A stretch of DNA of 64,000 nt from Taibaiella sp. KBW10 (GTDB taxonomy: Bacteria; Bacteroidota; Bacteroidia; Chitinophagales; Chitinophagaceae): assembly GCF_003852495.1 (NCBI RefSeq), contig NZ_QAJI01000002.1, positions 93,932 to 157,931 of the forward strand, written 5' to 3'. Each line of letters begins with the position of its first letter. Within the stretch, counting starts at the first letter, position 1. The position numbers were made by a program, and so were the translations under genes. This document shows positions 1-64,000 of the stretch, piece after piece. The notes beneath the pieces were generated by a model. The model did no database searches. It was given only the letters and a program-made list of their open reading frames with translations, and was not told where the DNA came from.

Positions 1-624
1 AATGGTCGGATCGGAGAATATGATCTCATAAGTACCATTGTCTAATTTCATTTTATTATTGAGATTAAACACACCGGCTCCCGTTTTAAAAGGAACGCCA
101 AAGGTGGCCAGGTATTTTTTCTCATTTTCAATCCAATAGAAACTCGAAACATTTTTTATTTCCAGTGTTACCGATTGGCCGTATTGCATTTTATTGTAAT
201 CACTAACCACTAAGTTAAAGGGGAATTCGGCTTTATAAAGCTCCATTTTCTTTACTTTTCCCTCTACAAAGTAGCTTACATTTAATTGTAATTCCTCGAT
301 TACACGTTGCATAATAGAGCGGCTCTTGATGTACATGATCTCACTTTGGAGATCAACACCTGATCCAGGACCCGCAGCCCCCATTATTGACGACAACTTT
401 GCTTCCTTGTTGTCCTGTTTTACCATTAGGGTTGCCGAAGAGACATATTGCTTTGTTGCATATCGTAAATAGATAAAAGACAGTGCTAAAGCCGCGATTA
501 TGCATATCAGAAACCATGGCCAGTACCTTAGGATCTTAAAAAGCCAGTCCTTAAGATTAATATTAGGAATAACATTGCCTATCTTATTGCCTGAAGTCGT
601 ATTATCATTTATTAATGGTTCCAT
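1..624 (-). CDS. Wzc/Wzz-type polysaccharide chain-length protein, N-terminal part (partial)
   Basis: The reading frame opens with ATG at 624 and runs off the left edge, so only about 208 N-terminal residues are seen. An N-terminal cytoplasmic stretch is followed by one hydrophobic segment (roughly residues 30-52) and then a periplasmic region starting near KQYVSSATLMV, the usual layout of the Wzz/chain-length-determinant domain. In this family the protein sits in the inner membrane and controls the length and export of surface polysaccharide; in Bacteroidota it is often fused to a C-terminal tyrosine kinase, which would lie outside this window. It starts 4 bases after the stop of the Wza-like gene, so the two are probably co-transcribed. 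Confidence 0.85.
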   Translation of the reverse strand, partial: MEPLINDNTTSGNKIGNVIPNINLKDWLFKILRYWPWFLICIIAALALSFIYLRYATKQYVSSATLMVKQDNKEAKLSSIMGAAGPGSGVDLQSEIMYIKSRSIMQRVIEELQLNVSYFVEGKVKKMELYKAEFPFNLVVSDYNKMQYGQSVTLEIKNVSSFYWIENEKKYLATFGVPFKTGAGVFNLNNKMKLDNGTYEIIFSDPTI

Positions 625-628
625 TCTA

Positions 629-1414
629 TTAGTTTTTCAGGTATCTGATGGTTGAAAATAAGCCTAAAATAGTGGCTACGGAAGATAGGGTTAAGGACGA
701 AATAGTAATGGCGTCCGGAATTCCTTTCGTTTGTCTTTGTTTGCGCCTAGTCGCTTCTACGATAATCACATCGTTCTGTTGCAGATAATAGAAAGGTGAG
801 GACATGGTGACTACATCATTCATATTTAATCTGATCATTTCCCGTTTATCTCCGTTTTCTCTAATCAGCAATACATTATCTTTTCTACCGGTAGCCGTAA
901 TATCACCTGCTTTACCCAAAGCCTCTAAAATCGTCGTCTTACGCGCCGATATGTTGATGATACCCGGAGCACCCACCTCTCCCAAAACGGAAACCTGAGC
1001 ATTTAATAGGCGTACATTTACAATAGGATTTTTAACCTGAGTACTGATTTTTTGTGTAATTAAATCCTGCGCTTCCTCCAATGTTTTATTAGCCAAGCTT
1101 ATTTTACCGAGTACGGGAAAATTGATATCTCCGTTTTTGTCCACTTTATACCCTTCATTAAGCGCATTCTCACTTTGTGCCCCGGTCAGTACACCCGCAT
1201 TGAATAAGGTATTGGATTCGGCATTAAGCGTGCTTACTTTCACAGAAAGAACATCGTCTACTTTTATCCTTTGCTCCGTTTTATTCTCAACTTGTTTTAC
1301 CGTGTAAGTACTATCCGGTAAATTATTGAAATAAGTTAAGGCTTTCTTGTTCTTAGGACTACAAGAAAAAAGGCTAAAGGCAAGAAAAACAGGTATATAT
1401 GATTTTAATTTCAT
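629..1414 (-). CDS. Wza-type polysaccharide export outer-membrane lipoprotein
   Basis: This is a polysaccharide biosynthesis/export (Poly_export, SLBB) protein thought to form the outer-membrane exit channel for capsule or exopolysaccharide. I chose the ATG at 1414 because it begins MKLKSYIPVFLAFSLFSC, a signal peptide with a lipobox ending in Cys; the frame is open further upstream but that extension has no signal character. The motif GYKVDKNGDINFPVLGKI is typical of the Poly_export domain, followed by an SLBB-like part (VSVLGEVGAPG). A hydrophobic C-terminal stretch (ISSLTLSSVATILGLFSTI) would be the membrane-spanning helix. It is directly followed by the Wzc-type gene. Confidence 0.92.
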   Translation of the reverse strand: MKLKSYIPVFLAFSLFSCSPKNKKALTYFNNLPDSTYTVKQVENKTEQRIKVDDVLSVKVSTLNAESNTLFNAGVLTGAQSENALNEGYKVDKNGDINFPVLGKISLANKTLEEAQDLITQKISTQVKNPIVNVRLLNAQVSVLGEVGAPGIINISARKTTILEALGKAGDITATGRKDNVLLIRENGDKREMIRLNMNDVVTMSSPFYYLQQNDVIIVEATRRKQRQTKGIPDAITISSLTLSSVATILGLFSTIRYLKN

Positions 1415-1566
1415 AACAGGATTTTGCGCGAAGTTAATGTTAAAATATGATTTTATAAATTTGCAATCCTTTAAATAAAATGCCGTTAACATTTAAACAA
1501 AAACATTTAGCACTTATCAATGATAGGTCTATCAACCCAAAATCATATTATTTCATACAATAATAT

Positions 1567-2589
1567 CTATTTTTTCTCATATTGTGCCTGATATATTTGC
1601 TCTATCATATGTACAACCTCCAGACCATCATAAACGGTTGTCGTTATAGCGGCATTATGGTTCAATACATCAATCACATTTTGTATGACAAAAGCATGGT
1701 TTGCGGCAGACCCCTTGTAAAACCCATAATCATTTCCGGGAAGGGTTGGTGGCAGCTCGGGCATTACATAATCCTTAATATGGCAATAACTCACTTTGTC
1801 CATATATTGCCCCCCGATCTTCACACTCCCCTTTTCTGCAATTATAGTTAACGAGCTCTCTAAATTCTTATCCCAAACAGCTGTTGAAAAATTAATATTT
1901 CCCGCTCCTCCTTGCACTAATTCAAATAATACATGACCACTATCTTCAAATTCTGTAAGGTTTTGATGATTGAAATCGTATAGCCTTGTATCAATATTTT
2001 TTATTTGTCCAAATACCCAATATAGGATGTCTATAAAATGAGAAAATTGGGTAAATAATGTACCTCCATCTAATTGTTTGCTACCATGCCAGCCTTCCGG
2101 AGTGTAATATCGTTCGTCTCTGTTCCAGTAGCAATTCATCTGCAGCATATGGATCTGCCCTAATTTACCTGATTCAACCAACTCTTTTAGCCATACAGAA
2201 GGCGGGGAGTAGCGATTTTGCATCACGACAAACACTTTGCGCTCTACCTTTTCTGCAAGATCAATAATTTGCTGTGCTTCCCGGGTAGACAAGGCCAAAG
2301 GTTTTTCGATCACTACATTTTTGCAATCTTCTAATACCGACAATGCCAATGTTGCATGCAAGCCATTAGGCACGGCAATATTGGCCACGTCAAAATCAAT
2401 TCCGGCCTGCTTCAGTTCCTCGTAGGAATTAAAGAAAGGAGCATCGTATTGATCAATATAAAGCTCATTCCTGTCTTTAATATCCACCAGCGCCACCAAT
2501 TCGGCTTCGGGATTATTCAAAATCATTGCCGCATGCCTTTTTCCGATATGCCCGCAACCGATGACTATAAATTTTATTTTATGACTCAA
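1567..2589 (-). CDS. Gfo/Idh/MocA oxidoreductase, WbpB/WlbA-like sugar-nucleotide 3-dehydrogenase
   Basis: A 340-residue NAD-dependent dehydrogenase. The N-terminal Rossmann motif is IGCGHIGKRHA (about residues 10-20), then EKPLALS typical of the family, and a central NRYSPPSVWLKELVESGKLG and YWNRDERYY pattern characteristic of the WbpB/WlbA branch, which oxidises C3 of UDP-GlcNAc-uronic acid. The start overlaps the end of the acetyltransferase gene by 11 bases, so the two are translationally linked. With the WbpD-like neighbour it suggests a 2,3-diacetamido sugar in the polysaccharide. The required aminotransferase (WbpE-like) is not in this window. Exact substrate is inferred, not shown. 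Confidence 0.85.
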   Translation of the reverse strand: MSHKIKFIVIGCGHIGKRHAAMILNNPEAELVALVDIKDRNELYIDQYDAPFFNSYEELKQAGIDFDVANIAVPNGLHATLALSVLEDCKNVVIEKPLALSTREAQQIIDLAEKVERKVFVVMQNRYSPPSVWLKELVESGKLGQIHMLQMNCYWNRDERYYTPEGWHGSKQLDGGTLFTQFSHFIDILYWVFGQIKNIDTRLYDFNHQNLTEFEDSGHVLFELVQGGAGNINFSTAVWDKNLESSLTIIAEKGSVKIGGQYMDKVSYCHIKDYVMPELPPTLPGNDYGFYKGSAANHAFVIQNVIDVLNHNAAITTTVYDGLEVVHMIEQIYQAQYEKK

Positions 2590-3166
2590 TTCTAATTACT
2601 TCATTATTGATTAAAGAATATTGTTCCTTGCTTTCAGTACATACCGCAAGCTGGTCTTCATCAAAAACCAGACGGTGTCCGTAGGCACTGATCCAGCCTA
2701 TTTGTTTTGCAGGATTTCCAACCACCAGTGCATAGGCTTTGACCGCCTTAGAGACGACTGCTCCTGCACCAATAAATGCATAAGCGCCAATATCATTGCC
2801 GCAAATAATGGTTGCATTAGCCCCTATAGAAGCTCCTTTACCTATTCTTGTTTGTAAATATTGTTCTTTACGGTTAATGGCACTTCTCGGATTGATCACA
2901 TTGGTAAATACAACAGAAGGCCCCACAAAGACATCATCAGCACAGGTCACCCCTTCATATATAGATACATTGTTCTGTACTTTTACATTATTACCCAGCA
3001 CAACCTTATCGCCCACAAAACAATTTTGCCCGATGTTACAACCTTCTCCTAAAACAGCAGAAGACATCAGGTGGCTAAAATGCCAAATGCGGGTGCCTTT
3101 TCCTATCGTGGCCCCCGCATCTACTACAGCTGTTTCATGTACATAATAATCGATATGTATACTCAT
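2579..3166 (-). CDS. WbpD/WlbB-like sugar-nucleotide N-acetyltransferase (left-handed beta helix)
   Basis: A 195-residue protein made almost entirely of hexapeptide repeats (AGATIGKGTRIWHF, NIGQNCFVGDKVVLG, RIGKGASIGANATII), the left-handed beta-helix fold of acyltransferases. The family member WbpD acetylates the 3-amino group of a UDP-2-acetamido-3-amino uronic acid using acetyl-CoA. Length and motif order match WbpD/WlbB rather than serine acetyltransferases. It sits between rmlA (10 bases upstream) and the WbpB-like gene it overlaps. A dTDP-3-amino-sugar acetyltransferase (FdtC-like) is an alternative given the adjacent rml genes, but the linked WbpB-like dehydrogenase favours the UDP-sugar route. 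Confidence 0.85.
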   Translation of the reverse strand: MSIHIDYYVHETAVVDAGATIGKGTRIWHFSHLMSSAVLGEGCNIGQNCFVGDKVVLGNNVKVQNNVSIYEGVTCADDVFVGPSVVFTNVINPRSAINRKEQYLQTRIGKGASIGANATIICGNDIGAYAFIGAGAVVSKAVKAYALVVGNPAKQIGWISAYGHRLVFDEDQLAVCTESKEQYSLINNEVIRIES

Positions 3167-3176
3167 GTATATTTTA

Positions 3177-4037
3177 TTATTTTACCAATCGCTCCAAATA
3201 TACCCCATAACCACTTTTCTTCAATGGAGCAGCAACCTCCAGCAATTGTTCTTTGGAAATAAAGCCCATCCGGTAAGCTACTTCTTCGGGACACCCCACT
3301 TTTAGACCCTGACGGTTCTCCAAAATCTGTACGAACTGACTGGCTTCCATCATGGAGTCAAAAGTTCCTGTATCTAACCAGGCGGTGCCGCGATTAAGTA
3401 CGCTTACTTTTAATCGTCCTTGCTCCAGGTATATTTTGTTGATATCCGTTATCTCATACTCTCCTCTTTCAGAAGGTGCTAAGTTTTTTGCAATTTCCAC
3501 TACATCATTATCGTAAAAATACAGTCCGGGAACGGCATAATTAGATTTCGGATTGGCCGGTTTCTCTTCGATGGACAAGGCATTAAAATCCTCATCGAAT
3601 TCTACCACGCCATAACGCTCCGGATCATGTACCTGGTAAGCATATACCACGCCACCTTCTACTTCCGTATTACTTTGTAGCAAAGTGCCCATACCGGAGC
3701 CATAAAAGATATTATCTCCAAGTACTAAGGCGACTTTATCTGCTCCGATGAATGACTCCCCTAATACAAATGCCTGAGCCAAACCATTGGGAACTTCCTG
3801 AATCACATATTCAAAATTACAGCCCCATTGTGCGCCATCTCCTAATAATCTTTTAAATCCTGCCTGGTCTTCAGGTGTGGTAATAATCAGAATATCTTTA
3901 ATCCCAGCCATCATCAATACCGATAAAGGGTAGTAGATCATAGGTTTATCATAGATGGGCATCAGTTGTTTACTAATACCTCTTGTAATGGGATACAATC
4001 TGGTTCCGGATCCACCGGCGAGTACAATACCCTTCAT
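3177..4037 (-). CDS. rmlA: Glucose-1-phosphate thymidylyltransferase
   Basis: RmlA joins glucose-1-phosphate and dTTP to give dTDP-glucose, the first step to dTDP-L-rhamnose and other deoxysugars. The start [18 protein letters not shown] holds the nucleotidyltransferase signature, and [25 protein letters not shown] and a [14 protein letters not shown] stretch follow as in typical RmlA. The length (286 aa) is normal and the ATG at 4037 is the only sensible start. It lies 21 bases downstream of rmlC in a minus-strand run rmlB-rmlC-rmlA. Confidence 0.97.
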
Positions 4038-4058
4038 GATTTGATATTTAAAATATTT

Positions 4059-4592
4059 TTAATCTAAAAATGGTAAAATGAGGTCTTTTTCAGACAGCAA
4101 CATTTTATCTTGTGGAATTTTCCAATCAATATTTAAGGCAGGGTCGTTATAGCGTATCCCTCCCTCGGCACTTTTATTATAAAAATTATCGCATTTATAG
4201 GCAAAAACAGCGGTTTCGCTTAATACAGAAAAACCGTGTGCAAACCCTCTCGGTACATATAACTGGTTATTATCTTCTGCATTCAGCTCCACAGCTACCC
4301 ATTGTTTATAGGTTTCTGAATCGGGACGAAGATCGACCGCGACATCCAACACCACACCACTTATTACGCGTACCAATTTTGCCTGTGCAGCACCCCCCGT
4401 TTGTAAATGTAATCCACGAACAGTACCATATTCAGAGAAAGACTGGTTATCCTGCACAAATCGGCCCGATGCACCCGTCAATTCAGTAAATTTTTCTTCA
4501 TTAAAACTTTCGAAAAAATAACCTCTCGAATCCTTGAAAACCTGTGGGGATAAGATAAAACATCCTTTAAGTTTCGTTTCCTGTGCTGTCAT
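4059..4592 (-). CDS. rmlC: dTDP-4-dehydrorhamnose 3,5-epimerase
   Basis: RmlC epimerises dTDP-4-keto-6-deoxyglucose at C3 and C5. The cupin-type core contains FKDSRGYFFESFNEEKF, VRGLHLQ and YVPRGFAHGFSVLSE, including the family's active-site His in the RGLHLQ motif and a conserved Tyr in FAYKCDNFYN. I place the start at ATG 4592 (MTAQETKLKGC), giving 177 residues and no overlap with rmlB, whose stop is at 4597; the open frame upstream to 4637 would overlap rmlB and adds non-conserved residues. Confidence 0.95.
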   Translation of the reverse strand: MTAQETKLKGCFILSPQVFKDSRGYFFESFNEEKFTELTGASGRFVQDNQSFSEYGTVRGLHLQTGGAAQAKLVRVISGVVLDVAVDLRPDSETYKQWVAVELNAEDNNQLYVPRGFAHGFSVLSETAVFAYKCDNFYNKSAEGGIRYNDPALNIDWKIPQDKMLLSEKDLILPFLD

Positions 4593-4596
4593 ATCT

Positions 4597-5652
4597 TTAA
4601 TTGTACTGATTTTCGTAATATTTCTGATAAGCACCACTGGTTACATTATTCAGCCATTCTTCGTTTTCCAAATACCAATCTACCGTTTTTTCCAAACCTT
4701 CTTCAAATTGCAAACTTGGTAACCATCCCAGCTCTTCTTTCAAAGTAGTAGCATCAATGGCATAACGTAAATCATGTCCTGCCCTGTCTGTAACAAAAGT
4801 AATCAGCGCTGCCGATGTGCCTTCTGCTCTATTCAGTTTTTTATCCATGATTTTGCATAATAAATGGATCAGATCAATATTGGTCCACTCATTATGCCCA
4901 CCGATGTTATAGGTTTTACCGGTCTTCGCTTTATGAAAAATATCATCGATTGCCCTAGCATGATCTTCTACCCAAAGCCAATCTCTTACATTCTCCCCTT
5001 TACCGTATACCGGTATCGGCTTCATATTTTTTATGTTATTGATAGATAATGGAATCAGTTTTTCCGGGAAGTGATGCGATCCATAATTATTCGAACAATT
5101 GGAGATCACACAGTCCATTCCATAAGTATCATGATAAGCCCTTACAAAGTGGTCAGAACTCGCTTTAGAGGCCGAATAAGGACTATGCGGGTCGTAGGCA
5201 GTTGTTTCGGTAAACATCCCTTCTGCACCCAGCGCACCATACACCTCATCGGTAGATACATGATAGAAACGGTGTGTATCATAAGCACCTTTCCAGGCAT
5301 GACGTGCCGCATTCAATAAGGTAACTGTACCCACTACATTGGTCATTACAAACTCCACAGGGTTTGCAATACTGCGGTCTACATGGCTTTCTGCTGCTAA
5401 GTGAATAACCGCATCAGGCGTATATTTTTGAAATAATGCATCGACAAAAGCGACATCACAGATATCTCCTTTTTCAAAGATATAATTCGGTGCTTTTTCG
5501 ATATCGGTCAGGTTGGCTAAATTACCGGCATAGGTAAGTTTATCCAGGTTAATAATTTTATATTGAGGATAGTTATTTACAAATCTTCTTACCACATGAG
5601 AGCCAATGAATCCGGCACCTCCGGTAATGATAATCGTTTTATTTGTGGACAT
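4597..5652 (-). CDS. rmlB: dTDP-glucose 4,6-dehydratase
   Basis: RmlB converts dTDP-glucose to dTDP-4-keto-6-deoxyglucose using bound NAD+. The extended-SDR fingerprint is visible: GGAGFIGSHVV near the N-terminus, HLAAESHVDRSI, STDEVYG and YSASKASSDHFVRAYHDTYG with the YxxxK catalytic pair. The start at 5652 (MSTNKTIIITGG) puts the Rossmann glycines at the expected distance and avoids overlap with the ExbB-like gene; an ATG at 5682 is also in frame but would overlap that gene. First gene of the rmlB-rmlC-rmlA run. No rmlD is seen here, so the final sugar cannot be fixed as rhamnose from this window. Confidence 0.96.
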   Translation of the reverse strand: MSTNKTIIITGGAGFIGSHVVRRFVNNYPQYKIINLDKLTYAGNLANLTDIEKAPNYIFEKGDICDVAFVDALFQKYTPDAVIHLAAESHVDRSIANPVEFVMTNVVGTVTLLNAARHAWKGAYDTHRFYHVSTDEVYGALGAEGMFTETTAYDPHSPYSASKASSDHFVRAYHDTYGMDCVISNCSNNYGSHHFPEKLIPLSINNIKNMKPIPVYGKGENVRDWLWVEDHARAIDDIFHKAKTGKTYNIGGHNEWTNIDLIHLLCKIMDKKLNRAEGTSAALITFVTDRAGHDLRYAIDATTLKEELGWLPSLQFEEGLEKTVDWYLENEEWLNNVTSGAYQKYYENQYN

Positions 5653-5662
5653 GGGTATAGGA

Positions 5663-6370
5663 TTAATGGTGAGCAGGTTCATGCAGAATATCTAATAATT
5701 CCGTTGCGGACGTTTCAATTCTGTTAACCCCTCTGTTGATTAAGGCATTTAAATAATTATAGGCAACGAAAGACACCAAACCGATAATCAAACCGGCAGC
5801 GGAAGTAACCAGTTTGGTATAAATACCGCCTGCTACGCTATTGATTGAAAAGGCAGGATCATGTTGAATGTTATAGAACATAATGATCATCCCTACGATC
5901 GTTCCCAAAAAACCAAAAATAGGTGCAATACCGGCAATAGTAGACAGGATACCTACGTTTTTCTCCATCGCATATACTTCCAGTTTTCCGGAGTTTTCCA
6001 TGGATTTTTCGATATGGTCAATCGGTTTGCCGATGCGGCTAATTCCTTTGGAAACAACGCGCGGAACAGCACCTTCATAGTTTTTACAAAGGGATTGTGC
6101 GCCACTTAAATTTCCTTCGGTAATTTTTTCTTTTACCCGCTGCATGAAGTCTGCAGGAGCACTCATCGCTTTTCTAATGGCTAAAAAACGTTCAAAAAAT
6201 ATATAAATAGAGATCAGACTACAGATTAAAAGCGGAATCATCAATACACCGCCTTCTTTTAGCAAATACCATAAGGACAATTGTTCTTGTGTGGCGGGCT
6301 TTACAAGGGGCACTGCAGCTGCTTGCACTGTATCTGCAACTACTTGTAGTAAAATTGGGCTGAAGTTCAT
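5663..6370 (-). CDS. MotA/TolQ/ExbB-type proton channel protein
   Basis: A 235-residue inner-membrane protein of the ExbB/TolQ family, which uses the proton gradient to drive TonB- or Tol-type transport across the envelope. A first membrane segment near residues 38-58 (VLMIPLLICSLISIYIFFERF) is followed by a cytoplasmic loop and two further segments near LSTIAGIAPIFGFLGTIVGM and KLVTSAAGLIIGLVSFVAYN, the usual three-helix pattern with the family's conserved Pro/Gly-rich second helix. No exbD or tonB lies next to it; an ExbD-like gene is about 17 kb away at 23240-23800. Confidence 0.93.
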   Translation of the reverse strand: MNFSPILLQVVADTVQAAAVPLVKPATQEQLSLWYLLKEGGVLMIPLLICSLISIYIFFERFLAIRKAMSAPADFMQRVKEKITEGNLSGAQSLCKNYEGAVPRVVSKGISRIGKPIDHIEKSMENSGKLEVYAMEKNVGILSTIAGIAPIFGFLGTIVGMIIMFYNIQHDPAFSINSVAGGIYTKLVTSAAGLIIGLVSFVAYNYLNALINRGVNRIETSATELLDILHEPAHH

Positions 6371-6394
6371 GCTATCAATTTAAGGTCAAAGACA

Positions 6395-6435
6395 AAAGTA
6401 AAAAAAATGGGCAAAAATGTAAAACTTTCGCCCAT
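6395..6435 (-). terminator. Rho-independent terminator after the SlyD-like gene
   Basis: On the minus strand ATGGGCGAAAG pairs with a TTTTTGCCCAT arm (6407-6435) and is followed by a run of seven or more T (complement of 6400-6406). It lies 25 bases past the stop of the FKBP-type isomerase gene. Confidence 0.85.
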
Positions 6436-6459
6436 ACTAAATGTTATAAGAGTGTAATA

Positions 6460-6888
6460 CTATACGATCTCTACCAATTCAATATCAAATACCAGGTCTT
6501 TACCCGCTAAAACGTGGTTGGCATCTAATACAACAGATTCCTCTTTTACTTCCGCAATAATAACCGGGAATACATTTCCTTGATTATCGCTTAAGTGCAT
6601 TTGCATTCCTACCTGAGGTTCTGCATCCTGAGGAAATTCTGTTTTTGGAAATTCTACAAGGTTTTCCGGACTTGCAGGACCGTAAGCTTCCTCAACAGGA
6701 ATATTTACTGTTTTTTTGTCTCCAACCTGCATATCGATCAATGCGTTATCAAATCCTTTGATCACTTGACCTTCTCCAACTACAAATTGCAGTGGTTCAC
6801 GTCCTTCTGAGCTATCAAAAGTTGTGCCATCAGTTAATTTTCCATGATAATGCACTTTTACGGTATCGCCTGCTTTTACTTGTGCCAT
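6460..6888 (-). CDS. FKBP-type peptidyl-prolyl isomerase, SlyD-like
   Basis: A 142-residue cytoplasmic prolyl isomerase and chaperone. The FKBP half shows VKVHYHGKLTDGTTFDSS and the substrate-pocket motif GQVIKGFDNALIDMQVGDKK; the central insert (EEAYGPASPENLVEFPKTEFP) is the insert-in-flap chaperone domain of the SlyD branch; the chain then returns to FKBP (NHVLAGKDLVFDIELVEI). There is no His-rich metal-binding tail like that of E. coli SlyD. It has its own terminator and no obvious operon partner. Confidence 0.93.
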   Translation of the reverse strand: MAQVKAGDTVKVHYHGKLTDGTTFDSSEGREPLQFVVGEGQVIKGFDNALIDMQVGDKKTVNIPVEEAYGPASPENLVEFPKTEFPQDAEPQVGMQMHLSDNQGNVFPVIIAEVKEESVVLDANHVLAGKDLVFDIELVEIV

Positions 6889-6996
6889 AATTTACTATTA
6901 TATTGATTTTTAAAAATTGGATGCAATATATCTTTTAATTATATACTGACAAACTTAATTCCCCCGAAATATTAGTTAATTTATTGTTTTAGATGC

Positions 6997-7929
6997 TTAA
7001 TGTACGATTTTGTAGCAATGGTGTATTTTCTTATTTCTAAAGTCTTCCGGAATCGTTTTATCGGTAATTTCTGCGATACTACTCACTTTAAGCCGGGTAA
7101 AATCAGGGGTAAAATTCCTGAAGTTATTAGAAAAATAAACCACGCCTCCCTTGGCAACATGCTGTAACAACAGGTGCAACATTGTGGCATGGTCTCTTTG
7201 CGTATCCCATGTACCCTTCATGCGTTTGCTATTGCTAAAGCTGGGCGGATCTACAATAACGAGGTCATATAATGTTTCGGGCGCTTTCTTTAAAAAGTCC
7301 ATTACATCACTCTGTATAAAGTCACCCTCCTGCACTGCAAAACCATTTAGCTCGAAGTTTTCTTTAGCCCAGTTCAAATAGGTATTAGAAAGATCTACGG
7401 TGGTGACGGATTTGGCTTTTGCCGCAGCCGCATATACAGAGAATGATCCGGTATACGCAAATAAATTCAATACTTTTTTGCCTTCCGATTCCGCCTGAAA
7501 CAATTGCCTTAAGGGACGATGATCTAAAAACAAACCCGTATCCAGGTAGTCGGTCAGATTGACCCAAAATTTCAGGCCACTTTCCTGTACCACGATTTTC
7601 TTGCTTGCTACCGCTACTTTTTCATATTGCTCTACCCTTCTGGAAAGGATTTTCCGCTCTTTCAGGAAAATAGATTCCCCGGGTACCGCCAATTGCTCCG
7701 CTACGGTACTGACCGCATCGATAAGCCACTGTTCATGCTCTTCTTCCGTCATTTTATAACGATGTACATATTCGGAAATATGTACACAATCTTCATAGCG
7801 GTCTACACAAAAAGGAAACTCAGGGATATCATGATCGTAAATACGAAAACAACTGATTCCCTGCCGTTTAGCCCATTTCAATAAATGCTTTTTATTTTTT
7901 TGCAATCGATTCGCAAACGCTTCCATCAA
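6997..7929 (-). CDS. SAM-dependent rRNA methyltransferase, RlmK-like
   Basis: A class I methyltransferase of the RlmI/RlmK type (310 aa). The N-terminal part (FRIYDHDIPEFPFCVDRYED) corresponds to the RlmK-like RNA-binding region; the catalytic part contains the SAM-binding motif VLNLFAYTGSFSVYAAA and motif IV LVIVDPPSFSNSKRM. In E. coli the equivalent domain (C-terminal half of RlmKL) makes m7G2069 in 23S rRNA; here it stands alone, as in many other bacteria. The precise base modified is inferred from the family. It starts 5 bases after the end of the ComA-like gene. Confidence 0.88.
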   Translation of the reverse strand: MMEAFANRLQKNKKHLLKWAKRQGISCFRIYDHDIPEFPFCVDRYEDCVHISEYVHRYKMTEEEHEQWLIDAVSTVAEQLAVPGESIFLKERKILSRRVEQYEKVAVASKKIVVQESGLKFWVNLTDYLDTGLFLDHRPLRQLFQAESEGKKVLNLFAYTGSFSVYAAAAKAKSVTTVDLSNTYLNWAKENFELNGFAVQEGDFIQSDVMDFLKKAPETLYDLVIVDPPSFSNSKRMKGTWDTQRDHATMLHLLLQHVAKGGVVYFSNNFRNFTPDFTRLKVSSIAEITDKTIPEDFRNKKIHHCYKIVH

Positions 7930-7934
7930 TGCAA

Positions 7935-8702
7935 CTATTTATCTAAAAACATGGTGAACGAATCGCCGCGCAAACCAATACGCATGGCTTCCAAAGGAAT
8001 AACTTCATTAGGGGCAATATTTCCCAGGTTTACATTACAACCTAATAATTTAAGGAAATAGACCTGTTGCGCCTTCTGTGGTGCTTCCCACAAAATCTTT
8101 TCTGCCGGTATTTTTGTTAAAATTTCCTGCACCAAACCTTCTCTCACCTCTCCTGAACCTCTGTAAATACCAATATTTCCGGCTTCTCTAGCTTCTGCGA
8201 TGACACAGGAAGAACCAGCAGTAAGCTCTGCATCCATTTGCTCGATCCATTTATATGGAGGCATTACATTAGACGCATCTTTACTTCCTACTTCAGAATA
8301 TACGGTAAACCCTTCGGCTGCTAAGCGGGAGATATAAGCACACTTTTCTTCATGGGGAATGGAAATAGAGCCATCAGAAACTTCTACATATTGTACTCCG
8401 TAATCTTTAAGCGATTTGATATAATCATCCAACTGATTTCTTACCAAAAAGGCTTCAAACAAAGTACCGCCGAAGTATACAGGAATATCCTGATCACTAT
8501 AAACCTTTAATTTTTCTTTCAGATTGGGAGTGACGACAGCCGTTCCAAATCCCAGTTTCACGACATCTATATGCGGTTTCGCAATAGAAAGAAAATTATG
8601 TACTTCCGGAATACTAAGGCCTTTATCCATAACCATCGTAATCCCATTTACTCTGGGTGCTGTGGTTCTTTCCGGAAGTTGGGTTAAATTAAAATTAATC
8701 AT
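7935..8702 (-). CDS. Phosphosulfolactate synthase (ComA) family protein
   Basis: A 255-residue TIM-barrel protein recognised by GITMVMDKGLSI, DVVKLGFGTAVVTPN, VYFGGTLFEAFLVRNQLD and VEVSDGSISI, all characteristic of ComA. In methanogens ComA adds sulfite to phosphoenolpyruvate to start coenzyme M synthesis. Bacteroidota do not make coenzyme M; homologues there are of uncertain role, possibly in sulfonate or sulfonolipid metabolism, which is inference. The start at 8702 (MINFNLTQLPERTT) is preferred because the 10-residue upstream extension is not conserved in character. The gene precedes the RlmK-like gene with a 5-base gap. Confidence 0.85.
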   Translation of the reverse strand: MINFNLTQLPERTTAPRVNGITMVMDKGLSIPEVHNFLSIAKPHIDVVKLGFGTAVVTPNLKEKLKVYSDQDIPVYFGGTLFEAFLVRNQLDDYIKSLKDYGVQYVEVSDGSISIPHEEKCAYISRLAAEGFTVYSEVGSKDASNVMPPYKWIEQMDAELTAGSSCVIAEAREAGNIGIYRGSGEVREGLVQEILTKIPAEKILWEAPQKAQQVYFLKLLGCNVNLGNIAPNEVIPLEAMRIGLRGDSFTMFLDK

Positions 8703-8804
8703 TCGTTGTTGTTTATTCGTGCAAAAATACACATCTTTTACAAAAGCATATTAAACACTAGATAGTTTTATGATTTTCCCTTCTGTATACATATATTAAA
8801 ACAC

Positions 8805-8812
8805 TACTTTTG
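8805..8812 (+). promoter_or_regulatory. Bacteroidota -7 element TACTTTTG just before the M16 gene
   Basis: TACTTTTG matches the Bacteroidota -7 consensus TAnnTTTG and ends 5 bases before the ATG at 8817. If used, the transcript would start at or next to the start codon. No good -33 TTTG is seen upstream. Confidence 0.45.
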
Positions 8813-8816
8813 TGCC

Positions 8817-10103
8817 ATGTTAGATAGATCCATTGCTCCGGCGATCCATGATGCCGTAAGTTTCACATTTGAGTTACCAGCCTGTCAAAAAACCGTATGT
8901 CTGAACCAGATTCCTATATATTGGCTCCAGGCAGGCACGCAAGAAGTGGTAGAAGTCTCTTGGGTGTTTAAAGCGGGCATATGGGCAGAATCTCAAACAG
9001 CTGTCGCGCAGGCTACTGCTGCATTATTAAAAAATGGTACGGCACACAAATCGGCTTACAGGCTCAACGAAGCTATCGAATATTACGGTGCCTCCCTTAA
9101 AGTAACGGCGAATAATGATTTTTCGACGGTTACCCTGCACGCCCTCAGCAAACATTTACCCCTCTTGCTTCCGGTCATTAAAGAGATTATTGCAGAAGCA
9201 ATTTTCCCCGAAGAAGAGGTGAATATATACAAACAAAATGCTTTGCAAAGATTGTCGGTAAACCTTCGCCAGTGCGACTTTGTGGCCAACAGGCATATTG
9301 ATGCTTTTGTATTCGGCAGGCAACATCCCTATGGTAAGTTTACCGAACAACCAGACATAGAAGCGTTGTCTTCTTCGGTGTTGAATGATTTTCATAAAAA
9401 ACATTATTCCGCAGGGAATTGTACCATTTTCGTATCCGGCAATTTTGAGGAATCCAACCTGAACCTGGTGATGGATCATTTCGGAAAAGACAGCTGGAAT
9501 GATACTCAAGCGACAACTTCCATTATTGGCTATGATAAACAACCGAACGAGGTTTTAAAGCATCGCATCAATAATGATCCCAACGGGGTGCAGGGTGCCG
9601 TGCGCATGGCCCGTCCGTTTTTAATGCGTACTGACCCCATCTTTGCCGAAACATTAGTGCTGAATACGGTATTCGGAGGATATTTCGGATCCAGACTTAT
9701 GGCTAATATCCGGGAGGAAAAAGGATTTACCTATGGCATTTACAGCAGCCTGATTAGTTATCAGTATGAGGGCATGATGATGATTGCCACGGAAGCCGGG
9801 AAAGATGTCTGCGAACAGACGGTAGCGGAAATACACAAGGAAATGAAACTGCTACAAGACAGCCCTATTGATGCAGAAGAACTGATGCTGGTCAAAAATT
9901 ATTTATTAGGCAGTATCTTGGGCGATCTTGATGGCCCATTTTCCATCATGCAACGTTGGAAAAACCTTATCCTAAACAACCAAACGGAAGCAGATTTCCA
10001 CAGAAGCATTGCTGTGTATAAAAATATTACCGCAGAACGATTACAGGAACTCGCACAGCAATACCTGAATCCGGAGGCATTTTATGAGTTGATTGTGGTG
10101 TAA
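8817..10103 (+). CDS. M16 (pitrilysin/insulinase) family protein, non-catalytic type
   Basis: A 428-residue protein with the two-domain fold pattern of M16 peptidases (N-terminal domain about 20-215, C-terminal domain about 220-428). The position where active members carry the zinc-binding HxxEH reads as TAALLKNGTAHKSAYRLNEA here, so the metal ligands are missing. The C-terminal R/Y substrate-binding motif is present (GSRLMANIREEKGFTYGIYS, near residues 290-308). This combination is that of the inactive partner in heterodimeric M16 proteases. Its catalytic partner is usually adjacent, but none is in this window. The ATG at 8817 gives a protein without a clear signal peptide, so location is uncertain. 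Confidence 0.85.
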   Translation: MLDRSIAPAIHDAVSFTFELPACQKTVCLNQIPIYWLQAGTQEVVEVSWVFKAGIWAESQTAVAQATAALLKNGTAHKSAYRLNEAIEYYGASLKVTANNDFSTVTLHALSKHLPLLLPVIKEIIAEAIFPEEEVNIYKQNALQRLSVNLRQCDFVANRHIDAFVFGRQHPYGKFTEQPDIEALSSSVLNDFHKKHYSAGNCTIFVSGNFEESNLNLVMDHFGKDSWNDTQATTSIIGYDKQPNEVLKHRINNDPNGVQGAVRMARPFLMRTDPIFAETLVLNTVFGGYFGSRLMANIREEKGFTYGIYSSLISYQYEGMMMIATEAGKDVCEQTVAEIHKEMKLLQDSPIDAEELMLVKNYLLGSILGDLDGPFSIMQRWKNLILNNQTEADFHRSIAVYKNITAERLQELAQQYLNPEAFYELIVV

Positions 10104-10217
10104 GATCATGAAGGGTGATAATAATCCGGCAAGTATTCTGGGATAAAATTATTTTGGAAAAAAGGAACTCTTTTTTTGTTTTATTTAATTGATTTTATCT
10201 TATATTTGCAGCCCGTT

Positions 10218-10301
10218 GCCCGAGTGGCGAAATTGGTAGACGCACTGTGTTCAGGTCGCAGCGTTCGCAAGGATGTGCTGGTTCGAATCCAGTCTCGGGC
10301 A
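10218..10301 (+). tRNA. tRNA-Leu (anticodon CAG)
   Basis: The acceptor arm GCCCGAG (10218-10224) pairs with CTCGGGC (10294-10300), discriminator A at 10301. The anticodon stem CTGTG/CGCAG encloses loop TTCAGGT, giving anticodon CAG. A long variable arm and the T-loop TTCGAAT complete a class II tRNA. CCA is not fully encoded. Confidence 0.97.
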
Positions 10302-10306
10302 CCGAA

Positions 10307-10340
10307 GGTGATGAGCAAATGCTCATCACCTTTATTTTTT
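10307..10340 (+). terminator. Terminator after tRNA-Leu
   Basis: GGTGATGAGCA and TGCTCATCACC form a perfect 11-bp stem around AA, followed by TTTATTTTTT. Confidence 0.93.
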
Positions 10341-10560
10341 AACTATCGACAAATCCAGTGAGGTATCCCTACCATACTTGCCCCCCTCTTAAAACAGCTA
10401 TAATTGGTCTCCCAAATCGCAAATATTCCGCAACGTAATAACCATTAACGAAACAATTACGTATTTCCTTAATATATCTGTTCAAGTATTACTACACTTT
10501 CATTTAGCAGTTGTGTATTGACCTACTTTCGCCCCGAAATTCACCCAATACATAACAATC

Positions 10561-12462
10561 ATGAAACAACGTAATTTTTTATCGGGGCTAAAAAAATCCC
10601 TGATCCTATCTGGCCTTATGGCCTTAACGATGGGATTGGCTGAAGAGGCACAAGCCCAAACAACGATCAGCGGTACTGTATTCAGAGATGATAACCGAAA
10701 TACCGTAATCAACGCTGGCGAAAACTTTGCCGGTCTGCCCGTTCAACTATATATCTATCTGGTTAATCCCTCGAACCTTATTATTGACTCTGCTTATGTG
10801 GCGGCAAACGGGACTTATACTGTTGATGCGGTAAATAGTAGCGGATTTACCCTGCATCTTTCAACGTTGCAATATGCAATCAGTACCAATATTACCAGTA
10901 CACCCATCGACCATACAGCACCAACCGGTTATGTAACCACCGGTGAGAATATCAGCAACTCCGGTTTCGGTGATGCCAATCCAAATGGCATTATCCAGGG
11001 CAACGTGGGTACAACACCCCTAGCAAACAGGAATTTCGGTATCGCTTGTAAACGTGCCGGTAGTAGCGAGACCTTTGATCTCTGCGCCAATGATACCTCT
11101 ATATTACCCTTATCAGCTTACCAATCCCTACCCGCCGATGCCGGAGGGGCATGGACATACCAATCGGGATCAGGTTTTACGCTTAACGCTGCGGCAGGAA
11201 CCGCACAGCTGACCAGCACCGCCGTCAACAGTGTTTTTCGCTACGATATAGTGGGCACAGGAGGATGTGCCAATAGTTCCAGCACACAAACATTCGTCAT
11301 TCGCCCGATACCGGTTAATACCCGAAGCCTGAGCATTTGTGCCGGCGATTCTGTATGTATCGTACATCCGGACATGGGTGCTAAAACAATCAATGCCAGT
11401 GAAAAGGTTTGCTATACCTCCAGCGGTACCTATTCAGACACATTAATTGGTGCATCACAATATGCCTGTGATAGTATCGTAGTCACGACATTGACCGTAA
11501 CCCCCTGTGGCAGCCTGGAGATCAGCGGAAGCCTGTTTAACGACGGTAACAGCAATACGATTATCAATGCCGGAGAAAATTTTACCACATTACCCGCACC
11601 CTTGTATGTGTACCTCGTCAACAGCAATAATATCATAGTTGATTCTTCCCGTGTAGCTGCTAACGGAAGTTATATCCTGCAGGCATCCTCTAACCAGACC
11701 TATACGGTTAAGCTTTCTACACAGCAATACCCTCTGGGTACCAAAGTACAGACCACACCAATCAATACAACACCGCCAGCAGGCTGGAGCACTACCGGCG
11801 AGAATGGCAATAATAATGCAGGCAGCGGAGATGGAACGCCAGATGGTTCCCTGACTGTAGTTATGGGCACAAGCAGTGTAAACAACAAAAATTTTGGCAT
11901 TGCCACCTCCACGCCATTACCCGTTAACCTGCTTTATTTCAAAGCCGCTAAAGTTAATACAAGCGTGCAGTTGAACTGGTCGACGATAAGCGAGCGCAGC
12001 AATAAAGGTTTCAATATAGAAAGAAGCAACGACGGAAACAGCTGGAGTCCGATTGGATTTGTAAATACTAAAGCAGAAAATGGCAACAGTAATGCAAACC
12101 TCGACTACAATTTCATGGATAAGGATGTGGAAGTCGGTAAAAGTTTCTACCGGTTAAAACAACTGGATCAGAATGGCAACTTCCACTACAGCAGTGTTGT
12201 ACTGATTACCTTAGACAAAGAGCATTCCGTATCTGTTTATCCAAACCCTGCTTCCGATGAACTGGTTGTAGCCGGACTTGCGGAAAGTGCTGTGATCAAC
12301 ATCATTAATACCCTGGGCCAGGAACTGTATACAAGGACAGTTACACCAAATGAGCCTCAGGTGCGCATGAATATTTCAGCTTTATCCAATGGGGTATACT
12401 ATATCGTTGTTATCCATAAAAACAAAAAGGTAATCACACGCCAGATGTTCATCAAACAGTAA
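10561..12462 (+). CDS. Secreted cell-surface protein with T9SS type A sorting domain
   Basis: A 633-residue exported protein. Residues 1-33 form a signal peptide ending AEEAQAQ. Two SdrD-B/CNA-like modules follow: residues ~34-178 (ISGTVFRDDNRNTVINAGE to NRNFGIA) and ~319-448 (ISGSLFNDGNSNTIINAGE to NKNFGIA), clearly duplicates of each other. Between them is a Cys-containing region (~179-318). After residue 450 comes a Fn3-like segment (LNWSTISERSNKGFNIERS) and, from ~557, the T9SS C-terminal sorting domain (VSVYPNPASDELVV ... GVYYIVVIHKNKKVITRQM). Such proteins cross the outer membrane through the Por/Gld secretin and are then anchored or released. Function of the modules is unknown. It has its own terminator. 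Confidence 0.92.
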   Translation: MKQRNFLSGLKKSLILSGLMALTMGLAEEAQAQTTISGTVFRDDNRNTVINAGENFAGLPVQLYIYLVNPSNLIIDSAYVAANGTYTVDAVNSSGFTLHLSTLQYAISTNITSTPIDHTAPTGYVTTGENISNSGFGDANPNGIIQGNVGTTPLANRNFGIACKRAGSSETFDLCANDTSILPLSAYQSLPADAGGAWTYQSGSGFTLNAAAGTAQLTSTAVNSVFRYDIVGTGGCANSSSTQTFVIRPIPVNTRSLSICAGDSVCIVHPDMGAKTINASEKVCYTSSGTYSDTLIGASQYACDSIVVTTLTVTPCGSLEISGSLFNDGNSNTIINAGENFTTLPAPLYVYLVNSNNIIVDSSRVAANGSYILQASSNQTYTVKLSTQQYPLGTKVQTTPINTTPPAGWSTTGENGNNNAGSGDGTPDGSLTVVMGTSSVNNKNFGIATSTPLPVNLLYFKAAKVNTSVQLNWSTISERSNKGFNIERSNDGNSWSPIGFVNTKAENGNSNANLDYNFMDKDVEVGKSFYRLKQLDQNGNFHYSSVVLITLDKEHSVSVYPNPASDELVVAGLAESAVINIINTLGQELYTRTVTPNEPQVRMNISALSNGVYYIVVIHKNKKVITRQMFIKQ

Positions 12463-12494
12463 TCTATACCTTTTAATAGCTCATTTTTATATCT

Positions 12495-12536
12495 CCAGAG
12501 AGGCTGTCCCATTCGAGACAGCCTCTCTGGCATTTT
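12495..12536 (+). terminator. Terminator after the T9SS-secreted protein
   Basis: CCAGAGAGGCTGTC (12495-12508) and GACAGCCTCTCTGG (12517-12530) make a perfect 14-bp stem with an 8-base loop, followed by CATTTTAAG. Confidence 0.85.
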
Positions 12537-12733
12537 AAGTATTCCATGTTGAAATACAAGTAAAAATACTAAATTGAAATTCCGGTACTTTATACGCTTG
12601 ATGTCCTTTTACGAAAGCAAAAGATACTTTAACCCCGATGAAGAATACAAAAGGGTCAAAATTGTGAGCTGATTCCATTTTGGAACTTCTTTAGTGTATG
12701 GATATTTCAGGACGAAACAAATTGCTTGACCGG

Positions 12734-13189
12734 CTATTTTCTCATCTTAGTTTCATACATATTGACCCATTCTTTTACGCTCATTTTTTTCATTAATTCC
12801 CCAATAAGCTTAAAGGGGATCTCATCCGGTTTTTTAAAACGGATGCAACTTTTCCCCATATCGAGCTTTTGCTTGCTGTGTTTGGGATATTCTGACTGAA
12901 ACCATTCCAGCAATTCCGGATCAGCATAAATACCCATGTGGTAAAAATTAATGGAATTTTTTTGCGACGCAATACCTGCAAATGGAAGCGGCTCGCTGGG
13001 CTTGCAGTGATAGCCTGCAGGATACATGCTATGTGGTACAACATAACCCAATCCACCATAACTAATCGCTGCTTCAAAACCTTTGGGCAGGCTTTTTATA
13101 ATGGTCTCATGTAGTTTATTGAAGGATGCAGACCGGTCTTCAGGAATATTGGCCAGGATTTCTGCTACTGTTTTTCCGGATGCTTTCAT
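12734..13189 (-). CDS. DUF1801 family protein
   Basis: A 151-residue cytoplasmic protein of the DUF1801 (YdhG-like) fold, recognised by the N-terminal helix pattern ending in LHETIIKSLPKGFEAAISYGGLGYVVPHS and the later FYHMGIYADPELLEWF and GKSCIRFKKPDEIPFKLIGELM. The biochemical role of this family is not established. It is a single-gene unit between the T9SS protein and the alkB-like gene, separated from the latter by about 218 bases without a gene. Confidence 0.85.
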   Translation of the reverse strand: MKASGKTVAEILANIPEDRSASFNKLHETIIKSLPKGFEAAISYGGLGYVVPHSMYPAGYHCKPSEPLPFAGIASQKNSINFYHMGIYADPELLEWFQSEYPKHSKQKLDMGKSCIRFKKPDEIPFKLIGELMKKMSVKEWVNMYETKMRK

Positions 13190-13407
13190 ATATTATTGGC
13201 TTTAACGGTTTTCTTGTTTGATTGAATGGTCACCAGATCGCAGGCTTTTGTTTACAATTATGTTGCAACAATACTGCTTTAATTCTTATCTTAATCTCTT
13301 TTCCATAACCAAAATAAAATTACCATTTTTTACGAAGAAGATAAAAAGATCATCGCAAATGAACCGATTTAGACTATTTTTTTCAATCCTGTATTCCTGA
13401 TCAATAA

Positions 13408-14007
13408 TTACATCACTTTCCGAAATGTCATATTGATCCTGGCTTTCATGGTAAAGGAAGACTTCGCGATACGATGTTCCCATCTTTTCTGCAGATCGGC
13501 CTTCATTAATAATAAAGAACCATGCTCCAGCTTGATGCTGTATTTTTTGCGATGGTCTTCTTTACTACGAAAATCAAAATCCCGCTCCTGCCCGATACTA
13601 AAGGAGGCAATGTCTGTTTTTAGTCCTGGTATGGTGTCCTTATCGGCATGCCAAGCTACGGAATCATTGCCATCACGATAATAATTCAGTAATACTCCCT
13701 GGAAGTGAACACCGGTATGCTGTTCTATTCGTTGCTTCAGGTCATATAGCTCAGGCAGCCAGGACAAAGCTTCCCTTTTCCCTTCATCCCGTTTTCGTTG
13801 GTCGCCATACCAGGCAGATAGCCGTGGAGTGATCACTTCCTTTTCATACATGATCTCTTTATGCTGTTGCCAGGGCACCGTTTTCAGCAATAGTTTCAGC
13901 AAGCGATCTCCTTCTTCCCGGCTGATAAAGCCCGGTGTATAAGTTAATAGCTCTTCGGGCCAAACAAGCTGTTCTATATCATCAAATAATTTAGGTTGCA
14001 TGATCAT
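13408..14007 (-). CDS. alkB: AlkB-type alpha-ketoglutarate-dependent DNA dealkylase
   Basis: A 199-residue Fe(II)/2-oxoglutarate dioxygenase that removes methyl or etheno lesions from DNA bases. Iron ligands are H120 and D122 in WHADKD and H178 in WEHRI; 2-oxoglutarate is held by R190 and R196 in ARINMTFR. PRLSAWYGD and NYYRDGNDSVAWH are typical of AlkB homologues of the ALKBH2/3-like branch. The start is 2 bases from the dnaE2 stop, so it is the last gene of imuA-imuB-dnaE2-alkB and is probably induced with the mutasome. Confidence 0.93.
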   Translation of the reverse strand: MIMQPKLFDDIEQLVWPEELLTYTPGFISREEGDRLLKLLLKTVPWQQHKEIMYEKEVITPRLSAWYGDQRKRDEGKREALSWLPELYDLKQRIEQHTGVHFQGVLLNYYRDGNDSVAWHADKDTIPGLKTDIASFSIGQERDFDFRSKEDHRKKYSIKLEHGSLLLMKADLQKRWEHRIAKSSFTMKARINMTFRKVM

Positions 14008-14009
14008 TG

Positions 14010-17000
14010 CTATTTAAAATTTCTGCCATCCGGGAAAATCTCTCCCTGTACGGCTTTCATACTTTTGTGATGAGTGGGCGATACAGGGTATAACAGTTTT
14101 GTGAGGTCCTGGCATCGACTTACCACTACATGTGTTACCTCGCCCTCTCTTTGCAGTTTTCCGCTTACCATTAGCAGCTTGGACTGTAAAATCACCTTCT
14201 TATATAGATCGAATGTTTTACTAAATACAACCAGATTTGCTATACCACTTTCATCTTCCAAGGTAATAAAACAAACGCCGGTAGCTGTTCCGGGGCGCTG
14301 GCGTACCAGTACCAGCCCGGCCACTTGTACGGGTGTTCCATCGGGCCAGTTATTGAGTTCAACTGTACTTAACACACAGCGTTTAAAAAGCTGTGGTCTT
14401 GCAAAACTTACGGGATGCGCTTTAAGCGATAGCGTTGTACTCTTATAATCATGTAGTACATGGTCTGTCAGGGTCATTTCAGGAAGCTCCGTTTGCCGAT
14501 CTATCTCATCGATCATCAATTGCCCTTTATACAGGCCATCCGGCCTGTCCTGCAAAGCGGTTATTTCCCATAAGGCTCTACGCCGGTCATAACCCAGAGA
14601 GCGAAAGGCATCGGCATTCGCCAGGTATTCCAGTGCGGTTATAGATATACCGGCTTCGTATAAAACATGCAGATGTTGATAAGGCGCAGTGCGTCGATCG
14701 GTAAGCAATTGCATATCTTCTTCCTTCAAACCCTTTGCCTGCCGAAATCCGAGCCGGATTGCAAAATATTTTCCTTCCTGTTTTTCTAATTGATTATCCC
14801 ATCGGGAATAATTAACATCGACGGGCAATACGGTTACTCCGTGTTTTTGGGCATCAATTACAATTTGAGCAGGTTGGTAAAAGCCCATTGGCATACTATT
14901 GAGCAATGCTGTAGCAAATATATCCGGGTAATAGCATTTGATCCAGGAGGAGATATACACCAATAAAGCGAAGCTGGCGGCATGGCTCTCCGGGAAACCA
15001 TAACTACCGAAACCCTCTAACTGTTTAAATACCCGCTCTGCAAATGCCTGTTCATAGCCTTTGGCTTTCATACCTTCTACCAGCTTGGTACGCCAATTAC
15101 TCACTTGCCCATGCGATTTAAAGGTGGCCATGCTCCTGCGTAAACCATCTGCTTCGGCAGGGGTGAAACCCGCGGCCACTATGGCGATTTCCATAGCCTG
15201 TTCCTGAAACAAGGGTACACCCAGCGTACGGCCTAGTATCTCTTCTAATTCCTTAGATGGAAAAGATACCGGTTCCTCTCCGTTACGCCTGCGCAGATAG
15301 GGATGCACCATATCTCCTTGTATTGGCCCCGGCCGCACAATAGCCACCTCTATAACCAGATCGTAAAAATTCTTTGGCCGTAGCCTGGGTAACATCGACA
15401 TCTGCGCCCGGCTTTCAATCTGGAATACGCCGATGGTATCTGCATGCGAGATCATCTCATATACTGCAGGGTCGTCTTGCGGTACAGTAGCCAGGGTTAG
15501 ATGAAGCCCGTAATGTTGTTTGGCCAGGTCGAAGGCCTTGCGGATGCAGGTAAGCATACCTAGTGCCAATACATCCACTTTTAAAAAACCTAAAGCTTCG
15601 ATATCATCTTTGTTCCATTCTACATTTGTCCGGTTATCCATGCGCGCGTTCAGAACCGGACAAAGTTCCGAGAGTTTACCTTGTGTAATGACAAAGCCCC
15701 CGGTATGCTGTCCCAATTGCCGTGGAAAACCGATGTACTGCCTGGTCAGCTCAAGCACTTTTCGTAAATGCGGATCGTTAGGGTTGAATCCTTCCGTGGA
15801 GGCGGTTTCCCCTTCTTTCCATGCTTCGGTAAGTTCATATCCATACTTGGCTAATCGGTCAATACTATCGACCGACAAGCCCATTACTTTGGCCACATCA
15901 CGTATGGCACCCTTCCAATGTACCTGTGTAACCGTAGCGACAATACCTGCCCGGTCGCGACCGTATTTGTTATAGATATATTGCATCACTTCCTCCCGGC
16001 GTTCGTGTTCAAAATCTACATCTATATCGGGCGGCTCATCCCGGGCATCTGACATAAACCTTGCAAAAAGCAATTTAAACTTAGCCGGATTTACAGAGGT
16101 AATGCCTAGGCAATAACAAACCACAGAATTAGCCGCTGAACCGCGGCCCTGGCAGAGTATATTCTGGCTTCGGGCAAAGCGCACAAAGTCGTATACCGTT
16201 AAAAAATAGGAAGGGTAGTTTTTCCGTTCGATAAAGTCCAGCTCAAATTGTATAGCCGCTCTTATTTTTTCTGGTATCTCTTCCCCAAATTTTTCTGTTG
16301 CTCCTTGCCAAGCCAGCATTGTCAATTCTTGCTGGGGCGTTCGCCCTTCGGTAGTCAATTCTTCAGGATACACATATTGCAGGCTATCTAAAGAGAACTG
16401 ACAAGCCTCCACAATTTCCCGTGTGCGGGTGATCGCATCAGGATATTGCCGGAACAGGCGGTGCATTTCCCCATTAGGTTTTAGGTACCGCTCTGCATTT
16501 TGGTATAGCAGAAAACCTGCATTATAGATCGTTTTCTTTTCCCGCACACAGGTTAATATGTCCTGCAGCTCCCTTCTTTCTGTATGGTGATAATGTACAT
16601 TATTGGTAGCGACCATGGGCATATTGAGCGCACCGGCTAATTGGGCTATACGATACAATCTTTTTTGATCAAAACCCTGGTAGTTACAGGTAGCGGCTAT
16701 GTAAAGACTGTCACCCAAATGCAATTTATATTCCTCTGCCGCCTTGTAAAAATCAGCTTCAAAGTCAAATGTTTTATTGAGCCGATCAGGCGGCACCAAT
16801 ATAAATTTTATGTCCTCTTTATGATCATAAATATCTTGTTTGTACAATTCACATTTACCTTTCTCTGTACGTAAATTACCTAAGGTAAGCAGGGCAGACA
16901 GCCGTGCATATGCGGCTTTATTGGTAGGATACGCTAACAGGTCGGGGCCATTGGACAAAACCAGGCGGCAGGCAGGAATAATCCTAATGCTACATTTCCG

Positions 17001-17171
17001 CGCAGCAGCATGTGCTCTTACAATACCGGCCAAAGTATTGTGATCCGTAATAGCGATCGTCTTATAACCCAAAGCAGCGGCCTGTTCCACCAGTTCTTCG
17101 GGATGCGAACCGCCCCGCAAAAAAGTAAAATTGCTGGTCACCTCCAGTTCTGTATATAATATGTGTTCCAT
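14010..17171 (-). CDS. dnaE2: Error-prone DNA polymerase III alpha (DnaE2/ImuC)
   Basis: A 1053-residue C-family polymerase of the DnaE2/ImuC type, the catalytic part of the ImuABC translesion mutasome. It begins with a PHP domain (ELEVTSNFTFLRGGSHPEEL, AITDHNTLAG), then the palm with GRGSAANSVVCYCLGIT and PPDIDVDFEHERREEVMQYIY carrying the catalytic acidic residues, a helix-hairpin-helix region, and a C-terminal OB fold (VQVAGLVLVRQRPGTATGVCFITLEDE). The length is normal for DnaE2 and shorter than replicative DnaE1. It starts 3 bases after imuB and is followed 2 bases later by alkB. Translesion activity is inferred from the family. Confidence 0.96.
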   Translation of the reverse strand: MEHILYTELEVTSNFTFLRGGSHPEELVEQAAALGYKTIAITDHNTLAGIVRAHAAARKCSIRIIPACRLVLSNGPDLLAYPTNKAAYARLSALLTLGNLRTEKGKCELYKQDIYDHKEDIKFILVPPDRLNKTFDFEADFYKAAEEYKLHLGDSLYIAATCNYQGFDQKRLYRIAQLAGALNMPMVATNNVHYHHTERRELQDILTCVREKKTIYNAGFLLYQNAERYLKPNGEMHRLFRQYPDAITRTREIVEACQFSLDSLQYVYPEELTTEGRTPQQELTMLAWQGATEKFGEEIPEKIRAAIQFELDFIERKNYPSYFLTVYDFVRFARSQNILCQGRGSAANSVVCYCLGITSVNPAKFKLLFARFMSDARDEPPDIDVDFEHERREEVMQYIYNKYGRDRAGIVATVTQVHWKGAIRDVAKVMGLSVDSIDRLAKYGYELTEAWKEGETASTEGFNPNDPHLRKVLELTRQYIGFPRQLGQHTGGFVITQGKLSELCPVLNARMDNRTNVEWNKDDIEALGFLKVDVLALGMLTCIRKAFDLAKQHYGLHLTLATVPQDDPAVYEMISHADTIGVFQIESRAQMSMLPRLRPKNFYDLVIEVAIVRPGPIQGDMVHPYLRRRNGEEPVSFPSKELEEILGRTLGVPLFQEQAMEIAIVAAGFTPAEADGLRRSMATFKSHGQVSNWRTKLVEGMKAKGYEQAFAERVFKQLEGFGSYGFPESHAASFALLVYISSWIKCYYPDIFATALLNSMPMGFYQPAQIVIDAQKHGVTVLPVDVNYSRWDNQLEKQEGKYFAIRLGFRQAKGLKEEDMQLLTDRRTAPYQHLHVLYEAGISITALEYLANADAFRSLGYDRRRALWEITALQDRPDGLYKGQLMIDEIDRQTELPEMTLTDHVLHDYKSTTLSLKAHPVSFARPQLFKRCVLSTVELNNWPDGTPVQVAGLVLVRQRPGTATGVCFITLEDESGIANLVVFSKTFDLYKKVILQSKLLMVSGKLQREGEVTHVVVSRCQDLTKLLYPVSPTHHKSMKAVQGEIFPDGRNFK

Positions 17172-17174
17172 CCT

Positions 17175-18674
17175 TTATGCAAAAAATCCATGAATAAACC
17201 AATCCGGTGCATGTGCACTGTCGTAATGTCCTGAACGAAATAGCCAATAACGTTTTCCTGTAGTATCCTCTACACAATAATAATCTCTTTGCAGCCCTTT
17301 ATCGATCCACCACTCCCGCTCTATGCGTTCGGGCCCATCTGCCTTTTTAATATTGTGCACGACCCCATTGTAGATAAACAACATGGGCGGATAATCCGGT
17401 ATCGGCACCGAAACCTTTATCGGTTCTGGACGAGGTAGTACATATACCGGTCTGCTTAAGCCTTTCGGCCAGGGTATTGCAGGCCGCTCTGATAAGGTAG
17501 CAGCAGGCATATAAGAGCGTTCCGGCCAATGGTGCTCGGCAGGCAGGTAGCGTTGTATGGCATTTGGGCCTAAACGACCGCCGATCCGATCCAATAGTTG
17601 GGTTATCGCCCGGTTCTGCTCCATACCGGCATCCATCCACAGGCTTTCCTGCTGTACATCCAGCGGATCTGTGACCGGAGCATCCAATACAAAAAGTTCA
17701 ATGCCTAAGCCGGGTGCAATGTTGGCGATCTTGTTTTCAAATAAACGGAAGAGATGCGCAGTATCTCTTGCCGCCCTATGGGTACCGATCTCTATTTGCT
17801 GTACTTTATTATCGATACGATAGCATGTAAGTACCGCTTTGCGCAAACCTTTTTTTTCCTTTACAAGACGACTACACAGCGATGCCAGCAATTGTTGTAA
17901 GCCAATCGTTATGGCTTTTGCGGTACACACCGGTTCTAGGCAATAAAGCCGTTCCTGAAAAACAGGTGCAGGGCAAACAGGTTTTATCGGTTCCGATAGC
18001 ATACCCAATGCTTGGTCAATCCGGGTCAGCAACTCCTGCCCGAAACGTTTTTTCAATCCCTGTCGTGGTATAGCGAGCAGGCCGCCAATAGTTGTCAAAC
18101 CTAACTGGTACAAGCGATCACTAATATTTACAGGTAACCGTAAGGCAGATACCGGTAAACATATCAGAGCATCTTTTTGCTTATCTTTTTCTATTATCGT
18201 TCCATTTTGCTCATAGCGGCTTAATGCCCAGGCAGCGCCAACAGTATCTGCGATGGCTGCATGAACATGGTATCCTCCTTTTGATAATCTTTTAATGATC
18301 TCTTTCAAATAAGATGACTCTCCACCCCAAAGATGTGTACAACCGCTAATGTCAAGTATCAATCCATCAGGAAGATCCGTAGCGGCTATCGGGGTAAACC
18401 GAAGGCACCATTCCGCTAAAATAGTTAAGAGCCTTTCCGGCAATTTAGGATCATGATCTATCGTTATAAGATCGGGATAAATGGCACGGGCATCGGCCAG
18501 GATCATACCGGGCTTAATCCCGCTGAGTACAGCTTGTGCACTTGCGGACTGGATAACCAGACGCCCCCGCTCAGGCAAGCTGGTTACAAATGACTGCTTC
18601 CTGAGTGCTGGTTTGCGCCTGGCCAACCGATCAGGAACGAGGTAGGGAAACCATATTGCTAAATACCGACTCAT
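17175..18674 (-). CDS. imuB: ImuB, Y-family polymerase-like mutasome subunit
   Basis: A 499-residue DinB-like protein that in other bacteria tethers DnaE2 to the beta clamp. The fold of Y-family polymerases is recognisable (MSRYLAIWFPYLVPDRLARR, DLPDGLILDISGCTHLWGG, LARIPRQGL-type region), but positions that are Asp/Glu in active DinB (IDMDAFYAS and SLDEAYLD in the neighbouring DinB) are not acidic in the first motif (AIWFPYL), as is usual for non-catalytic ImuB. Start overlaps the imuA stop by 4 bases (ATGA). The protein is expected in the cytoplasm. Confidence 0.95.
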   Translation of the reverse strand: MSRYLAIWFPYLVPDRLARRKPALRKQSFVTSLPERGRLVIQSASAQAVLSGIKPGMILADARAIYPDLITIDHDPKLPERLLTILAEWCLRFTPIAATDLPDGLILDISGCTHLWGGESSYLKEIIKRLSKGGYHVHAAIADTVGAAWALSRYEQNGTIIEKDKQKDALICLPVSALRLPVNISDRLYQLGLTTIGGLLAIPRQGLKKRFGQELLTRIDQALGMLSEPIKPVCPAPVFQERLYCLEPVCTAKAITIGLQQLLASLCSRLVKEKKGLRKAVLTCYRIDNKVQQIEIGTHRAARDTAHLFRLFENKIANIAPGLGIELFVLDAPVTDPLDVQQESLWMDAGMEQNRAITQLLDRIGGRLGPNAIQRYLPAEHHWPERSYMPAATLSERPAIPWPKGLSRPVYVLPRPEPIKVSVPIPDYPPMLFIYNGVVHNIKKADGPERIEREWWIDKGLQRDYYCVEDTTGKRYWLFRSGHYDSAHAPDWFIHGFFA

Positions 18675-19423
18675 GCCTGTGCCACTTTAGTATAAGTATA
18701 AGCTTCTTCCCTTGTTATCGTTTCGGGTACAGGCTCCGTTATCCGGAACTGATCAGCAGTCCAGTCTACAATCCAGCTTCCGGGCCTGCCATTACGCACT
18801 TTTAAAAGGTTTACTTGCCAACGTGGGAAACCAAGACCCGGAACAGCGGTCGCTTCACTGCACAGTGATTGCACCTGCCAGCGGGCTACACAAGCCGTAT
18901 GCCCCATAGTCCTAGGATTGTGCCGGTGCAAAAAGCCGGTTACCCTACTCTGCTCCACCGCCAATTGCAGTCGGCGCGAAGCCGTAAGATCCAGTTCTTG
19001 TACATCGGCGATTACGGCCGTAAGACTGCTACATTTTAACGCCTGCTCTGTTGTCCAAAGCAGGTCTTTATCTTTATCAGGATTAATGAAAATAACCTGG
19101 TCGGGCTGCAGCCCAAAGCTGAGCAGCGCCGGCGCGAAAATCCGGTGCTGCCGGCTCACCCATACACAGGGGCCTTTTTGCACGGCAATATGACTGAGCA
19201 GGGCTGCTATAAACCCTGTGGTCGCAGCGGCACGCTCCGTGTCCGGACTAATAAATTCATGGATGCATCCCGTGGGGAAGGTCTGATCAGGGAAAGCCAT
19301 TTCCAGTGCCTGTAGTCCCAAATGCAATCGGGGTTCGTAAGTTGGGCGTTGTAATCCCTCAGCTGCAAGAATCTCTTTCCGCAATCGATCCATCACCTCT
19401 TTTTTTGCTGCTTCTTGTATCAT
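18671..19423 (-). CDS. imuA: ImuA, RecA/SulA-like mutasome protein
   Basis: A 250-residue RecA-fold protein, first gene of the mutasome operon. LHLGLQALEMAFPDQTFPTGCIHEFISPDTERAAATTGF corresponds in layout to the ImuA/SulA-type RecA-like core, and PGLGFPRWQVNLLKVRNGRPGSW to its conserved C-terminus. ImuA is needed with ImuB and DnaE2 for damage-induced mutagenesis in species that carry the cassette. The start at 19423 faces the LexA-like gene across 68 bases holding two palindromic operators, so regulation by that repressor is likely. Confidence 0.93.
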   Translation of the reverse strand: MIQEAAKKEVMDRLRKEILAAEGLQRPTYEPRLHLGLQALEMAFPDQTFPTGCIHEFISPDTERAAATTGFIAALLSHIAVQKGPCVWVSRQHRIFAPALLSFGLQPDQVIFINPDKDKDLLWTTEQALKCSSLTAVIADVQELDLTASRRLQLAVEQSRVTGFLHRHNPRTMGHTACVARWQVQSLCSEATAVPGLGFPRWQVNLLKVRNGRPGSWIVDWTADQFRITEPVPETITREEAYTYTKVAQA

Positions 19424-19491
19424 GTTATTGATTATTAAGTATCTTTGTCATTAATAATGACATATTAGATGTTATCAATAATAACAATAAA
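19424..19491 (+). promoter_or_regulatory. Divergent promoter region with two 15-bp palindromic operators
   Basis: Between imuA (leftward) and the LexA-like gene (rightward). GTCATTAATAATGAC (19447-19461) is a perfect palindrome around a central A; GTTATCAATAATAAC (19471-19485) is the same pattern with one mismatch. Their centres are 24 bases apart. TATCTTTG at 19440-19447 fits the Bacteroidota -7 box for the rightward promoter and directly abuts the first operator. A third, weaker copy of the pattern may begin at 19424 (GTTATTGATTATTAA). Binding by the neighbouring repressor is inferred. Confidence 0.75.
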
Positions 19492-20301
19492 ATGGAAGTT
19501 TTAAAAATTTTTTTCTATAGCAATCTTCGTTTTTTAAGGGAACGCAAGCGGTTTAGCCAGGAAGATTTTGCCGCATTAATGGGTATCAAACGTACCAAAT
19601 TACATGCTTTAGAATCGGGACAAACGAAAAATCCTACTGCAGAAGATTTGCTGAAATTTTCTGACCATTTTAAGATTAGTATCGATGCTTTAATGCGGAT
19701 GGACCTGACGCTGCTTAACGAATCGGAAATCAGAACGCTCCAGGCGGCGAATAAAACATACCTGACCGGAAGCCAGTTAAGGGTGCTGGCCATTACCGTA
19801 GATAAGCATAATAAAGAAAATGCTGAATATGTACCCATAAAAGCCAAAGCCGGATACCGGTCCGGGTATAATAACCCGGAGTTTATCGCCAGTCTCCCTA
19901 AATTAAGTTTACCCAATCTCCCTAAACATGGTACTTACCGGATGTTTCCCACTACCGGGGATTCTATGTTACCCATACCGGAAGGTAGCGATGTGATTGC
20001 CCAATATGTGCAGGATTGGAACAGCCTGAAACCGGAAACACCTAGTATTGTCATATTAAAAGGAGAGCAAGACTTTGTGTTTAAATTAGTTACCGTACAA
20101 GAGGATGGCACACTACTCCTCAAATCGCTTAATAAAGCTTATGAACCTTATACTGTAGATAGCCATGAGGTGCTGGAAGTATGGAAATACCTCAAACACC
20201 AAACAGGCACTATCCCTGAACCGGAGACCGATATGCAAGAGATCAAAGCGATGCTGCAAGATTTAAAAAATGAACTTAAAATAAAGAACCGGAATGGATA
20301 A
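19492..20301 (+). CDS. LexA-like repressor: XRE helix-turn-helix plus S24 self-cleaving domain
   Basis: A 269-residue regulator. Residues ~10-65 are an XRE-type HTH (RFSQEDFAALMGIKRTKLHALESG). Residues ~113-235 are an S24/LexA peptidase domain: predicted cleavage between A120 and G121 (IKAKAGYRSGY), nucleophile S158 in TTGDSMLP and general base K198 in VFKLV. A charged C-terminal tail (about 240-269) is extra compared with E. coli LexA, whose DNA-binding domain is also a different winged-helix type. By family logic RecA filaments would trigger self-cleavage and release imuA and dinB. Its stop overlaps the dinB start (TAATG), forming a repressor-dinB operon divergent from imuA. Confidence 0.93.
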   Translation: MEVLKIFFYSNLRFLRERKRFSQEDFAALMGIKRTKLHALESGQTKNPTAEDLLKFSDHFKISIDALMRMDLTLLNESEIRTLQAANKTYLTGSQLRVLAITVDKHNKENAEYVPIKAKAGYRSGYNNPEFIASLPKLSLPNLPKHGTYRMFPTTGDSMLPIPEGSDVIAQYVQDWNSLKPETPSIVILKGEQDFVFKLVTVQEDGTLLLKSLNKAYEPYTVDSHEVLEVWKYLKHQTGTIPEPETDMQEIKAMLQDLKNELKIKNRNG

Positions 20302-21380
20302 TGATAGATGCCGTACAACGTAAGATTATTCATATTGACATGGATGCCTTCTATGCCTCTGTGGAGCAAAGGGACTTTCCGGAATATAAAGGAAAGCCGC
20401 TCATTGTAGGTGGTACTCCTGAAGGACGCGGCGGTGTAGTCGCTACCGCCAGCTATGAAGCCCGGAAGTATGGCATTCGTTCTGCTATGCCTTCCAAAAC
20501 CGCGCAGCGACTCTGCCCGGATGCCATTTTTGTATTTCCAAGGTTTGATGCCTACAAAACCGCATCTAATCATATTCGTGAAATCTTTAGCCGATACACA
20601 GATATTATAGAACCCCTTTCTCTAGACGAAGCCTACCTGGATGTAACTAAAGACAAGCAGGACATCGGCTCTGCTATTGAGATTGCAACACAGATAAAAA
20701 ATGCAATCAGGGATGAATTATCACTTACAGCATCGGCGGGTGTTTCGATCAATAAGTTTGTCGCTAAGATTGCTTCTGATATGAATAAACCAGATGGCTT
20801 AACTTTTATCGGTCCTTCCAGGATTGAGGTCTTTATGGAAGAGCTGCCGGTCGAGCGCTTCTTTGGCGTGGGTAAAGTAACTGCGGCTAAGATGAAATCG
20901 ATGGGTTTACACAGGGGCATAGATCTTAAACGATTGTCAGAGCATGACCTGATAAAACACTTTGGAAAGCCCGGCAAATTCTATTACCAAATTGTTAGAG
21001 GTATTGATAACCGTGCCGTACACCCACATCGCGAAACAAAATCCGTGAGTGTAGAAGATACGTACCAGCATGATATTATCACAAAAGATGCGATGCTGCC
21101 GGAGCTGGAAATTTTATCGGAACGTTTAGCCAAAAGATTGCAGCGTTCAGGATTAAAAGGCAGAACCGTAACAGTGAAATTCAAGTTTCATGATTTTACT
21201 TTAATGACCCGCAGTCTTTCTGTAGCGGATGTAATGAATGATCGGGAGGGGATGATCAGCGCAGTGAATGCCATATTGGAAATGGCTCCTATAGAGGAGA
21301 AGCGAGTGCGCCTTTTAGGAGTGGGCATATCAAATTTTGATACAAGGCCTTCCGACAACAGGCAATTGAAGCTTTTTTAA
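20301..21380 (+). CDS. dinB: DNA polymerase IV
   Basis: A 359-residue Y-family translesion polymerase. Catalytic acids are in HIDMDAFYASVEQRD near the N-terminus and SLDEAYLDVT near residue 105; KFVAKIASDMNKPDGL and the HhH motif region (VERFFGVGKVTAAKMKSMG) follow, then the little-finger domain. A C-terminal RQLKLF resembles a beta-clamp binding motif (QLxLF), as in other DinB proteins. The start codon overlaps the stop of the LexA-like gene, so expression should follow that repressor. Confidence 0.97.
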   Translation: MIDAVQRKIIHIDMDAFYASVEQRDFPEYKGKPLIVGGTPEGRGGVVATASYEARKYGIRSAMPSKTAQRLCPDAIFVFPRFDAYKTASNHIREIFSRYTDIIEPLSLDEAYLDVTKDKQDIGSAIEIATQIKNAIRDELSLTASAGVSINKFVAKIASDMNKPDGLTFIGPSRIEVFMEELPVERFFGVGKVTAAKMKSMGLHRGIDLKRLSEHDLIKHFGKPGKFYYQIVRGIDNRAVHPHRETKSVSVEDTYQHDIITKDAMLPELEILSERLAKRLQRSGLKGRTVTVKFKFHDFTLMTRSLSVADVMNDREGMISAVNAILEMAPIEEKRVRLLGVGISNFDTRPSDNRQLKLF

Positions 21381-21565
21381 CCCTTAGTTGTTTTCGTAAC
21401 GCATAACACTCTTATTAAGTAGTCCCGAATGAAGCTGATAGAATTATGAATAAGGTAGCCGCTGTTTTATTATTTACATGTAAGACTTTACCTATTTCCT
21501 TTATATTTATAATTACGGTTTCTATTACAATTGATAGTAAGTTGGCAGTAATGTTATGACGAACC

Positions 21566-21605
21566 CACGAAAATAAAATAGTGAGCCATTTTCAGACTCA
21601 CTATT
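21566..21605 (-). terminator. Terminator after the NmrA-like gene
   Basis: AATAGTGAG (21577-21585) pairs with CTCACTATT (21597-21605); on the minus strand the hairpin is followed by TTTATTTT. It lies 7 bases past the stop at 21613. Confidence 0.85.
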
Positions 21606-21612
21606 GACAAAT

Positions 21613-22257
21613 TTAGACACTTGCAATAAATGGCGACTTTCTAACAAATGTGTCGGTGGACAATTGTTTAATTAGAAAATTCGCTAAATCAGTTGCACTT
21701 ATTTTATCGCCAGGACAATCTTCTAAACTGACTATTATTTCACCGCTTTCGTCAGTTTGCTCAATTAAAGGAAGCCTTACCAAAGTCCAATCAACTTCAC
21801 TGTTTGACAAAATATCGAATTCAGATTGTTTATTTGCTGTTGAAATTGGGAAATTTTTTCTCATCCAATCAGTTCCGAACAATGTTTTAGGACTTTTATT
21901 ATCTAAAGGCGTATCAACATTTAACCCGGTAGTTACTATATACCGATGAACTTTGTGTTCATTCATTGCTTGTATAATATTGGTAGTTGCTTGACTAAAA
22001 ATTGTTGGTTCACTCGCAGGAATACCCAAACCTAACGTACTAATTACCGCTTGACAACCATCTATTAAGGTGCTGATAGCATTGGCATTTGTTACATCAC
22101 CTTTTACAATCTCGACAAGTGAATTATTTATTTGAAAATTATCAGGATTTCTAAGAAGCATTTTGAACTGAAAACCTTGTTTTATTAATTGTTTGACAAG
22201 ATATTTCCCTGACTTACCTGTACCGCCAATCACAGCGATTTTGAATTTATTATTCAT
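21613..22257 (-). CDS. NAD(P)-binding NmrA/SDR-type protein
   Basis: A 214-residue Rossmann protein of the atypical SDR group (NmrA/TMR/HSCARG-like). The dinucleotide motif is IAVIGGTGKSGKYLVKQLIKQG at the N-terminus; IVKGDVTNANAISTLIDGCQAVISTLG is typical of NAD(P)-binding quinone-reductase or redox-sensor relatives. The YxxxK pair is not in the classical place, and substrate is unknown. The gene looks more A/T-rich than the mutasome genes beside it, and a structured repeat-like element lies upstream of it, so recent acquisition is possible. Confidence 0.85.
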   Translation of the reverse strand: MNNKFKIAVIGGTGKSGKYLVKQLIKQGFQFKMLLRNPDNFQINNSLVEIVKGDVTNANAISTLIDGCQAVISTLGLGIPASEPTIFSQATTNIIQAMNEHKVHRYIVTTGLNVDTPLDNKSPKTLFGTDWMRKNFPISTANKQSEFDILSNSEVDWTLVRLPLIEQTDESGEIIVSLEDCPGDKISATDLANFLIKQLSTDTFVRKSPFIASV

Positions 22258-22621
22258 TTTTGTTCTTTATAAAATTTGAAAATAGAATTACTGTTCGTAA
22301 ATTTCCAAAGGAAAAATACGAACTAACAAAAGCCATTAGACTTTTATTAAAATGAAAATCAATATTTTATAAAGAGATTTTAATACTACAAATGTAAAGA
22401 AAAAAGTAGGACATAAACAAGCGGACTCCGAAGAAAACACTACTGCTAACAAGGGTTTTGCGTCAGTCGGGCTGATTGCAAAGTTCAAGGTTCGTTATTC
22501 GATTGAACTTTTGTACAAAATTGAAGATTCGTGCTTAGATTGCCCCACCATCGCAAAGCCCCGAAACGATATACGCATACGCTTGTCTCTAACAGCTTGA
22601 AAAAACAAAAAAAATTAGCAC
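22258..22621. other. Intergenic region with nested inverted repeats (attC-like or repeat element)
   Basis: No gene is seen in these 364 bases. From 22445 to about 22594 there is a structured element: outer arms GGGTTTTGCG (22453-22462) and CGCAAAGCCCC (22552-22562) are imperfect inverted repeats, and inside them AAGTTCAA (22481-22488) and TTGAACTT (22503-22510) form a perfect 8-bp stem. The element starts GCTAACAAGG and ends near CTCTAACAGCTTG. Similar ~150-bp hairpin elements occur near gene ends in many Bacteroidota; whether this one is an integron-type site or another repeat is not settled. Confidence 0.45.
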
Positions 22622-23215
22622 ATGAAAAACATGCTCCTGTTGCTTTTATGTTTGATCGTACTTAATCCTCAGGCAACGCCTCAAAACCATAAGCAAGCAA
22701 GACCTGCGGAAACCGTTCGGGCCTTTGTAAAATGGTACGGCACACATTGGGAAAAGTGTTCCTCTCTGGAAACGAATACCATCAATATGGGTGTTTTAGC
22801 GCTCAAAGAAAAGGAAGAAAATCCGCCCTATTCTATCAATTTCAAAGGAGTGGAAGCATATATCGGCGCACTGTCCGAAACCGGTTTCTTTTCCGAAAAA
22901 TATTTCGAGACGCTCCGAAACTGGTTTAAAGATGCAGATCATAATTTTAAAGAAAATCCCCAAAACGACGGGCCACCGGAAGGCTTTCAATACGATCGTT
23001 TCTTTTTAACGCAAGAGGATTTCTTGAAGGATATAAAAAATATTGACAAAATTGCAATCAACGAAAAGCTGCTTGACCACAACACTGCCGATGTGCGTAT
23101 GCATTTCCCTTATTGTAATATTACATACCATTACCTCCTTTCCAACAAAAATGGCAAATGGTATATAAACGCGATTCAAAACATCCCCTTTAATTGCAGG
23201 CTTCCCAAAAAATAG
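22622..23215 (+). CDS. Small secreted protein, DUF3828-like
   Basis: A 197-residue protein with an N-terminal signal peptide (MKNMLLLLLCLIVLNPQATPQ). The mature part begins with ETVRAFVKWYGTHWEK, resembling the start of DUF3828 proteins, and ends with a segment (VRMHFPYCNITYHYLLSNKNGKWYINAI) like the final strands of that fold. Predicted periplasmic. Function is unknown. It is convergent with the ExbD-like gene and stands alone on the plus strand. Confidence 0.75.
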   Translation: MKNMLLLLLCLIVLNPQATPQNHKQARPAETVRAFVKWYGTHWEKCSSLETNTINMGVLALKEKEENPPYSINFKGVEAYIGALSETGFFSEKYFETLRNWFKDADHNFKENPQNDGPPEGFQYDRFFLTQEDFLKDIKNIDKIAINEKLLDHNTADVRMHFPYCNITYHYLLSNKNGKWYINAIQNIPFNCRLPKK

Positions 23216-23239
23216 TGCTCAGATAAGCCGGATGTTTAC

Positions 23240-23800
23240 TTATTGGATGCCATTTTCTTTTTCTGTTGCCGCGATAAAGGCCAAATCTACCGGGCTAATG
23301 TCTACTACCGCATAAATAGGTACTGAATTGATCGTCATTTCATCCAATATATTGATCAGGTCATCAGTACTGGAATTTGCTGCCGGCTTAACTATTATCG
23401 TCAATTTATCTGTTGCATCAAGGTTATCACTACCTCGAGCAATTAAATCCTGTACCATTTTCTTCTTTGCAATGATTGCATCCCTGATACCATCCAGCTC
23501 TTTAAAACCGGATACCTGTAACACTGGCGGACGTACAGGATCAGAGCCGATACCATAGTAATAATAGATACGATGATCTTTACTTAGAAGAATGGTCATT
23601 GCTGTACTTTCTTTGACAAGACTAATCGTCTTAGGCCCCATATGATCCTCTTTATACGGCATCTGAAGCTCCATCGCATTAGGTTTAGTCATGGTTGTGG
23701 TAAACATAAAGAAGGTGATCAACAAGAATCCTAAGTCCACCATTGGGGTGAGGTCTACCCGGGGAGTAGCTTTGCCCGCTTTTATTTGCATTTCAGCCAT
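23240..23800 (-). CDS. ExbD/TolR-type biopolymer transport protein
   Basis: A 186-residue protein with a short cytoplasmic N-terminus (MAEMQIKAGKATPRVDLTPM), one membrane helix (DLGFLLITFFMFTTTM) carrying the conserved Asp of VDLTPMVDLGF, and a periplasmic domain. ExbD/TolR works with ExbB/TolQ to use the proton gradient. The start at 23800 is chosen because the family begins right before the basic segment; the longer frame to 23884 adds unrelated residues. The gene is not next to an exbB; the only ExbB-like gene here is at 5663-6370. Confidence 0.9.
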   Translation of the reverse strand: MAEMQIKAGKATPRVDLTPMVDLGFLLITFFMFTTTMTKPNAMELQMPYKEDHMGPKTISLVKESTAMTILLSKDHRIYYYYGIGSDPVRPPVLQVSGFKELDGIRDAIIAKKKMVQDLIARGSDNLDATDKLTIIVKPAANSSTDDLINILDEMTINSVPIYAVVDISPVDLAFIAATEKENGIQ

Positions 23801-24428
23801 AGCTCTGTTTTTTGAGGGGACAGTAATAACGGGTATTCCTTTCCCATAGTTAATTAATATTTGAATATCGTAAATGTGCTTCATCTAAGTGCGGACAACC
23901 TAAAGTCAACATTCCTGATTGGGATTTTCTGTATCCTTCAAATAATAGACGTACATAAAAAAGCTTTTCACAATTTTTTTTAGGAAATATTATTTATGGC
24001 TTAACATGCAAAAAGAGGACATCACCCGCTCACTGCTGAGCCGATTATGCTGACTAAGCTTAAGTCCTATCTGATCGCATATTCCTAAGACACCGAAGTA
24101 TGATACATAAGGGATATTTCCGATTGATAGCGATTCAAAATTGCCGTTTCTTGAAAAATATACTTGGACGAAAAATTTACTGAAAACCGGAGCAGTATCT
24201 TTTAAAATAGTGACACAGCGCACCTTATGCGTATACATACCTGTGATGATAAATAATAAACAGTATCTTGCGGCTATCGTTTAGGCTTATAGGCGCAAAA
24301 GCGATCGTAGCAAATACTATTTTTGTATATATCTACGTTATTATGGTATAAGATTTTCTAATTTAGATATATTAATGCAATGTTCAAACCTGATGTTGTT
24401 TTCTTAATCTACACAAACAACATTCTGC
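23801..24428. other. Long intergenic stretch without a convincing gene
   Basis: These 628 bases separate the ExbD-like gene from the desaturase. An open frame of 82 codons on the minus strand (23990-24238) has no recognisable family, signal peptide or neighbours and is not called. TATTTTTG at 24318-24325 resembles a -7 box but lacks a matching -33. Nothing else was found. Confidence 0.4.
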
Positions 24429-25151
24429 ATGGCAATATTGGCTTTTTTTATCATTCATTGGTATACCTCTTTATTTTTCCAATCCGTTTTTCATCATCGT
24501 TACGCTGCCCATAATACGTTTACGATGACAAAGACCTGGGAACGGCTCTTTTACATAGGCTGTTTCATTACTCAGGGTTCTTCCTACATCAGTGCTTACA
24601 CGTACGGACTGATGCATAGGTTACACCACGCCCATACCGACAAGCCCGAAGATCCACACTCTCCACATAATGAGCCTAATCCGTTTGCAATGATGTGGCT
24701 GACCAGGAATAGCTATTTTAATATTTATATTGGCAAAAAAGTAGTAGAGGAAAAATATAAGAAGAACTTACCCGATTGGAAAGCCTTCGACAAAATCGCA
24801 CATAGTGGCTTCGCCCGGTTATTCTGGATCGGAATCTATGTATTCATTTACGCATTACTTGTCACCGCCTGGTGGCAGTGGATTTTATTGCCGGTAACCA
24901 TTACAATGGGCTCTTTCCAGGGAGTGATTGTGAACTGGTGGGCACATAAATTCGGGTATGAGAACTTCGCGATGGCCAATACTTCTAAAAACATCCTTCC
25001 TATTGATCTGGTATTTTGGGGTGAGGCTTATCACAATAACCACCACAAGCATCCTACCAAACCAAACAATGCATCAAAATGGTTTGAATGGGATATGGGG
25101 TTTCAAGCGATGAGATTATTACATCTGTGCAGAATCATTAAGATCAGATAG
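24429..25151 (+). CDS. Membrane fatty-acid (acyl-CoA) desaturase
   Basis: A 240-residue integral membrane di-iron desaturase that introduces a double bond into acyl chains. The three His boxes are HHRYAAH (near residues 22-28), HRLHHAHTD (near 64) and HNNHHKHP (near 202). Hydrophobic segments lie before the first box (AILAFFIIHWYTSLFF) and in the middle (LFWIGIYVFIYALLVTAWWQWILLPV). Length and boxes match the short Bacteroidota acyl-CoA desaturases of the delta-9 type. It is a single gene with its own terminator. Confidence 0.93.
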   Translation: MAILAFFIIHWYTSLFFQSVFHHRYAAHNTFTMTKTWERLFYIGCFITQGSSYISAYTYGLMHRLHHAHTDKPEDPHSPHNEPNPFAMMWLTRNSYFNIYIGKKVVEEKYKKNLPDWKAFDKIAHSGFARLFWIGIYVFIYALLVTAWWQWILLPVTITMGSFQGVIVNWWAHKFGYENFAMANTSKNILPIDLVFWGEAYHNNHHKHPTKPNNASKWFEWDMGFQAMRLLHLCRIIKIR

Positions 25152-25193
25152 GCTCATTTTTCAATAAGCTTTGATTAGGTATCGAAATAATAC

Positions 25194-25235
25194 AGAAAGG
25201 GTTGTAAGCTTTAACTTACAACCCTTTCTATTTCT
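25194..25235 (+). terminator. Terminator after the desaturase gene
   Basis: AGAAAGGGTTGTAAG (25194-25208) and CTTACAACCCTTTCT (25215-25229) form a perfect 15-bp stem with a 6-base loop, followed by ATTTCTATT. Confidence 0.9.
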
Positions 25236-25378
25236 ATTATGTTGATTGGTTTTCGTACCCGGCACAGAACCTTCATAACACTACCCGCTCATGGGCATTA
25301 ATGGCAGATTAATACAACAGCATTCAAAAGTGGAACGAACGTATAAAATACACATCCCTTATGCGGAGTCCTTTGGGC

Positions 25379-25951
25379 TTACTCGTCTTTATCAGCAAGC
25401 TGGTCTCCCATATTTTTCAAAAGGATTAATCTTTGCCGGGCTACTTGGAAAGCCCACTGAACTTGTGTAATAGCATGTTCCCGTCCAAGTCCGTAATTCG
25501 GTCCATTTACATGATACACTTGATCCAGGAAGGTCATTTCACTGGCAAAATATAATTTCCAATTGTCCTGGCTTCTTTTGAATAGCTCCTTATCTCTCGG
25601 GTTTTTCAGTTTTTTGTAGATCTTCTTGTAGCTTACCGTAATAAGCGTGTCCAGTTTTAGGAGTGCCAAATGGTACGTGTTCCGGTCTCCAATGGTCGTC
25701 CCATGTTCATGCTCCGGGTTATCTTGTATTGCTTTTAAAAATGTGTCTATGGCCAAAGCAAAGGTAGTGTCGCCATAGACATCTGAAGCGGTGGCATTAT
25801 AGCTATAAAAATAGTTTTCAAAAAATGGGATAACCGGTTTTGCCCCTGGGGCTACACTCCCCCTTGAACGTAACTTAACCGTTTCAAGCGCTTTTTGTCC
25901 ATTCGACGCCGAAAAAGAAAATAATAGGATAATCAGTACAATGTATTTCAT
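25379..25951 (-). CDS. Secreted protein with LprI-like (DUF1311) helical domain
   Basis: A 190-residue exported protein. I start it at 25951 because MKYIVLIILLFSFSASNGQ is a clean signal peptide. The C-terminal half (LDTLITVSYKKIYKKLKNPRDKELFKRSQDNWKLYFASEMTFLD) has the spacing of the lysozyme-inhibitor LprI-like domain, where paired helices carry a Lys-Arg-Ser-Gln-x-x-Trp motif. The usual Cys pairs of that family are lacking, so the match is tentative. Periplasmic location is predicted; target unknown. It is a single-gene unit. Confidence 0.7.
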   Translation of the reverse strand: MKYIVLIILLFSFSASNGQKALETVKLRSRGSVAPGAKPVIPFFENYFYSYNATASDVYGDTTFALAIDTFLKAIQDNPEHEHGTTIGDRNTYHLALLKLDTLITVSYKKIYKKLKNPRDKELFKRSQDNWKLYFASEMTFLDQVYHVNGPNYGLGREHAITQVQWAFQVARQRLILLKNMGDQLADKDE

Positions 25952-26268
25952 AATAATATGGCAGCATTTATTTATAAACACAACATACTAAAAACGATTT
26001 TAATAATCCCAAAATAGCTTATTTATTTTCCCCATATAGCTATAAATAAACAATTTAAACAATAAATAATTTTACATATCATTTATTATAACCCTTTTTT
26101 GGACAATGATTATTATAAGAATTGTCCAATGGAATTTAGTACTGTATCCGTTGATTTCCGTAGGGTTAAGGCAATCAATTTTCGGGCTTTGCTTTACCTG
26201 TACGGCTCACATCTCCTCAATTAGAAAGTCATCCCCGATAAAATATAATTTTTTGCTACTTTTACGCC
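25952..26268. other. A/T-rich intergenic region
   Basis: About 317 bases, very A/T-rich between 25990 and 26100. TACTTTTA close to the start of the next gene (around 26255-26262) resembles a -7 box. No gene, repeat or terminator was seen. Confidence 0.4.
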
Positions 26269-26496
26269 ATGCACGAACAAGCTAACAATCCTTTACATGG
26301 AGTAAGATTAGATACAATTATCGAATATCTTCTGGATTATTATGGAGGCTGGGAAGGACTAGGCAGCCGCATACGCATAAATTGCTTTAATGAAAATCCT
26401 AGTATTAAGTCTTCCCTTACCTTTTTAAGAAAAACACCCTGGGCACGCGAAAAAGTCGAGGCCCTGTACCTGAAAATAAAAAGGAAGCAACAGTAA
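26269..26496 (+). CDS. VF530 family DNA-binding protein (DUF2132)
   Basis: A 75-residue protein of the VF530/DUF2132 family, recognised by [34 protein letters not shown] and [16 protein letters not shown]. The family is a small helical fold reported to bind DNA; its biological role is not established. It is complete, begins with ATG at 26269, and is followed by the CDF transporter about 110 bases later on the same strand. Confidence 0.88.
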
Positions 26497-26608
26497 TACT
26501 CCTCGTAAAGACCCGGATTGCTCAAGGCATACTGAGCGATCCGAAGTATATGATTTTGTCTGTTGACCGCAAGAAAATATAAGCCTGAATATTCATAAAA
26601 TAAGCAAA

Positions 26609-27481
26609 ATGTCCAACGAAGACAAAGCCATTAAGGCCACCTATTTTAGTATCATTGGAAATACCGGCTTATCTATATTAAAATGGCTGGCTGGCTTTTT
26701 TGGCAATTCATATGCTTTGATTGCCGATGCCATAGAATCTACGGTAGATATCCTTTCTTCTTTCCTGGTACTCCTCGGGCTCAAATATGCCAAGAGACCG
26801 GCAGATGAGAATCACCCTTATGGCCACGGACGGGTAGAACCGCTGATCACCTTTATTGTTGTCGGTTTTTTGATTATTTCTGCCACCATAATCGCTTACG
26901 AAAGTGTTCAGAATATTGGCACACCTCACGAACTCCCCAAACCCTGGACTTTGTTTGTGTTAGCCGGAATCATTATCTGGAAAGAACTTTCGTTCCGGAT
27001 TGTGATGAAAAAAAGTAAGGAAACGGGAAGTTCCTCTTTAAAAGCCGATGCTTGGCACCACCGGAGCGATGCCATTACTTCGGTAGCCGCATTTATCGGC
27101 ATCTCTATTGCCTTGATTTTGGGGAAAGGATATGAAAGTGCAGATGATTTTGCGGCGCTCTTTGCCTCGGCCTTTATCCTATATAATTGTTATCACATAT
27201 TCAGACCGGCATTGGGCGAAATTATGGATGAGAATGTATATGGTGACTTAATTGAGGAAATCAAACAAAAATCGTTAACCGTGGCCGGTATTATCGGCAC
27301 AGAGAAGTGCTTTATCCGGAAATCCGGCACAAAATACCATGTAGATTTACACGCTATTGTGGACAGTACTATTTCTGTAAAAGAAGGCCATATGCTGGCT
27401 CATCAGCTTAAAGATTCCTTGCAACAACAAATGCCGCAACTGGGACATATTTTAATCCATATAGAACCCAGTCAGGATTAA
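26609..27481 (+). CDS. Cation diffusion facilitator (CDF) metal transporter
   Basis: A 290-residue inner-membrane exporter of divalent metals such as Zn2+, Fe2+ or Mn2+. Six membrane helices are expected; the metal site residues are seen in helix 2 (ADAIESTVDILSS) and helix 5 (DAWHHRSDAITS), and KRPADENHPYGHGRVEPL is the usual cytoplasmic loop. The C-terminal cytoplasmic domain (IIGTEKCFIRKSGTKYHVDLHAIVD) is present. Metal preference cannot be told from sequence. It is the gene nearest upstream of the RiPP exporter, but a terminator separates them. Confidence 0.93.
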   Translation: MSNEDKAIKATYFSIIGNTGLSILKWLAGFFGNSYALIADAIESTVDILSSFLVLLGLKYAKRPADENHPYGHGRVEPLITFIVVGFLIISATIIAYESVQNIGTPHELPKPWTLFVLAGIIIWKELSFRIVMKKSKETGSSSLKADAWHHRSDAITSVAAFIGISIALILGKGYESADDFAALFASAFILYNCYHIFRPALGEIMDENVYGDLIEEIKQKSLTVAGIIGTEKCFIRKSGTKYHVDLHAIVDSTISVKEGHMLAHQLKDSLQQQMPQLGHILIHIEPSQD

Positions 27482-27793
27482 GAAGGGTTCGTAGAACGGA
27501 TATTGTTCCCCGTTTTTTATAGGAATAATTTATCTCAAAAAATATCACTTATTTATCGGGCAGCACGCAACATAGTGCTGCCCGATTTTATATGCAAGGA
27601 TGCGGAATAAAACGAAGCATCATATATTCCATTATTTTACAAACAGGGGAAATTTTAGTGAATAAGTTGCCTGTAATGTTTTATTTTCGGGTTACAGCAC
27701 AAAAGGCATTCCCTTTCGCCAGGGATAAAAAGCGATGCTGTATCCTTTTTGACTAATAAGCATACCGATTGTTCACTACATACCCAATAAAAA
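27482..27793. other. Intergenic region before the RiPP exporter
   Basis: 312 bases holding the CDF terminator at 27555-27590 and otherwise no gene. The exporter promoter must lie between 27591 and 27793, but no full TTTG/TAnnTTTG pair was recognised. Confidence 0.4.
27555..27590 (+). terminator. Terminator after the CDF transporter
   Basis: ATCGGGCAGCAC (27555-27566) and GTGCTGCCCGAT (27575-27586) form a perfect 12-bp stem with an 8-base loop, followed by TTTTA. Confidence 0.88.
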
Positions 27794-30049
27794 TTGAGAT
27801 ACGCATTTTACAAACAGCTTGATATGATGGATTGTGGGGCTACTTGCTTGAGAATAGTAGCGAAACAATATGGCAAAGAATATAGTATTGTAAAACTGAG
27901 AAGGATCTGCGAGACCACCAAACAAGGCGTAAGTATGCAGTCTATTACCAATGCGGCAAAACAAATAGGATTTAGCACCTTAGGCGTAAAGGTCAGTCTG
28001 CAGGAGCTGAAACAAGCACCATTGCCCTGTATCCTTCATTGGGAGAATAGTCATTTCGTAGTACTCCACAAAATCGCTACGAAACAATCGGGGCATAAAA
28101 CTACTTATACGATCGCCAATCCGGCATCGGAGGGTCTCATGAATATAGATGAAGACACGTTTAAGGAGCTTTGGCAAGGCGAGTATAGCGATAAAGGCGT
28201 TGCTATATTATTAGAAAAAGAAGAAAATTTTGATGCGATACATCAGGAGGCCGACACATCGGACACGCAAAACAGAAAAGTGAACTGGCACATGCTATGG
28301 GCATACCTGATGCAGCACAAAGGATATTTTATCCAGGTCATATTCGGCCTGTTGGTCGCCAGCCTTTTTCAACTACTGATCCCTTTTCTGACCGAAGCGA
28401 TCGTAGACAAAGGGGTACATCTTAAAGATGTCAACTTCGTATATCTTATTTTGATCGCGCAGCTGATGCTGCTCTTAGCCCGTACACTAATCGACTTTTC
28501 CAGACAAGCTTTATTATTGTATATCAGTACTGCTGTTAACCTTTCCCTGTTAACCGATTTCTGGAAAAAACTTATGCACCTGCCCATTGCCTATTTCGAT
28601 ACCAAACAGACCGGCGATATCATACAACGTATAGGCGATCAGCACCGGATAGAGCGTTTTTTAACGGGAGGCAGTGTAAACATCTTATTTTCTATTATTA
28701 ACCTGATTGTGTACTCTGTTGTGATGCTGCTGTACAGTATCCCCGTATTCATCATATTTGCCATTGGCAGCATTTTATATCTTTTATGGGTATCGCTCTT
28801 CCTGAAAAAGAGAAGGCAATTGAACTATATGCAGTTTGCAGTTGCAGCTAAGGAAAACAGTGCTACACTGGAATTGGTGCATGGCATGCAAGAGATCAAA
28901 ATGCATAATGCAGAAAAGCATTTCCGGACCAGCTGGGAAGAGTTGCAGCGGTCCCTATTTACAATCAGTTTCAAGAACCTTTCCCTTAGTCAGGTACAAC
29001 AGGTAGGCGCTTTATTTATCAATGAAGGAAAAAATCTACTGGTAACAGGCCTCGTAGCGGCCGCAGTTATCAAAGGGGAACTCACCTTAGGCGCGATGCT
29101 GGCCATACAATATATTTTGGGCGCACTAAACAATCCGATACAGCAATTCACCGGCTTTATACAAGAATTTCAGGATGCCAAAATATCTCTTGAAAGGCTT
29201 AACGAAATACATGAAGAAAAAGCAGAGCCTTTGCTAACCGACCGTACTGATGTCGCTCATCCAAAACAACATTTAAGTATCTCTGTACATAACCTGGCAT
29301 TCGGCTACCTCTCCGGCGAAGAAAACCGCGTGCTGAACAATATTGATCTGGAGATTCCTGCCGGAAAAGTAACGGCAATCGTTGGCATGAGCGGTAGCGG
29401 TAAAACAACCCTATTGAAGATTTTGCAGCAGTTTTATGATCACAGCTACACAGGATCGATAACGGTACGGGAAGAGACAGCAATGCAAACTACATCTGGC
29501 CCGGAGGCCACGGAACTAAGATCTATTGTTCCTGCTTACTGGCGGCAGCAAGTAGGTAGCGTAATGCAGGATGGACATATCTTTAACCTCCCGATAAGGG
29601 ATAATATTGCGCTGGGTATGGATAAGGTTGATATGCAGCAACTGGAGTATGCGGTACATATTGCTAACCTGAAATCGTTTATAGACAACCTGCCGCTTGG
29701 TTATGACACAAAGATTGGTATGGAGGGTAACGGAATCAGTCAGGGACAAAAGCAAAGAATACTTATTGCCAGGGCTGTATATAAAAATCCGGAAATACTT
29801 CTTTTTGACGAAGCCACAAATGCACTTGATGCAAACAATGAAAAAGTGATACTGGAAAATTTAGAAAGCTTTTTTAAAGGCAAAACCGTAGTGGTGGTGG
29901 CGCACCGCCTGAGTACCGTAAAGAATGCAGATAAAATCGTCGTACTCGAAAAAGGCCGTATTGTAGAAGAAGGCAATCATGAAGTGCTTACGGCACTTAA
30001 AGGTAAATATTATCAGTTGGTCAAAAACCAACTTGAATTGGGGACTTAA
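27794..30049 (+). CDS. Peptidase-containing ABC exporter (C39, PCAT) of the RiPP cluster
   Basis: A 751-residue transporter that cuts double-glycine leader peptides and exports the core. Residues 1-135 are a C39 peptidase: oxyanion Gln Q8, nucleophile C14 (MDCGATC), H87 (SHFVVL) and, at the usual Asp position, N109 (IANPASEG). Residues ~178-450 hold the membrane helices; the ABC domain has Walker A GMSGSGKTT (531-539), signature ISQGQ (~648) and Walker B ILLFDE. The start is TTG at 27794: a stop lies two codons upstream and the first ATG (residue 11) would remove Q8. The matching substrate is the precursor at 32238-32465. Followed 14 bases later by a small HlyD-like gene. Confidence 0.95.
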   Translation: MRYAFYKQLDMMDCGATCLRIVAKQYGKEYSIVKLRRICETTKQGVSMQSITNAAKQIGFSTLGVKVSLQELKQAPLPCILHWENSHFVVLHKIATKQSGHKTTYTIANPASEGLMNIDEDTFKELWQGEYSDKGVAILLEKEENFDAIHQEADTSDTQNRKVNWHMLWAYLMQHKGYFIQVIFGLLVASLFQLLIPFLTEAIVDKGVHLKDVNFVYLILIAQLMLLLARTLIDFSRQALLLYISTAVNLSLLTDFWKKLMHLPIAYFDTKQTGDIIQRIGDQHRIERFLTGGSVNILFSIINLIVYSVVMLLYSIPVFIIFAIGSILYLLWVSLFLKKRRQLNYMQFAVAAKENSATLELVHGMQEIKMHNAEKHFRTSWEELQRSLFTISFKNLSLSQVQQVGALFINEGKNLLVTGLVAAAVIKGELTLGAMLAIQYILGALNNPIQQFTGFIQEFQDAKISLERLNEIHEEKAEPLLTDRTDVAHPKQHLSISVHNLAFGYLSGEENRVLNNIDLEIPAGKVTAIVGMSGSGKTTLLKILQQFYDHSYTGSITVREETAMQTTSGPEATELRSIVPAYWRQQVGSVMQDGHIFNLPIRDNIALGMDKVDMQQLEYAVHIANLKSFIDNLPLGYDTKIGMEGNGISQGQKQRILIARAVYKNPEILLFDEATNALDANNEKVILENLESFFKGKTVVVVAHRLSTVKNADKIVVLEKGRIVEEGNHEVLTALKGKYYQLVKNQLELGT

Positions 30050-30063
30050 TAATACGATTAAAA

Positions 30064-30513
30064 ATGAAACCTAATTTTTTAGCCCGGTATGGACTACTGA
30101 TTGCCCTGGCCTTTTTGCTGCTGGTATGCAGCCTGGCCTTTTGTATACCTTATCCAATGTCGATAAAGGGTAAGGCGATAGAAAGCCAATCTCACCCAAA
30201 TCAGAATACCTATACTTTGATCGTACGGATACCAGGGCGTACAGATACACATCTTTTGCAAAAGGAGGCCTTAGGGCTTACCCTACCGGGGCAGAAAGCC
30301 CCCACCTATCCCGTAGAACAAGTGATTGTGCACAATGTAATCTCTTCCAAAGATTCCGGCGAATTTATGACCGTCGAGTTAAGGATAAATACAAACAATA
30401 ATAAGCCTCCTTTAGCTTTGGCCGACGGAATAAATACACCAATAGTGTTATTAAGCGACCTTAGTTTAGCAGAACATTTTTTCAAAAAACTGACCGAAAA
30501 AACAAAGCAATAA
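30064..30513 (+). CDS. Minimal HlyD-like membrane-anchored protein of the exporter
   Basis: A 149-residue protein with a short cytoplasmic N-terminus, one membrane helix (about 9-30, LLIALAFLLLVCSLAFCI) and a periplasmic domain of about 115 residues. The distal part (VRIPGRTDTHLLQKEALGLTLPG, YPVEQVIVHNVISS, TPIVLLSDLSLAEHFFKKL) resembles the beta-barrel and C-terminal strands of Bacteroidota HlyD adaptors that pair with C39 exporters. The lipoyl and coiled-coil hairpin regions of a normal HlyD (300-450 aa) are absent. It follows the exporter by 14 bases and is probably its partner. The assignment is by pattern and position; no TolC-like gene is nearby. Confidence 0.7.
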   Translation: MKPNFLARYGLLIALAFLLLVCSLAFCIPYPMSIKGKAIESQSHPNQNTYTLIVRIPGRTDTHLLQKEALGLTLPGQKAPTYPVEQVIVHNVISSKDSGEFMTVELRINTNNNKPPLALADGINTPIVLLSDLSLAEHFFKKLTEKTKQ

Positions 30514-30543
30514 GAGGCTATCAGGTGCAGTGGTGGCGCTTTA

Positions 30544-31269
30544 TTATGGCCGCTTAAAGTATCCGGCGTGATAAGCCTTATCTTCTTCAGAAACCCGGCC
30601 GGCAAGAATATCTTGCACTAGGGTTTCGGGTATCATAACCATATCTATTCTATCTATATATTGTATCAGGTAAAAACTATTTACCTTACGGATCTTATCG
30701 GCCTCAATAACATGTCCGGGTTCATTTTGGATTACTTCATCTATCAAATCCCTCAGTTCATAGTTTGCATACAAGAGTCTTGTTTTTTCGTCAAGTACCG
30801 GATGGTAAATCGCCACATTTTGCTCCGTACTTTCAAACACATCAAAACGAATGCTGTTGTAGGTCATTTCAAAATTAAGCACATCATGCAAATGGGGTAA
30901 ATGATCCAATTTGCCTTCTTTAACTTTCTGCAATAAGAAACTCGCGAAGAGCAATACCTCATCTCTAAATTGAAAATTGGTTTTTATATAATCATCCCAA
31001 AATGCACGTGTATGTTGCTTAATCTCTTTACTCAACATTTTGCAACTGTAGGGCATCAGGTCAAATAAAGGTGTAAACCGGTTGATCTGATACAACATAC
31101 AATTGGTCACCATCCCCCTTTGGTTTAGAATGTCAAGAAGCCGCTCCTGTTCAATATCAGTAAGCGCATACCTTTCATTCATTAATTCGGGTGTTTTCTT
31201 TATGGCCCTGCACAAGGCAGGATCTGCAACCAAATCAGCAAAGGCCTGCTGAAAATCTACTAAAGGCAT
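30544..31269 (-). CDS. MNIO partner protein (MbnC/TglI/ChrI-type role) of the RiPP cluster
   Basis: A 241-residue cytoplasmic protein I recognise only by context. Its start overlaps the end of the DUF692 enzyme gene by 10 bases, the usual coupling of MNIO enzymes with a partner that binds the precursor leader. The N-terminal ~55 residues (FADLVADPALCRAIKKTPELMNERYALTDIEQERLLDIL) form a helical LTxxExxxL pattern also seen in small leader- or substrate-binding domains; the middle is helical and Phe/Leu-rich, and the C-terminal third (RKVNSFYLIQYIDRID) looks like beta strands. No catalytic motif is visible. Function as a leader-recognition subunit is inference. Confidence 0.7.
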   Translation of the reverse strand: MPLVDFQQAFADLVADPALCRAIKKTPELMNERYALTDIEQERLLDILNQRGMVTNCMLYQINRFTPLFDLMPYSCKMLSKEIKQHTRAFWDDYIKTNFQFRDEVLLFASFLLQKVKEGKLDHLPHLHDVLNFEMTYNSIRFDVFESTEQNVAIYHPVLDEKTRLLYANYELRDLIDEVIQNEPGHVIEADKIRKVNSFYLIQYIDRIDMVMIPETLVQDILAGRVSEEDKAYHAGYFKRP

Positions 31270-32150
31270 ACTATCTCTTTATATTTTGAACAAATGCTTC
31301 TCGCCATTTCCAACTGCTCATAAATACCTTCATTGCCCATCGTTTCAAAGTAGGATTCATGGAACTCAAACGTCACACCTCTGAGATTGGGACATTTAGG
31401 TACGACATAGTCCAGCAGTTCCCATACCTCATCATTGCACCTACCCGAATGGGAATCCAAATACATTTCTCCGACCACATTACCCCCGGCAATATGCATC
31501 TCTTCTACTGTACTTAAATCAATGCTGTCCACAAAGGCCTTACGGTCAAATTTAAAATTGGTGGCATTGGCATGCACATTATGCAGATCCAGCAAGATGC
31601 CACAACCGCTTTTTTCCGTTAGCTTTTTAAGAAAAGCGCCCTCTGCATATTGCTCCTTCTTAATCTCGACAAAATAAACATTGTTTTCCATCAGAAAAGG
31701 CGTCTGGATCGTTTGTTTGATTTGTTTGATTTTGCTGGAGAGCATATCGATTACCTCATCATCAAAAGGTAGCGGGAGCGACAAACAGGTACTGTATTCG
31801 GTCACTTCATCATCATGTACTTTAGAATACGACAAATGATCGCTATTCCATGCAAAATTATACGTCTCCTGCAGCTTCATTACATTCTCCAGATATTCAT
31901 TGTCGAAATAACCCGCCGTACCCAGGGAGAAACCCACATGATGGGCTACCAAGGGCCATTGTTCTCCCAGTTTGTGGATCTTTGAGGCATACCCGGGAGA
32001 CATGGTAAACCGGTCCTTTTGACCAACCCCATTATCGGTAAACCAGATATCCGGTATGATTTCTATGTAGTTTATGGAGTCGGGGTATAGGTTAAAATAG
32101 GTCTCTAATGAGGGATTATACAAAATCCCAACACCCAAAAATTGATTCAT
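31260..32150 (-). CDS. DUF692 multinuclear non-heme iron oxidative enzyme (MNIO) of the RiPP cluster
   Basis: A 296-residue TIM-barrel enzyme of DUF692, the family of MbnB, TglH, ChrH and the bufferin enzymes, which use two or three irons and oxygen to remodel Cys (sometimes Asp) residues in peptides. Expected motifs are present in order: YIEIIPDIW (28-36), VAHHVGFSLGTAG (H70/H71), SDHLSYS (D104, H105), MENNVYF (E155), ILLDLHNVHANATNF (D188, H190, N191), EMHIAGG (H219), LDSHSGRCNDEVWELL (D232, H234) and FEFHESYF (E262, H264). The gene lies 87 bases after the Cys-rich precursor and overlaps the partner gene. The exact chemistry cannot be read from sequence. Confidence 0.93.
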   Translation of the reverse strand: MNQFLGVGILYNPSLETYFNLYPDSINYIEIIPDIWFTDNGVGQKDRFTMSPGYASKIHKLGEQWPLVAHHVGFSLGTAGYFDNEYLENVMKLQETYNFAWNSDHLSYSKVHDDEVTEYSTCLSLPLPFDDEVIDMLSSKIKQIKQTIQTPFLMENNVYFVEIKKEQYAEGAFLKKLTEKSGCGILLDLHNVHANATNFKFDRKAFVDSIDLSTVEEMHIAGGNVVGEMYLDSHSGRCNDEVWELLDYVVPKCPNLRGVTFEFHESYFETMGNEGIYEQLEMARSICSKYKEIVCL

Positions 32151-32171
32151 ACTGTGTGCTGCATTACAGGT

Positions 32172-32219
32172 TAGAAATTAAAATAGACACAACAAAAGCC
32201 ATAAGCCTGCTGTGTCTAT
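32172..32219 (-). terminator. Attenuator-like hairpin between precursor and MNIO genes
   Basis: On the minus strand ATAGACACA (from 32219) pairs with TGTGTCTAT (to 32183) around a 19-base loop, followed by TTTAATTTC. Partial termination here would give more precursor than enzyme transcript, a common arrangement in peptide operons. Strength is inferred. Confidence 0.6.
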
Positions 32220-32237
32220 CTTATAAAGAAGTTTGCG

Positions 32238-32465
32238 TTAGATTACCTCTGTAAAGGTATCTACATAATCGGTAATTTTGCCTCCTGTGAAACCCGATCT
32301 GCAGGCTGGGCAAGTCGGAGCAGGAAACCCTGATCTGCAAGCCGGACAAGTTGGATCTACCGGTGGTTTTTGTCCATCGGTACCATCTCCACCAATAATT
32401 GATTTTGTTTCAATGCTCGTTAATTCTGAAGACTTGAAAGCGTCCATTTTTTTTTGACTTTCCAT
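32238..32465 (-). CDS. RiPP precursor peptide with double-glycine leader and two TCPACRSGF repeats
   Basis: A 75-residue peptide. The leader, residues 1-26, ends LTSIETKSIIGG and matches the double-glycine rule position by position: L at -12, T at -11, E at -8, I at -4, G at -2 and -1. Cleavage would follow G26. The core then holds two identical nonamers TCPACRSGF at residues 39-47 and 51-59 (period 12), giving four Cys as two CPAC motifs (C40, C43, C52, C55), and ends with an acidic tail (residues 63-75). It has no similarity I know outside this arrangement. The DUF692 gene follows on the same strand, and a C39 exporter lies close by. Confidence 0.9.
   Translation of the reverse strand: MESQKKMDAFKSSELTSIETKSIIGGDGTDGQKPPVDPTCPACRSGFPAPTCPACRSGFTGGKITDYVDTFTEVI
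32289..32351 (-). repeat. In-gene 36-bp tandem duplication encoding the two CPAC cores
   Basis: The segments 32325-32351 and 32289-32315 encode the same nine residues, with a 36-base period. The DNA copies differ at several third-codon positions (for example GCCGGA versus GCTGGG) while the protein is identical, which suggests selection on the peptide rather than a very recent copy. Confidence 0.85.
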
Positions 32466-32649
32466 GGCAGATATTTTTTTAATTTACTCCTACTCTTTAA
32501 GCTTTTCGGATTCCGCTATATTTATTCCGAAGATAGTGTTTTTTATAAAAAATAAAAAAAATAATACGCATTTATGTGTAGATACTCTTTTGAGAATTAA
32601 TAACCCATCTCGGCTCATAAGCACAATAAAAGTCGAAAAATAAAAATTA

Positions 32650-32690
32650 TTTGCAAATTGTTGTCATGTATATTATATTTGCGACAACAA
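32650..32690 (+). promoter_or_regulatory. Promoter with flanking inverted repeat before the VOC gene
   Basis: TTTG (32650-32653) and TATATTTG (32674-32681), 20 bases apart, fit the Bacteroidota promoter. TTGTTGTC (32658-32665) and GACAACAA (32683-32690) are a perfect 8-bp inverted repeat enclosing the -7 box, a likely operator for the MarR-type regulator encoded downstream. Confidence 0.7.
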
Positions 32691-32703
32691 TAAATTTAAA
32701 ATA

Positions 32704-33063
32704 ATGAAACAATTGACATTTGCATCACTACAAGTGAAAGATCTGGAGGCCTCAAAAGACTTCTATGAAAAAAAATTGGGATTTGAAATTAGCGACACTA
32801 ATCCTCAAGCCTGCGTTTTTAAGTACGAGCAAGGACAAGCAAGTTTTGCTATTCGTACACCTCTTGAACCTATCGAGGGAAGAGAGCTGGGTATTGGCGT
32901 GGCTATTTGGTTTGCCGTTAATGAAAAAGTAAATGAACTAAGTGAAAAATTCATTGCTAATGGCGTTACGACAGTAGGCCCGATTATAGAAACCCCTTTT
33001 GGCAGAGCGTTCCATGTAAAAGACTTAGACGGATATAAACTTACTTTTTTGGAGACAAATTAA
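32704..33063 (+). CDS. VOC (glyoxalase/bleomycin-resistance fold) family protein
   Basis: A 119-residue cytoplasmic protein of the vicinal oxygen chelate fold, made of two beta-alpha-beta-beta-beta units: TFASLQVKDLEASKDFYEKKLGF at the start and TPFGRAFHVKDLDGYKLTFLE at the end. Members range from lyases and dioxygenases to drug-binding resistance proteins; the substrate is not evident. The metal-ligand His usual in the first strand is absent, and an H occurs near FHVKD. It is followed by a MarR regulator 111 bases downstream, suggesting a small inducible stress or resistance unit. Confidence 0.88.
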   Translation: MKQLTFASLQVKDLEASKDFYEKKLGFEISDTNPQACVFKYEQGQASFAIRTPLEPIEGRELGIGVAIWFAVNEKVNELSEKFIANGVTTVGPIIETPFGRAFHVKDLDGYKLTFLETN

Positions 33064-33174
33064 AGTACCTTTTTATAAAAGAACGCCTGAATACAGGTAA
33101 ACGGAAGCCGGCTAACAAACTGTTCAGGTACAATAAGCAAACACAAATCTCATCCCAAATACTTTGACATAATT

Positions 33175-33633
33175 ATGCCTAAAGAAATTGAATATCATTT
33201 TAAAAGTCCAAACGATAGCCCTGGTTATTTGCTAGGACAATTGACTATGTTATGGCAGCGTAAACAAAAAAAAGTATTAGACCCTTTGGATCTGACACAA
33301 ACACAGTTTGTATTACTGGCCGCCTTAGGGTGGCTTTCAAAGAAAAATACATCTGTAACCCAAACGGACATTGCCAATCAAAGTAATGCGGACAGAATGA
33401 TGGTGTCAAAAGTGTTGCGAACATTAGCAGATAAAGGCTTCATTACACGACAAGAACACGAAATCGACACCAGAGCAAAAACAATTAGACTCACGGCCCA
33501 TGGCGAAGCCGTTTTACAAAAAGCCCTCATCGAAGTCGAAAATGTTGATTTAGATTTTTTTGCTCCATTGAACGACAAACTTTCTTCCTTCAATAAAAAT
33601 ATGGTACACCTTATTGACAAGAATAGTGATTAA
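33175..33633 (+). CDS. MarR family transcriptional regulator
   Basis: A 152-residue winged-helix regulator. The DNA-binding part is seen in TQTDIANQSNADRMMVSKVLRTLADKGFITRQEHEIDTRAKTIRLT (about 62-105), with the DxRxK wing typical of MarR proteins. Dimerisation helices flank it. MarR proteins usually repress adjacent genes and are released by small ligands. The inverted repeat at 32658-32690, over the promoter of the upstream VOC gene, is a reasonable operator, so the two genes may be one autoregulated unit. Confidence 0.92.
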   Translation: MPKEIEYHFKSPNDSPGYLLGQLTMLWQRKQKKVLDPLDLTQTQFVLLAALGWLSKKNTSVTQTDIANQSNADRMMVSKVLRTLADKGFITRQEHEIDTRAKTIRLTAHGEAVLQKALIEVENVDLDFFAPLNDKLSSFNKNMVHLIDKNSD

Positions 33634-33770
33634 AGCACTGCCATTAATACAAAGCGAGGCAGAACTGCCCAAATCAGGAAAAAGTACAAAATGCCTTTTC
33701 TGTTTTGAATAGCAAAAGCATTAGAAATTAATTTGCAATTAACATAGCTGGTATAAAATAACCGATACAA

Positions 33771-33798
33771 AAAGCCCCACTCAAAAGAGCGGGGCTTT
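33771..33798 (-). terminator. Hairpin between the MarR gene and tRNA-Pro
   Basis: AAAGCCCC (33771-33778) and GGGGCTTT (33791-33798) pair, with CTC/GAG extending the stem. On the minus strand it is followed by TTTTTG, fitting termination of the tRNA transcript; it may also stop plus-strand transcription. Confidence 0.75.
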
Positions 33799-33809
33799 AC
33801 TGTTTCTTG

Positions 33810-33883
33810 TAGGGAAGACAGGGTTCGAACCTGCGACCCCCTGGTCCCAAACCAGGTGCGCTACCGGACTGCGCTACTTCCCT
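33810..33883 (-). tRNA. tRNA-Pro (anticodon TGG)
   Basis: Read on the minus strand: acceptor AGGGAAG with CTTCCCT plus discriminator A, anticodon arm CCTGG-TTTGGGA-CCAGG giving TGG, and T-arm with loop TTCGAAC. 74 nt. Confidence 0.96.
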
Positions 33884-33947
33884 ATCAATATTATTCCGAG
33901 TGCAAAGTAAGGTATTTAATCCATTGAACCCAATACCTTATTTTTTG

Positions 33948-34021
33948 TAGCGGAGACGGGAGTTGAACCCGTGACCTCAGGGTTATGAATCCTGCGCTCT
34001 AACCATCTGAGCTACCCCGCC
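33948..34021 (-). tRNA. tRNA-Met (anticodon CAT)
   Basis: Read on the minus strand: acceptor GGCGGGG with CTCCGCT, D-arm TAGCTCAGATGGTTAGAGC, anticodon loop TTCATAA giving CAT, T-loop TTCAACT. The first base pair is G-U, not the unpaired C1-A72 of initiators, so elongator Met is likely; a CAT-reading tRNA-Ile cannot be excluded from sequence. Confidence 0.9.
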
Positions 34022-34079
34022 AATTGGGATGCAAAAGTAATAAGTTTTTTTATTTTACCAAAAAAACAATGAAATAATT

Positions 34080-35303
34080 TTACGATAGCATGCTCACCGC
34101 TTTCTGCAAGCCGGATATTAAGGCATCAATCTCCCCTTTTGTATTGTAAAAAGACAAGGAAGCGCGGATTGTTCCCGGTATCCCGAATTTATCCATAATG
34201 GGTTGACAACAATGATGACCCGTACGCACTGCAATACCTTGCTTATCCAAAAGCTCCCCTACATCAAAAGGATGCAGGTCGCCGATTAAAAAGGAAATCG
34301 TAGCGGATTTTTCCGGAGCCTCCCCGATAAAACGCAGACCGGGTATCGCAGCCAGTTGTGTTTGAGCATAAACCAATAGCTCATGCTCATAAGCCGCAAT
34401 CGCCGTTAATCCTATATCCTGAACATAGTTCAAAGCGGCATGCAGACCAATGGCACCGGCAATATTGGGCGTACCGGCTTCAAAGCGGAACGGAAGATCG
34501 GTATAAGTCGTACCGGAAAATTGCACGGACTTAATCATAGAACCACCACCCTGGTAAGGAGGCATTTCCTGCAACCATTTTTCTTTACCATATAACACAC
34601 CGATACCGGTTGGTCCGTATATTTTATGGCCGGAAAACACAAGAAAATCAATATCCAATGCCTGTACATCGATCGGTAAATGTTGTATGGCTTGTGCAGC
34701 ATCTACCAGCACAGGAACATCATGTTGGTGCGCTTTCGCAACAATATCAGCAATAGGATTTACGGTACCCAAGGTATTACTCACCCAGGTCACCGCAAGC
34801 ATTTTGGTTTTATCCGTAATTAGGGTATCCAAATCGGCCAGGTCTAAAACCCCTTTTTCATTCATGCGCCATACCTTCAAGGTCGCTCCCCTGTCTTCAC
34901 AAGCCATTTGCCAGGGTACAATATTGGAATGATGTTCCATTTCTGAAACAATAATTTCATCGCCCGGACGGACATACTTTTTGGCAAAGGAATAAGCGAC
35001 CAGATTGATGCTGTCTGTAGTGCCTTTGGTAAAAATTATTTCATATTCATGTGCGGCATGAATAAAAGCCTGCACTCCCCTGCGGGCAGCTTCTTCAGCA
35101 TCGGTTGCTTTTTGGCTTAAGAAGTGCACCCCGCGGTGTACATTACTGTTATAAGTGGCATAATACTGCGTCAGGGCATCAATCACAGCCTGAGGCTTTT
35201 GTGTCGTGGCACCATTATCTAAATAGACCAAAGGTTTCCCATAAACTTTTTCGGTTAATATGGGGAAATCCTGTCTTACTTTTTCTATATTGAATTGTTG
35301 CAT
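34080..35303 (-). CDS. sufS: Cysteine desulfurase, SufS type
   Basis: A 407-residue PLP enzyme that takes sulfur from cysteine for Fe-S cluster assembly. YLDNGATTQKPQAVIDAL and SNVHRGVHFLSQKATDAEE open the fold, the PLP lysine lies in FSGHKIYGPTGIGVLYG, and the active-site Cys is in VRTGHHCCQPIMD. The length and the short active-site loop fit group II (SufS/CsdA). The other suf genes are not in this window. Start is ATG at 35303. Confidence 0.95.
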   Translation of the reverse strand: MQQFNIEKVRQDFPILTEKVYGKPLVYLDNGATTQKPQAVIDALTQYYATYNSNVHRGVHFLSQKATDAEEAARRGVQAFIHAAHEYEIIFTKGTTDSINLVAYSFAKKYVRPGDEIIVSEMEHHSNIVPWQMACEDRGATLKVWRMNEKGVLDLADLDTLITDKTKMLAVTWVSNTLGTVNPIADIVAKAHQHDVPVLVDAAQAIQHLPIDVQALDIDFLVFSGHKIYGPTGIGVLYGKEKWLQEMPPYQGGGSMIKSVQFSGTTYTDLPFRFEAGTPNIAGAIGLHAALNYVQDIGLTAIAAYEHELLVYAQTQLAAIPGLRFIGEAPEKSATISFLIGDLHPFDVGELLDKQGIAVRTGHHCCQPIMDKFGIPGTIRASLSFYNTKGEIDALISGLQKAVSMLS

Positions 35304-35393
35304 TGCTTTCTAAAAATACGGAACAAAGGTAGGTATTATGTAAAGGATAAAAACAAGTTTTGCGTTATAGCAATGGTAAATGTGGGCTCCTGC

Positions 35394-35447
35394 CGTATAA
35401 AAAGAAGATGGAGACCGCTTAGCGTGCCTCCATCTTCTTTTTATACG
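35394..35447 (-). terminator. Long terminator hairpin after the DUF983 gene
   Basis: CGTATAAAAAGAAGATGGAG (35394-35413) and its exact complement at 35428-35447 form a perfect 20-bp stem with a 14-base loop, 7 bases past the DUF983 stop. The AT-rich base of the stem supplies the U tract. Confidence 0.85.
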
Positions 35448-35453
35448 AATTAT

Positions 35454-35894
35454 TTAGTGCTGCGTTCCGGAATCAGGCTCCGGGACAACAGGAGCTTCTT
35501 CCTGCTGATCATGCGAACCGTATTTTACAAACATATTGAGGTAAATCACCCTGGAATAGCGCATTAACAAGGGCTGGAATATCAATACAATCCCAACATT
35601 GATCCCAATAAACCAAAACAAACTATTATCCTTAAAACTAATCCCGAAGAAAATAAGGTACCAGATCAGGTTAAACACCGTAAGCGCAATAGACAGACCA
35701 TAACTCACATAGCCCGTTCCATAATAAAATCCCGGTTCTATTTCCATCTTTTGCCCGCATTCGGTACATCTTTCAGGCATATCCATCATTTTCTTAAGTG
35801 GAAAAATGGAAGGATTGGTATACATTTTACCCTTTCGGCAATTGGGACATTTCATACCGATAATACTGCCTAACAAAGAAGGAACTTGAGCCAT
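35454..35894 (-). CDS. DUF983 membrane protein
   Basis: A 146-residue protein. The N-terminal part holds two CxxC pairs (MKCPNCRKGKM and RCTECGQKM) that probably bind zinc, followed by GFYYGTGYVSYGLSIA, the DUF983 signature, and two membrane helices (ALTVFNLIWYLIFFGISF and FWFIGINVGIVLIFQPLLM). Role is unknown. I start at 35894 (MAQVPSLLG), since the upstream residues are unlike the family. It is divergent from the fRMsr gene. Confidence 0.88.
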   Translation of the reverse strand: MAQVPSLLGSIIGMKCPNCRKGKMYTNPSIFPLKKMMDMPERCTECGQKMEIEPGFYYGTGYVSYGLSIALTVFNLIWYLIFFGISFKDNSLFWFIGINVGIVLIFQPLLMRYSRVIYLNMFVKYGSHDQQEEAPVVPEPDSGTQH

Positions 35895-35957
35895 TGCTAC
35901 TATTTTATTTAGATTTGCAAAGTTATCAATTTTTACCCTCAATAAATGTAATTAAAA

Positions 35958-36431
35958 GTGGCAGAAGACTTCATTCCTTTTTCAGGTAGTAAACAAGAAC
36001 AGTACGAATATGTATTGGCACAGGCAGAAGCCTTGCTGGCACAAGAGACCAATACCATAGCAAATATGGCTAATATTTGTGCGATCTTAAAAGAGCAGTT
36101 TAATTGGTTTTGGATTGGCTTTTATTCGGTAGACCAAACTAATAACACTTTAGTACTGGGACCTTTTCAGGGACCAATTGCCTGTACCCGGATTCCACAT
36201 GGAAAAGGGGTTTGCGGTACGGCATGGGCCAAAGCCGAAACAATCATTGTAAAGGACGTACACCAATTCGAAGGACATATTGCCTGCAGTAGCCTGTCAC
36301 AGTCAGAAATTGTGGTTCCTTTAAAGAAGGATGATACGGTATGGGCCGTATTGGATATCGACAGCGAAACCCTGGCCACTTTTGACCTGATCGATCAGGA
36401 ATACCTGGAACGGATCGTGGGCCTGCTATAA
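35958..36431 (+). CDS. Free methionine-(R)-sulfoxide reductase (GAF domain)
   Basis: A 157-residue GAF-domain enzyme that reduces free methionine-R-sulfoxide. The three conserved cysteines are seen in IACTRIPHGKGVCGTAW and HIACSS, with FNWFWIGFYSV and VVPLKKDDTVWAVLDIDSE typical of fRMsr. The start is GTG at 35958: the nearest in-frame ATG upstream (35946) is followed directly by a stop. It is cytoplasmic and a single-gene unit. It may pair physiologically with SufS in oxidative stress, which is inference. Confidence 0.92.
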   Translation: MAEDFIPFSGSKQEQYEYVLAQAEALLAQETNTIANMANICAILKEQFNWFWIGFYSVDQTNNTLVLGPFQGPIACTRIPHGKGVCGTAWAKAETIIVKDVHQFEGHIACSSLSQSEIVVPLKKDDTVWAVLDIDSETLATFDLIDQEYLERIVGLL

Positions 36432-36444
36432 GCAAACCTTACAT

Positions 36445-36465
36445 CGCCGGCAGATAATGCCGGCG
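36445..36465. terminator. Hairpin between convergent fRMsr and holB-like genes
   Basis: CGCCGGCA and TGCCGGCG form a perfect 8-bp stem around GATAA. It lies between two convergent stops; there is no clear T-run on either side, so the terminator function is a guess. Confidence 0.5.
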
Positions 36466-36470
36466 CTCAT

Positions 36471-37616
36471 TTACAGGGCTTTTAGTTCGGTACCTTTCAG
36501 TATATATTGCAGGGCGACAGAAAGATGCAGTAACACGATCTTCGCATTGGCATTACGCTCTAAATGATAAATGGCTTTACTCATTTCCTCATCCATACGG
36601 CGTACGGTTTCTGCGCTAAAATTGCGGGTACTTAACCTTTGTACAAACTGCAATTCATCTTGCGGCAAGGGTGCCTGATAATTGGGGATAAACTGTATGC
36701 GCATTGCCTGCGACAGCAATTGCTGGGCAAACATTAAGAAGTTTTTTTGCTGCACCTTACTCGTTTTATCCATTTGCTCTACCCACTTCCCGATCAATAA
36801 ACCGTTATAGGTAAATACACCGTTGAACCATTGCTTCAGCGTTTCTAAAAGATCGCTTTCATTTTGGTGTAAAGCAGTTAGGGCATGAGATACATTGCCC
36901 TCTGCAATCTGGGCAACCTGCGCCGCTTCCCGGTCCGATACCTTATAATTGATTGTCAGAATAGACTGTACCGCCTCAATACTTAAAGGCTGCAGACGAA
37001 TCTGCTGTGTACGGGACAGAATGGTATCCAGCACCGCATCGGTACTTTCCGCAACCAGTAAGAATACGGTATTATCGGGTGGCTCCTCTATCAACTTTAA
37101 TAGAATATTACCTTCCTTGCCTAAATATTCGGGTCGCCAAATAATCTGAATTTTATAAGCACCTTCGGAGGCTTTCAGACCCAGAGTCTCAATCATTTGC
37201 CGGCATTCTTCCGCAGAAATATTACCTTTCTGATTGCTGGTAGCGCCTACAAATTGCAACCAGTCAAATACGCTTCCATAGGGATGCTCCTGAACAAACT
37301 TTCGAAAATCGGCCAGGTTATTTTTACTCATGGCCTTTTCTCCGGGCTTCATTGGCACAGAGGGAAAGGTAAGGTGCAAATCGGGGTGTACCAGGTTTTT
37401 CGTTTTGAGACAAGCCGCACATATACCACAAATAGTACCATCTGCATGTTTTTGCTCGCACAATAAATAGCGTGCAAAGGCCAATGCCAATGCTAAGCCG
37501 CCGGAACCTTCTTTACCCAGTATAAGAATGGCATGTGGCAGATGCTCCGATTGATGGTAATTCAATAAGCCTTGCTTTGCTTTGTCCTGACCGTATATAG
37601 TACTCCATTGCATCAT
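36471..37616 (-). CDS. holB: DNA polymerase III delta-prime-like clamp-loader subunit
   Basis: A 381-residue AAA+ clamp-loader protein. STIYGQDKAKQGLLNYHQ begins the fold; the P-loop GKEGSGGLALA lacks the Lys of Walker A, as expected of the non-ATPase delta' subunit; the zinc module CEQKHADGTICGICAACLKT follows; YKIQIIWRPEYLGKEGNILLKLIEEPP and the arginine-finger motif LSRTQQIRL complete it. Start at 37616 (consecutive ATGs at 37616 and 37613); the frame opens further but adds nothing conserved. It lies upstream of, and divergent to, the rpmH operon. Confidence 0.92.
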   Translation of the reverse strand: MMQWSTIYGQDKAKQGLLNYHQSEHLPHAILILGKEGSGGLALALAFARYLLCEQKHADGTICGICAACLKTKNLVHPDLHLTFPSVPMKPGEKAMSKNNLADFRKFVQEHPYGSVFDWLQFVGATSNQKGNISAEECRQMIETLGLKASEGAYKIQIIWRPEYLGKEGNILLKLIEEPPDNTVFLLVAESTDAVLDTILSRTQQIRLQPLSIEAVQSILTINYKVSDREAAQVAQIAEGNVSHALTALHQNESDLLETLKQWFNGVFTYNGLLIGKWVEQMDKTSKVQQKNFLMFAQQLLSQAMRIQFIPNYQAPLPQDELQFVQRLSTRNFSAETVRRMDEEMSKAIYHLERNANAKIVLLHLSVALQYILKGTELKAL

Positions 37617-37760
37617 GCAAATATACAGGGAGTATTTTGCAAATGTCGCAGGCAACAGGGTAAATTCCCGAAAGGCTTAGCACTACCCTGCAGCTATTGT
37701 GGCTTATGCCTGATCCTAAAGCCTTATCTTTGCCCCTGAAAAAGGGTCGATAAAAAATAT

Positions 37761-37791
37761 TTTGATATTATAAAAAATGCAATTACCTTTG
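37761..37791 (+). promoter_or_regulatory. Consensus Bacteroidota promoter for rpmH-rnpA-yidD
   Basis: TTTG (37761-37764) and TACCTTTG (37784-37791) are separated by 19 bases, an exact match to the Bacteroidota TTTG-N19-TAnnTTTG promoter. It predicts a 5' UTR of about 60 bases before rpmH. A second -7-like box, TATCTTTG, is at 37725-37732. Confidence 0.85.
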
Positions 37792-37858
37792 CAGTCCCAT
37801 AAAAAAGACTGAAATCTTTTTACAGGTAAACTATTCATAAAAAAGTAAAAATTATAAT

Positions 37859-38014
37859 ATGAAACGTACTTTCCAACCATCTCGTCGTCGCCGTAAAAAT
37901 GTGCATGGTTTCCGTAAGCGTATGGAGACTGCCAATGGCCGCAAAGTATTAGCTGCACGTCGTAAAAAAGGTCGTAAAAAATTATCTGTTTCTGACGAAA
38001 GCCGTTTGAAATAA
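37859..38014 (+). CDS. rpmH: Ribosomal protein L34
   Basis: A 51-residue basic protein read directly from the sequence: it begins [18 protein letters not shown] and continues with [20 protein letters not shown], the invariant core of L34. It is part of the large ribosomal subunit. It stands first in rpmH-rnpA-yidD, the arrangement found next to dnaA or oriC in many bacteria, though no dnaA is in this window. The next gene, rnpA, starts 20 bases later. Confidence 0.98.
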
Positions 38015-38033
38015 GCTAGTTCTACTGCAATTA

Positions 38034-38456
38034 ATGGAAAGCTCTGATCAAATGCGCTTTACCTTACCTGCAACAGAACGTTTAAAATTACGTAAACAAA
38101 TTGAAACGCTTTTCCGGCAAGGAGAGGCGTTTTCTGTTTTTCCTGTCCGGGTAATGTACACCACCAGTCCACGCGACAAAGATGCCAGTCTTTATCGCGC
38201 CGGTTTTAGTGTGCCCAAAAAGAAAATGAAACTTGCCGTACAGCGTAACCGCATCAAACGCCTGATACGGGAAGCCTGGCGCCTGCAAAAGCACCTGCTG
38301 CAATCCCTGTTGGAGAATAAAGAAATACAATTGCATGTTTTCTTTATCTTTACCGGCAAGGAGATCCCCGATTTTCCGACCACACAAAAATGTATGAAGA
38401 AGGCCATAGCGCTCCTGCAAACTAAATTATCGCCACAAGATGTCCCTACTAGCTAA
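38034..38456 (+). CDS. rnpA: Ribonuclease P protein component
   Basis: A 140-residue basic protein that helps RNase P RNA cleave 5' leaders from pre-tRNAs. [24 protein letters not shown] begins the fold, and the family signature is [19 protein letters not shown]. The first ATG at 38034 or the ATG for MRFTLPA at 38052 could serve as start; the latter is closer to the usual N-terminus. It overlaps yidD by 17 bases. Confidence 0.96.
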
Positions 38457-38658
38457 ATTGATGATGGTTGTAATCAGGGTGTATCAAAAAATGATCTCTC
38501 CCTGGCTGGGTGCCAATTGCCGGTATACCCCAACCTGCTCTCAATATGGATTAGAAGCCATAAAAAAATATGGTGCCTTTAAAGGCGGATGGATGGCCAT
38601 GAAAAGAATCGGCCGCTGTCATCCCTGGGGCGGTAGTGGTTATGATCCGGTAAAATAA
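38440..38658 (+). CDS. yidD: Membrane protein insertion efficiency factor YidD
   Basis: A 72-residue protein with the YidD signature [23 protein letters not shown] and the end [16 protein letters not shown]. It has an amphipathic N-terminus and acts at the inner membrane near YidC. The start lies within rnpA (17-base overlap), the conserved order for this pair. yidC itself is not in the window. Confidence 0.97.
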
Positions 38659-38792
38659 TCATCCCACATACCGAAAAGAGCCTATCTTCCTTTCGTATCC
38701 CAGGATACTAAATCCTTTATAGGCAACGTTTACAGGCCCTTATCGCTTAATTCACCTCATAACTTAACGGTTTATTTCAATAAAAAACATCC

Positions 38793-38800
38793 TACATTTG
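38793..38800 (+). promoter_or_regulatory. -7 element TACATTTG before the TauE-like gene
   Basis: TACATTTG ends 5 bases before the ATG at 38806, with TTTA 18 bases further upstream (38771-38774). As for the M16 gene, this predicts a very short or absent 5' UTR. Confidence 0.5.
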
Positions 38801-38805
38801 CAAGG

Positions 38806-39663
38806 ATGAATGAACTGTCATTTTCCCTGATACTCTTATTCGGCGCGATTTTCGCCGGCTTTATAGGTGCCCTTACCGGTTTAGGAGGGGGTATCGTTAT
38901 TGTTCCCCTGCTTACTTTAGGACTGGGTGTACCCATGAAATATGCAGTAGCGGCCTCCCTCATTTCCGTGATTGGAACCTCGAGTGGTGCAGCCTCTGCT
39001 TTTGTAAAAGAAGGGATTACCAATATGCGCATCGGTATGTTTTTGGAAATCGCCACCACCTTGGGTGCTATATTGGGTGCCGTGATCGTGATTATGATAG
39101 ATTTGCCGGTAGATGTTATCGGGATGATCTTTGGGGCGGTATTAATCATTACAGCCGTATTAAGTGCTCAGAAAAAACCAGACCACCGGGAGCCTTTTGT
39201 ACCCGGCTCTTATGCCGATAAGCTCCAATTACATGGCACGTTCCCCTATGAGGGTAAAGAAGTGGCCTATAGTTCCAAAAATGTATTCGGAGGATTTTCC
39301 ATTATGGCACTGGCCGGCTTCTTATCAGGGCTTTTAGGTGTCGGTGGGGGCGTATTCAAAGTATTGGCTATGGATAATGTGATGCGGCTGCCGTTCAAAG
39401 TATCTACCACAACCAGCAATTTTATGATTGGGGTAACAGCCGCAGCAAGTAGTATTATTTACTTCGCGGGCGGTTATGTAGTACCTTCTATTGCGGCACC
39501 GGTAGTAATCGGCGTTATCGTAGGCTCTTTAGCCGGCTCCAAACTGTTAATCCATATCAATGTACAACTGCTTAAACGGATTTTCTCCATAGTCGTTGCC
39601 ATACTGGCCGTATATATGATCTATAATGGATACGCAGGCAATTTCAGCCATAAAACACATTAA
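38806..39663 (+). CDS. TauE/SafE family sulfite/anion exporter
   Basis: A 285-residue membrane protein with two related halves: LLFGAIFAGFIGALTGLGGGIVIVPLLTLGLGVPMKYAVAASL and, later, ALAGFLSGLLGVGGGVFKV, the repeated GxGGG motifs of TauE/SafE. Eight or so membrane helices are likely. Family members export sulfite, sulfoacetate or other organic anions; the substrate here is unknown. It is followed 23 bases downstream by a DUF1634 protein, its frequent partner. Confidence 0.92.
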   Translation: MNELSFSLILLFGAIFAGFIGALTGLGGGIVIVPLLTLGLGVPMKYAVAASLISVIGTSSGAASAFVKEGITNMRIGMFLEIATTLGAILGAVIVIMIDLPVDVIGMIFGAVLIITAVLSAQKKPDHREPFVPGSYADKLQLHGTFPYEGKEVAYSSKNVFGGFSIMALAGFLSGLLGVGGGVFKVLAMDNVMRLPFKVSTTTSNFMIGVTAAASSIIYFAGGYVVPSIAAPVVIGVIVGSLAGSKLLIHINVQLLKRIFSIVVAILAVYMIYNGYAGNFSHKTH

Positions 39664-39686
39664 TTCAACGCTTTTTAAAGAAATTT

Positions 39687-40064
39687 ATGTCACAATTTAG
39701 CAAAAGAGATGTGCAACTGCTGGTCGGCAATACCCTTCGTATTGGCGTCTGGGTGTCTATGGGCATCACCCTGATCGGGATTATTTTGTTTTTATTTCAA
39801 AACAGCACAAAGAATTTTGATACGGGCATGCTGGTTGCAGCGCCCCTTAAATTTTCCTTTTCGGAATTAGTACAGGGTATCCTTCATGGAGAGGCGCTCA
39901 GCATTATACAATTAGGGGTACTCGTTTTATTGATCACCCCTATATTAAGAATTGTTTTTGCCTTATATGGATATTGGTTGGAAGGAAATCGGTTATATAT
40001 TATTATCTCCTTAGTTGTCTTATGTATTATTGCCAGTAGCCTGTTTATTGGTGCGACACATTAG
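39687..40064 (+). CDS. DUF1634 membrane protein
   Basis: A 125-residue protein with three membrane helices: LRIGVWVSMGITLIGIILFLF, ALSIIQLGVLVLLITPILRIVFALYGYW and YIIISLVVLCIIASSLFIGA. The layout and the RxxGTLLRIG-like start (VGNTLRIGVWVS) match DUF1634, which commonly follows TauE genes. Role unknown, possibly a partner of the exporter. Its 3' end overlaps the convergent ribE gene by 20 bases. Confidence 0.85.
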   Translation: MSQFSKRDVQLLVGNTLRIGVWVSMGITLIGIILFLFQNSTKNFDTGMLVAAPLKFSFSELVQGILHGEALSIIQLGVLVLLITPILRIVFALYGYWLEGNRLYIIISLVVLCIIASSLFIGATH

Positions 40065-40653
40065 CCGCGTCCAGCTGTGCCTTACGGAGAAAATATTTTC
40101 CTAAAATATCAAACTCCAGGTTTACGCGATCCCCTACAGCAATATCATGAAATCCGGTATGCTCATAGGTATAAGGAATAATCGCCACCTGAAAGGTCAA
40201 TTCTGTAACCTGGAAAGAGGTTAAGCTCACCCCATTGATGCAGATAGATCCCTTTTCGATCATCAAAGGCGCAAAAGCTGCCGGAAATTCAAAGGTAAAT
40301 AAGTGACTACCTCCACTTTCTTCTTTACCCACACAAACACCTGTAGTATCGACATGGCCTTGTACAAAATGGCCATCCAGCCTTGTGCCCAACTGCAGCG
40401 CCAATTCCAGATTTACTTTTCGGCCAATCGTCCAGTCTTTAAGATTTGTTTTTTGCAAGGTTTCCTCGATAGCTGTCACGACATAGCTACCTTCATTTAA
40501 GGCGACTACGGTCAGGCAAACCCCATCATGAGCAACAGACTGATCTATATTTAAGTCGCTGCTCAACTCTGTAGCAATCGTATAGTGAATATTACTTCCT
40601 TCGGCTTCGATGGCACGCACCTCGCCAATATGTTTGATAATTCCTGTAAACAT
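40045..40653 (-). CDS. ribE: Riboflavin synthase alpha subunit
   Basis: A 202-residue enzyme that dismutates two 6,7-dimethyl-8-ribityllumazines to riboflavin. The two lumazine-binding repeats are plain: MFTGIIKHIGEVRAIE ... DGVCLTVVAL and LDGHFVQGHVDTTGVC ... INGVSLTSFQV. Start MFTGII is the usual N-terminus. The other rib genes are not here and no FMN riboswitch is seen upstream. It lies 7 bases downstream of a minus-strand lipoprotein gene. Confidence 0.97.
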   Translation of the reverse strand: MFTGIIKHIGEVRAIEAEGSNIHYTIATELSSDLNIDQSVAHDGVCLTVVALNEGSYVVTAIEETLQKTNLKDWTIGRKVNLELALQLGTRLDGHFVQGHVDTTGVCVGKEESGGSHLFTFEFPAAFAPLMIEKGSICINGVSLTSFQVTELTFQVAIIPYTYEHTGFHDIAVGDRVNLEFDILGKYFLRKAQLDAANVSHQ

Positions 40654-40660
40654 GTAAAAT

Positions 40661-41233
40661 TTATTGTTTTATAGCCAATCCGCGATGATAAAAGGTATCA
40701 GCAGCACTCAATTCAGTGAGGTTGATATTCATAGAAGTCCTCAGTGTATCATTTGTGCGTTTAAAAAAGCCGCTTACCGTATCGGAGACACTGCAAAATA
40801 ATTGCCCTCCATTGACATTGGGCAATAAGGTATCGGTTAAGGCCAGGGCATATTTATTGGCCGTTACTTTGAGTATTGTATTATTAGGACATAAGCCCAA
40901 TACCGTTAATCGCGTACGGAAGGTATCCAGGGCCTGATCCATAGGCGTAAAACTAAGAGAAAGGGTTTGGGTACGGTAAAAACGCATATCCGGGTAAAAG
41001 ATAGAATCTACAAATTGCCAGTTTCCTTTAAAGAAATCGGTCGGGTATCGACAAACACTGTTATCGGGAATGCCCGGAAACCCATGGTTGTAATTGGCCG
41101 CAATCGGGTCATTACAATAATGGTTGGTAAGCGTGATATCAGGTTTGGTCGGATCCACATACTTCTTACAGGCAATGAAGATCATACCAATGACACCACT
41201 AAGACACAATAAAATGATTTGTATTTTTTTCAT
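40661..41233 (-). CDS. Hypothetical lipoprotein
   Basis: A 190-residue protein I do not recognise. From the ATG at 41233 it begins MKKIQIILLCLSGVIGMIFIAC, a lipoprotein signal peptide ending in Cys, so it is probably attached to a membrane. The mature part contains a Cys-containing calcium-pocket-like phrase (HYCNDPIAANYNHGFPGIPDNSVC) and then a beta-rich half. It precedes ribE by 7 bases on the same strand, which could be read-through rather than functional linkage. Confidence 0.8.
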   Translation of the reverse strand: MKKIQIILLCLSGVIGMIFIACKKYVDPTKPDITLTNHYCNDPIAANYNHGFPGIPDNSVCRYPTDFFKGNWQFVDSIFYPDMRFYRTQTLSLSFTPMDQALDTFRTRLTVLGLCPNNTILKVTANKYALALTDTLLPNVNGGQLFCSVSDTVSGFFKRTNDTLRTSMNINLTELSAADTFYHRGLAIKQ

Positions 41234-41416
41234 AATTCCCACCGGGGCAAATGTGGCGCTAAAGGTACGCATTATATAAAACTAAACCCACTTTGCGGCC
41301 TCCAAATTGCTTTCCCTTACTAACGTTATAGCAGGATGATTTATTTTAATGATGCTACATGCAGATAAGGTGGTTATCCCGACATTGCAGGCGCCCGTCC
41401 GGGGCCGGGCTAAAAC

Positions 41417-41448
41417 AAAAGGCTAAACCAATAATGGTTTAGCCTTTT
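41417..41448 (-). terminator. Terminator after the ArsR-type gene
   Basis: AAAAGGCTAAACC (41417-41429) and GGTTTAGCCTTTT (41436-41448) form a perfect 13-bp stem around AATAAT. On the minus strand the stem ends in TTTT and continues GTTTTAG. Confidence 0.9.
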
Positions 41449-41477
41449 GATATTTGCTTTAAAATCTTATTTCGATC

Positions 41478-41843
41478 TTATTTAGACTTTTCGTCTGTAG
41501 CTACTAAATCCTGTACAAATTTTGCAACGGCTGCAATTCTGGTCGGATTCAAAACATAGTGAATAAATTTACCATCACGCTCTGTAATTACAACATTTGC
41601 TCTACGCAAAATTGCTAAATGCTGGGAAGCCACAGACTGCTCTAACCTTAACTTCACATAAATGTCTGTAACATTCATACGCTTGTGCTCTTCTAACAAC
41701 TTGATGATTTGTTGACGCAACTTGTGATTGATAGCCCTTAAAGTCATTGCAGCGCTCTTCACGGCAATGTAGTCTAACTTTGTCTGTTCTTCAGCGATTT
41801 CTTCTTTACGATTTACCAATGGATTGGCAATTAATTGTTCCAT
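41478..41843 (-). CDS. ArsR-type winged-helix regulator
   Basis: A 121-residue regulator. The winged-helix part is INHKLRQQIIKLLEEHKRMNVTDIYVKLRLEQSVASQHLAILRRANVVITERDGKFIHYVLN, typical of ArsR-family proteins. There is no Cys residue, so it is unlikely to sense thiophilic metals in the classical way. Its target is not known; it is followed by a strong terminator and preceded by a 270-base A/T-rich region without a gene, where its own promoter should lie. Confidence 0.9.
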   Translation of the reverse strand: MEQLIANPLVNRKEEIAEEQTKLDYIAVKSAAMTLRAINHKLRQQIIKLLEEHKRMNVTDIYVKLRLEQSVASQHLAILRRANVVITERDGKFIHYVLNPTRIAAVAKFVQDLVATDEKSK

Positions 41844-42115
41844 GTTGTATATTTAATTTAATTGTAGTTTAATAGTACAATGGCGTAGTATTTCCTCTTT
41901 CACGGCTGAAGTGTAGTGTTTTGTAAATTGTTCGCAAATATAAATCAATTAAAGTAAAAATTAATATAAAAATTTTGCTAAAAAATATGTAAAGAAGTAT
42001 CATTAACATAATAACAATAAATATATTAATATGTAACAATTTAAATTACAATACAATTGAACATATTTTTAAAACACTTTTAAGACATATTCTATTAGTA
42101 AAATATTAAAAAAAA

Positions 42116-42757
42116 TTAAGTCAGACTGTCTAAAATATCGGACAATTCAGATAGAATCATCGCAGTAGCACCCCAAATGATGGTTTCATCGGGCAGCTGG
42201 TATACCGGTGCCTTCCAAAACTGTCCGGGTTTTGCATTGGTATAAACCTTAGCTTCTTTATGTATTGCAAAGACCTCGGCTAAGCTCGGTTCTAATATGC
42301 GGGCAACCTCAAATGCAGAACCTTCCAGAACCGGTTGATGTGGCATAACCGCCACTACCGGATGCACCTCAAAATTGCTGACGGGAATGTATAAAGGGGA
42401 TAATATGCCCAAAATGCGGAGTGCTCCGGCATCAAGGTTAACCTCCTCTGCTGCTTCTCTGAGCGCCGTAGCCACAATTGTTTCATCAAACGATTCCCTT
42501 TTGCCCCCAGGCAAGGCGATCTGTCCGCTATGCGCGCCGCCGTCATTGGTTCTTTCGATCAATACAATATGCACCTGATCCCCTACGGGATACAGTAAGA
42601 TTAATACCCCACTTTGCCGGGCATCATCTCCGGCCAGCATCTGCTGCCCCCGCCTCGATTCCGGAATCATTTTAAGATGAGCAGCAAAGCCGGGCAAGGT
42701 TTGAGATAAGCGCAGCTCCAGCTGCTGTACAAAGTGGCTCCAGGACGAAAATTTCAT
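42116..42757 (-). CDS. Nudix hydrolase, CoA pyrophosphatase-like
   Basis: A 213-residue Nudix enzyme. The Nudix box GGKRESFDETIVATALREAAEEVNL is complete with its metal-binding glutamates, and upstream GVLILLYPVGDQVHIVLIERTNDGGAHSGQIALPGG is the pattern of the UPF0035/CoA-pyrophosphatase group, which hydrolyses coenzyme A to phosphopantetheine and 3',5'-ADP. Substrate is inferred from the family. The start is ATG at 42757; it is divergent from the azurin gene with about 110 bases between starts. Confidence 0.92.
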   Translation of the reverse strand: MKFSSWSHFVQQLELRLSQTLPGFAAHLKMIPESRRGQQMLAGDDARQSGVLILLYPVGDQVHIVLIERTNDGGAHSGQIALPGGKRESFDETIVATALREAAEEVNLDAGALRILGILSPLYIPVSNFEVHPVVAVMPHQPVLEGSAFEVARILEPSLAEVFAIHKEAKVYTNAKPGQFWKAPVYQLPDETIIWGATAMILSELSDILDSLT

Positions 42758-42814
42758 TCCTGCAAATATAGAAGTTCCCCAAAATATCTGGTCTTTTCTC
42801 CTGTTTTTTTAACG

Positions 42815-42843
42815 TTGCCCTTACTTATAATGATTTACTTTTG
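42815..42843 (+). promoter_or_regulatory. Promoter for the azurin-like gene
   Basis: TTG (42815-42817) and TACTTTTG (42836-42843), 18 bases apart, fit the Bacteroidota promoter. The predicted start of transcription is about 20 bases before the ATG at 42869. Confidence 0.7.
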
Positions 42844-42868
42844 CCGGATAAAAAATTCTCAATTTTAT

Positions 42869-43384
42869 ATGAAAAAAATAGCCCTTATTTTTACGGCTGC
42901 AAGCAGTATCTTTTTTGCTTCTTGCGGAGATAATCAAGACAATCACGAAGGACACGATCATGCCACGCAAACACAGGAACAAGCCTCTTCTATGGTAGCA
43001 GACGAAGTAGTGACCACGATCGCCTTAACGGGTGGAGATGATATGCAATTCAACCAAAAAGCATTTACCATTCCGGTGGGCCAGGAGATTACCTTAACCT
43101 TAAAACATACAGGGCAGTCAGGCAAAGAGACTATGGGACATAATGTGGTTATTTTAAAACCCGGATCATCGGTATCTGATTATGGAAATGGTGCGGTAAA
43201 TGCGAAACAGGAAGATTATGTTCCGAAAGCAATGGCCGATAAAGTCATCGCACACACAAAATTAATCGGAGCGGGTGAGGCTACGGAAATTAAATTTAAA
43301 GTTACAGAAGCGGGTGAATACCCATTTTTATGTAGCTTTCCGGGTCATTTTGGTATGATGAAAGGAACCATTACTGCAAAATAA
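42869..43384 (+). CDS. Azurin-like blue copper lipoprotein
   Basis: A 171-residue periplasmic electron carrier. MKKIALIFTAASSIFFASC is a lipoprotein signal with its Cys, followed by a His/Asp-rich linker (NHEGHDHATQ). The cupredoxin domain carries the copper ligands: H in TMGHNVVIL, then C, H and M in FLCSFPGHFGMMKG. Start chosen at 42869 because the signal peptide begins there; the frame upstream overlaps the divergent Nudix gene. It probably shuttles electrons to respiratory or denitrifying enzymes, which is inference. Confidence 0.95.
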   Translation: MKKIALIFTAASSIFFASCGDNQDNHEGHDHATQTQEQASSMVADEVVTTIALTGGDDMQFNQKAFTIPVGQEITLTLKHTGQSGKETMGHNVVILKPGSSVSDYGNGAVNAKQEDYVPKAMADKVIAHTKLIGAGEATEIKFKVTEAGEYPFLCSFPGHFGMMKGTITAK

Positions 43385-43407
43385 TTCTTTGGATAAAATA
43401 AACGATC

Positions 43408-44649
43408 ATGATCAACAATTATCAGCATACTGTTGCAGAACGACTGATGCGTTATGTACAGGTAGAAACACAAAGTAACCCTTTCTCCGAAACACAGCCT
43501 TCCAGCGAAAACCAAAAAGACCTTAGCCGGCTTTTGGTTGAAGAACTGCAGGGTTTAGGCATTACAGATGCCGAACTGGATGAATATGGCTATGTGTACG
43601 CTACGATTCCTTCCAATATTGAAAAAGAAGTGCCCGTATTATGTTTTTGCGCGCATGTAGATACAGCTCCTGATTGTAGCGGTACGAATGTAAAACCGAT
43701 ATTGCATCGCAATTGGAACGGAAAAGACATCGTACTGCCTGATGATAACAGTATTGTGATCACAACAGAGAAGCACCCTTACCTGAAAGAGCGTATTGGA
43801 GATGATATCATTACCGCATCCGGTCTTACCTTATTAGGAGCAGATGATAAGGCTGGTGTGGCTGTAATTATGGATCTGGCGGCGTATCTTATCCAGCATC
43901 CGGAGGTAAAACATGGCAAAATCCGTATTTTATTTACACCAGACGAAGAAATTGGCCGTGGGGTAAATGCGGTAAATATGAAGAAACTCGGCGCTGATTT
44001 TGGCTATACTTTAGACGGAGGTGAACGTGGCCACTTGGAAGGAGAAAGTTTTTCTGCTGATGGCGTGACGATTCGCATTCACGGTGTGAGTGCACACCCG
44101 GGTTATGCTAAGGGCAAACTGATCAATGCAATGAAAATTGCCGGTGCATTTCTGGATGCTTTACCTAAAGACAACTGGAGCCCGGAAACAACAGAAGGCA
44201 GCGAAGGATTTGTACACCCGATCCACATTACCGGTGCGGCAGAGGTAACCACACTTCAATTCATCATCAGAGACCATAAAACAGAGCTGCTCAAAGTATA
44301 CGAGGAGCGCCTGGAAAATATACTGAAAGAAACCATTGCACAATGGCCCGGATCCCGATATGATTTCATTGCAACGGAACAATACCGCAATATGAAAGAA
44401 ATCCTGGACCACAGACCCGAGGTAATGGATATTGCTGAAAAAGCATACCAACAAGCAGGATTAGATACACAACGCATCAGCATTCGCGGTGGTACCGACG
44501 GTTCCCGCCTGTCCTTTATGGGTTTGCCCTGTCCGAATATCTTTACCGGCGAAATGGGCATCCACTCAAAAGAAGAATATTGCAGCGTGCAGGATATGGC
44601 CAAAGCCGTAGAAGTATGTGTGCATATTTCTACTATTGTAGCACAATAA
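43408..44649 (+). CDS. pepT: Peptidase T (tripeptidase)
   Basis: A 413-residue M20-family zinc peptidase that removes N-terminal residues from tripeptides. Metal and catalytic residues lie in LCFCAHVDTAPD, GLTLLGADDKAGVAVIMD and ILFTPDEEIGRGV, and later in GIHSKEEYCSV; RGGTDGSRLSFMGLPCPN is the typical PepT substrate motif. The protein is full length and cytoplasmic. It starts 23 bases after the azurin gene and is followed by an FKBP gene on the same strand. Confidence 0.96.
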   Translation: MINNYQHTVAERLMRYVQVETQSNPFSETQPSSENQKDLSRLLVEELQGLGITDAELDEYGYVYATIPSNIEKEVPVLCFCAHVDTAPDCSGTNVKPILHRNWNGKDIVLPDDNSIVITTEKHPYLKERIGDDIITASGLTLLGADDKAGVAVIMDLAAYLIQHPEVKHGKIRILFTPDEEIGRGVNAVNMKKLGADFGYTLDGGERGHLEGESFSADGVTIRIHGVSAHPGYAKGKLINAMKIAGAFLDALPKDNWSPETTEGSEGFVHPIHITGAAEVTTLQFIIRDHKTELLKVYEERLENILKETIAQWPGSRYDFIATEQYRNMKEILDHRPEVMDIAEKAYQQAGLDTQRISIRGGTDGSRLSFMGLPCPNIFTGEMGIHSKEEYCSVQDMAKAVEVCVHISTIVAQ

Positions 44650-44678
44650 TTTAATCAACATTCAAATAAATCATCAAT

Positions 44679-45113
44679 ATGGGCATTTCCGATATTTTAT
44701 TTCAAAAAAATAAAGACAAAGCAGAAGCCAACCTGAAAGAAGGTATGGACTTCCTCGCAAACAACAAAAGTAACCCTAATGTAGTGGCTTTAGAAAGCGG
44801 CTTACAGTATGAGGTGCTTAAAGAAGGCGAAGGGGCACAACCTACCGCTGCACAAAGCGTCACTTGTCATTATCATGGTACTTTATTAAATGGCAATATC
44901 TTTGACAGTTCCGTACAAAGAGGCCAACCGGCAACCTTTCCTTTGAATCGCGTGATCAGCGGCTGGACAGAAGGGGTTCAATTAATGAAAACAGGTAGCA
45001 AATACCGCTTTTTCATCCCGCCACATTTAGCTTATGGTGATCGTCAGGTAGGAAGCGATATCGGGCCAAATTCAACACTCATTTTTGAAGTAGAATTGTT
45101 AGGCATTCAATAA
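44679..45113 (+). CDS. FKBP-type peptidyl-prolyl isomerase (FklB/Mip-like)
   Basis: A 144-residue isomerase. A short N-terminal helical segment (FQKNKDKAEANLKEGMDFLANN) precedes the FKBP domain, which has VTCHYHGTLLNGNIFDSS, FPLNRVISGWTEGVQLM and PPHLAYGDRQVGSDIGPNSTLIFEVEL. No signal peptide is seen, so a cytoplasmic location is predicted, unlike many Mip proteins. It follows pepT by 29 bases and precedes a terminator. Confidence 0.93.
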   Translation: MGISDILFQKNKDKAEANLKEGMDFLANNKSNPNVVALESGLQYEVLKEGEGAQPTAAQSVTCHYHGTLLNGNIFDSSVQRGQPATFPLNRVISGWTEGVQLMKTGSKYRFFIPPHLAYGDRQVGSDIGPNSTLIFEVELLGIQ

Positions 45114-45122
45114 AAAAACAGA

Positions 45123-45164
45123 TTATAAACGGGCTCCTGGATTCAAGAGCCCGTTTATAATTAA
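45123..45164 (+). terminator. Terminator after the FKBP gene
   Basis: TTATAAACGGGCTC (45123-45136) pairs exactly with GAGCCCGTTTATAA (45147-45160); loop of 10 bases. Confidence 0.88.
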
Positions 45165-45235
45165 AAGATACCAGTGATAACTATAAAGGTTTGGATGTAC
45201 ACTGCTTATCTTAAGCAGGCAAGTATCTTGGAACC

Positions 45236-45282
45236 GTATAAGTATAAAAGGCTACCGGAAGGGTAGCCTTTTATACTTATAC
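45236..45282. terminator. Second long hairpin before the DUF2079 gene
   Basis: A perfect 21-bp stem (45236-45256 with 45262-45282) around a 5-base loop, G/C-rich at the top and A/T-rich at the base, 29 bases before the DUF2079 frame opens. It may be a second terminator or a 5' UTR structure. Confidence 0.6.
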
Positions 45283-45334
45283 TAGGCATTTTGTAAATGG
45301 AATCCTATTTTTGTCAAAATTCTTAGCCACATCA

Positions 45335-46822
45335 ATGCAACAATCTGGTCTCTATACTTTAAAACAGCGCAAACAAGTCTTATACATCATTGCCGCTTTT
45401 TTTATCGTGTATAGCTCGATTTCATTGGTCAACCATTATAATTTCAGAACCTTTGCCCTCGACCTGGGCATGTTTAATCAGGCACTGTATGCCTACAGCA
45501 GAGGCCTGGCCGCGCCTTATACTTTAGATCCCAGCGGTATTATAAGTCCCTTTCTGGCAACTCATTTTTCCCCGATTACGATATTATATACTCCCTTCTA
45601 TTATTTATTCGGATCGTATACCCTCTTATTGGTACAGATCTGCAGCATTTTATCGGGCGCCTATGGGACCTACAAATTGTCTATGCAACTGACCCGCGAT
45701 AACCATAAGGCCTCGTTGCTGATTTTAATGCAATTTTTGATGACCTGGGGTATCTTTTCTGCTTTGGCCTTCGACTTTCATAATAATGTGGTGGGTGCTA
45801 TGCTCGTACCCTGGTTAATGTATTATTTCGTTAAAGGGAGTACCCGTCCCTTATTACTCGTTACCCTGCTCTTATTAATGACACAGGAAACGATGGCCTT
45901 ATGGGTACCGTTTATCTTTTGCGGCTTACTGCTAAATTTCAAATCGATATGGACAAGGAAGCAATTGCTATTCTTATATCTACCCATTATTATAGGCAGT
46001 ATAGCTTATGCCCTGTTCATCATTATTTATGTAATGCCCATGCTTCAGGAACAACAACAAAACCTGCAGCTCACCCGCTACAGCCATTTGGGGGCTACTG
46101 CAGCTGATATTGTGCAGCATATCATCGTTCATCCTGCAGACACGATAAAACTACTGTTTACGAACATCCTTGATGACCGGGCTTACGATTTTATCAAAAC
46201 GGAGTTTTATATAGCCCTGCTCCTTTCGGGAGGCATATTCTTATGTTTAAGACCGGCCTTCCTGATTATGCTTATCCCCCTGCTGGCGCAAAAAATGTTG
46301 TCTAATAATTATGCCTTTTGGGGTACTAATGTTCAATATTCTATTGAGTATATCCCCTTGGCCTGCGCCGCAACAATCTCTTTTTTCAGCACCCGAAAAG
46401 CGCGTAAAAATACCATTTTGTATGTCTCCCTTTTCGCTACGATCGTTACAACCATCCGGCTTTTAGATACCCGGGTGGCTAAATGGTATCTGCCGGAAAA
46501 CACGCGCTTATACCAGGCGGCACACTACCGTTCTTTTGTCAATAACCAGGAGGTGTATCAAACCTTATCACTGCTTCCGGCACAGGTCCCCGTTTCCACC
46601 TCTTCCCGATTAGCACCTCATATTGCCAACAGAATGAAATTATATCATTTTCCGGTAGTGAAAGATGCGGCTTATATTGTCTTACTCAAAAGTGAAAAAG
46701 ACATTTGGCCACTGGACGCAAAGGCCTATTTTGAACAAATAGATGCCTATAAAAAAGATATTCATTGGGAAACGGTACAGGAAACAAAGGATGTGATCCT
46801 GCTCAGGAAGAAAGCATTATAA
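45335..46822 (+). CDS. DUF2079 multi-spanning membrane protein
   Basis: A 495-residue protein with about ten hydrophobic segments (for example VLYIIAAFFIVYSSISLV near the N-terminus and ALLLSGGIFLCLRPAFLIMLIPLL). YNFRTFALDLGMFNQALYAYSRG is the DUF2079 signature, seen in proteins resembling GT-C glycosyltransferases; the DxGxxxQ pattern is at the usual periplasmic loop. Lipid-linked sugar transfer is possible but not established. Start at ATG 45335 (MQQSGLYTL) preferred over a TTG at 45311. Confidence 0.85.
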   Translation: MQQSGLYTLKQRKQVLYIIAAFFIVYSSISLVNHYNFRTFALDLGMFNQALYAYSRGLAAPYTLDPSGIISPFLATHFSPITILYTPFYYLFGSYTLLLVQICSILSGAYGTYKLSMQLTRDNHKASLLILMQFLMTWGIFSALAFDFHNNVVGAMLVPWLMYYFVKGSTRPLLLVTLLLLMTQETMALWVPFIFCGLLLNFKSIWTRKQLLFLYLPIIIGSIAYALFIIIYVMPMLQEQQQNLQLTRYSHLGATAADIVQHIIVHPADTIKLLFTNILDDRAYDFIKTEFYIALLLSGGIFLCLRPAFLIMLIPLLAQKMLSNNYAFWGTNVQYSIEYIPLACAATISFFSTRKARKNTILYVSLFATIVTTIRLLDTRVAKWYLPENTRLYQAAHYRSFVNNQEVYQTLSLLPAQVPVSTSSRLAPHIANRMKLYHFPVVKDAAYIVLLKSEKDIWPLDAKAYFEQIDAYKKDIHWETVQETKDVILLRKKAL

Positions 46823-46860
46823 GAAAAGCGGTTCCGAATCCGGAACCGCTTTTCTTATAA
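46817..46860. terminator. Bidirectional terminator between DUF2079 and the small lipoprotein gene
   Basis: A perfect 20-bp stem (46817-46836 with 46841-46860) with loop AATC, containing the DUF2079 stop codon. TTTTCTTATAA on one side and the mirror on the other allow termination from both directions. Confidence 0.9.
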
Positions 46861-46878
46861 ATAACGTGTAATACACGC

Positions 46879-47181
46879 TTATATATCTTTTTTGATCTTC
46901 GTAATATTCACCATTTCATATACTTTCGGTCCATAGTTACAGGTATCTTTCTTACCGGAATAAGAATACTCGATTTTCACCGCTAAACCGTTGTGATGGT
47001 ATGCCGAAGGCAGGTCTAATGGTTTTAACAAAGCACTATCATTCAGTCTTAATAAATAACCGCAACCATCTGAACTAATATCGCCGGTATCAACCACCTC
47101 TGCTTCTACTAAATTCTTATCGGAGTGACAAGATGCCAGACTTAAACCTAAAATACCGAATGCAAGTACTATTTTTTTCAT
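46879..47181 (-). CDS. Small hypothetical lipoprotein
   Basis: A 100-residue protein I do not recognise. It begins MKKIVLAFGILGLSLASC, a lipoprotein signal with its Cys, so it should be anchored in the envelope. The mature 80 residues are beta-rich with three further Cys and a conserved-looking SSDGCGYLLRLND and IEYSYSGKKDTCNYGPKVYEMVNITKI, reminiscent of small NigD/DUF4377-like proteins but not assigned. It is a single-gene unit next to the response regulator. Confidence 0.8.
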   Translation of the reverse strand: MKKIVLAFGILGLSLASCHSDKNLVEAEVVDTGDISSDGCGYLLRLNDSALLKPLDLPSAYHHNGLAVKIEYSYSGKKDTCNYGPKVYEMVNITKIKKDI

Positions 47182-47251
47182 TATACTATATCGTTTGAAT
47201 GCCTAAAAATAACACAATTCAAAAGGATTACAAACATTTAGGTAAAAAATC

Positions 47252-47959
47252 TTATTCTGTGAATTTATAGCCTACACCCCTTACCGAATGGAAGTGCTTC
47301 GGGTTGCGGCTATCCTTTTCAAAATACTTTCTGAAATTAAGGATAAAGTTATCAATCGTACGGGTAGTCGGATAAACATTATAGCCCCAAACCGCCTGCA
47401 GGATATGCTCACGGCTCACTACCTCATTTTTATGCTCGATCAATAGTTTTAATAAGGCGATCTCTTTTTTACTCAGCTCAATATTCTTTCCGTCCTTATC
47501 CTTGCCTACCTGCGCCGTAAAATCGATCTTACATTTCCCAAAACTATAGGTATCGGGGATATAATTCCGCTCTTTTAATTTCTTATTTTTAGTAATCAGC
47601 TTCTCCACCCTGATCAGTAATTCTTCCAGATCAAAAGGTTTCGTCATATAATCATCTCCGCCTTTTTTCAGCCCTTCGATACGGTCGTTACTACTGTTGC
47701 GGGCCGATAAAAATAAAATAGGCACATCATTATTCTGTATCCGTATATTTTCACATACCGTAATGCCATCCATTTCAGGAAGCATGATATCTAAAATAAT
47801 CAAATCGAAATATTCTTGCTTTACCGCTTTAATGGCTCCAGTTCCGGAAACCACTGTGGTCACTTCATAATCTTCCAACTCCAGGTTTAGCTTTAAGGCT
47901 TCCCGTAAACTCTCCTCGTCTTCTACAATCAATAAAGAGGCTCTCTTTTCTACTTTCAT
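47252..47959 (-). CDS. OmpR-family response regulator (RprY-like)
   Basis: A 235-residue DNA-binding response regulator. The receiver domain has SLLIVEDEESLREALKLNLEL, the phospho-acceptor Asp in LIILDIMLPEMDG and the Lys in GGDDYMTKPFD; the C-terminal winged helix follows (LSKKEIALLKLLIEHKNEVVSREHILQAVWGYNVYPTTRTIDNFI). Start at 47959 (MKVEKRASLLIV) avoids overlap with the DUF4105 gene, whose stop is at 48027. The best kinase candidate is 6 kb away at 54008-55288. Confidence 0.93.
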   Translation of the reverse strand: MKVEKRASLLIVEDEESLREALKLNLELEDYEVTTVVSGTGAIKAVKQEYFDLIILDIMLPEMDGITVCENIRIQNNDVPILFLSARNSSNDRIEGLKKGGDDYMTKPFDLEELLIRVEKLITKNKKLKERNYIPDTYSFGKCKIDFTAQVGKDKDGKNIELSKKEIALLKLLIEHKNEVVSREHILQAVWGYNVYPTTRTIDNFILNFRKYFEKDSRNPKHFHSVRGVGYKFTE

Positions 47960-48026
47960 AAACGGTAAATTACTATATATCATACAAAAGTACAATTCGA
48001 AATGTAAGGGAATTGTAAAATAAAAT

Positions 48027-49196
48027 CTAGCGGGGTTTGGCCTGTGCGGCATAGGCTGCCAAAGCGCGTTTGTACATATACATATAGATATAGAGCAGGC
48101 TTACGAAAAAGGGCAACAATTCGATCAGCGGCATTACCTGGATACCGGCACTATGAATGAGTAAAGCCACCATCAGCAAGCCGATCGCAAACAGGCTGTA
48201 TTTTATATGCCATTTCCGGGGCTTAAACATAGTGAAGGCAACAATCAGGTTCAGCGGAAAGGCCCAAAGGATATTATAATTATTGTCACAGGATTTATGA
48301 TCCGTTCCAAACCACATAAACAAAATGAAACAACCTAAAGCGCCCGATAACAAAAGCAGGGTAAAGGAAAGAATATTTTTCAGCCTACGCAAAGGCCTTA
48401 CAAAAAAGACGAGTAAAACCAAAAGTAATAGCGCCATCATCATCCACAAAGGCTTATTCGGACCCAGTTTGGGCTTATCAGCGCCCTTATAAATCGTCGT
48501 TATTTCAGACATTAAGACTTTTTGATGATATGTTGCCGTCCTTAATCCGGTATACAACATATCAGGGAGGAACATTGCCTCCTCATCCGTCATTTCCCGG
48601 TCTATTTTGCTGGCCAGCAGGATATTGATGCCCAGGCGTGACCAGTGATTAGCCCTTAAATATTCATTCAGGATGGCCCTGAAAGTCACCTTTTTTGCAT
48701 TCAATACAGCGCCATACCGAAAGCTGGTGTCGAGGGTGTTTGGAAAGATGTCCCTAATTCGGGTGGCACAGTTGTCAAATAGGAAATCATATTGATACGA
48801 TCGGTTTTCGGGTTTTAAATTCTCCTTCAGGTATTGAATAATCCGTTGTTTGTCCGCCATACCAACATTCATGACTTCTTCGGCGACATTGCGTTTTTCG
48901 TATTGATAGGTACTCATAAAATCAGGAAAAGATTCTGTCCCTACAAAATACAATAATTTACCCCTGGTAAACTTGCTGTAGAAATCAGGATCACTGAAAT
49001 TAAATAATCCATAATTATACACGAGATCTGTTTGCGCATTGCTATCCACCACACGAACCCCCGAATGCCCGAAAGTGGTGTACAACTCTTCTCCGGTACC
49101 ACAAGTCAGTACACTGATCCTGATACGGCTGGTATCTTGCTGTGCACGGGCACAAAAACTTAAACATAACAGAAAAAAAGCAAAAAGTATACGCAT
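48027..49196 (-). CDS. DUF4105 membrane protein (candidate lipoprotein N-acyltransferase Lnb)
   Basis: A 389-residue protein with a signal peptide (MRILFAFFLLCLSFCARAQ), a periplasmic domain of about 230 residues and four or five C-terminal membrane helices. The domain has FGHSGVRVVD and LFDNCATRIRDIF, a His and Cys pair typical of papain-like folds and of DUF4105. As far as I recall, DUF4105 proteins in Bacteroides were shown to N-acylate lipoproteins (Lnb); assignment to that role here is by family only. An Lnt-type gene is not seen in the window. It ends just upstream of the response regulator gene. Confidence 0.85.
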   Translation of the reverse strand: MRILFAFFLLCLSFCARAQQDTSRIRISVLTCGTGEELYTTFGHSGVRVVDSNAQTDLVYNYGLFNFSDPDFYSKFTRGKLLYFVGTESFPDFMSTYQYEKRNVAEEVMNVGMADKQRIIQYLKENLKPENRSYQYDFLFDNCATRIRDIFPNTLDTSFRYGAVLNAKKVTFRAILNEYLRANHWSRLGINILLASKIDREMTDEEAMFLPDMLYTGLRTATYHQKVLMSEITTIYKGADKPKLGPNKPLWMMMALLLLVLLVFFVRPLRRLKNILSFTLLLLSGALGCFILFMWFGTDHKSCDNNYNILWAFPLNLIVAFTMFKPRKWHIKYSLFAIGLLMVALLIHSAGIQVMPLIELLPFFVSLLYIYMYMYKRALAAYAAQAKPR

Positions 49197-49530
49197 AACG
49201 CTATGATCGTTTTAATGCTGCAAACCTAAACAAAATACAGATTTATGCCTGCATTTGTTTCAGTATTTCTGCAAGATTCTTAGGGCAGCATGAGCATTAA
49301 CTATTTTTTATAATAATAAGGGCAACATTTCGGAACCATTAAGAGTTATTATTATAATCAATGATTCTTGAGGACTAGTATTAGTTTTTTAAGAGTATTG
49401 TTTTTTTGTTTTTAGGTGAAATGCAACGCCTATCTGTTTCAACAGGTAGGCGTTTGTGTTATGGTCAAAAAAACACGGAGCTTGCGTTTGCAAACCCCGT
49501 GTAGATTAAAATATATTAAGACAGCGGTAT
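49197..49530. other. Intergenic region with two hairpins, no gene
   Basis: 334 bases between HPF and DUF4105. AACGCCTATCTG (49425-49436) pairs with CAGGTAGGCGTT (49443-49454), one G-U pair. A second hairpin (49473-49502) is the HPF terminator. The A/T-rich stretch 49300-49420 shows no gene; a short plus-strand RNA ending at the first hairpin is possible but unproven. Confidence 0.45.
49463..49502 (-). terminator. Terminator after the HPF gene
   Basis: On the minus strand ACACGGGG pairs with CTCCGTGT (49473-49502) and is followed by TTTTTTGAC. It lies 29 bases past the HPF stop. Confidence 0.75.
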
Positions 49531-49830
49531 CTATGCCGTTAGTTTTTCTTTATGTTTTTTGATCTGGCTTACGACAGAATCGAAAGCGTGTTCAAAAGAT
49601 TCTTCAAATATTTTGGACTCATGTTTTGCAAACAAGGCCGTTTTAGGAATATTCACTTTTATATGTACGACCTTATCCTTCACTTTTTCACTTACATGTT
49701 CCAAGATCAGCGATACTTCCACGCTCACAATCCGGTCATGAAACGTTTTAAGCTTTTCTACTTTTTTTTCGATATGGTCAATAAGTTTTTGATCTGCGTC
49801 AAAATGGACGGTTTGAATCTGAACGTTCAT
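49531..49830 (-). CDS. hpf: Ribosome hibernation promoting factor (HPF/RaiA family)
   Basis: A 99-residue short-type HPF that binds idle 30S subunits in stationary phase. It begins MNVQIQTVHFDADQKLIDHIEKKVEKL and continues SVEVSLILEHVSEKVKDKVVHIKVNIP and FEESFEHAFDSVVSQIKKHKEKL, the conserved beta-alpha-beta-beta-beta-alpha pattern. It is the end of a minus-strand unit after xerC, separated by about 65 bases, and has its own terminator. Confidence 0.93.
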   Translation of the reverse strand: MNVQIQTVHFDADQKLIDHIEKKVEKLKTFHDRIVSVEVSLILEHVSEKVKDKVVHIKVNIPKTALFAKHESKIFEESFEHAFDSVVSQIKKHKEKLTA

Positions 49831-49895
49831 AAATTTTAAATTTTAGAAAGGGTTAACTAAATCTTTAAGTCTTGGTGATCAATCTTTCTGTTGAT

Positions 49896-50798
49896 CTATT
49901 CGTCTTTTACTGCTTTGGGATGTGCCTGTTGATAGATTTTCTTTAAATGTTCTATATTATTATGGGTATAGATTTGGGTGGCAGCCAGACTACTATGCCC
50001 CAGTAATTCTTTGATTGCACTGATATTGGCACCATTATTGGTCAGATGGGTAGCGAAAGTATGCCGCAACACATGCGGGCTTTTCTTCGATAAAGTGGTG
50101 ACCTCTTGTAAGTATTTTTTCACCACCCGATACACATACTGATCATACAATGGCTTTCCTGATTCTAAAGTTAATAAAAAATTATGTTCTGTAGAAACCT
50201 TCGCTTTTTTTTCTGCTATATAGTTTTTGATTAAAACAAGCAGACCCGCTCCGATCGGAATCGCCCGTTCTTTGTTGCGTTTTCCTAAGACAACAATCTG
50301 TTTCCGGTAAGGATCTACATCCTGTTCCAACAGTCCGATCAGCTCGGCTCTTCTAATCCCGGTTTGGTACAGTAATTCCATAATGAGTTCCTCCGTCAGG
50401 CCTTCAAAGCCAGCGGCATAGTCCGGTGTGGCAAACAGCGCCTCACTCTGCTGTTGCTCTAAAAAAGCGGGTAATCTTTTGGGCGCTTTAGGACCGGTAA
50501 TCTGCACGGTTGGGTTCTCTGTGACCTCCGTCCGATTCAGTAAAAATTTAAACCAGGATTTAAGTGAAGAAATTTTTCTTTGCAGGGAACGCTCTTTTTG
50601 TTTCAATTCTTTTAAATCAACCAACCAAGAGCGGATATGTATCGATTTAACCTCATTGGCCATTTCAATATCATAAGTCGCCTTCATATAATGAATAAAC
50701 TGTGATAAGTCGGTTTTGTAAGCAATAATAGTATGATCCGACATTCTTTTTTCGAACCTAAGGTACCTTACAAACGTATCTAAGAGCAAGACCATCAT
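49896..50798 (-). CDS. xerC: Site-specific tyrosine recombinase, XerC/XerD type
   Basis: A 300-residue tyrosine recombinase that resolves chromosome dimers. The N-terminal SAM-like domain (YLRFEKRMSDHTIIAYKTDLSQF) is followed by the catalytic domain with R in YQTGIRRAELIGL, HxxR in PHVLRHTFATHL, the second H in LLGHSSLAATQIY and the Tyr nucleophile in that last motif. I use the first of two consecutive ATGs (50798, 50795); GTG at 50804 is also in frame. Placement between hpf and rpsU is the usual Bacteroidota context, so this is the chromosomal Xer protein and not an integrase. Confidence 0.93.
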   Translation of the reverse strand: MMVLLLDTFVRYLRFEKRMSDHTIIAYKTDLSQFIHYMKATYDIEMANEVKSIHIRSWLVDLKELKQKERSLQRKISSLKSWFKFLLNRTEVTENPTVQITGPKAPKRLPAFLEQQQSEALFATPDYAAGFEGLTEELIMELLYQTGIRRAELIGLLEQDVDPYRKQIVVLGKRNKERAIPIGAGLLVLIKNYIAEKKAKVSTEHNFLLTLESGKPLYDQYVYRVVKKYLQEVTTLSKKSPHVLRHTFATHLTNNGANISAIKELLGHSSLAATQIYTHNNIEHLKKIYQQAHPKAVKDE

Positions 50799-50884
50799 AA
50801 GCACTATTATTAACAGCGTATCTGCTATTCTTTTGTACCGTAAATATACAAAACAGAAAGATGCAAAAGATTCTTTTAGCTATT

Positions 50885-50921
50885 TTATAACAAAATCGGG
50901 CAAGCCGATGGCTTGCCCGAT
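50885..50921 (-). terminator. Terminator after rpsU
   Basis: ATCGGGCAAGCC and GGCTTGCCCGAT (50895-50921) form a perfect 12-bp stem with a 3-base loop; on the minus strand TTTTGTTATAAAATAG follows. Confidence 0.85.
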
Positions 50922-50948
50922 GGGATGCTTTTTTCGAGAAAAAGAAGA

Positions 50949-51146
50949 TTATAACTCCACTTTTCCAGCAAGAATTTGCTGACGATACGCGGCTTTCAAT
51001 ACTTGTTCTCTATTAGTAATAGATGGCTTGATGAACGCTTGGCGTTTACGTAGCTGATTCAATGTACGGGACTTCTCAAATTTCTTTTTATACTTTTTGA
51101 GTGCTTTGTCAATATTCTCGCAATCTTTAGAATCGATAATTAGCAT
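50949..51146 (-). CDS. rpsU: Ribosomal protein S21
   Basis: A 65-residue basic protein with the S21 pattern MLIIDSKDCENIDKALKKYKKKFEKSR and an Arg/Lys-rich tail. It is a small-subunit protein with a role in initiation. Single gene with its own terminator, upstream of xerC on the same strand. Confidence 0.96.
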   Translation of the reverse strand: MLIIDSKDCENIDKALKKYKKKFEKSRTLNQLRKRQAFIKPSITNREQVLKAAYRQQILAGKVEL

Positions 51147-51229
51147 GCTTAATACCTCCTTTTATGTGAAAAATGGCTGCAAAGATACAAAAAATATAAT
51201 AAAAAGCTTATATACTTTGAAATGATCTC

Positions 51230-51268
51230 ATAAAAAAGCGATCCGGATGTTCCGGATCGCTTTTTTAT
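51230..51268 (-). terminator. Terminator after queA
   Basis: ATAAAAAAGCGATCCGGA (51230-51247) is exactly complementary to 51251-51268 around loop TGT; U-rich on the minus strand. 15 bases past the queA stop. Confidence 0.9.
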
Positions 51269-51282
51269 ATACAATAATCGTT

Positions 51283-52332
51283 TTATAAGATCAGCATGGC
51301 ATCACCATAACTAAAGAAGTTATACTTTTCTTTAATCGCAGTATTATAGGCTTCCATCGCTAAATCATAACCGCCAAATGCACAAGCCATAATCAACAGA
51401 CTTGTTTTAGGCAGATGAAAATTCGTGATCAAAGAATTGGCAATTGAAAACTCATGTGGTGGGTGGATGAACAAATTCGTCCAACCTTCTTCCGGCTTTA
51501 ATAAACCTTGAGCCGTAACAGAGCTTTCCAATGCACGCATGGTTGTTGTACCAATCGCACAAATACGTTTCTTTTGTTCCAGTGCTTTATTTACAATCCC
51601 ACAAGCATACTCATCAACACGGAAATATTCTGCATCCATTTTATGCTTGCTCAGATCCTCTACTTCAATTGGTCTGAAAGTACCCAAACCGGTATGTAAG
51701 GTAATCTCTGCAAATTTCACGCCTTCAATTTCCAAACGCTTGATCAGCTCGCGGCTAAAGTGCAAACCTGCTGTAGGCGCAGCAACAGCCCCTTCATACT
51801 TGGCATATACAGTTTGGTAACGTTCTTTATCTTCCTCTTCAGGCTTGCGTTTAAACAATTTCGGCAAAGGGGTTTCACCCATACTGTCCAATACTTGTTT
51901 GAATGCGGCATCATCACCATCGAATAAAAAACGGATCGTACGGCCACGGGACGTGGTATTGTCGATTACTTCTGCTACTAATTCATCATTATCGCCAAAG
52001 TAAAGCTTATTACCTACACGAATCTTACGGGCAGGATCAACAATTACATCCCAAAGACGATTTGCTTTATGCAATTCTCTTAAAAGAAATACTTCGATCT
52101 TGGCACCCGTTTTTTCTTTCTTTCCATAAAGACGCGCGGGGAACACCTTAGTGTTGTTCACAACCATTACATCTTTGTCCTCGAAATAGTTTAAAACGTC
52201 TTTGAAAATTTTGTGTTCGATTTTGCCGGTATCACGGTGAATAACCATTAAACGACTTTCGTCTCTTTCCTTTGCAGGGTTCTGCGCGATCAATTCGATC
52301 GGCATGTCAAATTTAAACTGGGATAGTTTCAT
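51283..52332 (-). CDS. queA: S-adenosylmethionine:tRNA ribosyltransferase-isomerase
   Basis: A 349-residue enzyme that adds the epoxycyclopentane part of queuosine to t[34 protein letters not shown] is the usual N-terminus; [43 protein letters not shown] and [17 protein letters not shown] are family motifs. Full length with ATG at 52332. No other queuosine genes are nearby. Confidence 0.96.
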
Positions 52333-52411
52333 ATCTTACAGGATATGTTTGTTTTTGGATTTTGTGAAAAATAAGTCTGCAAAGGTACGCAATTTTAAGC
52401 GCAAACCCAAA

Positions 52412-53383
52412 TTACTCTACACGCTTACCCAGACGCAGGCCAAGGATCAGCACACTGCCCAATAAAGCGGGCAGCACGAGGTTAATAACCCATAGCATAT
52501 AGGATCCGCTAAGAATGGGCAAACTCGCTGCCGTAAGCCCGGTGGTCACAAATAAAGACATGCCGGCATAACCCCTTACGCCCAATTCCAGCATCGCGAT
52601 AGAAGGGACCACGGCAAGGGTCCAAAACATTAAGGCAGACATTAGGAATCCGGGTCCCCAAGGAACAGCTGCTCCTAAGATATTAACCAGTAATAAAAAC
52701 TGCCCGTTGTAGATCAGGAAACGACCAAAAGCCAACAGTAATATATAGCCCAGATCAGCTTTTCGGTAATTTCTCAATACCCTAAGGGCAATATTGACCC
52801 TTCTCAACCAGCGATACTTTGTGGCAAGGCGGGAAAGCATATCTATCCTCAGGTAAAACCAAATGATGGCAAAAGCCAATAAAACCGCAAGACCTAATAG
52901 CACCAGACTGAGTGTATTGCCAAAATACAGATTATAATAGATGAGTCCGGCAATACCAAAGCTGGCGGTAATACACATTTGTGCAATACTCCCGATCATA
53001 CTGGCAATAGCCGCCTTAAGTTTATACCGGTTTTGAACATGGAGGATACGCCCGGCAAAATCCCCCACACGGTTAGGCGTAACCAAAGAAAAAGCCATTC
53101 CCGTAAGCATGGAAGCAAAAGCCTTGGTAAATCTAACGGGAGTAATTCTGGAAAGCAAGCGCTGCCATTTCAGGGCCTCAAGTGTCCAGTTAAGCGGTGC
53201 TAAAAGCAAGACCAGCACAAACCATTTTAAGGTCTCAGGGTTCAGGTGTGCCTTCAGGGCCTGCCATTGTGCGGCCATATCCCCTTTAGCCATCACCTGC
53301 TTATAGATCAAAAACAAGAGCAAAACCAAAAGTGCCGGAGCGAATATATAGTTGAGCCATATTTTTTTGGTAATTTTGTTCAT
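52412..53383 (-). CDS. LPG-synthase-like membrane protein (UPF0104)
   Basis: A 323-residue protein with seven or eight membrane helices, of the lysylphosphatidylglycerol synthase transmembrane (UPF0104) family. LNWTLEALKWQRLLSRITPVRFTKAFASMLTGMAFSLVTPNRVGDFAGR is the typical motif. Full-length MprF also has a soluble aminoacyl-transferase domain that is missing here, so this is a flippase-like membrane half or a different activity. Start at 53383 (MNKITKKIWLN) precedes the first helix; the upstream extension overlaps the promoter of divergent ruvC. Confidence 0.9.
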   Translation of the reverse strand: MNKITKKIWLNYIFAPALLVLLLFLIYKQVMAKGDMAAQWQALKAHLNPETLKWFVLVLLLAPLNWTLEALKWQRLLSRITPVRFTKAFASMLTGMAFSLVTPNRVGDFAGRILHVQNRYKLKAAIASMIGSIAQMCITASFGIAGLIYYNLYFGNTLSLVLLGLAVLLAFAIIWFYLRIDMLSRLATKYRWLRRVNIALRVLRNYRKADLGYILLLAFGRFLIYNGQFLLLVNILGAAVPWGPGFLMSALMFWTLAVVPSIAMLELGVRGYAGMSLFVTTGLTAASLPILSGSYMLWVINLVLPALLGSVLILGLRLGKRVE

Positions 53384-53438
53384 ATAAGGAGCACACAGCT
53401 TTGGCAAAAGCCAATCTGAAAATTTAAAAACCACAAGC

Positions 53439-54011
53439 TTGATAATTATAGGAATAGATCCCGGGACGCTCGTGATGGGTTATGGTGTTATATCAATTGA
53501 CAAAAATACAATTTCTCTTTTGGAAATGGGTGTCTTGCATTTAGCCAAGCATAAAGACCATGGGGAACGATTAAATTTTATTTTCGAAAGGGTGAGCGCA
53601 TTAGTACAACGCCACGAACCGGTAGCGGTTGCATTGGAAGCTCCTTTCTATGGCAAGAATGTACAAAGTATGCTCAAACTGGGTCGGGCACAAGGGGTCG
53701 CGATTGCGGCTGCCATGGCGCATGGCAGCCGTACGATAGAGTATGCCCCAAAGAAAATTAAACAATCCGTAACGGGCAACGGTAATGCCACTAAGGAGCA
53801 GGTATGGAAAATGTTGCAGCATATCCTGAAATTTGAGGACAATCCGGAATACTTGGATGCAACAGATGCAGTGGCCGTGGCACTGTGTCATTATTATCAA
53901 TCAAAAGGTATAGAAACAACCACGCGGATCAGTACACAGAAAAAAGCAGTAAAAGGCTGGGCCGACTTCGTGGCCAGTAATCCCGAAAGGATAAAAAAAG
54001 TGAAAAAATGA
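53439..54011 (+). CDS. ruvC: Holliday junction resolvase RuvC
   Basis: A 190-residue endonuclease that resolves four-way junctions. IIIGIDPGTLVMGYGVI holds the first catalytic Asp (residue 7), LEAPFYGKNVQSMLKLGRAQG the second acid, and LDATDAVAVALCHYY the last two. The start is TTG at 53439: the first ATG (residue 13) would remove the catalytic Asp. The end overlaps the histidine kinase start by 4 bases, so the two are co-translated. Confidence 0.96.
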   Translation: MIIIGIDPGTLVMGYGVISIDKNTISLLEMGVLHLAKHKDHGERLNFIFERVSALVQRHEPVAVALEAPFYGKNVQSMLKLGRAQGVAIAAAMAHGSRTIEYAPKKIKQSVTGNGNATKEQVWKMLQHILKFEDNPEYLDATDAVAVALCHYYQSKGIETTTRISTQKKAVKGWADFVASNPERIKKVKK

Positions 54012-55288
54012 AAAATCTAAGATTAATATTTATCCTAGCCTCTCTATGTACCGTAGGCATCGTAATCACTCAGGTATACTGGGTACGCAGGGCTTATGTA
54101 TTTGAGAACAAAAAATTTGACCTGAATGTAAACATCGCACTACGGGATGTTGCACTTAAAGTATGGGAGTACAAGCAATCTCAGGCGGCCATGTACAATG
54201 TGGTAACAAGGGTCTCTTCTGATTATTATTTTGTAAAGATCAACGAACATGTAGAACAGGAGATTCTGGAGCATTTCTTAAAGGAATCATTTACCGCCAA
54301 TGACCTGTATACCGATTTTGTATACGGTCTGCATGATTGTATGAACAATGACATGGAGTACAAAAAGTTCATCAATCTGAGCAACCGTACAGCACACCCT
54401 ACGGGTTTCGTGGATATTCCGAAAACAAATATCGAGAACTACTATTTTGTCGTTTATTTCCCCACGCGCAAAGACTACCTGGCCTCACAGCTGACATTCT
54501 GGATGATCTCCTCGGTATTTCTGGTAGGGGTATTATTATTTATGGCTTATATCGTCTATGTGATCTTAAATCAGAAGCGACTGAGCCAGATGCAGAAGGA
54601 CTTTGTAAAAAATATGACTCATGAGTTCAAGACCCCCTTGGCGAGTATACAACTAGCCTCTTCTGTCCTGAAAAAACCGACCATTATCGAAAACCCCTCC
54701 AGGCTCCTCAACTATGCTACGATTATAGAATCGGAAGCAAAACGCCTGGAAATGCAGGTAGAACGGGTACTACAAATGTCTTTAGGGCAAAAAAGAGAAT
54801 TAGAACTCAATAAGCGGCTGGTCGATATCAGGCCGGTCATCACAGATGTAATTGCGACCTACCAGACCAAACTGGAAAATCGTAATGGCATGATCACGAT
54901 CGATCTGGGTAATAAAGAATTAATACTAAATGTAGATGTGGAGCATTTAAGCATTGCCTTAAGTAACCTTATTGATAATGCGATCAAATATACTCCGGAA
55001 GAAGTCAATCCGCAGATTACGGTCGTTTTAAAAGAGCAGGCCAAATCAATCAGCCTGACGATATCAGATAACGGTATCGGTATTGAGCGCAATAGTATGA
55101 AACATATATTTGAGCGTTTCTACAGGGTCTCTACGGGTAATGTGCATAATGTGAAAGGATTCGGTATCGGGTTAAATTATGTAAAAGCCATTATTGACCT
55201 GCATGAAGGGAAAATTATTTGTGAAAGTGAATCAGGAAAAGGGGCTTCCTTTACCATCAGTTTACCCAAACCGGAACTGCCGCAATGA
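54008..55288 (+). CDS. Sensor histidine kinase (RprX-like)
   Basis: A 426-residue membrane kinase. Helix 1 (RLIFILASLCTVGIVITQVYWV) and helix 2 (FWMISSVFLVGVLLFMAYIVYVILN, near 170-195) enclose a periplasmic domain; then the dimerisation domain with the phospho-His in KNMTHEFKTPLASIQLAS, and the ATPase with LSNLIDNAIKYTP, DNGIGIE and GFGIGLNYVKAI. It overlaps ruvC by 4 bases and the glycosyltransferase by 4. The likely response regulator is not adjacent but at 47252-47959. Confidence 0.94.
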   Translation: MKNLRLIFILASLCTVGIVITQVYWVRRAYVFENKKFDLNVNIALRDVALKVWEYKQSQAAMYNVVTRVSSDYYFVKINEHVEQEILEHFLKESFTANDLYTDFVYGLHDCMNNDMEYKKFINLSNRTAHPTGFVDIPKTNIENYYFVVYFPTRKDYLASQLTFWMISSVFLVGVLLFMAYIVYVILNQKRLSQMQKDFVKNMTHEFKTPLASIQLASSVLKKPTIIENPSRLLNYATIIESEAKRLEMQVERVLQMSLGQKRELELNKRLVDIRPVITDVIATYQTKLENRNGMITIDLGNKELILNVDVEHLSIALSNLIDNAIKYTPEEVNPQITVVLKEQAKSISLTISDNGIGIERNSMKHIFERFYRVSTGNVHNVKGFGIGLNYVKAIIDLHEGKIICESESGKGASFTISLPKPELPQ

Positions 55289-56502
55289 GGATACTCGTCT
55301 TAACCAACCGGGTGCCCTACCCTCTCAATGACGGAGGCAACCTTGCCGTTAATAATATGCTGGAAGGCCTACGGGCACAAGGCGCAGCAATAACGCTGCT
55401 ATCGATGAACACTTCCCGGCATTGGGTAGATCAATCCAATTTTCCGGCCTTATTTACGCAATTGGAGCAGGTGGCAACAGTAGCTGTCGACAATCATATA
55501 AAACCTTTAGGTGCGCTTAAAAGCCTCCTGCAAGGCACTTCCTATAACATTGCCCGCTTTAACAATGCCGCATTTGCCGCAAGGCTAAAAACCTTGCTAA
55601 CCGAAAACACTTTTGATGTGGTGCTGCTGGAGGGTCTTTTTGTGTGCAGTTATCTACCCATCATCCGGCAATACAGTAAGGCTAAAATTGCCTACCGGCA
55701 ACATAATGTGGAGTTTCAAATATGGGAGCGCATGGCTGTCAGAGCCGCTAATCCTATCAAAAAATGGTACCTGCGACAATTAGCACGTGCCCTCAAACGT
55801 TTTGAAATAGCCCATCTTAACGATTACGACCTTATTGCGGCTATCTCTCCTGTAGATGTAGCCCATTACAAAGCCTTAGGCTGTACGATACCCATCATAA
55901 GCATTCCTTTTTCCCTGCCGCCGCAACAAATTACCTTGCAGTCGCTTCCAAGGGACTTGCAGTCGCTTCCAAGGGAAGAGTTAAACCTCTATCATATAGG
56001 CGCCATGGACTGGCAACCCAATGTGGAAGGTTTACTTTGGTTTCTCGAGCATGTCTGGCCCCGGGTATTAGCGGCAAGACCGGAGCAGAAATTCTATTTG
56101 GCGGGAAGAAATATGCCCGACCGTTTTCATACGGGCAAATGGCCCGGGGTGATTGTGGCCGGAGAAGTTCCGGATGCCGCGGTCTTTGAACAGGACAAAA
56201 GCATTTTGGTCGTACCCCTGCATTCCGGCGGTGGCATCAGGGTCAAGATACTACAATCTATGGCGAAGGGCAAGGCTGTCATTACCACTTCTATCGGCTT
56301 GCAGGGCATCGAAGAAGCCCAAAATAATCAAGACGTTTTAGTGGCCGATACACCCGAAGCATTTGCTCAGGCCTGCATCAGCCTGTTGCAAGACCGAAAA
56401 AAGGTAGAAGACATGGGCCTTCAGGCACACAAACTGATACAAAATAATTATAATCAATATGTTGTAACCTCTCGCTTACTCAAATCATTGAAGGAATTAT
56501 AG
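55285..56502 (+). CDS. Glycosyltransferase, GT4-like
   Basis: A 405-residue GT-B glycosyltransferase. The N-terminal domain (MRILVLTNRVPYPLNDGGNLAVNNMLEGLRAQG) binds the acceptor and the C-terminal one carries the nucleotide-sugar site (PNVEGLLWFLEHVWP, LAGRNMP, VVPLHSGGGIRVKILQSMAKGKAVITTSIGLQGIE). It is cytoplasmic; product unknown. A 21-base tandem duplication gives residues LQSLPRD-LQSLPRE between the domains. It overlaps the kinase gene by 4 bases (ATGA), so ruvC, kinase and this gene form one transcript. Confidence 0.92.
   Translation: MRILVLTNRVPYPLNDGGNLAVNNMLEGLRAQGAAITLLSMNTSRHWVDQSNFPALFTQLEQVATVAVDNHIKPLGALKSLLQGTSYNIARFNNAAFAARLKTLLTENTFDVVLLEGLFVCSYLPIIRQYSKAKIAYRQHNVEFQIWERMAVRAANPIKKWYLRQLARALKRFEIAHLNDYDLIAAISPVDVAHYKALGCTIPIISIPFSLPPQQITLQSLPRDLQSLPREELNLYHIGAMDWQPNVEGLLWFLEHVWPRVLAARPEQKFYLAGRNMPDRFHTGKWPGVIVAGEVPDAAVFEQDKSILVVPLHSGGGIRVKILQSMAKGKAVITTSIGLQGIEEAQNNQDVLVADTPEAFAQACISLLQDRKKVEDMGLQAHKLIQNNYNQYVVTSRLLKSLKEL
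55935..55976 (+). repeat. Exact 21-bp tandem duplication inside the glycosyltransferase gene
   Basis: CTTGCAGTCGCTTCCAAGGG plus A (55935-55955) is repeated without a mismatch at 55956-55976. It adds seven residues (LQSLPRD/E) in the interdomain linker and keeps the frame. Confidence 0.95.
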
Positions 56503-56603
56503 CCCTGTTAAGGAATAATGAGTGGTTCAAAAACAATTCATCTAAAATTGACATTAAGATGTTATTTTTGTAGGTTACAGACATTCAAAAATTCAGGATT
56601 ATC

Positions 56604-57281
56604 ATGACGCTCACTTTTTTCGGACATGCTTGTTTTACGGTAGCCTTTGGCGATACAACGATACTATTTGACCCCTTTATTACGCCCAATGCATTGGCGA
56701 AGGATGTGGATATCGAGGCAATCAAAGCAGATTACATCTTTGTTTCTCATGGACATGGCGATCATGTAGCCGATTTAATTGCGCTGGCAAAACAAACACA
56801 AGCCACGGTAGTGTCCAATTTTGAAATTATAGATTGGGTAACCAAACAAGGTTATGAAAAAGTACATCCGATGAACTTTGGCCGTAAGCAATTTGCCTTC
56901 GGTAAAGTTCACTTTGTACCCGCGGCGCATAGCAGTGGTTTACCGGATGGAAGCTACGGGGGTAATCCGGGTGGGTTTGTGATCAAAACAGATGAAGGAA
57001 ACTTCTATTATACGGGAGATACCAGCCTTACCGCCGAGTTTAACATGATCCCTTATTATGGACCATTGGATGTTGCCATTATGCCTATCGGCGGCAATTT
57101 TACCATGGATACAGATGATGCGCTTATTGCGAGTGATATGATACAGTGCAATAAGATTGTTGGCGTTCATTATGACACCTTTGGATATATCGTTATTGAT
57201 AAAGAAAAGGCTCTTCGAGATTTTGAACAGGCAGGCAAGCAATTGCTATTGCCCAAAATCGGGGAAACGATTGAATTATAG
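56604..57281 (+). CDS. UPF0173 metal-dependent hydrolase
   Basis: A 225-residue metallo-beta-lactamase-fold protein. The metal motif is SHGHGDHVADL, with further ligands in HSSGLPDGSYGGNPGGFV, YYTGDTSLTAEF and VGVHYDTFG. The UPF0173 group has no firmly assigned substrate. Full length, single-gene unit upstream of parAB. A TATTTTTG box lies at 56563-56570. Confidence 0.92.
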   Translation: MTLTFFGHACFTVAFGDTTILFDPFITPNALAKDVDIEAIKADYIFVSHGHGDHVADLIALAKQTQATVVSNFEIIDWVTKQGYEKVHPMNFGRKQFAFGKVHFVPAAHSSGLPDGSYGGNPGGFVIKTDEGNFYYTGDTSLTAEFNMIPYYGPLDVAIMPIGGNFTMDTDDALIASDMIQCNKIVGVHYDTFGYIVIDKEKALRDFEQAGKQLLLPKIGETIEL

Positions 57282-57334
57282 TAAAATGATGGTGCAGAAA
57301 CCGAATTGAGTATATAAAAGAAATTTTACAACGT

Positions 57335-58138
57335 ATGACTAAAGTATTAGCTATTGCCAACCAAAAAGGCGGAGTAGGAAAAACCACGACTGCGATTAAC
57401 CTTGCGGCCAGTCTTGCTGTTTTGGAATACAAAACACTGCTCATAGATGCCGATCCGCAGGCGAATAGCACTTCTGGAAACGGATTTGACTTAAAGAATA
57501 TCCAGGTGAGCCTGTATGACTGCCTGGTGAATGATATGCCCATAAAGCAGATAATACTGGAAACGGAAACACCAAATTTGTTTGTGTTACCTTCTCATCT
57601 TGATCTGGTGGGTGCCGAGATTGAATTAATTAACCACCCTAACCGGGAACATATCTTAAAACAGGCTATTGCAGCACTGGATGAGGAATTTGATTTCATC
57701 ATCATCGACTGTTCTCCTTCCCTGGGTTTAATCACGGTCAATGCGCTGAGCGCTGCTGATGCTGTGATTATACCGGTGCAATGTGAATTCTTTGCCCTGG
57801 AAGGCTTAGGAAAATTGTTGAATACGATAAAAATCGTACAAGCAAGGCTCAATACTGGTTTACAGATCGAAGGTATTCTGATGACGATGTATGATGGCCG
57901 CTTGCGCTTAAGCAATCAGGTGGTTGAGGAAATTAAAAACCACTTTGAAGAACTGGTATTCAAAACCATTATTCATCGCAATACCAAGCTGGGTGAAGCA
58001 CCTAGTTTTGGCAAGCCGGCATTGATGTATGATACAGAAAGTACAGGTGCCATCAATTATTTGAATCTGGCTAAGGAAATTTTGCAAAAAAACAACTTAA
58101 CCAAGATCAAAAATTCAGAAAGTAATATAAACGCATAG
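57335..58138 (+). CDS. parA: Chromosome partitioning ATPase ParA (Soj)
   Basis: A 267-residue ParA/MinD-type ATPase. The deviant Walker A is NQKGGVGKTTTAINLA near residue 10, followed by LLIDADPQANST and FDFIIIDCSPSLGLITVNAL; NTKLGEAPSFGKP is typical of the Soj group. It moves the origin region with ParB. It is 2 bases from parB. dnaA or gid genes are not in the window. Confidence 0.97.
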   Translation: MTKVLAIANQKGGVGKTTTAINLAASLAVLEYKTLLIDADPQANSTSGNGFDLKNIQVSLYDCLVNDMPIKQIILETETPNLFVLPSHLDLVGAEIELINHPNREHILKQAIAALDEEFDFIIIDCSPSLGLITVNALSAADAVIIPVQCEFFALEGLGKLLNTIKIVQARLNTGLQIEGILMTMYDGRLRLSNQVVEEIKNHFEELVFKTIIHRNTKLGEAPSFGKPALMYDTESTGAINYLNLAKEILQKNNLTKIKNSESNINA

Positions 58139-58140
58139 GT

Positions 58141-59061
58141 ATGCCCCCAAGCAACAACAATAAAAAACAGGCATTAGGCAAAGGCATCAGGGCATTGCTT
58201 AATAATATTGACGAAGAACTAAAGTCAAACGAGCCAGGATTGGCAGACAATAACAATACGAAGAAGCCCACTGTCAATATCGGAAGAATACCCGTAGACC
58301 AAATTAAGGTAAATCCTAAGCAACCAAGATACGATTTTGACGAAACGGCTTTACAGGAACTTGCGGAAAGCATCAAGCTACACGATATTATTCAACCGGT
58401 AACAGTGGTAAAACTGGCCGGCGGCGATTATCAGCTGATCTCCGGAGAGCGTAGATGGAGAGCCTCTAAAATAGCGGGCTTAAAGGATATTCCGGCTTAT
58501 ATCAGGGAAGCGAATGACCAGGAATTACTGGAAATGGCTTTGCTGGAAAACCTGCAAAGGGAAAACCTGAATGCGATAGAGATCGCCTTGAGCTATAAGC
58601 GCCTGATGGATGAGTGTACCCTGACCCAGGAACAAGTGGCAGAGCGCATGAAAAAGGAGCGCAGTACGGTAGCCAATTATCTGCGTTTACTGAAACTTCC
58701 TCCCGATATTCAGAAAGCAGTGCGCGATGGTTCTTTAAGTATGGGCCATGCCCGTTCGATCATTGCCTTAGACAAGGTAGATGAGCAATTATATGTGTAT
58801 CGCGAGACGATGATCAAAGGGCTTTCGGTAAGACAAGTAGAGGCGATGGTTAAGGCCATGCAGCAAGAACGTAAGCAAAGCAATCCACAAAAGGAAGTAG
58901 CAAAATTGCCACCTGCTTATAAGCGCATTGAAGATAATATGGCTAGTCATTTTTCGGCTCAGGTATCTTTAGACCGTAAGAAAACCGGTAAGGGAAGTAT
59001 TACAATCGCGTTCTATAGTGATGAGGAACTGGAGAAGATCATGGAATTAATGGGTATTTAA
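58141..59061 (+). CDS. parB: Chromosome partitioning protein ParB (Spo0J)
   Basis: A 306-residue CTP-binding centromere protein. GKGIRALLNNI at the N-terminus, the partition box QIKVNPKQPRYDFDETALQELAESIKLHDIIQPV and GERRWRASKIAGL (CTPase motif), then the helix-turn-helix (LTQEQVAERMKKERSTVANYLRLLKLP) and the C-terminal dimerisation part. It follows parA by 2 bases. No TGTTTCACGTGAAACA-like parS site was seen by eye in this window. Confidence 0.97.
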   Translation: MPPSNNNKKQALGKGIRALLNNIDEELKSNEPGLADNNNTKKPTVNIGRIPVDQIKVNPKQPRYDFDETALQELAESIKLHDIIQPVTVVKLAGGDYQLISGERRWRASKIAGLKDIPAYIREANDQELLEMALLENLQRENLNAIEIALSYKRLMDECTLTQEQVAERMKKERSTVANYLRLLKLPPDIQKAVRDGSLSMGHARSIIALDKVDEQLYVYRETMIKGLSVRQVEAMVKAMQQERKQSNPQKEVAKLPPAYKRIEDNMASHFSAQVSLDRKKTGKGSITIAFYSDEELEKIMELMGI

Positions 59062-59174
59062 TAATCCTGTATTCCTTTTAATTAGTCAGTAAAATTGTAG
59101 TAAGTATATATTTTTTTCATTATCTTGCTTGCTATTAACATTTTTTTTTACAATCTTGAGCAAAATTTTATAAT

Positions 59175-60218
59175 ATGCCAATGAGGTTTTTAAAATCCAA
59201 AATTGTGTTGGGTTTGTTTGCAATAGCTGCGTTACAGAGCTGCAAAAAGGTGAGTGATATTGGTAAAGATAATAATACGGCTATCCTGACGCCGCACACG
59301 GTTTTAGGTGCTTCTGATGAGGGTTGGTTGGTGAAAACGAACGATGGCCGCACTTTTAATAGTATTTTTCCTCCTGACGGCTATGCGGTATCTATGGTAT
59401 CGGCTGCCGGGACTAATGTTATCATGCAAAAATCAAAGATTTTTTACAGTGATAACAATGGTAAAAACTTCAATCCTTCTTCTTTTACAACCTTTAATAC
59501 AAAGCCTTGGCGCTACTGGGTGTTGGACTGTCCGGCACATAACCGTACGTACATGGCATCCACTGTAGGTAACGGTGTTGCGTATTCTGAAGATGGCGGT
59601 AAGACATGGAAAGAAGATACTAAATGGCAGGCAAATACCTCTCCTAATGTAAAGATCACCAGTTTTGCACAATTAGGCAGCAATGCTGTGTTTGCCTTTA
59701 ATGATGATTATAATGTACTATACAGAAGAGATGCTGTAGATGCGGCCTGGAATGCAGTAGTTGTGGAAGGTGTTTTCCCTTCTGCCTCGGCTTATTTCTT
59801 AACAGCGAATACGACGGACCTGTTTATTGTAGATTATAAAGGTCTAGGCGGTGCCTGGTATAGTTTAAATGAAGGTGTTAACTGGGGTAAATTTGGCAAT
59901 GGTGCGTTACCGGTTTTAGGATTGGAGAAATTTGTAGGTTCTGCTTCCGGTGCTTCAGGCACACTTGCAGTAGCGACGGAAAATGATGTTTATTTTGCAA
60001 CAACCAATAATGCATTTGTAAAAGCAAATACCGGTTTAGATATTGGCACCAAAATATATGGCATTACTTCAAAATACAATATCTATAAGAATGGCAATAA
60101 GATCAATTTCCTATATATTGCCACCAGTAAAGGAATTTATCGCAGCGATGATAGCGGATTCTCTTGGGATAAAGTAAGCTTTAATGAATTCAATACAGTT
60201 TATACGGCTATTTACTAG
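59175..60218 (+). CDS. Lipoprotein with Asp-box (BNR) repeats
   Basis: A 347-residue beta-propeller-like lipoprotein. LKSKIVLGLFAIAALQSC is the signal with its Cys. Asp-boxes of the S-x-D-x-G-x-x-W/F type recur: SDNNGKNF, SEDGGKTW and SDDSGFSW, as in sialidase and Ycf48-like propellers. No catalytic residues of sialidases are recognisable, so a binding or assembly role is more likely. Start could be at 59175 or 59181 (MRFLKSK). It is alone, followed by a terminator. Confidence 0.85.
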   Translation: MPMRFLKSKIVLGLFAIAALQSCKKVSDIGKDNNTAILTPHTVLGASDEGWLVKTNDGRTFNSIFPPDGYAVSMVSAAGTNVIMQKSKIFYSDNNGKNFNPSSFTTFNTKPWRYWVLDCPAHNRTYMASTVGNGVAYSEDGGKTWKEDTKWQANTSPNVKITSFAQLGSNAVFAFNDDYNVLYRRDAVDAAWNAVVVEGVFPSASAYFLTANTTDLFIVDYKGLGGAWYSLNEGVNWGKFGNGALPVLGLEKFVGSASGASGTLAVATENDVYFATTNNAFVKANTGLDIGTKIYGITSKYNIYKNGNKINFLYIATSKGIYRSDDSGFSWDKVSFNEFNTVYTAIY

Positions 60219-60240
60219 ACTAAGTATAAAGGAACTTATA

Positions 60241-60278
60241 AAAAAGGTGGAATCATATTTGATTCCACCTTTTTATTT
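60241..60278 (+). terminator. Terminator after the Asp-box lipoprotein
   Basis: AAAAAGGTGGAATCA (60241-60255) and TGATTCCACCTTTTT (60260-60274) form a perfect 15-bp stem with loop TATT. Confidence 0.9.
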
Positions 60279-60490
60279 AGCTTAATCGTGACCGATAAGG
60301 CTTATATAGAAAACTTGTTTCTGTTTTCTTCACAGCGACAACTATATTGCCTTGCCGAGCTCCTGACAAACCGCGATTTATGATTCTTTTTTTCGGCCAA
60401 CACATCTAAGTAAATAAGTTGTTTCGATGCCATATCTATAGCTTGTGCGCTTGACTGTCCCATACCAGCACAGAACCTTATTAAATCCAA

Positions 60491-60523
60491 ATAGCGTATG
60501 GCTCTTTTATGGCCATACGCTAT
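60491..60523 (-). terminator. Hairpin after icd
   Basis: ATAGCGTATGGC (60491-60502) and GCCATACGCTAT (60512-60523) form a perfect 12-bp stem; on the minus strand TTTGGATTT follows. It is 25 bases past the icd stop. Confidence 0.75.
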
Positions 60524-60547
60524 TCAATCAATATTTTGCGGTATAAT

Positions 60548-61858
60548 TTACAGACTGCTTGATTTTTTCAATTGTCCGTCGCCGGTAACAATACCCATAT
60601 TATTAATAATTTCGGCGCCAAACTCATCTGTTTTCAGCAAAGTAGCACCACTCATCAGGTTATAGAAGTCGATGGTTACCTGCTTCCGCATGATGGTAGC
60701 CTGTAAGGCAGAAGTAATCATTTCTGCAGCTTCTTTCCAACCCATATAATCCAACATCATACAACCGCTCAGGATTACAGAGGAAGGGTTCATTGAGTTG
60801 GTTCCGGCAAATTTCGGAGCCGTACCATGTGTCGCTTCAAATACGGCATAACCGGTCTTGTAGTTAATATTTGCACCCGGCGCAATACCAATACCACCTA
60901 CTGCAGCAGCTAAAGCATCTGAAATATAATCTCCGTTCAGGTTTAAGGTAGCCACAACCGAGTAATCACGTGGTGCCAGTAAGATTTGTTGTAAGAAGTT
61001 ATCGGCAATCACATCTTTAATCAATAGTTTACCTTCAGATAAAGCTTTGCGTTGTGCTTCATTAGCCGCCTCTTCACCATGGTCTTTTTTCAATTGATCC
61101 CATTCATCCCAGGTAAATGTTTTATCACCAAATTCCTGACGCGCTACTTCATAACCCCAAGTTTTAAATCCACCCTCGGTAAATTTCATAATGTTACCCT
61201 TATGTACTAAGGAAACAGAAGGTAAATTATTTTCCAAAGCGTATACAATCGCAGCACGCACCAAACGTTTCGATCCTTCTTCGGATACCGGTTTCACACC
61301 GTATGAAGAGGAACCCGGAAAACGTACATTAGTAACGCCCATTTCCTCAATCAGGAATTTTTCAAATTTCTGCGCTTCAGGAGTACCTGCTTTCCACTCA
61401 ATACCGGCATAAATATCTTCTGTATTTTCACGGAAGATAGTCATGTCTACGTATTCCGGATGTACTACAGGAGAAGGTACACCTTTAAACCACTGTACGG
61501 GGCGCAGACATACATACAGGTCAAGATCCTGACGCATAGCCACGTTTAAGGAGCGAATACCGCCACCAATCGGAGTAGTCAAAGGGCCTTTAATCGATAC
61601 AATATATTCTTTAGCAGTCTCTAAGGTTTCTTTTGGAAGCCATTCGCCCGTTTGTTTGAATGCTTTTTCACCAGCCAGCATTTCTTTCCATTCAATCTTT
61701 CTTGTTCCATCATAGGCTTTTTCTACGGCAGCATCAAATACCTCTTGTGCAACTTTCCATATTTCCGGTCCAATACCGTCCCCTTCAATAAAGGGAATAA
61801 TAGGATTGTCGGGTACTTGCAATTTTCCATTGGAACCCATTGAAATTTTTTCTGCCAT
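60548..61858 (-). CDS. icd: NADP-dependent isocitrate dehydrogenase
   Basis: A 436-residue TCA-cycle enzyme of the E. coli IcdA type, converting isocitrate to 2-oxoglutarate. [14 protein letters not shown] begins the fold; [27 protein letters not shown] holds the substrate Ser and Arg residues; [54 protein letters not shown] and [20 protein letters not shown] follow in the usual order. Start is ATG at 61858. Single gene. Confidence 0.96.
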
Positions 61859-61953
61859 AATTGAAAATAATTTGATTGATTAAAAAGATACGCGAATTTA
61901 CTGAATCATCGCTAATTTTTAAGGACTTCTGTCTTTTTTTACACTTTATTTAA

Positions 61954-61995
61954 AAAAAGATCGGAGCCTCAAGATATTGAGCCTCCGATCTTTTT
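61954..61995 (-). terminator. Terminator after the Gly/Tyr-rich protein gene
   Basis: AAAAAGATCGGAG (61954-61966) pairs with CTCCGATCTTTTT (61983-61995); the inner CTCAA/TTGAG extends the stem. It lies 22 bases past the stop at 62017. Confidence 0.88.
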
Positions 61996-62016
61996 AATAT
62001 TATGTTTAGATGTTAC

Positions 62017-63012
62017 TTAGCGTCTGTATCCACCGCCGCCACCGCGACTGCCGCCACCACTATTGAATCCGCCACCGCCTCTGCTACCACCGCCATCAAA
62101 ACTACGGCTTGGTTGCTGTACGGAACGGCTTGGCTGCACATCATAAGAACGCGAATTGTTTACCCTTTCCGCATTTCTTGAAGGCATTGTTTCTCTAGTA
62201 TTGTTGTTACGGTCTTGCTGCACATATCTATTAGGCACATTATCTCTGACTCTTTGGCGAGAACCATTATCCATCACGCGGATTCCATTATTTACGTTTC
62301 GACCGGGACCCATTCCCTGGCCTGTGCCCGGAACGCCGTCTCTTCTAACATAATTGCCTGGATTTGCACCTCCAGGGTTAGGCCGAACACCTAATCCAGA
62401 AGAGCGGCTATTGCCGAATCCTGTTCTAGGACCATAATTTACGGTACGACCACCGCCATAACGGTTGCCGAAACGGTCTCCATTGTAATAATTATTCCAA
62501 TATCCGCCACCGTAGCCAAATCCATAACCGCCACCACCATAGTATGGGTAACCGCCCCATCCACCGCCGTAAGCATATGGATTATTCCAATATCCAAAAT
62601 TATTATATCCCCACCAATTGCTCATACCCCAGGAAGAAGACCAATAAGGGCCGAAACCAAAACTAAGGCTGAACCCGGGACGATAAGGGCTATAGCAAAA
62701 AGGATCTAAATAATAAGGATTTGACCAATATGGACTATACATTGGGCTCCAATAGTTGTAACCGGTATATACATTGTTAAACCGGCGAAAACGGGAGGTA
62801 TAAGAATCATCATCATAATCGATGTACCCGTCGCTATTTTCGTAATCGCTGTATTGCGCTTCATTACCGTTTTGCTGGTAATTTCCCTGCGGTGCTGTAT
62901 TATTATTTCTGTTATTATTTGACGAATAAGCATCGTCATTGTATTGAGCCATTAAGGCCCCACCACTGAATATTACAGCTAATCCCGTAACTAAAAACTT
63001 TTTCATGGCCAT
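62017..63012 (-). CDS. Secreted Gly/Tyr/Asn/Arg-rich low-complexity protein
   Basis: A 331-residue protein with a signal peptide (MKKFLVTGLAVIFSGGALMAQ, from residue 3). The mature chain is low complexity: an Asn/Gln/Asp-rich start, a Tyr/Trp/Gly/Pro-rich centre with repeated WGGYPYYGGGGYGFGYGGG-like stretches, an Arg/Asn-rich part and a C-terminus of repeated GGGSRGGGG. There are no catalytic motifs. Such proteins in Bacteroidota are of unknown function, perhaps envelope or matrix components. ATG at 63012 or 63006. Single gene with terminator. Confidence 0.85.
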   Translation of the reverse strand: MAMKKFLVTGLAVIFSGGALMAQYNDDAYSSNNNRNNNTAPQGNYQQNGNEAQYSDYENSDGYIDYDDDSYTSRFRRFNNVYTGYNYWSPMYSPYWSNPYYLDPFCYSPYRPGFSLSFGFGPYWSSSWGMSNWWGYNNFGYWNNPYAYGGGWGGYPYYGGGGYGFGYGGGYWNNYYNGDRFGNRYGGGRTVNYGPRTGFGNSRSSGLGVRPNPGGANPGNYVRRDGVPGTGQGMGPGRNVNNGIRVMDNGSRQRVRDNVPNRYVQQDRNNNTRETMPSRNAERVNNSRSYDVQPSRSVQQPSRSFDGGGSRGGGGFNSGGGSRGGGGGYRR

Positions 63013-63092
63013 TAAAATTTATTTTGTTTGATAAACAAAAGCCCTATTCAAAAATATGCATCAAACCTTACTTAGATGCCACTCAAAAATAC

Positions 63093-63100
63093 TACTTTTG
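63093..63100 (+). promoter_or_regulatory. -7 element TACTTTTG before proS
   Basis: TACTTTTG fits the Bacteroidota -7 box about 56 bases before the proS ATG. No TTTG at the proper distance upstream, so only half the promoter is seen. Confidence 0.45.
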
Positions 63101-63152
63101 CGTTAATTATTTTAATATATTATATAGACTTTAACTAATTAAAAAGGTTTAA

Positions 63153-64000
<848 letters not shown>

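Follow-up and report, generated by a model that had tools for sequence, protein, structure and literature searches.

A minus-strand operon of Taibaiella sp. KBW10, composed of a precursor gene, a DUF692/MNIO gene, and a gene for an MNIO partner protein, was supported as an MNIO RiPP operon whose gene order is kept in relatives. The MNIO and its helper very probably rework the precursor cysteines at a CxxCxSG motif, and the CxxCxSG core system is an undescribed yet recognizable variant of a known modified-peptide class.

Organization of the locus

The locus spans positions 27794–32465 of the window, i.e., the whole analysed stretch of 64,000 nt from contig NZ_QAJI01000002.1. The five genes claimed by the initial annotation were all present as described, and the features of the locus were as follows:

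32487..32510, minus strand: 24-nt block TCCGAAAAGCTTAWAGAGTAGGAG 5' of the precursor gene (one site in G000, one in G003)
32238..32465, minus strand: precursor gene (75 aa), an ORF whose core and tail are kept in L003; no Pfam or NCBIfam family above the cut-off
32388..32465, minus strand: leader, residues 1–26, ending in Gly-Gly; GG found in G005, G516, and G637 but not in the G003 orthologue
32325..32348, minus strand: core copy 1, CPACRSGF, residues 40–47
32289..32312, minus strand: core copy 2, CPACRSGF, residues 52–59; no variation at C52, C55, and G58 and almost none at S57 (13 precursors)
32241..32288, minus strand: follower-like C-terminal tail TGGKITDYVDTFTEVI, conserved only between G000 and G003
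32179..32223, minus strand: stem-loop between the precursor and MNIO genes, a probable attenuator (z −3.2)
31260..32150, minus strand: DUF692/MNIO enzyme (296 aa), PF05114, with nine ligands and His264 at the catalytic-base position
30544..31269, minus strand: MNIO partner (241 aa) with a TglI-like predicted fold, PME-type 2-like; no Pfam or NCBIfam family
30064..30513, plus strand: shortened HlyD-like protein (149 aa) without the central ~260 residues
27794..30049, plus strand: C39 peptidase-ABC exporter (751 aa; C14, H87, and Asn109) with a putative role in the MNIO system

Comparison with relatives showed that the precursor–MNIO–partner order was kept in six loci (G003, G005, G516, G637, G574, and G1036), with GG or non-GG leaders. 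The MNIO and partner genes overlapped by 10 bases. All genes had been assigned to one 4.7-kb cluster; the precursor, MNIO, and partner genes indeed form an operon, but the exporter pair runs convergently on the other strand and therefore lies outside it. In six of seven loci, the precursor gene was separated from the MNIO gene by a stem-loop (z −3.2 in the window and −3.6 to −6.2 in five of the six relatives), the stems of the relatives being comparable to that of the window but unrelated in sequence; this element is a probable attenuator. The 24-nt block was rejected as a regulon signal, as one site each was present in G000 and G003 only and none in 8 other genomes.

Conservation of the CxxCxSG core motif

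The precursor carries two CPACRSGF copies and a GG at residues 25–26. Of the codons that distinguish its second core and tail from those of the closest orthologue, 12 are synonymous and 6 non-synonymous, which indicates that the frame is more than a chance ORF. The CxxCxSG motif was present in 12 of 3131 small ORFs (28 loci, 403 kb), and all 12 were directly upstream of MNIO genes, in two related clades and with several kinds of leader. Across the 13 precursors, the invariant part was the CxxCxSG motif, and a small Cys-containing precursor gene upstream of the MNIO gene was conserved together with the enzyme. The second clade possesses a fused MNIO, and its precursors carry CPxC(H/Y)SG motifs. 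No CxxCxSG was found in six records of plasmid relatives, among which those of recognizable type were bufferin-like. A literature search for MNIOs with double-glycine leaders or C39 retrieved nothing relevant.

The initial annotation had proposed a RiPP locus with the two CPAC motifs as the substrate and a Cys-modified, possibly metal-binding peptide as the product, and had named loss of the precursor in relatives that keep the DUF692 gene as the observation that would speak against it; a motif-bearing precursor was instead found wherever close MNIO relatives occurred. The RiPP call was thus borne out by the conserved operon, the retained ligands, and the tie between motif and MNIO genes, and the CPAC motifs are very likely the substrate, the motif being confined to ORFs upstream of these MNIOs. 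The core, which the initial annotation did not recognize from any described product, can now be placed in a wider CxxCxSG precursor family.

Leader and exporter

The leader, previously described as a canonical double-glycine leader, has the GG, Ile at −4, Glu at −8, and Leu at −12, but Thr at −7, so it is not strictly canonical. It is hydrophilic, and no Sec signal was apparent on reading the precursor sequence. GG leaders were present in three of the six close relatives (G005, G516, and G637), the nearest orthologous precursor (G003, whose MNIO was 73% identical) was without GG, and the leaders of two genus-g2 precursors weakly resembled class I lanthipeptide leaders (below the cut-off).

The exporter contains Peptidase_C39 (1.1e-31), ABC_membrane, and ABC_tran domains, and its TTG start was supported by orthologue alignment. 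Its ORF is intact (Walker A, signature, Walker B, and H-loop), and its C39 triad consists of C14, H87, and Asn109, the last at a position where homologues have Asp. The genome has no other full C39 exporter, and this one shares a locus with the GG leader. A cation-efflux gene adjoins the exporter, and none was seen at the G003 locus. Both ends of the small protein encoded next to the exporter are HlyD-like (N-terminal E 1e-7), in agreement with its earlier description, but the protein is internally shortened, with the central ~260 residues missing. The central part of full adaptors spans the periplasm. No full HlyD homologue was found elsewhere in the genome, and the shortened form was not found elsewhere, being unique to this genome.

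The designation of the exporter as dedicated to the precursor was not sustained. The exporter also occurs in G004, where MNIOs of this type are missing. The exporter pair is convergent to the operon and was absent beside the MNIO gene in all six close relatives, although GG leaders are present in three of them; there is no GG in the nearest orthologous precursor; HlyD is shortened; and exporter homologues elsewhere are found in RiPP-type loci of other kinds, alongside complete HlyD/TolC genes and genes of maturation type. On these latter grounds, and given the Asn at the C39 Asp position, there is a substantial, though less than even, chance that a different RiPP cluster once included the exporter and mini-HlyD, which would now be leftovers, and that the MNIO product is exported or processed otherwise or remains intracellular. 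Against this stand the intact exporter ORF, its being the only full C39 exporter in the genome, and the GG of the window precursor; furthermore, the window showed no traces of a second RiPP cluster from which they could stem.

Modification enzymes

The MNIO matched PF05114 (E 1.6e-53; 182 bits versus a cut-off of 25) and kept all nine iron ligands of TglH (H70, H105, E155, D188, N191, H219, D232, H234, and E262; ligand list from PMC10880893), confirming its annotation as a DUF692 iron enzyme. The best PDB matches of its predicted model were TglH chains (8hi7_B and 8hci_B, TM 0.81). The essential Asn73 of TglH was unmatched, His71/Val72 being at the aligned site. The overlapping gene, previously noted as a partner, encodes an MNIO partner with a TglI-like predicted fold: the top PDB matches of its model (pLDDT 82) were the TglI chains 8hci_A and 8hi7_A (prob 1.00), and the next match had E 1.1. 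The partner matched no Pfam or NCBIfam family and had no DUF2063 signature, its profile gave only chance matches to PDB sequences, and among 395 genomes of the class only its own genome was found. PME-type 2 partners follow the MNIO gene, have no DUF2063 signature, and are structurally related to TglI/NGO1945 (PMC12452194); the window partner agrees in its position after the MNIO gene, its lack of DUF2063, and its TglI-like fold. In the fused clade, the C-terminal domain of the MNIO was related to the partner (hhalign prob 91, E 1e-6). Judged by the predicted models, the MNIO–partner pair resembles the TglHI holoenzyme.

A rival reading is that the product is a copper-binding peptide of the captophorin/bufferin kind, with every Cys converted to a 5-thiooxazole in the manner of BufB, HvfB, and FonB. 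The best NCBIfam scores of the MNIO were indeed to BufB (1.4e-47) and HvfB (1.3e-40), both far below the cut-off, and the cation-efflux gene beside the exporter would fit such a product, but this gene was not seen at the G003 locus. His264 lies at the aligned E+2 position where FonB and MbnB have the base Asp (FonB Asp249), the catalytic base of thiooxazole-forming MNIOs; we base this equivalence on our own alignment together with the D-F pair of EGKCG-type enzymes. The base-position Asp was present in g2 relatives. The Arg gate and E-x-D base of FonB correspond to Tyr-Asn and E-x-His. The partners that accompany thiooxazole MNIOs are of the DUF2063 (PME1) type, and Sec signal peptides also belong to such systems (PMC12668002, PMC12452194); neither feature was recognized here, the latter by sequence reading. 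In the tree, the window clade was outside the bufferin group (94/89 support for the bufferin group's side). Captophorin membership was rejected on the partner, base residue, and gate residues, and the copper-binding product is unlikely.

We also regard as improbable a ChrH/DybH-like macrocycle-hydantoin at CPxC, reached through convergent use of CPAC, despite the resemblance of CPACRSGF to CPACGMG, the presence of a true Dyb-type system with CPACGMG in the same genome, and the LDLHN and HI(A/S)GG active-site motifs shared with Dyb enzymes. With ChrH, the window MNIO gave 5e-19 versus 5e-114 for the Dyb-type enzyme of the genome; its length leaves no room for the C-terminal helical domain found in that subfamily. 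In the precursor, the second Cys is followed by Arg-Ser-Gly rather than Gly-x-Gly, and the motif lies away from the C terminus; the operon also encodes a partner. Membership of the window MNIO in the subfamily was rejected on its NCBIfam score (NF050165, 68.6 bits against a cut-off of 600), the Dyb-type system of the genome notwithstanding. An unmodified zinc-binding CPxC...CPxC peptide, suggested by weak sub-threshold zinc-ribbon matches, is very improbable and was rejected, as two motif copies occur in this strain and its sister whereas relatives upstream of the same enzyme family carry a single CxxC, the conserved feature being CxxCxSG and not two knuckles.

Proposed biosynthesis

We consider it likely that the minus-strand operon makes a RiPP by a route that combines an attenuator, a TglHI-like holoenzyme, Cys oxidation, and GG removal by the C39 exporter. 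This proposal is supported by the conserved A-B-C order, the 12 of 12 motif ORFs, the nine ligands, the TglI and TglH fold matches, the stem-loop in six of seven loci, the fused clade, and the sole full C39 exporter. The stem-loop would give an excess of precursor transcript over those of the enzymes, and the TglI-like partner and the tri-iron MNIO would form a TglHI-like holoenzyme of predicted folds, the precursor being docked by the partner. Since the ligands are conserved and nothing in the precursor but the motif is invariant, we infer that the iron centre oxidizes either one Cys or both in each CPxCRSG motif; with its two copies, the precursor of this strain, like that of its sister, would have two modified sites. 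Candidate products are those of a two- or four-electron Cys oxidation, e.g., a heterocycle, or a Cys-based crosslink as made by ChrH/DybH at CPxCGxG. After modification, the leader would probably be removed at Gly-Gly by the exporter (27794–30049); because the adaptor is truncated, two destinations are considered, the product either leaving the cell or stopping in the periplasm. The replacement of the FonB/MbnB base Asp by His264, the unmatched TglH Asn73, the non-conserved exporter link, the absence of GG in G003, and an HlyD without the periplasm-spanning part speak against the proposal.

More tentatively, the CxxCxSG systems may form a distinct Bacteroidota MNIO-RiPP class with TglHI-like enzymes, a His base, and undescribed Cys chemistry at CPxC-Arg-Ser-Gly, the core having been refitted in evolution with folded-type, lanthipeptide-like GG, and non-GG leaders, so that one modification would reach different destinations; we hold this as possible, at rather less than even likelihood. 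To our knowledge, MNIOs perform unusual oxidative Cys chemistry, and most of their clades have no known product. The locus and its relatives provide a small, testable set of substrates that have a motif of seven residues in common, together with the complete enzyme of two proteins, and the natural variants among the relatives (His versus Asp at the proposed base, and fused versus split enzymes) allow a direct test of the residues that set the outcome of the MNIO reaction. The exchange of leaders on a constant core is also relevant to the way in which RiPP classes trade export routes.

Comparison with known systems

The fold pair of TglHI (3-thiaglutamate/pearlin, Pseudomonas syringae; PDB 8hci, 8hi7, and 8hi8) was matched by the window MNIO (TM 0.81) and partner (prob 1.00), and the nine iron ligands, a Y-N motif near the N terminus, and a precursor without a Sec signal were also shared. 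The systems differ in sequence (~24% identity), in the unmatched Asn73, and in the substrate, since the window Cys are internal, encoded, and duplicated in CPxCRSG, whereas TglHI acts on a C-terminal, tRNA-added Cys; no TglB-type gene was recognized among the ORFs of the locus.

The bufferins/captophorins (BufB, HvfB, and FonB) likewise combine PF05114 with a partner acting on Cys-bearing precursors and gave the best NCBIfam scores, but the window lacks their DUF2063 partner, Sec signal, and E-x-D base and has other gate residues and another core motif. The chryseobasin/DybA lipo-RiPPs (ChrH and DybH) are also from Bacteroidota, with CPAC in the core and the LDLHN and GG active-site motifs; in contrast, the window enzyme is distant and without the C-terminal helical domain, a partner is present, the motif is internal and followed by RSG instead of a C-terminal CPxCGxG, and a GG leader replaces the lipobox. 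The adjamnio-7 putative precursors are signal-peptide-less, MNIO-linked, and said to carry CxxC, with Novilysobacter as the named example (PMC12452194); compared by description only, they may or may not overlap with the CxxCxSG family. Finally, the window differs from the GG-leader/C39-ABC peptides of Bacteroidota (e.g., bacteroidetocins and class I lanthipeptides) in having an MNIO as the maturation enzyme, a truncated adaptor, and an exporter not conserved with the operon, while sharing with them a Gly-Gly leader and a nearby C39-ABC exporter.

Gene organization and operon signals

The gene coordinates and translations proposed in the initial annotation were correct, and the locus is laid out as follows:

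27794-30049, plus strand: C39-ABC exporter (ORF)
30064-30513, plus strand: 149-aa HlyD-like protein (intact ORF)
30544-31269, minus strand: partner, overlapping the MNIO gene by 10 bases
31260-32150, minus strand: MNIO (DUF692) iron enzyme, PF05114
32238-32465, minus strand: 75-aa precursor (ORF) with two CPACRSGF copies

The two groups lie tail to tail on opposite strands, with 30 bases between their ends, and the 87-base gap between the precursor and MNIO genes contains a stem-loop. RNA folding gave a strong hairpin there (z -3.2) and in the corresponding gap of five of six close relatives (z -3.6 to -6.2); the stems are unrelated in sequence, and folding found no hairpin in the sixth relative, G1036. 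A hairpin between precursor and enzyme genes is usual where the precursor must exceed the enzyme, and by analogy this stem-loop would give an excess of precursor over the enzymes. Upstream (5') of the precursor, a 24-base block, TCCGAAAAGCTTAWAGAGTAGGAG (32487-32510, minus strand), was kept only in this genome and its nearest relative, G003 (MKTB01000007.1, 'Bacteroidetes bacterium 43-16'; MNIO identity 73%), at one site each, and the leader peptide between block and core has diverged between the two.

The precursor family

Sequence comparison indicates that the 75-aa precursor ORF is a genuine gene. G003 carries a 71-aa ORF in the matching position with the core DPLCPECRSGFTGIPPTCPTCRSGFTGGKIADYV, and the second core and tail differ between the two genomes by 12 silent and 6 residue-changing codons. 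The ORFs of genus g2 (G005, G516 and G637) read CCP(G/A)C(R/L)SGxNxxV after Gly-Gly leaders, those of G574 and G1036 read GCQACLSGxHFxIRE after a different leader, and those of G518, G1277 and G171, members of a second MNIO clade whose enzymes bear a fused C-terminal domain, read (G/N)CPxC(H/Y)SGF. Only M1, C52, C55 and G58 were invariant in the alignment of 13 precursors, with S57 present in all but one. Among 3131 ORFs between 30 and 140 aa long (28 loci, 403 kb), 12 contained the motif C-x-x-C-x-S-G, and every one of them was one of these precursors; one more match, in a further locus (L007), was unrelated and looked spurious.

Two variations were also observed. In G171, a paralogue that has lost both cysteines (GYPDGYAGF; L081, 5339-5605, minus strand) adjoins an intact copy. 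G005 and G516 each carry two tandem precursors per cluster (L013, 7559-8201; L039, 9954-10718). CPGCRSG is present in one and CPACLSG in the other, and both have additional Cys residues; the pairs possibly represent two-peptide products.

The MNIO enzyme and its partner

The enzyme is a clear PF05114 member, yet it fell under all NCBIfam equivalog cut-offs (best scores: BufB 1.4e-47, HvfB 1.3e-40, ApyH 3.8e-25 and ChrH 5e-19). The nine iron ligands listed for TglH (PMC10880893) were all kept, as H70, H105, E155, D188, N191, H219, D232, H234 and E262; the essential Asn73 of TglH was unmatched. The position two past the last Glu ligand appears by alignment to correspond to Asp249 of FonB, whose change to Ala leaves the peptide unmodified (PMC12668002). 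This catalytic-base position is Asp in the aligned bufferin/EGKCG-type enzymes and in MbnB of PDB 7dz9. In the window enzyme it is His264, a residue shared by G003, G574 and G1036, and genus g2 has Asp; the position thus varies inside one close clade, and is Gln or Leu in other groups. The tree set the window clade (7 rows, 94/94) apart from bufferin-type enzymes (8 rows), its deep branches being weak.

The partner had no family match in Pfam or NCBIfam and no significant sequence match in PDB. An AlphaFold model built from seven orthologues (pLDDT 82) matched only TglI in PDB (8hci_A and 8hi7_A, E 2e-5, prob 1.00; next E 1.1), and the predicted MNIO fold (pLDDT 85) best matched TglH (TM 0.81), followed by 3bww and MbnB. 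Because the two folds match TglH and TglI, the pair looks like a TglHI-type holoenzyme. The C-terminal domain of the fused MNIO clade is related to the partner (hhalign prob 91, E 1e-6). The partner also fits the PME-type 2 partners, which accompany precursors without Sec signals (PMC12452194); the precursor here likewise has none, as judged by reading its sequence. We infer docking and Cys oxidation in the window system. The metal binding suggested in the initial annotation gained no specific support from the analysis.

The exporter and the shortened adaptor

The exporter ORF is intact and retains C14 and H87 as well as the Walker A, signature, Walker B and H-loop motifs. Its C39 triad Asp is replaced by Asn109, Asp being present in all four homologues (five exporters aligned). 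This need not inactivate the C39 domain, because papain-type enzymes have Asn at the equivalent position. Homologues in G003, G004 and G005 lie in loci with full HlyD adaptors of ~410-445 aa, with a TolC-like gene in three of four loci and other maturation-type genes in some (types named by reading sequences). The two termini of these adaptors align to the 149-aa protein, which lacks ~260 central residues, the expected region of the hairpin and lipoyl domains. A search of 296 genomes of the family gave no further shortened protein of this kind, bar one weak match with stops, and no full adaptor of this HlyD type was found in the window's own genome. The shortened adaptor might reflect decay, a borrowed adaptor, or delivery to the periplasm only.

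The exporter at 27794-30049 was the one full C39 exporter found in the genome, and its use by the window system is plausible; cleavage at Gly-Gly and export are putative steps. Calling it dedicated, as initially proposed, goes too far, because no exporter adjoins the MNIO gene in any of the six close relatives and the G003 precursor lacks Gly-Gly.

Distribution and comparison with known systems

The partner profile had matches in 1 of 395 genomes of the class. The enzyme profile (E <= 1e-40) matched 8 of 396 genomes of the family and 13 of 395 of the phylum, where the best matches besides the own genome were of the fused type (G1277 and G171; 1e-48 or weaker). Nearly all 55 MNIO matches in the order were bufferin-like or ChrH/Dyb-like by score, with the own genome and G1036 as intermediates.

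The same genome holds a second, distinct MNIO system of ChrH/DybH type (L002, G000:C1:641232-644831; NF050165, 5e-114). Its two lipobox precursors terminate in CPACGMG and CITCGRG, and the system matches the lipidated DAG-RiPPs (PMC12636315).

MNIO RiPPs are an established kind of product. Our literature search found no report that combines an MNIO and a double-glycine leader; the one paper it found to mention both DUF692 and C39 is a review. The CxxCxSG precursors may overlap adjamnio-7, a family of CxxC-bearing, signal-less precursors known here by description, the main text giving no sequences (PMC12452194). By the defining tests of each, the window system fell outside captophorins, TglHI and ChrH/DybH, and we filed it as a putative MNIO RiPP, a variant differing from all three.
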